From Klenkia terrae (lineage in GTDB: Bacteria; Actinomycetota; Actinomycetes; Mycobacteriales; Geodermatophilaceae): a stretch of DNA of 36,757 nucleotides. Both the position numbers and the translations under genes were made by a program. Under the pieces are notes generated by a model. The model had not been told where the DNA came from and did no database searches. It saw nothing but the letters and a program-made list of their open reading frames with translations. Shown here piece by piece: positions 1 through 36,757 of this stretch. Location: contig NZ_UEXK01000004.1 in assembly GCF_900491935.1 (NCBI RefSeq), forward strand, positions 2,129,868 to 2,166,624. The letters run 5' to 3'. The stretch's first letter is position 1. Each line of letters begins with the position of its first letter.

Positions 1-1
1 G

Positions 2-370
2 GGGCCGGCTGCGAGGGGGGTGGCCCGCCATAGCCCCCGCCGTCGACCCTGCTCGAGTCCCAGGCCTGGCCGTCGTCCCGTGGTCCGCTCACCGGCCCAG
101 TCTCGCCGATGCCCCGTCGGACCCCCGGCAGGCGCTCAGGTCCGGGACGCCTCGGCCACCGGCGCCGGGCCCAGCCGCGCGCCCTCGACCGCCTCCGCGG
201 GCCTGATCTGGGCCGCGCTCGTGCTGGCCCCCCGCTGGACGAGCGCCCCCGAGCCGGTGGCCCGGCTGGTCGACGGCCTGCCCAGCGCCCTGACCGGGCT
301 GCCGCCGTGGACCGCGGCGCTCGGCGCGCTGCTGGTGCTCGCGGCACTGGTCGCACCGCGCCGCCGCTGA
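2..370 (+). CDS. Hypothetical protein, 3' part with C-terminal membrane helix
   Basis: The frame is open from the window edge to a TGA, so the gene may begin outside the window. A GTG at 20 preceded by a G-rich stretch is an alternative start. Only the second half (from about 150) has the G/C-rich third codon positions typical of real genes here. It encodes two hydrophobic stretches, around SAGLIWAALVLAP and AALGALLVLAALVAP, ending in PRRR. That pattern fits the end of a small membrane protein with positive residues inside. The first 45 codons are Arg/Pro-rich and look less like protein, so a frameshift or a later start is possible. I do not recognise a family. It converges on the SRPBCC gene, with 19 bases between the stops. 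Confidence 0.35.
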   Translation, partial: GPAARGVARHSPRRRPCSSPRPGRRPVVRSPAQSRRCPVGPPAGAQVRDASATGAGPSRAPSTASAGLIWAALVLAPRWTSAPEPVARLVDGLPSALTGLPPWTAALGALLVLAALVAPRRR

Positions 371-389
371 GGGCGGCGCGGCGCACCGG

Positions 390-824
390 TCACAGCGTCG
401 CGAGGACCTCGGTCATCTTCTCCTCGGTGTCGCTGCCGAGCTTCTCCAGCGCGGGCTTGAGCAGCGGCCCGGCGAGGGTGGCGACCCCGTGGAAGTCGAA
501 GTCCACGTGGTAGGTGATCTCCGTGCTGGTGGCGTCGACCGCGCGCAGCGAGATGTCGTCGGTCGAGGTCACCGTCTTGTTCTCGCCGACCAGGGTGAGG
601 TGGTCGGGCTCCCACCGCTCGAGGCGGTACTCCAGCTCGGTCTCCCGGCCCATGAACTCGCTGACGTTCTTCCAGCGCGACCCGACCTGGACCGGCTGGC
701 CGTCCAGCGGCGTGCAGGTCTTCGTGCCCGGGTCCCAGGCCTCGGCGTTGGCGAAGTCGGCGAGGTAGGGGCCGATCTTCTCGATCGGGGCGTGCACGGT
801 GAAGGTTCGCTCGACGGTCGGCAT
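390..824 (-). CDS. SRPBCC (START-like) family protein
   Basis: A 144-residue protein of the SRPBCC/polyketide-cyclase helix-grip fold, whose members bind hydrophobic ligands in a deep pocket. The sequence opens with the typical first strand and helix (VERTFTVHAPIEKIGPYLAD), followed by alternating strands (ITYHVDFDF). It ends in a long amphipathic C-terminal helix (LLKPALEKLGSDTEEKMTEVL). Length matches the family (about 140-150). I chose the ATG at 824 because the 15 extra residues of the longer frame are Gly-rich and precede the family's usual N-terminus. The ligand is unknown. It lies downstream of glpD but is separated by the strong hairpin at 870-931, so it is probably transcribed on its own. 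Confidence 0.85.
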   Translation of the reverse strand: MPTVERTFTVHAPIEKIGPYLADFANAEAWDPGTKTCTPLDGQPVQVGSRWKNVSEFMGRETELEYRLERWEPDHLTLVGENKTVTSTDDISLRAVDATSTEITYHVDFDFHGVATLAGPLLKPALEKLGSDTEEKMTEVLATL

Positions 825-869
825 GGCCCAGGAGTGCCCGCCACCCGCCGTCCCAACCGCACCCCCCAT

Positions 870-931
870 CGGCAGAGGAACCTCTGCACCCCCTCTCCGT
901 GCGATGAAGGGGTGCAGAGGTTCCTCTGCCG
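870..931. repeat. Nested palindrome: 23-bp arms that are themselves hairpins; likely terminator
   Basis: Two perfect 23-bp inverted arms (870-892 and 909-931) flank a 16-base loop, 11 bases past the glpD stop. Each arm also contains its own palindrome, GCAGAGG-2 bases-CCTCTGC. The DNA or RNA could therefore form one long stem or two short hairpins. Position and strength fit an intrinsic terminator without a U-tract for glpD. The nested four-copy structure is more elaborate than a simple terminator and may be a dispersed intergenic repeat. Confidence 0.85.
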
Positions 932-942
932 TGCGGGTTCGG

Positions 943-2673
943 CTACACCAGGGCGCGGCCCACGGCGACGGCGCGGGTGTCCGGTGCGGCGACGCGGACG
1001 GCGTCGGCTGCCCGGTCGTCGTCCTGGGTCTGCGAGCGGCGCTCGGCCTCGACCCGGGCGGCGTAGGAGGCCACCTCGTTGGCGACCCGCTCGTCGTCCC
1101 ACCCGAGGACGCCGGCGACGGCCTCGGCGACGGCCTGCGCGGACTCGGTGCCGCGGTGCGGGGTCTCGATCGAGATCCGGGTGCGCCGGGCGAGCAGGTC
1201 GTCCAGGTGCAGGGCGCCCTCGTGCGCGGCCCCCCACACCATCTCGACCATGAGGTACTCCTCGGCGCCGGGCACCGGCTGCAGCAGCGAGCGGTCGTCG
1301 GCGGCCAGGGCCAGCACGTCGGGGGTCAGCGAGCCGTACCGGTTGAGCAGGTGCTCGGCGCGGTAGTTGCCGATGCCCCAGGTGTCGGCCAGCCGGTCCA
1401 GGGAGTTGACCATCGCGTGGTAGCCCTCGGCCCCGACCAGCGGGATGTCCTCGGTGACGCTGGCCGGCACGGTCCGGGTGACGTCCTCGGCGACGGCGTC
1501 CACGGCGTCGGCGGCCATCGGCCGGTACGTCGTGTACTTGCCGCCGGCGACGGAGATGACGCCGGGCGAGGGCCGGGCGACGGCGTGCTCGCGGGAGAGC
1601 TGGCTGGTGTCCTCGGACTCCCCGGACAGCAGCGGGCGCAGGCCGGCGAAGACCCCGGAGATGTCCTCGTGGGTCAGCGGGGTGGTCAGCACCCGGTTGA
1701 CGTGCTCGAGGATGTAGTCGATGTCGGCCTTGGACGCCGCCGGGTGGGCCTTGTCCAGGTCCCAGTCGGTGTCGGTGGTGCCGACGATCCAGTGCGAGCC
1801 CCACGGGATGACGAACAGGACCGACTTCTCGGTCTTGAGGATCAGCCCGGTCTCGCCGTTGATCCGGTCCCGCGGGACGACGATGTGCACGCCCTTCGAG
1901 GCCCGGACGTGGAACCGGCCGCGGCCGCCCACCAGGGTCTGCAGGTCATCGGTCCACACGCCGGTCGCGTTGACCACGACCTCGCTCTTGACGTCGATCT
2001 CCTGGCCGGTCTCCACGTCGCGCACCCGGGCGCCGACCACGCGGCCGCCGACCCGCAGGAACGAGACGACCTCGGCGGAGTTCAGCACGGTGGCGCCGTA
2101 CTTCGCGGCGGTCAGCGCGACGGTGAGGGTGTGCCGGGCGTCGTCGGCCTGGGCGTCGAAGTAGCGGACGGCGCCGACCAGCGCGTCGGGCTTCAGCGCC
2201 GGGAAGAGCTTGCGGGCGCCGGTGCGGGACAGGTGCTTCTGCGACGGCATCGGCTCGCTGAGCGCGCCGAACCGGGCCAGCCCGTCGTACAGCGCCAGGC
2301 CGGCGGTGACGTAGGGCCGCTCCCACACGCGGTGGGTCAGCGGGTACAGGAAGGGCAGCGGCTTGACCAGGTGCGGGCTGATCCGGTTCACGGCGAGGTC
2401 GCGCTCGTGCAGCGCCTCGCGGACCAGGCCGAAGTCGAACTGCTCCAGGTAGCGCAGGCCGCCGTGGAAGAGCTTCGACGAGCGGGACGACGTCCCGGAG
2501 GCGAAGTCGCGGGCCTCGACCAGAGCGGTCTTCAGGCCACGGGTGGCGGCGTCCAGCGCGACGCCGGCGCCGGTGACACCACCGCCGACGACCAGGACCT
2601 CGAACTCCTCGGCGGCCAGGGCGGCCCAGGCTGCGGCCCGCGCCTCGGGACCCATCGGGGGGACGGCGGACAT
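943..2673 (-). CDS. glpD: Aerobic glycerol-3-phosphate dehydrogenase GlpD
   Basis: FAD-dependent glycerol-3-phosphate dehydrogenase (576 residues). It oxidises sn-glycerol 3-phosphate to dihydroxyacetone phosphate and passes electrons to the membrane quinone pool. The N-terminal Rossmann FAD motif VLVVGGGVTGAGVALDAATR lies near residue 27. It is followed by the family's SSRSSKLFHGGLRYLEQF block and the GTTDTDWD segment; the C-terminal domain is complete. The ATG at 2673 is preferred over the 21-codon longer frame because GAGGAG sits just upstream. It lies downstream of iclR and glpK on the same strand, but a 118-base gap carrying an operator-like site suggests its own promoter. Function is confident from family similarity. 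Confidence 0.96.
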   Translation of the reverse strand: MSAVPPMGPEARAAAWAALAAEEFEVLVVGGGVTGAGVALDAATRGLKTALVEARDFASGTSSRSSKLFHGGLRYLEQFDFGLVREALHERDLAVNRISPHLVKPLPFLYPLTHRVWERPYVTAGLALYDGLARFGALSEPMPSQKHLSRTGARKLFPALKPDALVGAVRYFDAQADDARHTLTVALTAAKYGATVLNSAEVVSFLRVGGRVVGARVRDVETGQEIDVKSEVVVNATGVWTDDLQTLVGGRGRFHVRASKGVHIVVPRDRINGETGLILKTEKSVLFVIPWGSHWIVGTTDTDWDLDKAHPAASKADIDYILEHVNRVLTTPLTHEDISGVFAGLRPLLSGESEDTSQLSREHAVARPSPGVISVAGGKYTTYRPMAADAVDAVAEDVTRTVPASVTEDIPLVGAEGYHAMVNSLDRLADTWGIGNYRAEHLLNRYGSLTPDVLALAADDRSLLQPVPGAEEYLMVEMVWGAAHEGALHLDDLLARRTRISIETPHRGTESAQAVAEAVAGVLGWDDERVANEVASYAARVEAERRSQTQDDDRAADAVRVAAPDTRAVAVGRALV

Positions 2674-2770
2674 GGCGCACTCCTCGGTTCGGTGCGGCCC
2701 GGGAGCCTCGGTGCATCCCGGACGCTCGACGCCCACGGTAGGACCGGGTGCGGCGGGCGGCGACGCGATC

Positions 2771-2788
2771 CGTACGACAGTGTCGGAC
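2771..2788. promoter_or_regulatory. Operator-like site upstream of glpD (GylR-type candidate)
   Basis: CGTACGACAGTGTCGGAC contains the inverted half-sites CGAC-N3-GTCG. Its reverse complement matches the site at 5047-5064 at 16 of 18 positions. It lies 98 bases upstream of the glpD start, in the gap after glpK. The two copies flank the regulated units of one pathway, so binding by the IclR/GylR regulator encoded between them is the simplest reading (inference). Confidence 0.6.
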
Positions 2789-2791
2789 GGC

Positions 2792-4297
2792 TCAGCTCTC
2801 GCCCCAGGCGATCGACAGCCGGACGGCCTTCTCCCAGGTGGGGTACTCCGCGGTCAGCTGGGCCGCCCGGGCCGGCACCGGGGACCACTGTGCCGAGCGG
2901 TGCCAGTTGCGGCGCAACGCGCCCACATCGGCCCACAGCCCGACCGCCAGCCCGGCCGCGTAGGCCGCGCCGAGGGACACCGTCTCCCCGACCATCGGCC
3001 GGACGACGGGGGTGTTCAGCACGTCGGCGACGAACTGCATGAGCAGGTTGTTGGTGGTCATCCCGCCGTCGACCCGGAGCGCGGGCAGCGCCAGCCCGGA
3101 GTCCGCGGCCATCGCGGCGACGACGTCCCGGGTCTGCCAGCCGGTGGCCTCCAGCACGGCCCGGGCCAGGTGGCCCTTGGTCACGTACCCGGTCAGCCCG
3201 GCCACCAGCCCGCGCGCCTCGCCCCGCCAGTGCGGCGCCAGCAGGCCGGAGAACGCGGGGACGACGTAGCACCCGCCGTTGTCCTCGACGGTCCGCGCGA
3301 GGGTCTCGATCTCCGGGGCGGTGCCGATCAGCCCCAGCCCGTCGCGCAGCCACTGCACCAGCGCCCCGGCGACGGCGACCGACCCCTCCAGCGCGTAGTG
3401 CACCGGCTCGCCGGCCAGCTGGTAGGCCACCGTGGAGATGGACCCCGACCGGGTGCGCACCAGCTCCGTGCCGGTGTTCTGCAGCAGGAAGCTGCCGGTG
3501 CCGTAGGTGCACTTGGCCTCGCCGGGGGCGAAGCAGGCCTGGCCGAACAGCGCCGCCTGCTGGTCGCCCAGCGCGCCGGTGATCGGGATGGGGGAGCCCA
3601 GCGCGGTGGCGCTGCCCAGCAGACCGACCGACGGCCGGATCTCGGGCAGCAGCGTCTCGGGGATGCCGAAGAAGTCCAGCAGGACGGGGTCCCAGCGGCA
3701 GGTGCGCACGTCCATCAGCGACGTCCGGCTGGCGTTGGTCACGTCGGTGACGTGCACCCCGCCGTCGGTGCCCCCGGTGAGGTTCCAGATCAGCCAGGTC
3801 TCCATGGTGCCGAACAGCAGCTCCCCGCGCTCGGCCCGCTCCCGGGCCCGCGGCACCGCGTCCAGCACCCAGCGCAGCCGCGGCCCGGCGAAGTACCCGG
3901 CGATGTCCATCCCGCTGTGCTCGGCCACGACCGCGGCGTCGGGCCGGGCGGAGAGGTGGGCGACCAGGTCGGCGGTCCGGGTGTCCTGCCAGACGATCGC
4001 CCGGGTGATCGGCCGGCCGGTGGCGCGGTCCCAGACGACGGTGGTCTCGCGCTGGTTGGCGATGCCGAGGGCCACCACCTCGCCTGCGCTGGACGCCGCG
4101 TCGTGCAGCGCCTGGGCCGCCGTCCGCTGCGTGTTCGCCCAGATCTCCATGGGGTCGTGCTCGACCCACCCGGGCCGTGGGAAGAACTGGCGGTGCTCGC
4201 GCTGGCGCACCGAGACCATCCGGCCGCCCCGGTCGAACACGATGGACCGGGTCGACGTCGTCCCCTGGTCGCCCGCCAGCACGTAGCGGTCAGCCAT
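2792..4297 (-). CDS. glpK: Glycerol kinase (copy 1)
   Basis: FGGY-family glycerol kinase, 501 residues, ATP + glycerol to glycerol 3-phosphate. The phosphate loop GDQGTTSTR is at residues 9-17. The glycerol-binding residues known from E. coli GlpK occur at the same numbers: R83-E84 (NQRETT), Y135 (GYFAGP) and D245 (GDQQAA). The ATP-site motif TYGTGSF and the C-terminal GGMTTNNLLMQ are present. The ATG at 4297 lies inside the end of iclR (8-base overlap), indicating translational coupling to the regulator. It supplies substrate to GlpD. A second intact kinase lies at 5973-7493. Confidence 0.95.
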   Translation of the reverse strand: MADRYVLAGDQGTTSTRSIVFDRGGRMVSVRQREHRQFFPRPGWVEHDPMEIWANTQRTAAQALHDAASSAGEVVALGIANQRETTVVWDRATGRPITRAIVWQDTRTADLVAHLSARPDAAVVAEHSGMDIAGYFAGPRLRWVLDAVPRARERAERGELLFGTMETWLIWNLTGGTDGGVHVTDVTNASRTSLMDVRTCRWDPVLLDFFGIPETLLPEIRPSVGLLGSATALGSPIPITGALGDQQAALFGQACFAPGEAKCTYGTGSFLLQNTGTELVRTRSGSISTVAYQLAGEPVHYALEGSVAVAGALVQWLRDGLGLIGTAPEIETLARTVEDNGGCYVVPAFSGLLAPHWRGEARGLVAGLTGYVTKGHLARAVLEATGWQTRDVVAAMAADSGLALPALRVDGGMTTNNLLMQFVADVLNTPVVRPMVGETVSLGAAYAAGLAVGLWADVGALRRNWHRSAQWSPVPARAAQLTAEYPTWEKAVRLSIAWGES

Positions 4298-5009
4298 GCC
4301 AGCCCAGCTCCCGGGCGATCCCCTGCGCGGACTCCTGCACCATCGCCACCAGCCGGGGGCGCGGCTGGTGGCGACCGTCCAGCACGGTCTCGGCGGGGCC
4401 GGCGATGCCCAGCGCGGCCACCACCAGGCCGGTGGACCCACGCACCGGCACGGCGACCGCCGCGCTGCCCGGCTGGTGGCCGCCCTCGTCGGCGGCCCAC
4501 CCGCGGGCCCGCACCGCGGTGACCTCCGCGCGGCCGGTGTCGGGCAGCCCGCGCACCGAGCGGTGCGGGGCGAACGCGGCGAGCACCGCGCCCAGCGCCG
4601 TCCGGCCGGCCGGCAGCAGCGTGCCGACGTCGAGCACCTGGGCGGAGTCGTCGGGCCGGAAGACGTGGTGCACCACGACGACCTGGGCGTCGACCAGGCT
4701 CGCCAGCCGGACGGCGTGCCCGCTGCGCGAGGCCAGCGCGTCGGCCCAGTTGGACGCCCGGGAGCGCAGCTCGTTGACGTCGAGGTGCCCGCTGCCCAGC
4801 CGCAGCAGGCCCTGGCCCAGCGCGTAGCGGCCCTCCCGGTCCTGCTCGACGAACCGGACGCCGAGCAGGGTGCGCAGCAGGCTGTGCGCGGTCGTCTTGG
4901 GCAGGCCCACCGCGGCGGCGATGTCGGTCACGCCCAGGGTGCCGCCGCTGCCGGCGACCACCTGCAGGATCGCGGCCGCCCGCTCGAGTGACTGCACGGT
5001 GCCCGGCAC
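4290..5009 (-). CDS. IclR-family transcriptional regulator, GylR-like
   Basis: A 239-residue regulator with the IclR plan. The N-terminal winged helix-turn-helix spans residues 1-65 (TVQSLERAAAILQVV, then VTDIAAAVGLPKTTAHSLLRTL). A C-terminal effector-binding domain follows, with PAGRTALGAVLAAF and the late AVPVRGSTGLVVAALGIAGP segment. I chose the GTG at 5009 because IclR proteins start just before this block and the longer frame upstream is Arg/Pro-rich and atypical; a GTG at 4997 is possible. In Streptomyces the IclR protein GylR controls the glycerol operon, and this gene sits between two glycerol arms and is coupled to glpK. Function in glycerol control is inferred from context. The likely effector is glycerol or glycerol 3-phosphate. 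Confidence 0.9.
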   Translation of the reverse strand: MPGTVQSLERAAAILQVVAGSGGTLGVTDIAAAVGLPKTTAHSLLRTLLGVRFVEQDREGRYALGQGLLRLGSGHLDVNELRSRASNWADALASRSGHAVRLASLVDAQVVVVHHVFRPDDSAQVLDVGTLLPAGRTALGAVLAAFAPHRSVRGLPDTGRAEVTAVRARGWAADEGGHQPGSAAVAVPVRGSTGLVVAALGIAGPAETVLDGRHQPRPRLVAMVQESAQGIARELGWHG

Positions 5010-5031
5010 ACCGCGGACCGTAGGCCATCCG

Positions 5032-5045
5032 GGACCGATCGGTCC
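5032..5045. promoter_or_regulatory. Perfect 14-bp palindrome in the iclR/glpF divergent region
   Basis: GGACCGATCGGTCC is a perfect palindrome one base away from the CGAC-N3-GTCG operator-like site and 23 bases upstream of the regulator start. It may be part of a compound operator or a separate protein site. Confidence 0.4.
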
Positions 5046-5046
5046 T

Positions 5047-5064
5047 GTCCGACGATGTCGTACG
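5047..5064. promoter_or_regulatory. Operator-like site between iclR and glpF (GylR-type candidate)
   Basis: GTCCGACGATGTCGTACG carries the CGAC-N3-GTCG inverted core and matches the reverse complement of the site at 2771-2788 at 16 of 18 positions. It is 38 bases upstream of the regulator start and 127 bases upstream of glpF, so it could serve autoregulation and control of both arms. Confidence 0.6.
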
Positions 5065-5079
5065 CAACGGCTTCCGCCC

Positions 5080-5127
5080 GGTGACCGGGGACACCTAGCG
5101 TCCAGGCGCCAGGGTGATCGGGGACAC
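5080..5127. repeat. Direct repeat of 15 bp, 33 bp apart, upstream of glpF
   Basis: GGTGACCGGGGACAC (5080-5094) recurs as GGTGATCGGGGACAC (5113-5127) with one mismatch. The spacing is close to three helical turns, so both copies face the same side of DNA. They sit 64-111 bases upstream of glpF, where activator or repressor sites would be expected. No known regulator is assigned. Confidence 0.45.
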
Positions 5128-5190
5128 AGGCGGCCCCCTGGCACCGAACCGGCCCGCACCGCCGCGGGCTCGTAGACAGGAGTTCCCCCC

Positions 5191-5925
5191 TTGACCACCA
5201 GTCTCTGGACCGTCTTCGGCAGCGAGGTCACCGGTACCGCGATCCTCATCCTGCTCGGCGTCGGCGTGGTCGCCAACGTGCTGCTCGCCAAGTCGGGCGC
5301 CCTGGGTGGCGGCTACATCGTGATCATCTTCGGCTGGGGGCTCGCGGTCTTCGCGGGTGTCTTCGCCGCCGCCACCTCCGGGGCCCACCTGAACCCGGCG
5401 GTCACCATCGGCTTGCTGGTCAGCGGCGCCGCCGAGTACGCACCGGGCGTCGAGGTCACCCTCGCGTCCACGCTGGTGTACTTCGCCGCCGAGCTCCTCG
5501 GGGCGTTCATCGGTGCCGTGCTGGCCTGGCTGGCCTTCCGCAAGCACTACGAGACCGAGACCGACCCCGGCACGATCCTGGGCACCTTCTCCACCGGCCC
5601 GGCCATCAAGAGCTACGTCGACAACATCATCACCGAGGCCCTCGGCACGTTCGTGCTGGTCTACATCGTGCTGCGCTTCGGGGACACCCCGACCGAGATC
5701 GGCCCGCTGGCCGTGGCGCTGCTCGTCGTCGGCATCGGCGCCTCGCTGGGCGGCCCGACCGGGTACGCGATCAACCCGGCCCGCGACCTGGGCCCGCGCA
5801 TCGCGCACTTCCTGCTGCCCATCAAGAACAAGGGCGCCAGCAACTGGTCCTACGCCTGGGTCCCGATCGTGGGCCCGATCATCGGCGCGGTCCTCGCCGG
5901 CCTGTTCTCGCACGTCTCGATCTAG
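5191..5925 (+). CDS. glpF: Glycerol facilitator (aquaglyceroporin) GlpF
   Basis: MIP-family channel of 244 residues with about six membrane helices, for passive uptake of glycerol. The two pore half-helices carry NPA motifs at 68-70 (GAHLNPAVT) and 195-197 ([10 protein letters not shown]). The Asp after NPAR (D199) is the glyceroporin-type signature, which sets it apart from water-only aquaporins. The start is a TTG at 5191, with the ribosome binding site CAGGAG eight bases before it. It is followed after 47 bases by the second glycerol kinase, giving an uptake-and-trap pair. Expression is probably governed by the divergent region to its left. Confidence 0.94.
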
Positions 5926-5972
5926 CCCCCACCCCCGCAGACCACCGCACCTCAGAGCAGAGGAGACACCCC

Positions 5973-7493
5973 ATGGCTGGCAAGTACGTCGCCGCGATCG
6001 ACCAGGGCACCACGAGCACCCGCTGCATCCTCTTCGACCACGACGGCAAGATCGTCGCGACCGGGCAGAAGGAGCATGAGCAGATCTTCCCGCGCGCCGG
6101 GTGGGTCGAGCACGACGCCACCGAGATCTGGGCCAACACCCGCGAGGTCGTCGGCCAGGCGCTGGCCCGGGGCAACGCCTCGACGTCCGACGTCGTCGCC
6201 GTCGGCATCACCAACCAGCGCGAGACCACGGTCGTCTGGGACAGGACCACCGGCCAGCCGGTCTACAACGCGATCGTCTGGCAGGACACCCGCACCGGCA
6301 AGATCTGCGACGAGCTCGCCGCCCTCGGCGGCGGCGACGAGCGCTACAAGGACCGGGTCGGCCTGCCGCTGGCGACCTACTTCGCCGGCCCCAAGGTCCG
6401 CTGGATCCTGGACAACGTCGACGGCGCCCGCGAGAAGGCCGAGGCCGGTGACCTGGTCATGGGCACGATCGACTCCTGGTTGATCTGGAACATGACCGGC
6501 GGCACCGACGGCGGCCTGCACATCACCGACGTCTCCAACGCCTCGCGCACGATGCTCATGGACTACCGCACCCTCGAGTGGCTCCCGGACATCGCCGAGG
6601 AGATGGGCATCCCGATGTCGATGCTCCCGGAGATCCGGTCCAACTCCGAGGTCTACGGCAAGGGCCGCGCCGCCGGCTTCCTCGCCGGCGTCCCGATCTC
6701 GGGGTCGCTGGGCGACCAGCAGGCGGCCACCTTCGGCCAGGTCTGCTTCGAGAAGGGCATGGCCAAGAACACCTACGGCACGGGCAACTTCATGCTGCTC
6801 AACACCGGCGAGGAGGCCGTCCCCTCGGAGAACGGCCTGCTCACGACGCTGTGCTACAAGCTCGGCGACGCCAAGCCGGTGTACGCCCTCGAGGGCTCGA
6901 TCGCCGTCACCGGGTCGCTGGTGCAGTGGCTGCGGGACAACCTGGGCATGATCAAGGACGCCCCCGAGGTGGAGACCCTGGCCGCCGGCGTCGAGGACAA
7001 CGGCGGGGCCTACATCGTCCCGGCGTTCTCCGGCCTCTTCGCCCCGCACTGGCGCTCCGACGCCCGCGGCGCGCTCGTCGGGCTCACCCGGTTCGTGAAC
7101 AAGGGCCACATCGCCCGCGCCGTCCTGGAGGCCACCGCCTTCCAGACCCGCGAGGTGCTCGACGCCATGAACGCCGACTCCGGGGTCGACCTGACCGAGC
7201 TGCGCGTGGACGGCGGCATGGTCGGCAACGAGCTGCTCATGCAGTTCCAGGCCGACGTGCTCGACGTCCCCGTCATCCGGCCCGAGATCGTCGAGACCAC
7301 CGCCCTGGGCGCGGCCTACGCGGCCGGTCTCGCGGTGGGCTTCTGGTCCTCCCTCGACGAGCTCACCGCCAAGTGGGCCGAGGACAAGCGCTGGGAGCCG
7401 CAGATGGACGCCGCCGAGCGCGAGCGCAACTACCGCAACTGGCAGAAGGCCGTCACCAAGACCCTGGACTGGGTCGACGACGACGTCTCGTAG
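5973..7493 (+). CDS. glpK: Glycerol kinase (copy 2)
   Basis: A second full-length FGGY glycerol kinase (506 residues). The phosphate loop [10 protein letters not shown] is at 8-17. Glycerol contacts are R83-E84 (NQRETT), Y136 (TYFAGP) and D248 (GDQQAA), and the ATP-site TYGTGNF and late [11 protein letters not shown] are intact. AGGAGA lies six bases before the ATG. It is clearly homologous to the copy at 2792-4297 but diverged throughout, so it is an old paralogue or separately acquired rather than a recent duplicate. Being directly behind glpF it is probably the main kinase of the uptake arm. The gene ends before a cluster of palindromes. Confidence 0.95.
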
Positions 7494-7501
7494 GCCCCTC
7501 G

Positions 7502-7524
7502 CCCCCCAGCGTTGATCAGGGGGG
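7502..7524. terminator. Short hairpin after glpK copy 2
   Basis: CCCCCC (7502-7507) pairs with GGGGGG (7519-7524) around an 11-base loop that contains CGTTGATCAG. That 10-mer recurs at 7598-7607 in the larger hairpin. It lies eight bases past the kinase stop and is the first of three stacked structures. Confidence 0.5.
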
Positions 7525-7532
7525 TGCTCGGA

Positions 7533-7574
7533 AGTCCGTCCTCCTGCACCAGATCTGGTGCAGGAGGACGGACT
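7533..7574. terminator. Perfect 42-bp palindrome
   Basis: Two 21-base arms meet at AGATCT with no spacer, so all 42 bases are self-complementary. It lies in the convergent gap between glpK copy 2 and pgm and can act from either side as a terminator. Its perfection suggests selection or recent origin. Confidence 0.8.
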
Positions 7575-7597
7575 CCTGCGTAGGTGGACAGTCCCGT

Positions 7598-7685
7598 CGT
7601 TGATCAGCTGGGTTCAGCAGACGCCGTCCTGGCTCACCGGCGTCGGTGAGCCAGGACGGCGGTTCGTGGACCCAGCTGATCAACG
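7598..7685. terminator. Two-tier inverted repeat (88 bp), bidirectional terminator candidate
   Basis: Outer arms of 16 bp (7598-7613 and 7670-7685, with the TGATCA core) enclose inner arms of 18 bp (7622-7639 and 7644-7661) around a 4-base loop; all arms are perfect. Its right end is five bases from the pgm stop. The three structures together fill most of the 197-base gap between the convergent genes, and I see no gene there. Confidence 0.8.
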
Positions 7686-7690
7686 CCGTT

Positions 7691-9325
<1,635 letters not shown>

Positions 9326-9340
9326 GGGGTGATCTTCGCC

Positions 9341-9358
9341 CCGGGGGACCTCCCCCGG
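9341..9358. terminator. GC-rich hairpin between DUF4253 gene and pgm
   Basis: CCGGGGGA and TCCCCCGG (8-bp arms, 2-base centre) lie 13 bases past the DUF4253 stop and 15 bases upstream of the pgm start. It may end the upstream transcript or lie in the pgm leader. Confidence 0.55.
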
Positions 9359-9371
9359 CGACCGGGCGGTC

Positions 9372-10322
9372 TCAGTCCCACCAGAAATGCCAGGTGGTCG
9401 CTCCGCGGAGCAGCGCCGCGTACTGCTCCGCGGTGTAGGGCGGCTGGTCCCACCGCTCGTAGGTCTGCGGCGCGAAGTTGTCCGGGCAGAAGGCGTAGTG
9501 CTCGTTCGCGAGCAAGCGGAGGGTGTCGTCGTCCGTGGGCGGCCTGGTGACCACGAGATCCAGGTCCGCGAACCCGAGCTGCACCAGGTATGCGCCGAAG
9601 CGGTCCTCCCAGCTGCGCAGCACACCGGAGACCTGGGACGCCGACGTCCGCCGCTCGAGGTACCGGTCTCCGAAGTCGCTGTGCCAGTTGCACGCCCCGG
9701 TCCACCCCAACCGGGCGGGGACGTCGGCCGGTCGGGGCGCGGGGACCAGCGCCAGACGTGGGCCGCAGGGGACCTCGTCGATGCGGACCTGGTCGGCCTG
9801 CTCCCCGACCGGCGCGGCCAAACCAGGCCAGGATGGGTGCGGCAGCAGAGTGCCGTCAGGCCGCACGAGGCGGGCGCCCTCCCAGCACGTCGCGAGCACC
9901 TCGGCTGCGTCCCGCGGATCGCCGACCGGGTCCGCATGGGGCAGCCGCTCCTCCGATTCGTCCCGGTAGGCACCGGCGAGCCCGGTCACCGGCCACACCC
10001 CTGTCCGGTCGAAGACCTCGGCCCAGGCCCGCCAGATCCGCCAGGGTTCTCCGTAGCGGCCATCCGTGTGGGTGTCGTCGATCCGCCAAGCCCTGGGCGG
10101 GTCGGTCATGGTGAAGTCGCCGTCGCGATGGCTCAGCGTCGCCAGCGGACGGAGGTGGCCGCCCCGGGTGCGGTCCAGGCCCATGTCCCACTCGTCGTCC
10201 GGGGAGAGCGTCCCGAGCCGCCGCCGGATGGCGGCCGGCGTGGTCCCCACCAGCTCGGACTCCGGGAGAGGGGTACGGACGGGGATGAGGTGGGTCCCCG
10301 TCGCCCTGCTGCGCGGTTGCAT
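9372..10322 (-). CDS. DUF4253 domain-containing protein
   Basis: About 316 residues. The C-terminal half resembles DUF4253 proteins: a Trp-rich region with ACNWHSDF, then [28 protein letters not shown] and the terminal WHFWWD. The N-terminal half includes a [19 protein letters not shown] segment. No catalytic motif is recognised, and the family's function is not established. DUF4253 genes are often stand-alone and sometimes occur near toxin-immunity or SMI1-like genes, but nothing of that kind is seen here. I chose the ATG at 10322 (MQPRSRATG); upstream codons overlap the promoter of the divergent SNF2 gene and look non-coding. The start is uncertain by up to 80 codons. Confidence 0.75.
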
Positions 10323-10361
10323 GCCGGCATCGAGCCACAGGACGGCGACGTGCGGAGCCGG

Positions 10362-10389
10362 TCGTCCACACGACCGTGCGTTGTCCACA
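10362..10389 (+). promoter_or_regulatory. Two DnaA-box-like 9-mers upstream of the SNF2 gene
   Basis: TTGTCCACA at 10381-10389 is an exact match to the actinobacterial DnaA-box consensus. TCGTCCACA at 10362-10370 differs by one base and lies 19 bases away in the same orientation. They occupy the short region between the divergent DUF4253 and SNF2 genes. Direct DnaA regulation is possible but unproven. Confidence 0.45.
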
Positions 10390-10440
10390 GATCTTCCGGT
10401 CGCGCCCAGACCGTCGGTGGGCGTGGCTACCGTCGTCGTC

Positions 10441-13400
10441 GTGACCGCAGCGCTCGCCCTCCCGCTCGACGAGGAATTCCTCGCGTCCTGCTTCGGCGAT
10501 GCCGTCGTCTTCCGGGGGCGGGCCTGCGTGCGGGGCCGCAAGGTGCGTTCGGCAGTCGTCCAGTCCACCGATCACGTGTCCGGCGTCGTGGTGGGATCCC
10601 GCGGCGAGATCTACCAGGTCGCCGCATTCGCCGACCTGGAGGAGTGGGTCGGCCGGTGCAGCTGCCCGGTGAGCGCCCAGTGCAAGCACGCCGCCGCCGT
10701 GCTGCTTTCCCTGGGCCCCGACGGCCAGGGCACCGCGTTCGACCCGGTGGGCGACCTGGTCGAGAGCTGGCCACCGACCGCACCCCGGGTGGCCCCCAAG
10801 CCCGCGCGGCCGGCCTGGGAGACCGCGCTGGCCGACCTCACGCCGAACGCGGCCGCCACCGATCTCGTCCCGGTCGGCCTCCAGTTCGAGCTCAACGCCC
10901 CCACCGGGCGCGCCGGGCAGCGCGTCCCGGTGCAGGTGCGGCTGCGGCCGGTGGTCCCGGGCCGGGCCGGGCGGTGGGTCCGCACCGGGGTGACCTGGCG
11001 TGACCTGCCCTTCGAGCACGGGCCGGTCCGGCGGGTCCCCGAGCACCGCGACGTGCTGGTCGAGCTGTACCGGGCCGCGCAGTCGGCCGGGTCCTCGGGC
11101 TACTACGGCAACCCCGACGCCGTCTTCCTCGACGAGGTCGGGCCCCAGCTGTGGCGGCTGCTGCGCGAGGCGCAGCGGGCCGGCGTCACCTTCGTGACCG
11201 CCAAGACCCCGGCCGACCGGGTGGTGCTCGAGACCCCGGCCACGCTGCGGATGCAGGCCACCGCGAACGAGCGCGGCGACCTGCTGCTGGAGGCGGTGGT
11301 CGACCGCGCCGCCGGGCTGACCCCGCTGGCCGGGCTGACCCTGGTGGGTACTCCGGTGCACGGCGCCTTCGTTGTCGACGGCGACGCGCTGCGCCTGGTG
11401 CCCTTCGACGCCCGGGTGCCGGTCGAGCTGTCCCGGATGATCGCCCGCTTCCCCCGGCTGGAGGTGCCCGCGGCCGACGGCGACCGGGTCCGCCGGGAGC
11501 TGGTGCCCGCGCTGCAGCGCATGGTCGAGCTGGTCTCGCCCGACGGGTCGGTGGAGCTGCCCTCGGTCCAGCCGCCGGTGCTCGCGCTGACCGTCAGCCA
11601 CGCCGACGGCGCCCGGCTCACCCTGGACTGGTCGATCGTCTACCCGGCCGCGGAGTCGACCGGGGACGAGGTCCCCGAGGGCCGGCGGGTGCCGCTGACC
11701 GGCGCGGTCGGCGACCCGGGGCGCAACGACCGGGCCGAGCGCACCCTGCTCAGCGGGGTCGTGCTGCCCGACGGCCGCTTCCCGCAGCTGCGGCAGGCGA
11801 CCGTGCAGCGTGGCCTGGCCCCCTCGGTCGAGCTGCGGGAGCTCGACGCCGCCGTCTTCTGCGAGGGCGTGCTGCCCTCGTTGCGCGACCAGGGCGTCCG
11901 GGTCACCGAGCTCGGCGACGCCCCCGACTACCGGGCGGCCACCTCGGCACCGGTGGTCAGCGTGTCGGTCACCGACCCCGCGGTCGGCGACGCCGACTGG
12001 TTCGACCTGGGCATCACGGTCACCGTCGACGGCCAGGACGTCCCCTTCGCCCACCTGTTCCGTGCGCTGGCCACCAAGCAGACGCACCTGTTCCTGCCCG
12101 GTGGCACCTACTTCCCGCTCGACGGCCCGGAGTTCGCCGTGCTGGCCGAGCTGATCGCCGAGGCCGGGGCCCTGCAGGACCGCCGCAAGCCGCCCACCCG
12201 GATCAACCGGTGGCAGGCCGGCCTGTGGGGCGACCTGCGCCAGCTGGGCGTGGTCGCCGAGCAGAGCGCGCGGTGGGAGCGCAGCACCGCAGCCCTCCTG
12301 GAGCTGGAGTCGCTGCCGCTGCCCGAGGTGCCGGCCGGCATCACCGCCCAGCTGCGGCCCTACCAGCTGGAGGGCTTCCGCTGGCTGAGCTTCCTGTGGG
12401 ACCACGACCTCGGCGGGGTGCTGGCCGACGACATGGGGCTGGGCAAGACGCTGCAGGCCCTGGCGCTGCTGCAGCGGGCCAAGGACGCCGGCCAGCTCAC
12501 CGCCCCGGTCCTGGTCGTCGCCCCCACCAGCGTGGTCGGCAACTGGCTCTCCGAGGCCGCCCGCTTCGCCCCCGGCCTGGTGTGCACCGCGGTGGAGGAG
12601 ACGTCGGCCAAGGCCGGGGTGCCGCTGGCCACCCGGGTCGCCGGCGCCGACCTGGTGATCACCTCGTACACGCTGCTGCGCCTGGACGAGGACGAGTACG
12701 CCGGGGTGACCTGGCGCGGGATGCTGCTGGACGAGGCGCAGTTCGTGAAGAACCGGCAGGCCAAGGCCTACCGGGCCGCCCGCACCGTCGACGCGCCGTT
12801 CAAGCTGGCCATCACCGGCACGCCGATGGAGAACAGCCTGATGGACCTGTGGTCCCTGCTGTCCATCTGCGCCCCGGGCCTGTTCCCCGACGCCGAGGGC
12901 TTCAACGAGCAGTGGCGCCGGCCGATCGAGCGCGGCACCGACCCGGGCCGGTTGGGGGTCCTGCGCCGCCGGCTGCGCCCGCTGATGCTGCGGCGCACCA
13001 AGGAGCTGGTGGCCGCCGACCTGCCGGCCAAGCAGGAGCAGGTGCTCGAGGTCCGGCTCACCGGCCGGCACGAGACCCTGTACCGGACCGCGCTTCAGCG
13101 GGAGCGCCGCAAGGTGCTCCGGCTGGTCGACGACATGGACGCGCACCGCTTCGAGATCCTGCGGTCGCTGACCCTGCTCCGGCAGCTGGCCCTGGACCCC
13201 GCGCTGGCCGACCCCGAGCACGACTCCGTCCGCTCGGACAAGACCGAGGCCTTCCTCGAGCACCTGCGCGAGGTGCTCGCCGAGGGCCACCGGGTGCTGG
13301 TGTTCAGCCAGTTCACCGGCTACCTGGCCCGCATCCGGGCCCAGCTCGACGCCGAGGGCATCGGCTACGCCTACCTCGACGGGTCCACCCGGCAGCGGCC

Positions 13401-13737
13401 GGCGGTCATCGCCAGCTTCACCGAGGGCGAGGTGCCGGTGTTCCTGATCAGCCTCAAGGCCGGCGGATTCGGGCTGAACCTGACCGCCGCCGACTACGTC
13501 TTCGTGCTCGACCCGTGGTGGAACCCGGCTGCCGAGGCACAGGCCGTCGACCGGGCGCACCGGATCGGCCAGACCCGCAACGTGATGGTCTACCGGCTGG
13601 TCGCCAAGGACACCATCGAGGAGAAGGTGATGGCCCTCAAGGCGCGCAAACAGGCGATCTTCGACCAGGTGGTCGACGAGGACGGCGTGCTGTCCGCACC
13701 GCTCACCGCCGACGACATCCGCGGCCTGTTCAGCTGA
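10441..13737 (+). CDS. SWIM zinc-finger / SNF2-family helicase
   Basis: A 1098-residue Swi2/Snf2 ATPase, a DNA translocase able to remodel protein-DNA complexes. The N-terminal SWIM zinc motif is CxCx5CxH (C73, C75, C81, H83; CSCPVSAQCKH). The ATPase core carries Walker A DDMGLGKT with K669, DEAQ box at 764-767, motif III ITGTPMENS, lobe-2 LVFSQFTGYLA and motif VI DRAHRIGQ near 1040. The middle third (about 130-600) is the SNF2_N-associated region common to bacterial SWIM-SNF2 proteins. The start is the GTG at 10441, with a -10-like TACCGT seven bases before it, consistent with a leaderless transcript. Its end overlaps the convergent hydrolase by 8 bases. The specific role is unknown. Confidence 0.93.
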   Translation: MTAALALPLDEEFLASCFGDAVVFRGRACVRGRKVRSAVVQSTDHVSGVVVGSRGEIYQVAAFADLEEWVGRCSCPVSAQCKHAAAVLLSLGPDGQGTAFDPVGDLVESWPPTAPRVAPKPARPAWETALADLTPNAAATDLVPVGLQFELNAPTGRAGQRVPVQVRLRPVVPGRAGRWVRTGVTWRDLPFEHGPVRRVPEHRDVLVELYRAAQSAGSSGYYGNPDAVFLDEVGPQLWRLLREAQRAGVTFVTAKTPADRVVLETPATLRMQATANERGDLLLEAVVDRAAGLTPLAGLTLVGTPVHGAFVVDGDALRLVPFDARVPVELSRMIARFPRLEVPAADGDRVRRELVPALQRMVELVSPDGSVELPSVQPPVLALTVSHADGARLTLDWSIVYPAAESTGDEVPEGRRVPLTGAVGDPGRNDRAERTLLSGVVLPDGRFPQLRQATVQRGLAPSVELRELDAAVFCEGVLPSLRDQGVRVTELGDAPDYRAATSAPVVSVSVTDPAVGDADWFDLGITVTVDGQDVPFAHLFRALATKQTHLFLPGGTYFPLDGPEFAVLAELIAEAGALQDRRKPPTRINRWQAGLWGDLRQLGVVAEQSARWERSTAALLELESLPLPEVPAGITAQLRPYQLEGFRWLSFLWDHDLGGVLADDMGLGKTLQALALLQRAKDAGQLTAPVLVVAPTSVVGNWLSEAARFAPGLVCTAVEETSAKAGVPLATRVAGADLVITSYTLLRLDEDEYAGVTWRGMLLDEAQFVKNRQAKAYRAARTVDAPFKLAITGTPMENSLMDLWSLLSICAPGLFPDAEGFNEQWRRPIERGTDPGRLGVLRRRLRPLMLRRTKELVAADLPAKQEQVLEVRLTGRHETLYRTALQRERRKVLRLVDDMDAHRFEILRSLTLLRQLALDPALADPEHDSVRSDKTEAFLEHLREVLAEGHRVLVFSQFTGYLARIRAQLDAEGIGYAYLDGSTRQRPAVIASFTEGEVPVFLISLKAGGFGLNLTAADYVFVLDPWWNPAAEAQAVDRAHRIGQTRNVMVYRLVAKDTIEEKVMALKARKQAIFDQVVDEDGVLSAPLTADDIRGLFS

Positions 13738-14572
13738 CCGGGCGCTCCACCTGGACGAGGAACCGGCGCACCGCCTCGGTGAACACCTCCGGGGCCTCCG
13801 AGTGCACCCAGTGCCCGGCGTGCTTGACCCGCACCAGCCGGACGGCGGGGAACAGCTCGGCCATCCGTGCCCGGTCCTCCTCGAGCACGTAGGTGGAGCT
13901 GGCCCCGGCGATCCACAGCACCGGCCGCTCGAACACCGCTCCCGGCGGCGGCTCGGGGAAGCCGCGCAGCTCGCCGAGGTCACGGGCCAGCAGCGGCAGG
14001 TTCAGCCGCCACCGCCAGCCGGTCGTGCCGTCCCGCACCAACGACTGCAGCAGGAACCCGCGCACCATGTCGCTGGGCACCGCGGCCCGCAGCGCGGCGT
14101 CGGCGTCCTCCCGGGTGGCCAGCGAGTCCAGGTCGATCGCCCGCATCGCCGCGATGAACGCCGCGAACGGGGAGGCCTCCTCGTCCGGGTCGTCGGTCCG
14201 GCCACCGGTCTCCGGGTAGACCGACGGCGAGATGTCCACGACCACCAGCGCGCGCAGCAGCTCGGGCCGGCGCAGCGCCAGCTGCATCGACACCTTGCCG
14301 CCCATCGAGTGCCCCACCAGCGTCACCGGCTCGCCGAACCCGGCCAGCAGGTCACCCAGCAGCTGCGCCATGTCGACGTAGTCCACCCGGTCGGTCCAGG
14401 GCGAGTGCCCGTGGTTGGGCAGGTCGACCAGGGTCACCCGGTGCCCGTCCTCGGCCAGCCGGCGGGCCACCGTCGTCCAGTTGCGGCCCTGGCCGAACAG
14501 ACCGTGCACGAATGCGACCCGGGGGCCCTCGTCGCCGATCGTCCGGGTGGCCAGCTCTAGGTCCGCGGTCAC
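13730..14572 (-). CDS. Alpha/beta-fold hydrolase (YbfF-like)
   Basis: A 280-residue alpha/beta hydrolase. It has the oxyanion region FVHGLFGQGRNW (22-33), nucleophile elbow GHSMGG with S89, a VVDISP acid near D113, and the catalytic His in KHAGHWVH (H254). The HGLFGQGRNW and VDLPNHGHSPW pattern is that of YbfF-type esterases acting on acyl esters or acyl-CoA; the substrate is unknown. The GTG start at 14572 overlaps by 4 bases (GTGA) the stop of a 26-codon upstream frame, suggesting coupled translation. The 3' end overlaps the SNF2 gene by 8 bases in the convergent sense. Confidence 0.9.
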   Translation of the reverse strand: MTADLELATRTIGDEGPRVAFVHGLFGQGRNWTTVARRLAEDGHRVTLVDLPNHGHSPWTDRVDYVDMAQLLGDLLAGFGEPVTLVGHSMGGKVSMQLALRRPELLRALVVVDISPSVYPETGGRTDDPDEEASPFAAFIAAMRAIDLDSLATREDADAALRAAVPSDMVRGFLLQSLVRDGTTGWRWRLNLPLLARDLGELRGFPEPPPGAVFERPVLWIAGASSTYVLEEDRARMAELFPAVRLVRVKHAGHWVHSEAPEVFTEAVRRFLVQVERPVS

Positions 14573-14649
14573 CGGGCGCCGGCCTCGGGGGCGACGTGCT
14601 CGTCCACCCGGCGGGGCGCGAGCGGATCACGGGGCAGGAGGAGCAGCAC
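14569..14649 (-). CDS. 26-codon leader ORF or gene remnant coupled to the hydrolase
   Basis: A GTG at 14649 opens a short frame beginning VLLLLPRDPLAPRRVDEHVA, whose TGA overlaps the hydrolase GTG (GTGA). CACACT lies six bases before this GTG, as expected for a leaderless start. The peptide looks like the first strand and turn of an ATP-grasp-type protein that stops early, so it may be a truncated gene now serving as a translated leader. That resemblance is from memory and tentative. Confidence 0.35.
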   Translation of the reverse strand: MLLLLPRDPLAPRRVDEHVAPEAGAR

Positions 14650-14732
14650 GGGACCAGTGTGACGCGACCGTGATCGGCGCCCCCGTGTCGCCGCCGGGGG
14701 TCGGCCGGTGCGACGGTCATGGTGGCTCGGTG

Positions 14733-15437
14733 ATGAGCGGGCAGGCAGTGGTCTGGGCGGGCAGCGGTACCGCCTGGTCCTCCGTGGGGTGGGGCGAGCC
14801 GGTCGCCGAGGTGCTGGCCGGGCTCGGGTGGCAGGTCGCCGTCGTCCCGTGGGGCGACCCCGCCGCCGAGCACCAGGGCCGCCCCGGCGTCCTGCACGTC
14901 TTCAGCGGCGGCCTCGAGCCGGTGGACTCCGGCACGGCGGCGATGGCCGACCGCCTGGACGCCGTCCGCGCCGGACTCGAGGCGGCCGACGCCGACCGCG
15001 CCTCGGTGGTCGGCATCTGCCTCGGCGCCCAGATGATCGCGGCGGTGAGCGGCGGGGTGCTGCCCGACCCGGTGCCCGGCGGCGGCGAGGTCGGGACGAC
15101 GACGCTGCGCGGCGACGGCGAGCCCACCCTGCACGTGGCGACCGCGCACGTGCAGCAGGTCCCCGCCGCGTACCTCCGCACCCCGGGGGTGCGGCTGACC
15201 TGGACCGGTGGCGCCACCCGGCTGCAGGGCTTCACCCTCGGCTCCCGGGTCACCGGGGTGCAGTTCCACCCCGAGCTCGGCGCGGCCGGGGCCGAGCGGG
15301 CCGGCAACGCCTTCACCGACCTCACCGGCGTGCCGGCGGTCGCCGCGGCCGAGTCCGCGCTGGACCCGGCCCGCTCCCTGTCCGTCGTGCTCGCCACCGC
15401 CGGGGCGCACCGGCTCGCGCCCTCCCTCGCCGCCTGA
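14733..15437 (+). CDS. Class I glutamine amidotransferase-like protein
   Basis: 234 residues with the GATase class I triad: nucleophile elbow GICLGAQM (C96), H179 and E181 in VQFHPEL. Such domains hydrolyse glutamine to supply ammonia, or act as related peptidases. No synthase domain or partner gene is adjacent, so the target reaction is unknown; guaA-like stand-alone amidotransferases of the YfeJ type are the nearest comparison. The first 30 residues (AVVWAGSGTAWSSVGWGEPVA) contain a strand and turn before the PWGDP region. I chose the ATG at 14733 because the longer frame upstream overlaps the divergent hydrolase antisense. The next gene follows after 72 bases. Confidence 0.82.
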   Translation: MSGQAVVWAGSGTAWSSVGWGEPVAEVLAGLGWQVAVVPWGDPAAEHQGRPGVLHVFSGGLEPVDSGTAAMADRLDAVRAGLEAADADRASVVGICLGAQMIAAVSGGVLPDPVPGGGEVGTTTLRGDGEPTLHVATAHVQQVPAAYLRTPGVRLTWTGGATRLQGFTLGSRVTGVQFHPELGAAGAERAGNAFTDLTGVPAVAAAESALDPARSLSVVLATAGAHRLAPSLAA

Positions 15438-15509
15438 CCGACGTCCCCGGGACCGTCGGACCCCTCGCCTAGCGTCGGGGGCATCCGTCCGCCTGCGCTG
15501 AGGAGTCCC

Positions 15510-17330
15510 GTGCCCGGTCGTCGCCGTCGCGCCACCACCACCCGCCGGTCCACCACGACCGCCCGGAAGGCCGCGTCCCCGAAGGCCGGGGCGACCAAGG
15601 CCGGGGCGACCAAGGCCGGGGCGACGAAGGCCGCGCCCCGCAAGGCCGCGGTTACCAAGGCGGCCCCGCGGAAGGCTGCGACGAAGGCGGCACCCCGCAC
15701 GGCGTCCGTCCGGCCCGTGGCGGGCCCGGGGGAGCGGGTCTGGGTGCTCGCCGTCCCGTTCCGCGCCCCGGCGCCCGGGGCGGTCTGGGACAAGGACCTG
15801 CAGGCCCACCTCTGGGTCGGGGCCACTCCGCCGCCCGAGCTCGCGCCCTACCTGCCGGGCCCGTACACCTTCGAGCGGTTCCTGGAGGACGAGCTCAACG
15901 AGACCCCCCGCCCGGTGCCGGCCGGCGACCGGATGACCCCGCGGGCCGAGCAGGTCAGCGGGGCCGCGGCGATCGCGGCGCACGAGGCCGCCGGCGGGCG
16001 GATGTTCCTGCTGGGCGACGACCCCGGCGTGGGCAAGACCGGCACCGCCGTCCTCGCCGTGCAGCAGATCGCCGCCCGCCGCGGCGCCCGCACCGTGCTG
16101 GTGGTCGCCGACCGCCCCGCGGCCATCACGATCCCGCACTGGACGCGGTCGATCACCGCCTTCGGCGCGGGTGGGCTGCGCTGGTGCGTGACCACCTGGG
16201 ACCGGCTGGGCAAGGTGCGCGGCCTGCACTTCGACGTCGTCGTCGCCGACGAGGCGCACATGGTCCGGCACACCACCACGCAGCGCTGGAAGCACTGGAA
16301 GGCGGTCTCGGGCTCCGGCCGGGTGAAGGACGCCCCGTTCGTGCTGCTGGCCACGGCGACCCCGGCGCACTCTCCGCTGGAGCTGCCCTACCTCGCCCCG
16401 CACCTGGCCCAGCTGCACGACGAGCCGCTGCGCGCCTGGTCGAACCTGCCGGTGAAGCTCGCCGAGCACGGGTTCCACGTGGAACAGGGCCGCTACGGCG
16501 CCGCCTGGACCGAGGACCCCGACGAGCGGCGGGCCGACCTGGCCACCCTGCGCGGCTGGCTGACCGACACCGACCCGCCGTCCACGCTGTACCGGCCGGC
16601 GCCGTGGGGCCAGGTGCAGGTCACCGGCACCCCGGTCGCCCTCACGCCGGCCGAGCGGGCGCAGTACGAGGGCGACTGGCAGGAGTTCCGGGCCGAGATG
16701 CAGCTGGCCCGCCGGGCCCGGCAGACCGCCCGCGGCCGGGCCGCGCTGCTGCGGTTCCGGCAGAAGGCGGGCCTGATCCGGGTGCCGGCGACGGTCGACT
16801 GGGTGAAGGCCCAGGTGGAGGCCGACCGGCAGGTGGCGGTCTCGGTCGAGTTCGTGGAGACCGCCGCCGACCCGATCCGGCAGGCGCTGCTGGACGCCGG
16901 CGTGCCGGTGTCGGGCATCTACGGCCGCGACCGGTTCGACGTCGAGGCCGAGCGGCTGCGCTTCCAGACCGGGGAGTCCAAGGTCTGCGTGTTCACCGTG
17001 ACCGCCTCGATCAGCCTGCACGCCGGCGAGCAGCTGCCCGGCGGCGCCACCGCGTCGACCACCCCGCGGGTCGGGCTGTTCCACCAACCCCGGTTCTCCG
17101 GGATCGGCGCCCGGCAGGTCACCGGCCGCACCCACCGGGACCACCAGGTGTCGCCGTGGCGGATCGCCTACGCCGAGGACACCGTCGAGGAGCAGGTCGC
17201 CAAGGTGATGGTCGAGCGGCTGGCGGTCACCGGCTCGACCGCCGGCGGGGACACCGCCGGCCTGCAGCAGATCGCCGAGCTGCTGGACGCCGACTGGCTC
17301 CCGTCGACCTCCCTGACGGCCGCCGACTGA
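15510..17330 (+). CDS. DEAH-box SNF2-related helicase with Lys/Ala-rich histone-like tail
   Basis: 606 residues from a GTG with GAGGAG five bases before it. Residues 1-65 are a basic tail of repeated AGATK and AAPRK/AAxxK units, resembling histone H1 or the C-tail of mycobacterial HupB. The superfamily 2 helicase core follows: Walker A GDDPGVGKT (169-177), DEAH 247-250, motif III ATATPAHS (281-288), and a motif VI-like VTGRTHRDHQVSPWRI near 540. The compact core resembles phage-type DEAD/DEAH helicases more than the large SNF2 protein at 10441-13737. The tail would give sequence-independent DNA binding (inference). A TAGCGT -10-like hexamer lies at 15470-15475. Confidence 0.88.
   Translation: MPGRRRRATTTRRSTTTARKAASPKAGATKAGATKAGATKAAPRKAAVTKAAPRKAATKAAPRTASVRPVAGPGERVWVLAVPFRAPAPGAVWDKDLQAHLWVGATPPPELAPYLPGPYTFERFLEDELNETPRPVPAGDRMTPRAEQVSGAAAIAAHEAAGGRMFLLGDDPGVGKTGTAVLAVQQIAARRGARTVLVVADRPAAITIPHWTRSITAFGAGGLRWCVTTWDRLGKVRGLHFDVVVADEAHMVRHTTTQRWKHWKAVSGSGRVKDAPFVLLATATPAHSPLELPYLAPHLAQLHDEPLRAWSNLPVKLAEHGFHVEQGRYGAAWTEDPDERRADLATLRGWLTDTDPPSTLYRPAPWGQVQVTGTPVALTPAERAQYEGDWQEFRAEMQLARRARQTARGRAALLRFRQKAGLIRVPATVDWVKAQVEADRQVAVSVEFVETAADPIRQALLDAGVPVSGIYGRDRFDVEAERLRFQTGESKVCVFTVTASISLHAGEQLPGGATASTTPRVGLFHQPRFSGIGARQVTGRTHRDHQVSPWRIAYAEDTVEEQVAKVMVERLAVTGSTAGGDTAGLQQIAELLDADWLPSTSLTAAD
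15582..15626 (+). repeat. Three tandem 15-bp coding repeats
   Basis: AAGGCCGGGGCGACC occurs at 15582-15596 and 15597-15611, and with one changed base at 15612-15626. Decayed units (AAGGCCGCGCCCCGC and similar) follow to about 15700. Each unit encodes K-A-G-A-T, so copy-number change would lengthen or shorten the basic tail by five residues without a frameshift. Confidence 0.85.
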
Positions 17331-17345
17331 CCCCGCCGGTGATCA

Positions 17346-17402
17346 TGCAGATCGGCCACGCCGCCGCGCCCGTCCCGGGCGGGTCACCGTTGCCGATCTG
17401 CA
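17346..17402. terminator. Bidirectional hairpin between helicase and acetyltransferase
   Basis: Perfect 11-bp arms TGCAGATCGGC (17346-17356) and GCCGATCTGCA (17392-17402) enclose a GC-rich loop. They lie in the 88-base gap between the convergent genes and probably stop transcription from both sides. Confidence 0.75.
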
Positions 17403-17418
17403 GTCTCGGCGCCCGGGG

Positions 17419-17853
17419 TCAGGCCGGCGCGACCACCCGCATGGGGAGGTGCGGGATGCCGTCCTCCAGGTAGTCCTCGCCCGAGCGCTCGAAGCCGAAC
17501 CGGGCGTACCAGCCCTCCAGGTAGGCCTGGGCGCCGATGTCCACCGTCCGGCCCGCGCACAGCTCCAGCCCGCGGGCGATCAGCTGGGCCGACAGCCCCC
17601 GGCCGCGGGCGCCGACCGCGGTGGCGACCCGGCCGATCGCCCGGTCCTCGCCGTTCTCCAGCACCCGGATGCAGGACTGCACCTCGCCGTCCTCGCCGGA
17701 GATCCAGACGTGCACCGTGCCGGGCTCGGTGTCCCGGCCGTCCAGCTCCGGGTAGGGGCAGGTCTGCTCCACCACGAAGACGTCGACCCGCAACCGCAGC
17801 AGGCCGTAGAGCTCGAGCGGGGACAGGTCGGCGAAGCGCTTCTCCACGATCAC
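17419..17853 (-). CDS. GNAT-family N-acetyltransferase, ElaA type
   Basis: 144 residues with the ElaA signature RVDVFVVEQTCPYPELDGRD (22-41). The acetyl-CoA binding strand and loop are IGRVATAVGARGRGLSAQLI (motif A, R/Q-x-x-G-x-G/A equivalent GARGRG). The terminal fold segment is YARFGFERSGEDYLEDGIPH. Members acetylate small amines or protein N-termini; the substrate here is unknown. The start is a GTG at 17853. It lies 30 bases downstream of the flotillin gene on the same strand and could share its transcript. Confidence 0.92.
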   Translation of the reverse strand: MIVEKRFADLSPLELYGLLRLRVDVFVVEQTCPYPELDGRDTEPGTVHVWISGEDGEVQSCIRVLENGEDRAIGRVATAVGARGRGLSAQLIARGLELCAGRTVDIGAQAYLEGWYARFGFERSGEDYLEDGIPHLPMRVVAPA

Positions 17854-17883
17854 CGCCCCATCCTGCCGCCCGGGCCCGGGCGG

Positions 17884-19412
17884 TCAGACCGGGTGGCCGT
17901 CCACCGACCCGTCCACCGGCACCCGGGTCACCCCGTCGCCCACCGACTCGGCGGCGGCACCGGACAGCCGCTTGAGCAGCGAGGCCATGTCGATACCGGT
18001 CAGGTCACCGGACAGCTGCAGACCCTGCGCCACGTTGGAGGCCACCGAGCGGGACAGCGACCCCGGACCGTCGGCGCTGATCACGGTCATCTTGTCCACG
18101 CTGGACAGCGGGGCGGCCGCGGCGGCGACGACCTCGGGCAGCACCTTGACCAGCAGGTCCAGGATCGCGGCCTCGCCGTAGGTGCTGAAGGCCTGCGAGC
18201 GGGCGTCCATCGACTCCGCCTCGGCCTTGCCCTTGGCGAGGATCGCGGCGGCCTCGGCGACACCCTCGCGCTCGACGGCGTCGGCGATCGCCTGACGGCG
18301 CAGCTTCTCGGCCTCCCCGCGCTTGGCGCCCTCGATCGCCTCGGCGTCGGCCAGCGCCGACCGGCAGGCCCGCCGCCCTCGCCGGCGAGCTTGGCCTGCT
18401 CGGCGGCGGCCTGGGCGGCGGCGATGGTGGCCTGCCGGTCGGCCTCGGCGGTGAGGATCTTCGAGTTCTTGCGGCCCTCGGCCTCCTGCTCGACCCGGTA
18501 CCGCTCGGCGTCGGCCGGACGGCGGACCTGGGTGTCGAGCTGGGCCTGGGTCAGCGTCGCGGTGCGGGCAGCGACCTTCTCCTGCTCGGCGAGCACCTGC
18601 TGGTCCTGCGCGGCCTGGGCCAGCGGGCCGGCCGCGGCGGCGCGGGCCTTGGCGGCGTCGGTCTCGGCGGCGATCTCGGCCTGCTTGAGCGCCAGCTGCC
18701 GCTGGGAGACCGCGATGGCCTCGTCGGCCAGCAGCTGCTCCTGCTGCGCGGCCTGCCGGGCGCGGGCCTCGGCGATCGAGGCCTCCTTGAGCACCCGGGC
18801 GGCCTCGGGGCGACCCAGGTCGGCCAGGTAGGTGCCCTCGGCCTGGATGTCCTGCAGCTGGAAGGTGTCCAGCACCAGGCCCTGGCCGGTGAGGGACGAC
18901 TCGGCCTCTTCGGCGACGGCGGAGGCGAACGCCGCGCGGTCCCGGATGATCTCCTCGATGGTCAGCCGGCCGACGATCGAGCGCAGCGCACCGGCCAGCA
19001 CCTCCGAGGTGAAGGTGTCGATGCCGGCCTGCTGCTGCAGGAAGCGCTGGGCGGCGGCCCGGATCGAGGACTCGTTGCCGCCGACCTTGACGATCGCCAC
19101 GCCCTCCAGGTCGCACTTGACGCCCTGCTTGCTCACCGCGCCGCGGATGCCGACCGGGATGCGCCGGCTGGACAGGTCCAGGGTGTGCAGCTTCTGCACG
19201 ACGGGGAGCACGAAGATGCTCGCGCCCATCACGACCTTCTGGCCGGACATGTCGCGGCTGATCGACCCGTCGGCACCGGTGACCGACCGGCCCTGCCGCC
19301 CGGTGACCAGGAACGCCTGGTTGGGGCCGGCCACCTTGATCCGGGACAGCACCAGCAGGACGAGCAGGACGACCAGGACGGCGATGCCGCCGATCGCGAT
19401 GAGCAGGGTCAC
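17884..19412 (-). pseudogene. Flotillin-like SPFH protein with a single-base frameshift
   Basis: A flotillin/YqiD-type protein, about 509 residues if restored. It has an N-terminal membrane helix (LLIAIGGIAVLVVLLVLLVL), an SPFH domain to about 190 (VPVVQ-like FVLPVVQKLHTLDLSSRR), a long Ala/Glu/Gln coiled coil, and a C-terminal flotillin tail (ILDLLVKVLPEVVAAAA). The reading frame breaks between about 18366 and 18380. Upstream it reads AEQAKLAGEG and then becomes nonsense; the proper tail (SALADAEAIEGAKRGEAEKL) continues in another frame. The span is one base short of a multiple of three, consistent with one lost base in a GC run. This may be sequencing error or true inactivation. The GTG start overlaps nfeD by GTGA. 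Flotillins with NfeD partners organise membrane microdomains. Confidence 0.88.
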
Positions 19413-19954
19413 GTGGGGGTGCCTCCAGACGGTTCCGGTGCGGTCGAGACGACCTCCACCGAGGTCGGCGACGGGGTGTCGACGACGTAGACAGGGGTGC
19501 CGGTCGGCAGGGCGACCTCGCTGCGGGCGGCGTACTTGAGCTGCTGGCCGCCCAGGGACAGCCGGACCTCGCCGAACCCGCCGGCCGGGACGGCGGAGAC
19601 CACCACGCCCTGGCTGCCGAGCAGGTCGCCCTCGGTGAGGGTCGGCGCGGTGGGCATGTCGCGCAGGCCGCTGGCCAGCTTCACCGCACCGGCGGCCAGC
19701 GGGAGCGCGACGACCACCCCCACGACCAGGCAGAGCAGCACGGTGACCACGCCCGGCAGGTCCGGCAGCAGGGCGGACGCCGCCGCGCCGCCGAAGCCGC
19801 CCCCGCCGACGAAGGCGGCGATCGCCGGGAGGGAGAACGGGCCGTCGGCGTCGGGGTGGCCCAGGTGGCCGATCTCCCCGCCGACCAGCGCGAGCACCAG
19901 GACGAGCACACCGACGCCGCCCACGGCGAGGAACGCGAGCGCGGTGGCGTCCAA
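19409..19954 (-). CDS. NfeD-like membrane protein, flotillin partner
   Basis: 181 residues. The N-terminal membrane region holds about three helices (LAFLAVGGVGVLVLVLALVGG; LPAIAAFVGGGGFGGAAASAL; VVTVLLCLVVGVVVALPLAAGAV, in part). A C-terminal OB-fold domain follows (GSQGVVVSAVPAGGFGEVRL, AARSEVALPTGTPVYVV), as in short NfeD proteins (NfeD1b/YuaF type). These are almost always encoded beside flotillin; here the TGA overlaps the flotillin GTG. The start is TTG at 19954, with GAGAGGAG about seven bases upstream. It has no protease domain, so it is the short form. Confidence 0.88.
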   Translation of the reverse strand: MDATALAFLAVGGVGVLVLVLALVGGEIGHLGHPDADGPFSLPAIAAFVGGGGFGGAAASALLPDLPGVVTVLLCLVVGVVVALPLAAGAVKLASGLRDMPTAPTLTEGDLLGSQGVVVSAVPAGGFGEVRLSLGGQQLKYAARSEVALPTGTPVYVVDTPSPTSVEVVSTAPEPSGGTPT

Positions 19955-20043
19955 CGGGCTCCTCTCGGGCGGGCTGCGGGCGCCCCAGCCTCACAGGTGG
20001 GCGGCGTTCCGATCAAGCCGGGTCCCGGAACGGTCCGCCGGCC

Positions 20044-21378
20044 TCACCCGTCCGAGCGCCAGTCCGGTGGGTCGGCGGGGGACAGGTCGGGGTCGTCCCC
20101 GGCGTAGGTGCGCACCGGTCCGGGGGCGGTCCGCGGGCCCTCGAACCGGACGGTGACCCGGTTGAGGCCGCTGCCCCACACCCAGCCCCGGCCCATCTCC
20201 GCGTGCTCGACGTCCTGCCCCGGGTGCCACACCGGGACCGCCCGGACGGCCTCGGGCTCCGGGACGGCGTCGATGTCCTCCTCGAGGTCGGCGACCGGCT
20301 CGGGGTCCTCGGCGAACAGGTCGCCCTGCACATAGGTGGCCAGGCCGGAGACGCCGACCCCGAGCAGCCGCACCCCGCCGGTGCGGTCGATCCCGGCCAG
20401 CAGCCGGCGGGCGACGTCGGCGACCGTGCGGACGTCGTCGAAGGGCTGGGTCAGCGTCTGGGACCGGGTGAGGGTGGTGAAGTCGTAGCGGCGGAACTTC
20501 AGCGTCACGGTGCGCCCCGCCGTCCCGTCCTTCTGCAGCCGGGTCACCACCCGCTGGGCCAGCGAGCCGATCTCGTGCTCCAGCGTCGCGAGGTCGGTCA
20601 GGTCGGTGGCGTAGGTGCGCTCGGCGGAGACGCTCTTGGCCTCGCGGTCGGGCACGACCGGCCGGTCGTCGTCCGCCCGGGCCAGGCGGTACAGCCCCGA
20701 CCCGTGCGCCTGGCCGACCAGGGTGACCAGGTCGGTCAGCGACCGCTCGTGCAGGTCGGCGACCGTGCGGACGCCGACCGAGGACAGCCGGTCGCCGGTG
20801 GCCGGGCCGACGCCGGGCAGCGACCGCACCGGCAGCGGGTGCAGCACGTCGAGCTCGCTGCCGGCGGGGATGACCAGCAGGCCGTCGGGCTTGTCGAGCT
20901 CGCTGCCGATCTTGGCCAGCGTCTTGGACGAGGCGATGCCGACCGAGCCGCGCACGCCGCCGGTGGCCGTGTGGAGCCGCTCCTTGAGGTCGTGCGCCAG
21001 CGCGGTCAACGACTCGACGTCCAGGGCGTGGCCGCCGGCGGCCAGGTCGACGTAGGCCTCGTCCACGCTCACCTGCTCGACCAGCGGCGACAGCTCGCGC
21101 AGCAGGTCCATGACCACCCGCGAGGTGAGGGAGTACGCGGCGAACCGGCCGCCCAGGAACGCCGTCCCCGGGGGGCACCGGCGGCGGGCCTCGCCGCTGG
21201 ACATCGCGCTGCGCGCCCCGTAGGCGCGGGCCTCGTAGGAGGCAGTGGCGACCACGCCCCGGCCACCGGTCCCGCCGACCACCACCGGCTTGCCGCGCAG
21301 CGAGGGCTTGTCGCGCTGCTCGACGGCGGCGAAGAAGGCGTCCAGGTCCAGGTGGAGCACGCTGGCCTCGGATCGCAC
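20044..21378 (-). CDS. dinB: DNA polymerase IV (Y-family, DinB)
   Basis: 444 residues. This is a low-fidelity translesion polymerase. Palm metal ligands are in HLDLDAFFAAVEQ (D11) and SVDEAYVDL (D106-E107). The nucleotide contacts Y48 and R51 lie in SYEARAYGARSAM, with the thumb segment GIASSKTLAKIGSELDKPDG and the little-finger domain after about 230. The last 90 residues are an extension (ending PADPPDWRSDG) without a clean beta-clamp peptide that I can identify. The GTG at 21378 is chosen because the family starts 8-9 residues before the first Asp. Only 18 bases separate it from the divergent methyltransferase start. No SOS box was seen. Confidence 0.95.
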   Translation of the reverse strand: MRSEASVLHLDLDAFFAAVEQRDKPSLRGKPVVVGGTGGRGVVATASYEARAYGARSAMSSGEARRRCPPGTAFLGGRFAAYSLTSRVVMDLLRELSPLVEQVSVDEAYVDLAAGGHALDVESLTALAHDLKERLHTATGGVRGSVGIASSKTLAKIGSELDKPDGLLVIPAGSELDVLHPLPVRSLPGVGPATGDRLSSVGVRTVADLHERSLTDLVTLVGQAHGSGLYRLARADDDRPVVPDREAKSVSAERTYATDLTDLATLEHEIGSLAQRVVTRLQKDGTAGRTVTLKFRRYDFTTLTRSQTLTQPFDDVRTVADVARRLLAGIDRTGGVRLLGVGVSGLATYVQGDLFAEDPEPVADLEEDIDAVPEPEAVRAVPVWHPGQDVEHAEMGRGWVWGSGLNRVTVRFEGPRTAPGPVRTYAGDDPDLSPADPPDWRSDG

Positions 21379-21396
21379 CCCATGGATGATGCCTGC

Positions 21397-21987
21397 ATGT
21401 CCGACCACGCGAGCTGGGCCGAGATCGTCGCCGAGGACCCCAAGCACTCCCAGCGGTACGTGGACCGGTTCCGCACGCTGGCCGCCGAGGGCGCCGACCT
21501 GGACGGCGAGGCCCGGCTGGTCGACGCCCTGCTGCCGCGCGGCTCGCGGGTGCTGGACGCCGGCTGCGGCCCGGGCCGGGTGGGCGGCGCGCTGCACCGC
21601 GTCGGGCACGTCGTCACCGGGGTGGACGGCGACCCGGTGCTCGTCGCGGCCGCGCGCACCGACCACCCCGGCCCGACCTGGCTGGTCGGCGACCTGACCA
21701 CGCTCGACCTGGGGACGACGTTCGACGGCATCGTCTGCGCCGGCAACGTGATCACCTTCGTGGCGCCGGACCGGCGACGGGACGCGCTGGCCCGGCTGCT
21801 GGCCCACCTGGAGCCGCCCGGTCGGCTGGCGATCGGGTTCGGCGACCACCGCGGCTACGGCTTCGCCGAGTTCCGCGCCGACGCCGCGGCGACCGGCTGG
21901 GCCGAGGACCTGCTGCTGGCCACCTGGGACCTGCGCCCGTGGACGCCGCAGTCGGACTTCCTGGTCGCCGTCCTGCGCCCCGCCTAG
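21397..21987 (+). CDS. Class I SAM-dependent methyltransferase
   Basis: 196 residues with motif [11 protein letters not shown] (52-61), the ribose-binding acid D77 (GVDGDP), motif II-like WLVGDL, and motif [16 protein letters not shown]. The fold is a short Rossmann methyltransferase of the Methyltransf_25 type; the substrate is unknown. The ATG at 21397 is chosen, but an in-frame ATG at 21382 would add MDDAC. Either start leaves almost no leader against divergent dinB, so a leaderless transcript or a promoter inside dinB is implied. Its stop overlaps the stop of the convergent NAD-kinase-like gene by 4 bases. Confidence 0.9.
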
Positions 21988-22874
21988 ACCCCCGGCTGGA
22001 CCAGCCGCAGCCGGCGAGCCGAGCGGCCGACGGTCACCTGCTGCCCCCAGGACAGCGTCAGGTGGTCGTCCTCCAGGCCGTCCCCGAAGACCACCAGCTG
22101 GTCGCTCTCCACGGTCAGCGCGAGCCGCTGGTCCCCGGTCAGCAGGCCCTCGGTGCAGGTCGTGCCGGTGACCGGCGAGGGCCACGCCTCCCGGACGAAC
22201 CAGGCCAGGGCGTCGTCCGTGGGCCCGGGCAGCGCCAGCCCGCTGCGCCGCTCCAGCGCCGCGGCGCGGCCCCAGCCGGTCGCCCCGGTGCCGGTGGAGA
22301 CCAGCACCCCGGACGACGCCTGCCGCTCCGGCTCGCCGCCGGGCGCCCGCAGCCGGTACCGGGCCGTCTGGTGGGTGGGCTGACCCAGGTAGACCTCGTT
22401 GAGCGCGGTGAGGGCCTGCCCGTCGTCGGCTCGCGCCTCGACCATGGTCAGCTCGTCGGCCCGGTCCCGGTGGGCCAGGAGGCCGGCGACGTCGTCGGCC
22501 CGGTGCCGGACCAGGACGCCGGCGTTGCGGCCGGGCTCGGGGTCGACACCCACCACCGGCTGGCCGTCGAGGTACTTGGCCACGTTGGCCACCAGCCCGT
22601 CCTGGCCGACCACCAGCACCACGTCGTCCGGGGCGAAGAGGAACCGCGGCAGGTCGCCCCGCTCCACGCTGCCCCGCCGCCAGTCCAGCGGCACCTGCGC
22701 CAGCGCAGCGGCCACCGCGGCCCGCTGGGCGGCGTCGTGCGCGGCGACCTCCTCGACGTCCCGCCCCCGGCTGCGCAGGAAGAACGCCGCCTGCCCGCGG
22801 GTGCCGTGCCGGGCCACCACCTCGGTCAGCTCGGTGGCCCGGTGCACCAGCACCACCCGCGGCGCCAGGCTCAC
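21984..22874 (-). CDS. NAD-kinase-like protein with altered GGDG motif
   Basis: 296 residues of the NAD/diacylglycerol-kinase fold. The hallmark GGDG becomes [11 protein letters not shown]; the catalytic Asp is kept but the second Gly is Gln. The NE motif is present as ALNEVYLG and the Gly-rich strand as [18 protein letters not shown]. The C-terminal half is rich in beta strands as in NadK. NAD kinases phosphorylate NAD to NADP; whether this version is active is unclear because of the substitution. The GTG start overlaps the SPFH stop (GTGA), so the two are made together, probably under the divergent NUDIX regulator. Most genomes of this kind also carry a standard nadK elsewhere, so this is a specialised paralogue (inference). 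Confidence 0.82.
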
Positions 22875-23869
22875 CGCTGTGCCCCCAGCTTGGCCAGCAG
22901 ACCGGTCAGCAGCTCCGGGGTGATGGTGAGGTTCTGGATCTGCGGCAGGTTGTTCGCCAGCTGCCGCAGCGCCAGCGCGTGCACCGTCTCGATCGGCAGC
23001 TCGGCCCAGGCGGCCAGCTCCGCCCGGTTGGCCGCGCCCGTCGCCTCGCCGAGCACCCGCTTGCGGTCGGCCTCCACCTCCATGGCGGTGCGGTCCCGCC
23101 GGGCCTTCGCCCCCGCCGCGACCTCGGCCGCCTCGGCCGCGTTCTCGGCCTCCCGGCGGGCGTTCACCCCGCGCTGGCCGACCAGCTCCTCCTCGCGGCG
23201 GGCCAGCTCGACCTGGTTGGCCAGCTCGTTCTCGCTGATCGCGCGCTCCCGCTCGACGGCGGTGGCCCGGCGGGCGTAGGTCGCGGCGTCCGCGGCGGCC
23301 TGCACCTGCTCGCGGGTCGGCGTCCGCAGCGCCCGCTCCATCTCGGGCTCGGGCCGGATCGCCACCACCCGGACGTCGACCACGGCGATGCCGGTCTCCA
23401 CCAGCCGGGCGTCGGCGGCCAGCCCGGCGGCCACGGCCGCCCGCACCGGGCCCACCCCGGCGGTGAGCACCGTGGTCAGCACGCCGCCGGCCAGCAGGTC
23501 GATGGCGTGCTGCTGGGCCGACTCGGTGAGCAGCCCGGCGACCTGCTCCAGCGGGGTGCCCCGCCAGGTGCCGGTGTCCGGGTCGACGGAGAAGTCGACC
23601 CGACCGGCGGCCAGCACCGGGTCGGCGAACCGGAAGGTCAGCGTCATCTGCACGGTGACGTCCTGGAAGTCCGCCGTCCGGGCGTGGAACAGCAGCGGGA
23701 GCTCGCGGTCGTCGACCGGGATCTCGCTGAGCACCGCCGACAGCGGGCGGAACCAGAAGCTGGCGCCGGTGCCGCCGTGCCGCAGCCGGCCGGCGGTGAC
23801 GTGCTGGACGTGCGCGGTCGCCGAGCCGCGCAGGTGCCGCACGAAGGGGTAGCGGGCGATGTCGGCCAT
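22871..23869 (-). CDS. Soluble SPFH/prohibitin-domain protein
   Basis: 332 residues. An SPFH (band 7) domain spans about 1-185, without the usual N-terminal membrane helix: [20 protein letters not shown], then [32 protein letters not shown] and [16 protein letters not shown] charged coiled coil ([20 protein letters not shown], Arg/Glu/Ala-rich to about 285) and a short C-terminal domain ([20 protein letters not shown]) follow. SPFH proteins oligomerise into rings or cages. This one would have to reach a membrane through its domain surface or partners. AGGAGG lies six bases before the ATG. It is the first gene of a two-gene operon with the NAD-kinase-like protein. Confidence 0.87.
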
Positions 23870-23884
23870 GTCTGCCTCCTGAGG

Positions 23885-23905
23885 TTGTCGTCAGCACGAC
23901 GATAA
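23885..23905. promoter_or_regulatory. Regulator site 1, overlapping the -10 of the SPFH promoter
   Basis: TTGTCGTCAGCACGACGATAA contains the inverted halves TCGTC-N5-GACGA. It shares TTGTCGTCA, the following GACG and a later T with site 2 at the same spacing. It covers the -10 hexamer of the minus-strand promoter, a repressor arrangement. Confidence 0.6.
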
Positions 23906-23928
23906 GCAGCAGGAGGGCTTGTCGTCAA
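23899..23928 (-). promoter_or_regulatory. Sigma70-type promoter of the SPFH-NADK-like operon
   Basis: On the minus strand, TTGACG (23923-23928) and TATCGT (23899-23904) are separated by 18 bases, a good vegetative promoter. Transcription would begin near 23892, giving a short leader with AGGAGG before the SPFH ATG at 23869. Confidence 0.65.
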
Positions 23929-23939
23929 TTTGACGCTAG
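23919..23939. promoter_or_regulatory. Regulator site 2, overlapping the -35 of the SPFH promoter
   Basis: TTGTCGTCAATTTGACGCTAG has the near-perfect palindrome CGTCAA-T-TTGACG at its centre and is a 34-bp-spaced copy of site 1. On the plus strand it runs into TAGGGT (23937-23942), a -10-like hexamer six bases before the NUDIX GTG, so one site could control both directions. Confidence 0.6.
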
Positions 23940-23948
23940 GGTGGCGGC

Positions 23949-24620
23949 GTGGCGCATCCCTCCTTCGCGGTGACCGTGGACCTCGTGGTGCTGACCGTCC
24001 GCACCGACGAGCTCTGCGTGCTGCTGGTGCGCCGCGGGGTCGAGCCGTTCGCCGGGCAGGACGCCCTGCCCGGCGGTTTCGTCCGCCCCGACGAGGACCT
24101 GGGGACGGCGGCCGCGCGCGAGCTGGCCGAGGAGACCGGCCTGGTCGTCGGCCACCTGGAGCAGCTGGCCTCCTACGGCGCGCCGGACCGCGACCCCCGC
24201 CAGCGGGTGGTGACCGTGGCGCACCTGGCCCTGGTGCCCGACCAGCCGGTGCCCACCGCCGGGTCCGACGCCGCCGAGGCCCGCTGGGTGCCGGTGCACG
24301 AGGCCCGCGGGCTGGCCTTCGACCACGACCGGGTGCTCGCCGACGGCGTCGAGCGGGCCCGTGCCAAGCTCGAGTACACCGCGCTGGGGACGGCGTTCTG
24401 CCCGGCCGAGTTCACCGTCGCCCAGCTGCGCCGGGTCTACGAGGTCGTGTGGGGCCGCGCCCTGGACCCGCGCAACTTCCACCGCAAGGTCACCGGCACC
24501 CCCGACCTGCTGGCGGCCACGGGGGAGACGACGACCCGGGACGGCGGCCGCCCCGCGCAGCTCTTCCGCCGCGGGACCGCCGACCAGCTGCACCCGCCGC
24601 TGCTGCGCACCGACACCTAG
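23949..24620 (+). CDS. NrtR-like NUDIX/winged-helix transcriptional regulator
   Basis: 223 residues. The N-terminal NUDIX domain (1-145) is followed by a C-terminal winged helix (about 150-215: LGTAFCPAEFTVAQLRRVYE, DPRNFHRKVTGTPDLL, GRPAQLFRR). This is the NrtR architecture, known for ADP-ribose-responsive control of NAD genes. Unusually for a regulator, the NUDIX box is fully canonical: G43-x5-E49-x7-R57-E58-L59-x-E61-E62-x-G64-L65. It may therefore also hydrolyse ADP-ribose or a related nucleotide. A GTG start with TAGGGT six bases upstream suggests a leaderless transcript. The divergent SPFH/NAD-kinase-like operon with two repeated sites is the obvious target (inference). Confidence 0.88.
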   Translation: MAHPSFAVTVDLVVLTVRTDELCVLLVRRGVEPFAGQDALPGGFVRPDEDLGTAAARELAEETGLVVGHLEQLASYGAPDRDPRQRVVTVAHLALVPDQPVPTAGSDAAEARWVPVHEARGLAFDHDRVLADGVERARAKLEYTALGTAFCPAEFTVAQLRRVYEVVWGRALDPRNFHRKVTGTPDLLAATGETTTRDGGRPAQLFRRGTADQLHPPLLRTDT

Positions 24621-24899
24621 GGCCGGTCGGCCAGCAGCTTCTTCGGCGCCCGGCACCGCCAGGCGCCGACGACCAGCTCGGCGAGCAGGTCCTCGGCGAC
24701 GTCGTCCAGCCGGACCAGGACGGCGGGGAACCCGTCGAAGTGCGGGATGGTGAAGCAGACCTCGGGCTCGGCGGCGAGCAGCTCGGCCTTCTCCCCCTCG
24801 CCGGCGACCCGGACGCCCAGGATCTCGCCGTCCGGCGCGTCGTCCCCCAGGTCGGCGCGGTCCTTCTTCCCCCAGCGGCCGGACCCAGACGATGGCCAT
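24617..24899 (-). pseudogene. MmcQ/YjbR-like protein, 5'-truncated and frameshifted
   Basis: Reading from the ATG at 24899 gives VWVRPLG, then the frame breaks in a run of five C (24869-24873, G on the coding strand). In the next frame the family pattern continues to the stop: DDAPDGEILGVRV, then EVCFTIPHFDGFPAVLVRL and ELVVGAWRCRAPKKL. This matches MmcQ/YjbR (CyaY-like fold) DNA-binding-type proteins of about 115 residues. Here the first 25-30 residues are missing, cut off by the neighbouring esterase gene 19 bases away. Removing one base restores 93 residues. The frameshift could be sequencing error, but the missing N-terminus argues for real decay. The stop codon overlaps that of the NrtR-like gene. 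Confidence 0.75.
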
Positions 24900-24918
24900 G
24901 CCGGCCACCCTGGCGGGA

Positions 24919-25761
24919 TCAGGCCGCGCCGGCAAGGGCTGCCCGCAGGCGGTCGGCGACCTGGGCCATCGTGTCCCGGGCGCGCACCGGGTCCTCGGTG
25001 AGGAAGTAGTGGTCGACCCCCGAGGTCTCGTGGTGCCAGACGTCGACGCCGGCCGCCCGCAGCCGCTCGACGTAGCGGACGCCGTCCGGGCGGAGGGTGT
25101 CCCGCTCGGCGGTGAGCACCAGCGCGGGCGGCAGCCCGGTGAGGTCGGGGGCCAGCAGCGGCGAGGCGTACGGCTCGCGGCGGCTGGCGACGTCGGGGAA
25201 GTAGACCCGGCGCACCAGGCCGCGCAGGCCCGGGGAGATCATCCCGGCACCGGCCGGCACCTCGGCTGCCATGTCCAGCGCGGGGATGCCCAGCACCTGC
25301 AGGACCGGGGTGAACGACCCGCGGTCACGGGCCATCAGGGCCACCGCCGCGGCCATCCCGCCGCCGGAGGAGAAACCGCCCACCGACACCCGCTCGTACC
25401 GGCCCGCCGCCCAGGCGGCGACGGCGTGCGCCTGCTCCTGGGCCACCGGGTAGGCGACGTGCGGACCGGTCCGGAAGTCGACGTTGAGCACCGCGGCCCC
25501 GGTGGTGGCGGCCAGGTAGCGGCACCACCAGTCGTCCATCTGCGGGTACCGCATCAGCCACGCGCCGCCGTGCAGGTGGACGTGCGCCGTCGTCCCCGTG
25601 CCGTAGACGTGCACGGGCACCCGGCCGTGCGCGGTGTCGACCCGGACCACCTCCGGGTCGGGCAGGTCCGAGCCCGCGAACCGCAGCTGCTCGCCGTAGC
25701 TGACCGTCCACCGGGCGGTCGCGTGCATGAGCGTGGCCTGCACCCGGTCGCTGATCCGCAT
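24919..25761 (-). CDS. Alpha/beta hydrolase, hormone-sensitive-lipase type esterase
   Basis: 280 residues with the HSL-family oxyanion motif HLHGGAW (63-69), nucleophile elbow GFSSGGG (GxSxG, S131), acid D221 (ERDTLRPDG) and H251 (GVDHYF). DFRTGPHVAYP is the typical segment between strands. Such enzymes hydrolyse short-chain or xenobiotic esters; the natural substrate is unknown. I chose the ATG at 25761 (MRISDRV); the longer frame runs antisense through the cupin gene and is not credible. A short divergent gap to the cupin gene (48 bases) must hold both promoters. Downstream lies the MmcQ/YjbR remnant. Confidence 0.9.
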   Translation of the reverse strand: MRISDRVQATLMHATARWTVSYGEQLRFAGSDLPDPEVVRVDTAHGRVPVHVYGTGTTAHVHLHGGAWLMRYPQMDDWWCRYLAATTGAAVLNVDFRTGPHVAYPVAQEQAHAVAAWAAGRYERVSVGGFSSGGGMAAAVALMARDRGSFTPVLQVLGIPALDMAAEVPAGAGMISPGLRGLVRRVYFPDVASRREPYASPLLAPDLTGLPPALVLTAERDTLRPDGVRYVERLRAAGVDVWHHETSGVDHYFLTEDPVRARDTMAQVADRLRAALAGAA

Positions 25762-25809
25762 GCCCGGTGTTCGGTGCGTCCGGCTCGGCGGTTCGGGTAG
25801 GACGCACCC

Positions 25810-26268
25810 GTGAGCTACCTCCCCGACCCGGCGACGACCTCCCGGCACGCGGACCAGGAGGTGGCCGGGCAGACCCGCTTCGTGGCCACCGGTGCGCAGA
25901 CCCGCGGCGACTTCGGCCTGTTCGAGGTCACCCTGCCGCCCGGCGGAGGCGGACCGGGCCCGCACGTGCACCGGACGTTCAGCGAGTCCTTCCACGTCCT
26001 GGAGGGCCGGCTGGCCGTGCTGGACGGCGACACCTGGACGACGGCGGGTCCCGGCGACCTGGTCTACGTGCCGCGGTCGGGGGTGCACGGCTTCCACGCG
26101 GCCGACCAGGACGCCGGCTGCCGGTTCCTGATCCTCTTCACACCCGGCGCACCGCGGGAGGACTACTTCCGCGGCATGGTCGAGCTGCGGGCCGGCGGAC
26201 GGGTGCCGACGACCGAGGAGCTCGACGAGCTGGCCGCCCGGTACGACCAGCTCAACCTGCGGGACTGA
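25810..26268 (+). CDS. Cupin-domain protein
   Basis: 152 residues with a single cupin barrel. Motif 1 is GPHVHRTFSESFHVLEGRL (HxH...E pattern followed by a Gly-rich turn). Motif 2 is GDLVYVPRSGVHGFH, with the third metal His. It is likely a small metal-binding cupin enzyme or binding protein; the substrate is unknown. The C-terminal helix has MVELRAGGRVPTTEELDELA. The GTG start at 25810 has TAGGAC six bases before it, fitting a leaderless transcript. The end overlaps the convergent VOC gene by 17 bases. Confidence 0.87.
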   Translation: MSYLPDPATTSRHADQEVAGQTRFVATGAQTRGDFGLFEVTLPPGGGGPGPHVHRTFSESFHVLEGRLAVLDGDTWTTAGPGDLVYVPRSGVHGFHAADQDAGCRFLILFTPGAPREDYFRGMVELRAGGRVPTTEELDELAARYDQLNLRD

Positions 26269-26974
26269 CCGCCGGGGACGGCGCGTCCCGGTCCTGCGCA
26301 TCCCGGTCCTGCCAGGTGCAGACGCAGACCTCGTTGCCCTCTGGGTCGGCCAGCACCCAGAACGCCCGGGCCTCGTCGTCGGACAGCAGCGTGCCGCCGG
26401 CGGCCAGCGCGGCCGCGACGCGGGCGTCCGCGACGTCGTGCGGCACGGTGATGTCGAGGTGGATCCGGTTGCGCTGCGGGCGGGCGGCGTCCATCTGCTG
26501 GAACCAGACGGCCGGGAGCCGGCCCGCCGGGTCGACCAGCGCCTCGTCGTCCCCGGGCTGGGGCACCATCGCCAGCACCGCTGCCCAGAACGGACGGACG
26601 GCGGGGATGTCCAGGGCGTCGACGGCGATCTCGAGCTCCTGCGCATCGCCGACCCGGCGGTCGCCGACCGGGGCCACCGGGCGGTCCAGCACCGCGGTGA
26701 TCCGCCGCGCGAGGTCGACGTCGGCGGCGGTGACCGCCCCGCGGGACCGGTCCTGCAGGGTCAGGCGCAGGTGGTCCGGGCGCAGGTCGGCCCGCAGGTG
26801 CGCATCACCCTGCGCACCGAGGTCGGCGGTGACCGCGGCCAGCAGCCCGGCGCCCTCGGCCAGGGAGTCCAGCGGCACGGCGGTGACCAGCTCGCCGAGC
26901 AGCAACCGCCACCCGATGCCCTCCACCGCCTCCTGCGCCTGCGTCCGGGTCAGGGCCTGCGGGGGATCGTCCAC
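26252..26974 (-). CDS. Pterin-dehydratase-like / VOC (glyoxalase) fusion protein
   Basis: 240 residues in two parts. Residues 1-100 resemble pterin-4a-carbinolamine dehydratase in layout (EGIGWRLLLGELVTAV, DHLRLTLQDR, VTAADVDLARRI). The family's His-His-Pro active-site motif is absent, with AHLRADL at the matching place. Residues 115-230 are a VOC/glyoxalase-6 domain: LEIAVDALDIPAVRPFWAAV, RIHLDITVPHDVADARV, then FWVLADPEGNEVCVC with the metal-ligand Glu. This fused pair is common in actinobacteria, but its reaction is not established. The start is the GTG at 26974. It overlaps the cupin gene end by 17 bases. Confidence 0.82.
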   Translation of the reverse strand: MDDPPQALTRTQAQEAVEGIGWRLLLGELVTAVPLDSLAEGAGLLAAVTADLGAQGDAHLRADLRPDHLRLTLQDRSRGAVTAADVDLARRITAVLDRPVAPVGDRRVGDAQELEIAVDALDIPAVRPFWAAVLAMVPQPGDDEALVDPAGRLPAVWFQQMDAARPQRNRIHLDITVPHDVADARVAAALAAGGTLLSDDEARAFWVLADPEGNEVCVCTWQDRDAQDRDAPSPAVSPAG

Positions 26975-27023
26975 GTCCGGACATGCTGCCCGGCCCCTCC
27001 GACAGCCTGGACGGCGGACACCC

Positions 27024-27081
27024 CTCGATGTGGCACGTCGTCGGATCCGGACACGCGGACCCGACGCGATGTCACATCGAG
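27024..27081. terminator. Hairpin downstream of dnaB and its trailing fragment
   Basis: CTCGATGTG (27024-27032) pairs with CACATCGAG (27073-27081). Inside, CGTCGGATCCG (27039-27049) pairs with CGGACCCGACG (27056-27066) with one mismatch. The TGA of the trailing fragment lies in the right arm. It probably ends the dnaB transcript and separates it from the VOC gene. Confidence 0.65.
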
Positions 27082-27237
27082 CGGTCGGTGAGGAGGGCGG
27101 CGAGGGCGCGCTGCTGCTCCGCCTGGAGCAGGGAGTCCGGACCGGTGATCAGCGCCTTCCACGGCGGGGACCGGGTGCACCCCGGCCAGCCACCCCAGGG
27201 CGTCCCGCTCACGGTCCAGGTCGACACCGGCCGCCAT
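27072..27237 (-). pseudogene. Frameshifted short gene or remnant behind dnaB
   Basis: From the ATG at 27237 the frame reads MAAGVDLDRERDALGWLAGV, then breaks at a run of four G (27166-27169). In the next frame it continues WKALITGPDSLLQAEQQRAL and ends DRSM before a TGA. Deleting one base joins both into a continuous 54-residue peptide with good codon bias. Its spacing of hydrophobic residues loosely recalls the helical N-terminal domain of PrmC/HemK methyltransferases, but I would not name it. The 27238-27279 stretch back to the dnaB stop is open in the same frame, so the peptide may be the tail of a longer lost gene. Confidence 0.5.
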
Positions 27238-27279
27238 CAGCGCACGGCCGGCCCGCCCGGCGCCACCGCTTTTACCGGG

Positions 27280-28650
27280 TCAGTTGGCCATGTCCACGAA
27301 GCGGGAGTAGTGGCCCTGGAAGGCGACCGTGACGTTGGCGGTGGGGCCGTTGCGGTGCTTGACCAGCATGATGTCGGCCTCGCCGGCCCGCGGGGACTCC
27401 TTCTCGTACATGTCCTCGCGGTGGATCATCATGACCATGTCGGCGTCCTGCTCGATGGAGCCGGACTCACGCAGGTCCGACAGCATCGGCTTCTTGTCCT
27501 GGCGCTGCTCGGACCCACGGTTCAGCTGGCTCATCGCGATCACCGGGACCTCGAGCTCCTTGGCCAGCAGCTTGAGCGCACGGGAGAACTCCGAGACCTC
27601 CTGCTGACGGGACTCGACCCGCTTGCCCGACGTCATCAGCTGCAGGTAGTCGATGACCACCAGCTTCAGGTCGTTGCGCTGCTTGAGCCGCCGGGCCTTG
27701 GCCCGGATCTCCATCATCGTCATGTTCGGGGAGTCGTCGATGTAGAGCGGGGCGTCGGCGACCTCGCCCATCCGGCGGGCCAGCTTGGACCAGTCCTCGT
27801 CGCTGAGCGAGCCCGCGCGCATGTGGTGCAGCGGCACCTTCGCCTCGGCCGACAGCAGACGCATGGTGATCTCGTGCTTGCTCATCTCCAGGGAGAAGAT
27901 GCAGGCGGCCTGGTGGTGCTTGACCGAGGCGTTGCGGGCGATGTCCAGCCCGAGGGTCGACTTCCCCACGCCGGGTCGGGCGGCGATGACGATCATCTGG
28001 CCGGCCTGCAGGCCGTTGGTCAGCTCGTCGAGGTCGCGGATGCCGGTGGGCACGCCGCGGGCGGTGCCACCGCGGCTGGCGATCGCGTCCAGCTCGTCCA
28101 TGGTGGGCTGCAGGACGTCCTCGAGGCGCGAGTAGTCCTCGCTCATCCGCTTCTCGGTGACGTCGTAGATCTCCTGCTGCGCCCGGTCGACGATGTCGTC
28201 GACGTCGCCCTTGCCGCCGGCCGCGCCGTAGCCGAGCTGGACCACCCGGGTGCCGGCCTCGACCAGGCGGCGCAGCACGGCCTGCTCGGCCACGATCGCG
28301 GCGTAGTAGCCGGCGTTGGCCGCGGTGGGCGTGGACTGGATGAGCGTGTGCAGGTAGACCGCGCCGCCCATCTTGGACAGCTGGTCGGTGCGGTTGAGCT
28401 CGGCGGAGACGGTGATCGCGTCGGCGGGCTCGCCGCGGCCGTAGAGGTCGAGGATGCAGTCGAAGACGATCTGGTGCGCCGGGCGGTAGAAGTCCGCGCC
28501 GTGCAGGACCTCCACGACGTCGGCGATGGCGTCCTTGCTCAGCAGCATGCCGCCGAGCACCGACTGCTCGGCAGCGACGTCCTGGGGGGGCTGGCGGTCG
28601 TACTGCGGGGCCGAGGCCACCGGCCTGCTGATGTCGTCGAGCACTGCCAC
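27280..28650 (-). CDS. dnaB: Replicative DNA helicase DnaB
   Basis: 456 residues, the hexameric 5'-3' fork helicase. The N-terminal helical DnaB domain (20-125, PPQDVAAEQSVLGGMLL) is followed by a linker and RecA-like motor. Walker A is ARPGVGKST (224-232), and there is FSLEMSKHEITMRLL, the Walker B strand LKLVVIDYLQLM, SQLNRGSEQR and the arginine-finger region near the end (HRNGPT). Length is that of an inteinless DnaB; the sites where mycobacterial DnaB carries inteins are uninterrupted. The start is the GTG at 28650. It is separated from upstream rplI by nearly 600 bases and two terminators, so it has its own promoter. Confidence 0.97.
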   Translation of the reverse strand: MAVLDDISRPVASAPQYDRQPPQDVAAEQSVLGGMLLSKDAIADVVEVLHGADFYRPAHQIVFDCILDLYGRGEPADAITVSAELNRTDQLSKMGGAVYLHTLIQSTPTAANAGYYAAIVAEQAVLRRLVEAGTRVVQLGYGAAGGKGDVDDIVDRAQQEIYDVTEKRMSEDYSRLEDVLQPTMDELDAIASRGGTARGVPTGIRDLDELTNGLQAGQMIVIAARPGVGKSTLGLDIARNASVKHHQAACIFSLEMSKHEITMRLLSAEAKVPLHHMRAGSLSDEDWSKLARRMGEVADAPLYIDDSPNMTMMEIRAKARRLKQRNDLKLVVIDYLQLMTSGKRVESRQQEVSEFSRALKLLAKELEVPVIAMSQLNRGSEQRQDKKPMLSDLRESGSIEQDADMVMMIHREDMYEKESPRAGEADIMLVKHRNGPTANVTVAFQGHYSRFVDMAN

Positions 28651-29103
28651 TGTCGTGAGCCCCCATCTGTTGCGCGCGCCTACCGGGACGGGGTCACCGC
28701 GGGGTGCCCCGTCCGTCGTCGTCCTTCGTAGCGCGGGGCACCGACAGAACCGGTGCAGACCACCCCGCGCGGTGGATTCCCGGGTGACGCTAGGCAGCCG
28801 GTGGGCCGTCGTCCACGAGCGCTGTGCACAGGCCTCTGCACAACCTGGGGACAGAGCCGTGGACGGAGGCGGCCAGCGTGTGGAGGGACCCGGGACGGGC
28901 CACCGTCATCCGCTGGCCCAGCCCCCGTCACCTGCCCGTCTCCTGCGCACGGCCTGTGGACGGAAGAAATATCGTGCCCCCGGAGTCACCCGGGCGCGTC
29001 GCGCAGGGCACCGTCCACAACACCTCACCACCGGCGCCGGCCCACCTGTCACACCCGTCCCACCGCCCCCTGCGCCGGGGGTGGATCAGCTACGACGACC
29101 GGT

Positions 29104-29143
29104 GTGCATCCTCCGCCGTCGACGTCGGTGGCGGAGGACGCAC
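29104..29143. terminator. Second hairpin downstream of rplI
   Basis: Arms 29104-29117 (GTGCATCCTCCGCC) and 29130-29143 (GGCGGAGGACGCAC) pair at 13 of 14 positions around 12 bases. It lies about 50 bases beyond the main terminator and is probably a backup terminator. Confidence 0.6.
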
Positions 29144-29190
29144 GTCGGTCGTCCCACCCGATCCACGCCGCGGGGAAGGCCAGGGGAACG

Positions 29191-29232
29191 CCGCAGGGGG
29201 CGCCGGACCGCGAGGTCCGACGCCCCCTGCGG
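29191..29232 (-). terminator. Strong terminator of the rpsF-ssb-rpsR-rplI operon
   Basis: CCGCAGGGGGCG (29191-29202) pairs perfectly with CGCCCCCTGCGG (29221-29232). A second stem CGGACC/GGTCCG caps it around a GCGA loop. It lies 17 bases past the rplI stop. There is no U-tract, as usual in high-GC actinobacteria. Confidence 0.85.
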
Positions 29233-29249
29233 GACGAGCGAGGTGGTGA

Positions 29250-29705
29250 CTACGCGGCGACGACCTCGATGGCCAGCGTGGCGCTGACCTCGGGGTGCAC
29301 GCGCACCGTGACGGTGTGCGAGCCGGTCGACTTGATCGAGCTGGGCAGCTCGACCCGGCGACGGTCCAGCGCGGGACCACCGGCGGCGGTCACCGCGGCG
29401 ACGACGTCGGCCGTGGTGATCGAGCCGAACAGCCGACCGCCGTTGCCGGCCTTGGCCGGGACCGTGACGGTCAGCGAGGACAGCTGGCCGGCGACCTGCT
29501 TGGCCTCGTCCAGCGTGGCCACGTCGCGGGCGGCACGCGCCCGGCGCAGCCCGGCGACCTGCTTCTCGGCACCGCGGGTGGCCTTGATGGCCAGGCCGCG
29601 GGGCAGGAGGTAGTTGCGGGCGTACCCGCCCTTCACCTCGACGGTGTCCCCGGCGGAACCGAGGCCGGTGACCTCCTGGGTCAGGATCAACTTCGATGCG
29701 CTCAT
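29250..29705 (-). CDS. rplI: 50S ribosomal protein L9
   Basis: 151 residues. The N-terminal rRNA-binding domain has the L9 signature GDTVEVKGGYARNYLLPRGL (19-38). It is followed by the long connecting helix (RARAARDVATLDEAKQVAGQ region) and the C-terminal domain with GRLFGSITTADVV. Length is standard. The start at 29705 leaves only two bases after the rpsR stop, so it is translated from the same mRNA. Last gene of the ribosomal operon, followed by a strong hairpin. Confidence 0.97.
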   Translation of the reverse strand: MSASKLILTQEVTGLGSAGDTVEVKGGYARNYLLPRGLAIKATRGAEKQVAGLRRARAARDVATLDEAKQVAGQLSSLTVTVPAKAGNGGRLFGSITTADVVAAVTAAGGPALDRRRVELPSSIKSTGSHTVTVRVHPEVSATLAIEVVAA

Positions 29706-29707
29706 GG

Positions 29708-29944
29708 TCAGCGCGCCGTGGAGGTGTAGGGCAGCAGGGCCATCTCGCGGCTGTTCTTCACGGCCACGGCGACGTCGCGCTGGTGCTGGGAGCAGTTGCC
29801 GCTGACGCGACGGGCACGGATCTTGCCGCGGTCGGAGATGAACTTCCGCAGCAGGGTCGTGTCCTTGTAGTCGACGCCGGTCGCCTTGTCCTTGCAGAAC
29901 TGGCAGACCTTCTTCTTCGGCTTGCGAATGGGAGGCTTGGGCAC
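29708..29944 (-). CDS. rpsR: 30S ribosomal protein S18 (zinc-binding form)
   Basis: 78 residues with the S18 core [20 protein letters not shown] and the basic end [13 protein letters not shown]. It is the zinc-type (C+) form: CQFC at 14-17 and NCSQHQ (Cys, His) complete a likely zinc site. Many actinobacteria also keep a zinc-free paralogue elsewhere for zinc shortage. A GTG start at 29944 lies 26 bases after ssb. S18 forms a heterodimer with S6, encoded in the same operon. Confidence 0.97.
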
Positions 29945-29970
29945 AGGGTTCTCTTTCTAGGCTTGCGAGA

Positions 29971-30420
29971 TCAGAAGGGGGGCTCGTCGGACGACGATGC
30001 CGGGGTCGACCAGGGGTCGCTGCTGGAGGAGCTGCCGCCCCCGCCGTCGCCGCCGCGGTTGGCCTTGGTGACCTTCGCGGTGGCGTAGCGGAGCGAGGGG
30101 CCGATCTCGTCGACCTCGAGCTCGATGACGGTGCGCTTCTCGCCTTCCTTCGTGTCGAAGGAACGCTGCTTCAACCGACCGCTGACGATGACCCGGGAGC
30201 CACGGGTGAGGGACTCGGCGACGTTCTCGGCCGCCTGCCGCCACACGTTGCACCGCAGGAAGAGGGCCTCGCCGTCCTTCCACTCCGACGTCTGACGGTC
30301 GAAGGTCCGCGGCGTGGAGGCCACGGTGAAGTTCGCGACGGCGGCGCCGGACGGCGTGAATCGCAACTCCGGGTCGGCGGTGAGGTTGCCGATGACGGTG
30401 ATGACGGTTTCGCCGGCCAT
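29971..30420 (-). CDS. ssb: Single-stranded DNA-binding protein
   Basis: 149 residues. The OB fold spans 1-112 ([65 protein letters not shown]). A Gly/Ser-rich flexible linker ([12 protein letters not shown]) and the acidic tip SSSDEPPF, which binds partner proteins, follow. It coats single-stranded DNA in replication and repair. Short spacing to rpsF (2 bases) and rpsR (26 bases) shows the conserved rpsF-ssb-rpsR-rplI operon. Confidence 0.97.
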
Positions 30421-30422
30421 GG

Positions 30423-30710
30423 TCAGTGGACCTCGGGCCGCATCAGCTTCGTGCGCAGGATGGACTCGTTCAGGTTGAGCTGACGGTCCAGCTCGGCGAC
30501 CGCTGCGGGCTCGGCCTGGATGTCGACGATGGCGTAGATGCCCTCGGCGTTCTTCTTGATCTCGTACGCCAGGCGGCGACGGCCCCAGATCTCGGTCTTC
30601 ACGGTGCCACCGGAGTTGGTGACGACGGAGAGGAACCGGTCCAGGCTGGGAGCGATGGTTCGCTCCTCCAGCTCGGGATCGAGGATGATCATCAATTCGT
30701 AGTGACGCAC
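30423..30710 (-). CDS. rpsF: 30S ribosomal protein S6
   Basis: 95 residues with the S6 pattern [40 protein letters not shown] and the terminal [14 protein letters not shown]. The GTG at 30710 is the only start fitting the family length and has GAGGAGG ten bases upstream; the much longer open frame upstream is antisense to or out of frame with the surface protein gene. First gene of the operon rpsF-ssb-rpsR-rplI. S6 binds S18 on the small subunit. Confidence 0.97.
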
Positions 30711-30739
30711 GGAGAACCCCACCTCCTCTGGTCTTGGCG

Positions 30740-30758
30740 GCTGCAGGAGATCTGCAGC
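30740..30758 (-). promoter_or_regulatory. Hairpin in the rpsF leader (possible S6:S18 control element)
   Basis: On the minus strand GCTGCAG-ATCTC-CTGCAGC forms a perfect 7-bp stem with a 5-base loop. It lies 30 bases before the rpsF start and is followed directly by CGCC. Leaders of rpsF in many bacteria carry an S6:S18-binding stem with a conserved CCG; a CCG overlaps the 3' edge of this stem (GCAGCCGCC), but the full motif was not confirmed. Confidence 0.4.
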
Positions 30759-30777
30759 AGGAGGGCTTGCACGCGTC

Positions 30778-30818
30778 GCGCGTCCGGGCAGGTCGAAGGG
30801 ACGACCGACCGGACGCGC
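30778..30818 (-). terminator. Hairpin between the surface protein gene and rpsF
   Basis: Arms 30778-30787 and 30809-30818 (GCGCGTCCGG / CCGGACGCGC) are perfect. An inner stem GGTCG/CGACC (30791-30795, 30802-30806) extends them. It is 20 bases past the surface-protein stop and probably ends that transcript before the rpsF promoter or leader. Confidence 0.75.
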
Positions 30819-30838
30819 ACCGCCGAAGGTACCAGCAG

Positions 30839-31870
30839 CTAGCTGCGGGAGGCCGCCCGCTGGCCCAGGTGGGTGCGGACCAGCGCCGCGGTCACGCCGG
30901 CCAGGGCGATCACCGCGGCCAGGGCCGGCACCGACAGCGCCGGGTCCGGGGTGCTGGCCGAGGAGTCCGAGGCGATCTCGACGTCGTCGCCGCTGCCGGA
31001 CAGGCTCGAGCCGTCGAGGCCGGCGAGCTGGCCGAACACCGGCACCGAGGCGCCGTCGTAGCTGCCCGGCACGCCGCCGCCGCCGCTGCCGCCGGCCGAG
31101 GAGGCCGCGTCGCTGAACACGAAGCGGGACGGGTCGAACGCCGCCGCCGCGGAGGTGTCCAGCGGGGCGAGCTGGCCGGCCGAGCCCGGCAGGCCGTAGG
31201 TGTAGCCGGTGCCGTCGGTCGTCGGCGCCTCGGCGGCGGGGGCCTCCGCGGCCGGCGCCTCGGCCACCGGGGCCGAGGTGCCCGGGACCTGCGGGGCCGG
31301 CACGGCGGCGGAGGGGACGCCCGGCACGGCGACGGCCACCGGCGGCAGCTGGGGCAGGTTGGCCGAGGGCAGGTTCGGCAGGGGAACGAGGGTGTTGACC
31401 ACGAACGGGGTGCCGACCGGCAGCGCCGGCAGCGTAGCGATGATGCCGTTGACCAGCTGGCCGACGAGGGCGCCCGGGGTGTTGGCGGCGGGGACCACGC
31501 GGTAGGTGTAGGTGATCGCGCCGACCGTGCTGGCCGGGAAGGTGTAGGCCGCGGACTGGCCGGGCTGCAGGGCCTTCGTGGAGCCGTTGAAGGTGACGGA
31601 GATGTCGGTGTAGACCGTGCCGCCCAGGGTGCCGACCACGGGCAGGGTGAGCTGCGCCGGGTAGGAGGCGACCGAGTTGACGAAGGTGGCGGTGCCACCG
31701 GCGTCCAGGCTCACCACCGGCGGGGTGAGCGTCCTGATCTCCACCGTGGCCGTGGGCGCCGCCTGGGCGGGCGGGGTGGCGAGCACCGAGCCGACCATCG
31801 CCAGCAGCCACCCCAGCGTCAGCACGGCGATGCCGCGCCTGGCCGACCGGCCGATCCGTCCGCTCTGCAT
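30839..31870 (-). CDS. Secreted, C-terminally membrane-anchored protein of unknown function
   Basis: 343 residues. A signal peptide covers about 1-39 ([21 protein letters not shown], cleavage near AQA-AP), so it is exported. Residues 40-130 form a beta-rich region with Val/Thr/Gly ([35 protein letters not shown]) that resembles a small Ig-like or plastocyanin-like fold. A Pro/Ala linker with repeated AEAPA units follows, then a Ser/Gly-rich stretch ([11 protein letters not shown]). A C-terminal helix ([20 protein letters not shown]) with RTHLGQR after it anchors the protein. There is no LPXTG motif. I do not recognise a named family. The ATG at 31870 is preferred because it begins the signal peptide. 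Confidence 0.8.
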
Positions 31871-32002
31871 GTCCTGCGCCTCTCCGTCGAGACCCCACCG
31901 CGGCTGCCCACACTGGCAGTACCTGCGGGTAACACCTATCACGTGCGACAACGAGTGTGTGACCTGGGAGATACGCGCGCATCTCGATGTCACCCCCACC
32001 GC

Positions 32003-32008
32003 CTACGT
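32003..32008 (+). promoter_or_regulatory. -10-like hexamer of the AP endonuclease gene (leaderless)
   Basis: TACGTT ends eight bases before the ATG at 32017, with no ribosome binding site between them. The mRNA would start at or next to the start codon, as is common in actinobacteria. No clear -35 was seen. Confidence 0.4.
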
Positions 32009-32016
32009 TCGGGGGT

Positions 32017-32829
32017 ATGTCGTCACACCCGGTAGGAGTGCACGTCGGATCCGGGCTCACGGAGTCCGGCGAGGTCGAGGACGGCGGGGTGCTGGCGCGC
32101 GCCGCCGAGGTCGACGCCACCGCCGTCCAGGTGTTCCTGGCCGACCCGCAGGACTGGAAGGCCCCGGCCCCGCGCCCGGACGCCGAGCAGCTGCAGGCCT
32201 CGGACGTCGTGGTGTTCGTGCACGCGCCCTACGTGCTCAACGTCGCCTCGACCAACAACCGGATCCGGATCCCCAGCCGCAAGCTGCTGGGCCAGCACGC
32301 CGCTGCCTCGGCGGCGATCGGGGCGGCCGGGATGGTCGTGCACGGCGGGCACGTGACCGGCAAGGACGACCCGGTGGCCGGGTTCGACAACTGGCGCAAG
32401 CTCTTCGAGCGGCAGGCCCGGGACGGCGGCTTCCCGGTGCCGGTGCTGATCGAGAACACCGCCGGCGGGGACAAGGCCATGGCCCGCGAGCTCGAGGCGC
32501 TGGCCCGGCTGTGGGAGGCCGTCGGCGAGTTCGGCGCCGGGTTCGTCCTGGACACCTGCCACGCCTGGGCCGCCGGCTGGGACCTGGGCACGGTGGTCGA
32601 GGACGTCCGGGCGATCACCGGCCGCATCGACCTGGTGCACCTCAACGACAGCCGCGACGAGGCCGGGTCGAACCGGGACCGGCACGCCCCGCTGGGGGAG
32701 GGCTCGATCCCGGTCGAGCTACTCCTGGAGGTGGCGCGGACCGCCGGCTGCCCCGTCGTCCTCGAGACCCCCGGCGACGTCGCCTCGCACGCCGGGGAGA
32801 TCAGCCTGGTCCGGGACGCCCTGTCGTGA
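32017..32829 (+). CDS. nfo: Endonuclease IV-like AP endonuclease (family 2)
   Basis: 270 residues, TIM-barrel AP endonuclease of the Nfo type, which cuts DNA 5' to abasic sites in base-excision repair. The metal ligands of endonuclease IV are visible in order: His in [11 protein letters not shown], His in MVVHGGH, Glu in LIENTAGG, Asp and His in [11 protein letters not shown], His in LVHLNDS, Asp and His in [11 protein letters not shown], and Glu in VLETPG. The ATG at 32017 begins [10 protein letters not shown], where the first strand is expected. Its 3' end overlaps the tail of the convergent GT87 frame by 111 bases. Confidence 0.92.
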
Positions 32830-34449
32830 GGAGGGGGCCCGGAGGGTCCCCGATCGATCGACGGACGCGCTCGACCCGAGCGGAGCGGGCTCCTGGTCGC
32901 GGTGCGGTCCGGAGGACCGCGGTGTGCGCAGCCGCAGCCGGAAGCGGTCGGCGGTGTGGTCGAGGATGCCCCCGGCCGGGTCGTCGGTGCCCGGCCAGCT
33001 CCGCCGCACCCGGTCCAGCTCGGGGTGCCACACGTCGCGCACGACCAGCGCCATGAGCACCACGACGGCGACGTCGCGCACGCCCACGGCCAGGAAGAAC
33101 CACTGGACGTCGATGCCCTTGTTCTCGGTGCCCAGGTACCAGAGCAGGCGGGGCACCCACAGCACGGCCTCGGTGGCCTGCCAGAGCAGCAGCGACTGCC
33201 AGGCCGGTCGGGCCAGCACGGCCAGCGGGAGCAGCCACAGCGAGTACTGCGGGCTCCACACCTTGTTGACCAGCAGGAACCCGGCCACCAGCAGGAACGC
33301 GAGCTGGGCGACCCGGGGCCGCACCGGGGCCGACAGCGCCAGCCAGCCGACCGCGGCGCAGACCAGCAGCGTGGCGACCGCGACCCAGGTGTTGAGCACC
33401 GTCGGGCTCTGACCGGGGTCGAGCGGGCCGTCGAACAGCGCGTCGTCGGTGGCGGCCAGGGCGATGTTCCACAGCGTGTCCGGGTCGGCCGGGCGGCTGT
33501 CGTTGAGGCTGAAGAACAGCCGCCAGTTCTCCGGTGCCAGGAGCGCGATCGGCACGTTCACCACCAGCCAGGCGGCGGCCGCCGCCAGGGCGGTGCCGGC
33601 CCAGACCTGCAGCCGCCCGGCCCGCAGGCACAGCACCAGCAGGACGCCGAGCAGCAGCACCGGGTAGAGCTTGGCCGCCGTCCCCAGGCCGATGAGCGCG
33701 CCGGCCAGCACCGGGTGCCGGGTGGCCCACGCCCACATGGCCAGCGAGGCCAGGGCGACGGCGAACAGGTCCCAGTTGGTGAAGGCATGCACGACCAGCA
33801 GCGGTGACAGGCCGACCATGGCGGCGTCCCAGGGCCGGCGCCCGGCCAGCCCGACCACCGAGCGGGTGATCAGCAGCGCGCAGACGCTGAGCATCAGGCA
33901 GGTGACGACGTAGTAGCTCTGCACCGGCACCACGGTCGGCAGCAGCCCGACCGCCTGGGCCAGCGAGTCGTAGCCGCGGGACAGCACGGCGGCCAGCCAC
34001 ATGAAGCCGCCGGTGAGCACCGGGTACTCCATCGCGGAGTCCAGGTAGGGCACCTGGCCGGTGTCCAGGCCGCGCAGGCCGAACAGCGGCACGGTGTCGG
34101 AGTAGCAGAAGTGGGTGTACTGCTTGGAGCCCACCCAGTTGCCGTCCGCGCACGGGTTCTGCTTGGCCCAGGCCAGCGCGAGGCCGAGCACGGTGAACAG
34201 CAGCGCGATCCGCAGCGGGGTCCAGAACAGCGCCCGCCCGGTGACCGCGTGCCGGCCCCACGGGCCGCCGAACGCCTCGCTGGCCTGCGCAACCACCCGG
34301 TCGGTCCAGGTGGGCACCACCCGGTCCGGCCACGGCGGCGCGGCCACCTGCGGCGGCTCGCTGACCTGCGTCCCGACCTGCGCCGGGGACGGGACGGGCC
34401 CGCCCTCCGGCTGGTCGGCCGAGGACGGGCCCGTGTCCTGCGTGCTCAC
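32719..34449 (-). CDS. GT87-family membrane glycosyltransferase (Rv0051-like)
   Basis: A polytopic protein of 576 residues as read, with about ten membrane helices. The DUF2029/GT87 pattern is polyprenyl-phosphate-mannose-dependent transferase-like: WVGSKQYTHFCYSD loop, YLDSAMEYPVLTGGFMW, AFTNWDLFAVALA, GLGTAAKLYPVLLL and VNKVWSPQYSLWLLPL. The last three segments are diagnostic. The equivalent gene in M. tuberculosis (Rv0051) also sits between ponA1 and rpsF. The GTG at 34449 lies 13 bases after the PBP stop. The hydrophilic N-terminal 80 residues are Pro-rich. The last roughly 60 residues run antisense into the AP endonuclease gene and look non-native, and a hairpin at 32904-32920 marks a likely ancestral end. 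Confidence 0.88.
   Translation of the reverse strand: MSTQDTGPSSADQPEGGPVPSPAQVGTQVSEPPQVAAPPWPDRVVPTWTDRVVAQASEAFGGPWGRHAVTGRALFWTPLRIALLFTVLGLALAWAKQNPCADGNWVGSKQYTHFCYSDTVPLFGLRGLDTGQVPYLDSAMEYPVLTGGFMWLAAVLSRGYDSLAQAVGLLPTVVPVQSYYVVTCLMLSVCALLITRSVVGLAGRRPWDAAMVGLSPLLVVHAFTNWDLFAVALASLAMWAWATRHPVLAGALIGLGTAAKLYPVLLLGVLLVLCLRAGRLQVWAGTALAAAAAWLVVNVPIALLAPENWRLFFSLNDSRPADPDTLWNIALAATDDALFDGPLDPGQSPTVLNTWVAVATLLVCAAVGWLALSAPVRPRVAQLAFLLVAGFLLVNKVWSPQYSLWLLPLAVLARPAWQSLLLWQATEAVLWVPRLLWYLGTENKGIDVQWFFLAVGVRDVAVVVLMALVVRDVWHPELDRVRRSWPGTDDPAGGILDHTADRFRLRLRTPRSSGPHRDQEPAPLGSSASVDRSGTLRAPSSRQGVPDQADLPGVRGDVAGGLEDDGAAGGPRHLQE
32904..32920. terminator. Hairpin inside the GT87 tail
   Basis: GCGGTCC-GGA-GGACCGC is a perfect 7-bp stem within the C-terminal tail coding region of the GT87 gene and just beyond the AP endonuclease stop. 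Its position suggests a terminator for one or both convergent genes and supports an ancestral GT87 stop upstream of it. Confidence 0.45.
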
Positions 34450-34462
34450 CGGGTCAGTGTGC

Positions 34463-36757
34463 CTAACGCGTCGGCTGGCCCGGCGGGATGACCGCACCCG
34501 GTGGGGCGACGGTGGTCGTCGGCGTCGTCGTGGTGGGCGCCGCCGTCGTCGTCGGGGCCGGCGTCGTGGTCACCGGGGCCGGCGTGGTGGTCACCGGAGC
34601 CTGGGTGGTGGTCTCCGGGGCCTCGGACGTCGGACGGGGGGCCTGCGACGTGGTGACCGGGGCCTGCGTCGTCTCCTCGGGCACCGAGTTGCCGGTGTCC
34701 CCGTCGATGATCTGCTCGGTCGGCAGGTCCTCGACCGGTGTGCCGTCGAGCACCCGGTCCATGAACTCCTGCCAGATCTGCCCGGGCAGCCCGGAGCCGA
34801 AGATCGGGCCGCCGTCGGCGTTCTCGATCGCTGACGGGGTGTCCGACCCCATCCACACCGCCGTCGAGATCGACGGGGTGTACCCGACCATCCAGGCGTC
34901 GGTGTTGTCGCTGACGCTGCCCTGCAGGCCCTGGGTACCGGTCTTGCTGGCCACCGGGCGGTCGTCGTCCAGGCTGCGCCGGGAGTACTCGGCGACGCCC
35001 TCGGTGGACAGCGTGGTGTCGCTGGCGACCTCGGCCGGGATGGCCTGGGTGCCGGCGTCGACCACCGACTCGGGGGTGACGACGAGGCCGCCCTCGGAGT
35101 CGGTGACCTGGGCGATGTAGTGCGTGGCGTGCCGGACCCCGCCGTTGGCGAGGGTGGCGAAGCCGACTGCCTGGTCGACCGGGCGCACCTCGTACTCACC
35201 GATGCCGATCGCGGCACCGGTGAAGCCCTCCCGGTTGGCCAGGACCTTCGCGCCGTCCAGCGTGCCGCCCTGCCAGGTGTCGCCCAGGCCCATGGCGGCC
35301 AGCGCCGTCGTCCTTACGTTGTCCGGGCCGACCTCGTAGGCCAACCCGTAGAACGTCGTGTTCAGCGACCGGGTCATCGCCTGCACCAGCGTGCAGGAGG
35401 CGCAGGAGGCGCCCCCGGAGTTGCGGACCGGCTGGGTGCGGTCGGGGAAGGTCTGCGGCGAGCTGCCGTCGCGCCGGGAGTTGATCGCGATGCCCTGCTC
35501 CAGCGCGGTGGCCATCGCGTAGGGCTTGAACGACGAGCCCGGCGGCCGCTGCGCCTGCGCGTAGTCGAACCCGGTGCCGCTGGTGCCGCCGTAGTAGGCG
35601 AGCACGGCGCCGGTGCGGGGGTCGACGGCGACGAGGGCCTGGCGCAGCGTCTCGGGCTCGCCCTCCATCACCGAGTTCACCGTCTCCACGGCCGCCTGCT
35701 GGTAGGTCGGGTTGACCGTGGTGGTGATCCGGTAGCCGCCGCTGAGCACCTGGTCCTGGGTCAGGTCCAGCCGGGTCTGCATCTCCGCCAGCGCCTGCTG
35801 CACGATCAGCCCCTCGGGGCCGTCGGGCAGGCCCAGGGAAGACCCGGTCACCGGCAGCACGGCCGGGTAGGTGGACGCGCTGCGGTCCCCGGAGCTGAGC
35901 CAGCCCTGCTCGACCATGCCGTCCAGCACCAGGCCCCACCGGTCCTGGGAGCCCTCGGGGTTGTTGGCCGGGTCGTAGGCGCTGGGGCTGCGGACCAGGA
36001 CGGCGAGGACGGCGCCCTGCTGGGCGGTCAGCGCGCTGGCGTCGACCCCGAAGTAGGTCTGCGCGGCGGCCTGGATGCCGTAGGCACCGCGGCCGAAGTA
36101 GATGGTGTTGAGGTACCCCTCGAGGATCTCGTCCTTGGAGTAGTTGTTGTCCAGCTTCACCGCCAGGAACAGCTCCTGGAACTTGCGGCTGAACGTCTGG
36201 TCCGCCGTCAGCAGGGTGTTCTTCACGTACTGCTGGGTGATCGTCGACCCGCCCTGCGTCGACCCACCGGTCAGGTTGTTCCAGGCCGCCCGGGCGATGC
36301 CGGTGATCGAGATGCCGGGGTCGTCGTAGAAGTTGCGGTTCTCCGCGGCCAGGATCGCCTCGCGGGCCGGCTCGGACACCTGGTCCAGCGTCACCGCGAT
36401 CCGGTTCTCCGAGCCCAGCCGGGCCATCTCGGTGGTGCCGTCGGAGTAGTAGACGATCGTGGTCTGGGCCTGCGAGACGTCGTCCAGGCTGGGCACCGTG
36501 GTGTTGGCGTAGACCACGCCGACGAAGACGCCGAGCAGCACCAGGCCGCCGACGACCAGGGACGCGAGGACCTTGTAGATACGCCGGCGCTTCTGCTTCG
36601 CCGTCCGCTTGCCCTTGCCGCGCTTCTTGCCGGCCGGCCGGGCGGAGACCTTCGGGCCGTCACCGGTGCGGGATGCCGTCGTCCGGCCGCGGTCGGCCCG
36701 CTTGGCCGTGCGCGGGTCCGGGCGCCGGGGGTCGGGTCGCCCACCGCCGCCACCGGA
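34463..36757 (-). CDS. ponA: Class A penicillin-binding protein (PonA1-like), 5' end outside window
   Basis: At least 764 residues. The frame stays open to the window edge with no plausible start inside. A basic cytoplasmic segment (GKKRGKGKRTAKQKRRR) precedes one membrane helix (VLASLVVGGLVLLGVFVGVV). The GT51 transglycosylase domain has catalytic Glu in ILAAENRNFY and GGSTITQQYVKN. The transpeptidase domain has PPGSSFKPYA (SxxK), SLNTTF (SxN) and SKTGTQ (KTG). A Pro/Thr tail (TTTPAPVTTTPAP repeats) ends the protein; there is no PASTA domain. It polymerises and cross-links peptidoglycan outside the membrane. A Cys pair (CASC) lies ahead of the SxN motif. It is followed after 13 bases by the GT87 gene, as ponA1-Rv0051 in mycobacteria. 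Confidence 0.95.
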   Translation of the reverse strand, partial: SGGGGGRPDPRRPDPRTAKRADRGRTTASRTGDGPKVSARPAGKKRGKGKRTAKQKRRRIYKVLASLVVGGLVLLGVFVGVVYANTTVPSLDDVSQAQTTIVYYSDGTTEMARLGSENRIAVTLDQVSEPAREAILAAENRNFYDDPGISITGIARAAWNNLTGGSTQGGSTITQQYVKNTLLTADQTFSRKFQELFLAVKLDNNYSKDEILEGYLNTIYFGRGAYGIQAAAQTYFGVDASALTAQQGAVLAVLVRSPSAYDPANNPEGSQDRWGLVLDGMVEQGWLSSGDRSASTYPAVLPVTGSSLGLPDGPEGLIVQQALAEMQTRLDLTQDQVLSGGYRITTTVNPTYQQAAVETVNSVMEGEPETLRQALVAVDPRTGAVLAYYGGTSGTGFDYAQAQRPPGSSFKPYAMATALEQGIAINSRRDGSSPQTFPDRTQPVRNSGGASCASCTLVQAMTRSLNTTFYGLAYEVGPDNVRTTALAAMGLGDTWQGGTLDGAKVLANREGFTGAAIGIGEYEVRPVDQAVGFATLANGGVRHATHYIAQVTDSEGGLVVTPESVVDAGTQAIPAEVASDTTLSTEGVAEYSRRSLDDDRPVASKTGTQGLQGSVSDNTDAWMVGYTPSISTAVWMGSDTPSAIENADGGPIFGSGLPGQIWQEFMDRVLDGTPVEDLPTEQIIDGDTGNSVPEETTQAPVTTSQAPRPTSEAPETTTQAPVTTTPAPVTTTPAPTTTAAPTTTTPTTTVAPPGAVIPPGQPTR

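What the first reader, a model, noticed from the sequence alone, without database searches (positions are those of the whole stretch)
21984..24620. NrtR-controlled SPFH plus NAD-kinase-like module
Seen: an NrtR-architecture NUDIX/winged-helix gene diverges from a tightly coupled pair (GTGA overlap) of a soluble SPFH-domain protein and an NAD-kinase-like protein. Known: NrtR regulators sense ADP-ribose and usually control NAD biosynthesis genes. Inferred: here NAD status would switch a scaffold-like SPFH oligomer together with a nucleotide-kinase-fold partner. An SPFH protein lacking a membrane helix and co-made with an NADK paralogue points to a cytosolic or peripheral assembly linked to NAD(P) or ADP-ribose metabolism. 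I know of no described function for this pairing.
Basis: partly seen in the sequence, partly recalled or inferred. Interest (0 to 1): 0.78.

Follow-up and report, generated by a model that had tools for sequence, protein, structure and literature searches.

The report
NrtR-controlled SPFH and NAD-kinase-like module
A bacterial three-gene unit, found with the same layout in distantly related bacteria, pairs a scaffold-type protein with an unusual relative of the human mitochondrial NAD kinase, under a repressor of a family that usually senses NAD breakdown products; no published study of it was found.

Summary
NADKL (21984-22874, -) and SPFH (22871-23869, -) overlap by GTGA and diverge from an NrtR-type gene (23949-24620, +). 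In an evenly drawn order sample 39 of 298 genomes have NADKL; the same 39 have SPFH, adjacent in all 39, with divergent NrtR in 36. The trio recurs in six proteobacterial records opened; Treponema keeps SPFH-NADKL. No fourth conserved gene was found. Two 21-bp operators overlap the SPFH promoter. Streptomycetes, whose NrtR orthologue lies elsewhere, keep them and carry one before the distant NrtR gene (5 of 5 genomes): strong comparative evidence for control. NADKL is predicted to fold as a NAD kinase; among solved structures mitochondrial NADK2 is its best sequence match. It keeps the catalytic Asp and NE/D motif, but GGDG is GQDG (20 of 22 relatives not picked by that motif, GPDG in two). 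The SPFH protein has no evident transmembrane segment. Most likely NAD breakdown induces an SPFH assembly carrying an NADK2-like NAD(H) kinase; ligand, kinase activity and complex are inferred. Each part belongs to a known superfamily; combination, kinase subfamily and regulon look new.

The parts
21984..22874 (-). NADKL: NAD-kinase-superfamily protein, 296 aa, NADK2-like, GQDGL in place of GGDGT
22871..23869 (-). SPFH/Band 7 protein, 332 aa, no evident transmembrane segment, predicted 115-residue helix after the SPFH domain
22871..22874 (-). 4-nt GTGA stop/start overlap between SPFH and NADKL
   Evidence: a 4-nt overlap in 63 of 80 genome-contig loci
23885..23905 (-). operator 2, TTATCGTCGTGCTGACGACAA, over the -10 of the SPFH promoter
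23919..23939 (-). operator 1, CTAGCGTCAAATTGACGACAA (2 mismatches to the pattern), over the -35 of the SPFH promoter and touching the nrtR -10
23899..23928 (-). probable SPFH-NADKL promoter: TTGACG (23923-23928), 18 nt, TATCGT (23899-23904)
   Evidence: sequence; TTGACN-N16..20-TATCGT in 75 of 92 actinobacterial upstream regions and 0 of 1840 shuffles
23937..23942 (+). probable -10 (TAGGGT) of a leaderless nrtR transcript, 6 nt before the GTG start
   Evidence: TANNNT 5-8 nt before the start in 35 of 47 against 48 of 940 shuffles
23949..24620 (+). NrtR-type repressor: NUDIX domain with intact Nudix box plus NrtR winged helix, 223 aa

Best explanation
A self-contained, NAD-status-responsive module. 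The NrtR-type repressor sits on two 21-bp operators, 34 bp centre to centre, that cover the -35 and -10 of the SPFH-NADKL promoter and reach its own promoter. When its ligand (most likely ADP-ribose or a close relative released by NAD breakdown) binds the Nudix domain, it lets go and SPFH and NADKL are co-translated. SPFH assembles into a ring or dome without a membrane helix (cytosolic or peripheral), and NADKL, a NADK2-like enzyme, docks on it and phosphorylates NAD(H) there, making a local or protected NADP(H) pool when NAD is being consumed. Shown here: genes, conservation, operators and their link to this regulator lineage, predicted folds, retained catalytic residues. Inferred: ligand, enzymatic activity, oligomer, SPFH-NADKL contact, physiological use.
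For: Conserved trio: order sample, NADKL and SPFH in the same 39 of 298 genomes, adjacent 39 of 39, NrtR divergent 36 of 39; phylum sample, 12 of 296 genomes strong for NADKL, all 12 among the 13 strong for SPFH, the 13th (G211) cut at a contig end; divergent trio in six proteobacterial records. No other conserved neighbour within 7 kb: next ORF cluster 5 of 28 genus labels against 26 (SPFH), 24 (NADKL), 20 (NrtR), by a crude gene caller. Operators: 90 of 92 actinobacterial SPFH upstream regions score at least 13 of 16, none of 1840 dimer shuffles; the two failures (L013, L020) belong to genomes whose nearest NrtR is only 46% and 38% identical. In 7 whole genomes both sites stand before SPFH in 6 and one in the seventh; one stands before the distal nrtR in 5 of 5 genomes taken as Streptomyces (2 mismatches each); reversed-pattern control 0. 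The distal NrtRs group with a module NrtR (98/91). NADKL model pLDDT 93.3; the 50 listed PDB matches are NAD kinases by title (2an1 only 'putative kinase'), TM-score by query length highest for mitochondrial NADK2, 0.73. Catalytic Asp and NE/D Asn invariant in 11 of 11 diverse members. In two of three opened loci a paralogous NrtR precedes an ADP-ribosylglycohydrolase.
Against: GGDG, said to be found in all NAD kinases (PMC8553519, passages), is altered to GQDG or GPDG throughout. No Pfam NAD_kinase match; NCBIfam scores about a tenth of the cut-offs or less. By target length Listeria NADK1 fits better (TMt 0.72) than NADK2 (0.64), and the best E-value is P. aeruginosa NADK. The host has a canonical NAD kinase. 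The module is patchy, so not essential. No operator match was traced to NAD biosynthesis genes; seven further matches in three genomes remain, two of them (G023) with one mismatch. In the third paralogue locus (L169) the next two ORFs match nothing in Pfam. No evidence of SPFH-NADKL contact was obtained. Cupriavidus, Treponema, Roseomonas, Rhizobium and Methylomonas lack a good operator of this form.
Confidence: 0.42

Rival explanations
1. NADKL is a pseudokinase: it binds NAD(P)(H) or ATP as a sensor and gates SPFH assembly, but transfers no phosphate.
For: The second Gly of GGDG is replaced by Gln or Pro in all 102 members read (22 of 22 in the set not picked by motif), next to the catalytic Asp; the host keeps a canonical NAD kinase.
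Against: The catalytic Asp, the NE/D Asn and the Thr of region II are kept; loss of catalysis usually frees these positions. The other departures (SSG for DG, TGTG...W for TPTG...Y) are shared with NADK2 (alignment), an active enzyme according to PMC8553519 (passages).
Confidence: 0.25
2. NADKL is a kinase for another nucleotide such as ADP-ribose, NAAD, a damaged NAD(H) or an NAD-capped end; the module is a repair or detoxification device induced by that compound.
For: A family-specific VRE...PS segment and an invariant Trp; M. smegmatis NrtR responds to ADP-ribose (PMC6800001, passages); a paralogue of the regulator heads an ADP-ribosylglycohydrolase, with RlaP of RNA repair next in one locus.
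Against: No direct evidence for any other substrate; the NE/D motif that belongs to the NAD site is kept.
Confidence: 0.2
3. An SPFH membrane-organising or quality-control scaffold of the HflK/C or flotillin type, in which NADKL is only an accessory factor.
For: Sequence-profile match to HflK and fold matches to HflK/C, stomatin, erlin, flotillin and prohibitin; flotillin binds membranes without a transmembrane helix (PMC11260169, passages).
Against: No 19-mer in the first 60 residues reaches a mean hydropathy of 1.4 in 100 SPFH proteins, the window's included; no other neighbour is conserved; NADKL accompanied SPFH in 39 of 39 genomes.
Confidence: 0.1
4. The regulator senses a sugar, as AraR does, and the pair acts in carbohydrate metabolism ('sugar kinase' of some annotations).
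For: Best PDB sequence match of the regulator is AraR (7.5e-34); NADKL is annotated 'sugar kinase' in Rhizobium.
Against: NrtR_WHD scores far better than AraR_C (4e-15 against 2.3e-4); no sugar kinase among the NADKL matches listed; no sugar gene is conserved nearby.
Confidence: 0.05

Closest known systems
NrtR Nudix-related NAD regulators (e.g. Mycobacterium smegmatis NrtR)
   Same: NUDIX plus NrtR winged helix, divergent from its target operon, palindromic operators, autoregulation likely
   Different: Strict Nudix box in 46 of the 55 NrtRs found in the loci; operator TTATCGTC-N4-TGACGANAA unlike the M. smegmatis GTTTTCGA-N7-TCGAAAAC (PMC6800001, passages); stands before an SPFH/NADKL pair rather than nadABC
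NAD kinases, especially mitochondrial NADK2 (C5orf33)
   Same: Predicted full-length fold (TMq 0.73), best sequence hit in PDB, SSG...TGTG...W signature, catalytic Asp and NE/D
   Different: GQDGL for GGDGT; encoded with SPFH; shorter; not in Pfam NAD_kinase
SPFH proteins (HflK/C, stomatin, flotillin, erlin, prohibitin)
   Same: SPFH domain followed by a long helix
   Different: No transmembrane-like N-terminus; NADKL as regular partner
Major vault protein (SPFH 'shoulder' plus cap helix)
   Same: Structural match along the SPFH and helix part, TMq 0.41-0.48; a cage-forming SPFH protein whose PDB entries include ADP, ADP-ribose and PARP4 complexes (titles)
   Different: No MVP repeats; no sequence-profile match to MVP; other SPFH cages score about the same
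NrtR - ADP-ribosylglycohydrolase cluster of Streptomyces-like genomes
   Same: Close NrtR paralogue (62-64% identity in the two loci opened)
   Different: Different effectors; main paralogue clade separate (100/98)

Membership tests
NrtR regulators | N-terminal NUDIX plus C-terminal NrtR winged helix | tested here: met
   PF00293 82.8 bits (cut-off 21.1), PF21906 56.1 bits (cut-off 27)
NrtR regulators | NCBIfam equivalog NF050029 (ADPR-responsive repressor) | tested here: not met
   138.7 bits, cut-off 400; same superfamily but not that equivalog
NrtR regulators | Conserved palindromic operators at its own and target promoters | tested here: met
   binding itself not tested
NrtR regulators | Controls NAD biosynthesis or salvage genes | tested here: inconclusive
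   In 7 genomes no match was traced to such genes, but seven further matches (two with one mismatch, G023) were only partly examined
NrtR regulators | Binds ADP-ribose | not testable with these tools
   needs EMSA or ITC
NAD kinase | NAD kinase fold | tested here: met
   predicted model only
NAD kinase | GGDG motif | tested here: not met
   GQDG or GPDG in 102 of 102 (80 of them fetched by patterns that include GQDGLVAN), and in 22 of 22 fetched otherwise; the Asp is kept
NAD kinase | NE/D short motif | tested here: met
   Asn159 invariant in 11 of 11, followed by E or D
NAD kinase | Conserved region II (DG...TPTGSTAY) | tested here: inconclusive
   Thr kept; D to S and Y to W, as in NADK2
NAD kinase | Phosphorylates NAD(H) | not testable with these tools
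   enzyme assay needed
SPFH | Band 7 domain followed by a helical domain | tested here: met
   PF01145 37.9 bits, cut-off 23.6
SPFH | N-terminal membrane anchor (HflK/C, stomatin, prohibitin) | tested here: not met
   hydropathy only; a peripheral or lipid anchor is not excluded
Major vault protein | MVP repeats before the SPFH domain | tested here: not met
   332 aa with the SPFH domain at the N-terminus
Known anti-phage defence systems | Match of SPFH or NADKL to PADLOC models | tested here: not met
   no match at E<=0.01

The most novel reading that the evidence does not exclude
A bacterial, membrane-free SPFH cage that houses a NADK2-type kinase: an NAD-metabolism compartment, switched on by NAD breakdown, analogous to the eukaryotic vault and its ADP-ribosylation partner. 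Its kinase would be the nearest known prokaryotic relative of mitochondrial NADK2, whose clade is described as of ancient and unknown provenance (PMC6675116, passages; the same paper makes it sister to the cytosolic eukaryotic clade, which speaks against a separate bacterial source).
Probability: 0.12. Interest if true: 0.88.

Novelty: new variant of a known kind. Interest (0 to 1): 0.64.

Why it matters
Many bacterial SPFH proteins lack a known biochemical role. Here one is tied, in every genome of the order sample that has it, to a nucleotide-enzyme relative and usually to an NAD-type repressor, which gives a direct test of what an SPFH assembly does. It also exposes an NADK2-like lineage in bacteria outside Pfam's NAD_kinase model and annotated as hypothetical or 'sugar kinase', and an NrtR regulon apparently separate from NAD biosynthesis. 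A two-gene, well-bounded unit with clear operators is easy to delete, express and image.

Tried and rejected
Defence system: no PADLOC match for SPFH or NADKL (a weak 1.9e-4 hit of the Nudix part only), no NADKL match in 50,697 phage records nor in the viral-contig scan; set aside, not excluded. Lipid or diacylglycerol kinase: none among the 50 listed of 812 PDB matches. Larger operon: no fourth conserved gene found. E. coli: no blastn match of the Proteus module in 20,395 records. Vault membership: rejected on missing MVP repeats and no sequence match; kept only as analogy. The second SPFH gene nearby (window 17884-19413) is a flotillin type and was not treated as part of the module. VIA-align look: library not available. 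A gene tree with eukaryotic NADKs was not built, so the NADK2 kinship rests on hmmsearch scores (48.7 against at most 27.6 bits for other kinases) and shared motifs. The operator consensus was read from the same upstream regions that scores; the independent test is its presence before the distal nrtR genes. The motif tally leans on loci fetched with GQDGLVAN or TGTGATGW patterns, so it was recounted without them.
Full report
What is there. Window 21984-24620 holds three genes: NADKL (21984-22874, -, 296 aa), SPFH (22871-23869, -, 332 aa) and an NrtR-type regulator (23949-24620, +, 223 aa); the first two overlap by GTGA. The window lies in a 4.8 Mb genome; the closest named NADKL relative is Klenkia brasiliensis at 86%, so the host is probably a geodermatophilacean actinobacterium (inference).

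Conservation. SPFH lies just upstream in 79 of 80 (the exception, L083, is a 3.4-kb contig), with a 4-nt overlap in 63 of 80; NrtR is divergent in 43 of 44 non-streptomycete loci and in 0 of 36 streptomycete loci, sorted by record title. That set is chosen by similarity, so I used evenly drawn samples too. Order sample: NADKL strong in 39 of 298 genomes (four further hits at 20-22 bits not counted), SPFH (E<=1e-20) in the same 39, adjacent in 39, NrtR (E<=1e-40) divergent in 36; of the other three, G498 is cut at a contig edge, and in G316 and G326 the best NrtR lies on another contig. Phylum sample of 296: NADKL strong (best match 161 bits or more) in 12 genomes, with 68 more at about 37 bits or less; 13 of 18 of these opened carry GGDGT, i.e. 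ordinary NAD kinases. SPFH is strong in 13, those 12 plus G211, whose contig ends inside SPFH; two more SPFH hits are marginal, E about 8e-4. Distant relatives occur in 57 of 72,556 plasmid records; ten regions were opened. A divergent NrtR-SPFH-NADKL layout is present in Rhizobium etli, Moraxella, Methylomonas, Cupriavidus, Providencia and Proteus; Treponema, Roseomonas and Kitasatospora have SPFH-NADKL without a divergent neighbour NrtR; pHHV216 has a truncated SPFH. Within 7 kb of NADKL in the 80 loci (several on short contigs, crude gene caller) no fourth family is conserved: the next ORF cluster reaches 5 of 28 genus labels, against 26, 24 and 20 for the trio.

Operators. Upstream of SPFH two 21-bp sites of the form TTATCGTC-N4-TGACGANAA stand 33-34 bp apart in 74 of 82 regions with both. 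In 92 actinobacterial upstream regions, 90 have a site scoring at least 13 of 16 (46 of 47 with adjacent NrtR, 44 of 45 without) and 82 a second at 12 or more; dimer shuffles (20 per region) gave none. The failures, L013 and L020, are in genomes whose nearest NrtR is only 46% and 38% identical. The SPFH promoter pattern TTGACN-N16..20-TATCGT occurs in 75 of 92 (0 of 1840 shuffles), its -35 in operator 1 and -10 in operator 2; a leaderless nrtR -10 occurs in 35 of 47 (48 of 940 shuffles). In 7 whole genomes (up to 2 mismatches) both sites before SPFH were recovered in 6, one in G107. A site with 2 mismatches stands before the distal nrtR in 5 of 5 genomes that I take for Streptomyces (unnamed, genus g8); reversed-pattern controls gave 0. 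Seven further matches: G023 439069 and 445508 (1 mismatch), 3550354 and 8471267; G193 3206844 and 7043611; G246 C26:11850, just before the paralogous nrtR; only partly examined. The distal NrtRs form one clade (99/95) joined with the module NrtR of Nocardioides limicola (98/91); seven paralogues form a separate clade (100/98), three others fall among module NrtRs on long branches, and L140 is an outlier; the fork holding all module and distal rows of Actinobacteria is weak (92/73). So, most simply, the regulator gene moved while its sites stayed. In Moraxella, Providencia and Proteus the best sites fit TTANNGTC-N5-GACNNTAA at 12 of 12 positions, the same 21-bp layout; Methylomonas reaches 9, Rhizobium 8, Cupriavidus, Treponema and Roseomonas 7.

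NADKL. Phmmer against PDB: NADK2 5e-6, other NAD kinases 0.035 or weaker; profile: NADK2 48.7 bits, next best 27.6. AlphaFold2 pLDDT 93.3, pTM 0.87. The 50 listed of 812 Foldseek matches are NAD kinases by title (2an1 'putative kinase'); best E (1.4e-17) is P. aeruginosa NADK; TM-score by query length is highest for human mitochondrial NADK (0.73), but by target length Listeria NADK1 (0.72) beats it (0.64). Profile-profile comparison with 9 canonical actinobacterial NADKs: 97.7% probability, GQDG aligned to GGDG and NE to NE. The motif is GQDGL in 99 of 102, GPDGL in 2, GPDGM in 1; in the 22 not fetched by motif patterns, 20, 1 and 1. The review PMC8553519 (passages) gives the GGDG Asp as the base that activates the 2'-hydroxyl, notes GGDGL in alphaproteobacterial kinases, so only the Gln is out of place, and lists Asn/Glu of NE/D and Thr/Tyr of region II as vital in M. 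tuberculosis Ppnk; NADKL keeps the Asp, Asn, Glu or Asp, and Thr, and has Trp for Tyr, as the NADK2 alignment also shows. The host has a separate canonical NAD kinase. PMC6675116 (passages) reports nadK duplicates in Actinobacteria including Streptomyces coelicolor; I could not tell whether its nadK2 is NADKL.

SPFH. AlphaFold2 pLDDT 87, pTM 0.54: SPFH domain (1-173), helix 175-289, short C-terminal helices at low confidence. In 100 SPFH proteins (the window's included) no 19-mer of the first 60 residues exceeds mean hydropathy 1.38; three exceed 1.6 anywhere, starting at residues 122-160. Profile match HflK 7.4e-5; Foldseek: HflK/C, stomatin, erlin, vault protein, prohibitin, flotillin, with similar scores. 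PMC13100048 (passages) states that canonical SPFH proteins bind membranes through motifs upstream of the domain; here almost nothing lies upstream. Ring assembly is inferred from the family.

Regulator. Of 55 NrtRs found in the loci (one, Treponema, 4 kb from its SPFH; one, L021, not divergent), 46 have a strict Nudix box; all six proteobacterial ones lack it. M. smegmatis NrtR is released by ADP-ribose and showed no hydrolase activity (PMC6800001, passages). Paralogues (62 and 64%) precede an ADP-ribosylglycohydrolase in two of three paralogue loci opened, with RlaP next in the one where it was tested; in the third (L169) the next two ORFs match no Pfam family. PMC9503650 (passages) describes Nudix-type regulators with such glycohydrolases and infers ADP-ribose sensing. 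This makes ADP-ribose the leading ligand but does not show it.

Literature. Searches for SPFH with NrtR, NAD kinase with SPFH and operon (19), NADK2/bacterial homolog/SPFH (54), SPFH domain with Nudix and gene neighborhood (55), NrtR with Streptomyces and regulon (80), SPFH with NUDIX and sugar kinase (94) and NrtR with ADP-ribosylglycohydrolase (95) showed no description of this trio in the held open-access library, judged from listings and, for eight papers (some found by other searches), from passages. The Pseudomonas aeruginosa SPFH survey (PMC13086221, passages) has no mention of NAD kinase or Nudix in its main text. Rodionov 2008 on NrtR is not held and is known to me only by recall, so a mention there cannot be ruled out.

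Verdict. A real, widespread module that I found no study of; regulation well supported by comparison, biochemistry open.

Noticed in passing
window 17884-19954 (-): A second SPFH gene (Flotillin match PF15975) overlapping a small protein with a strongly hydrophobic segment and no Pfam match (NfeD-like by position, recalled), about 2 kb beyond NADKL; a relative of the flotillin also lies near the module in Klenkia, Blastococcus and Frankia.
   Followed up: partly
window 20044-21255 (-): DinB-type translesion polymerase (IMS, IMS_C).
   Followed up: partly
window 27280-28650 (-): Replicative helicase DnaB.
   Followed up: partly
L112, L117, L118: In Moraxella, Proteus and pHHV216 records NADKL lies close to tet(H) or tet(J); in pHHV216 the SPFH gene is cut next to a transposase, so a module fragment may have travelled with the tetracycline gene.
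   Followed up: partly
L113:5992-7179: Roseomonas NADKL (395 aa) has a C-terminal extension with a basic, then strongly hydrophobic stretch, as if tethered to the membrane.
   Followed up: no
L168:4241-6747, L171:4887-6649: Paralogous NrtR followed by an ADP-ribosylglycohydrolase in Streptomyces-like genomes; in L168 RlaP (RNA repair) follows too.
   Followed up: partly
G171 / L129: A g8 genome in which no SPFH or NADKL match was found still keeps the distal NrtR and an operator beside it.
   Followed up: partly
L170 (G023:C1:439069 and 445508): Two operator-like palindromes near one end of a g8 genome's long contig, beside genes not identified; possible extra regulon members.
   Followed up: partly
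L111: Treponema module has a different palindrome (AAAGTAGTAAAAAACTACTTT) at the SPFH start and a Nudix regulator gene 4 kb away.
   Followed up: no
L093: Acidobacteria MAG carries a module whose NrtR groups with an Acidimicrobiia MAG (100/93): transfer or mis-binning.
   Followed up: no
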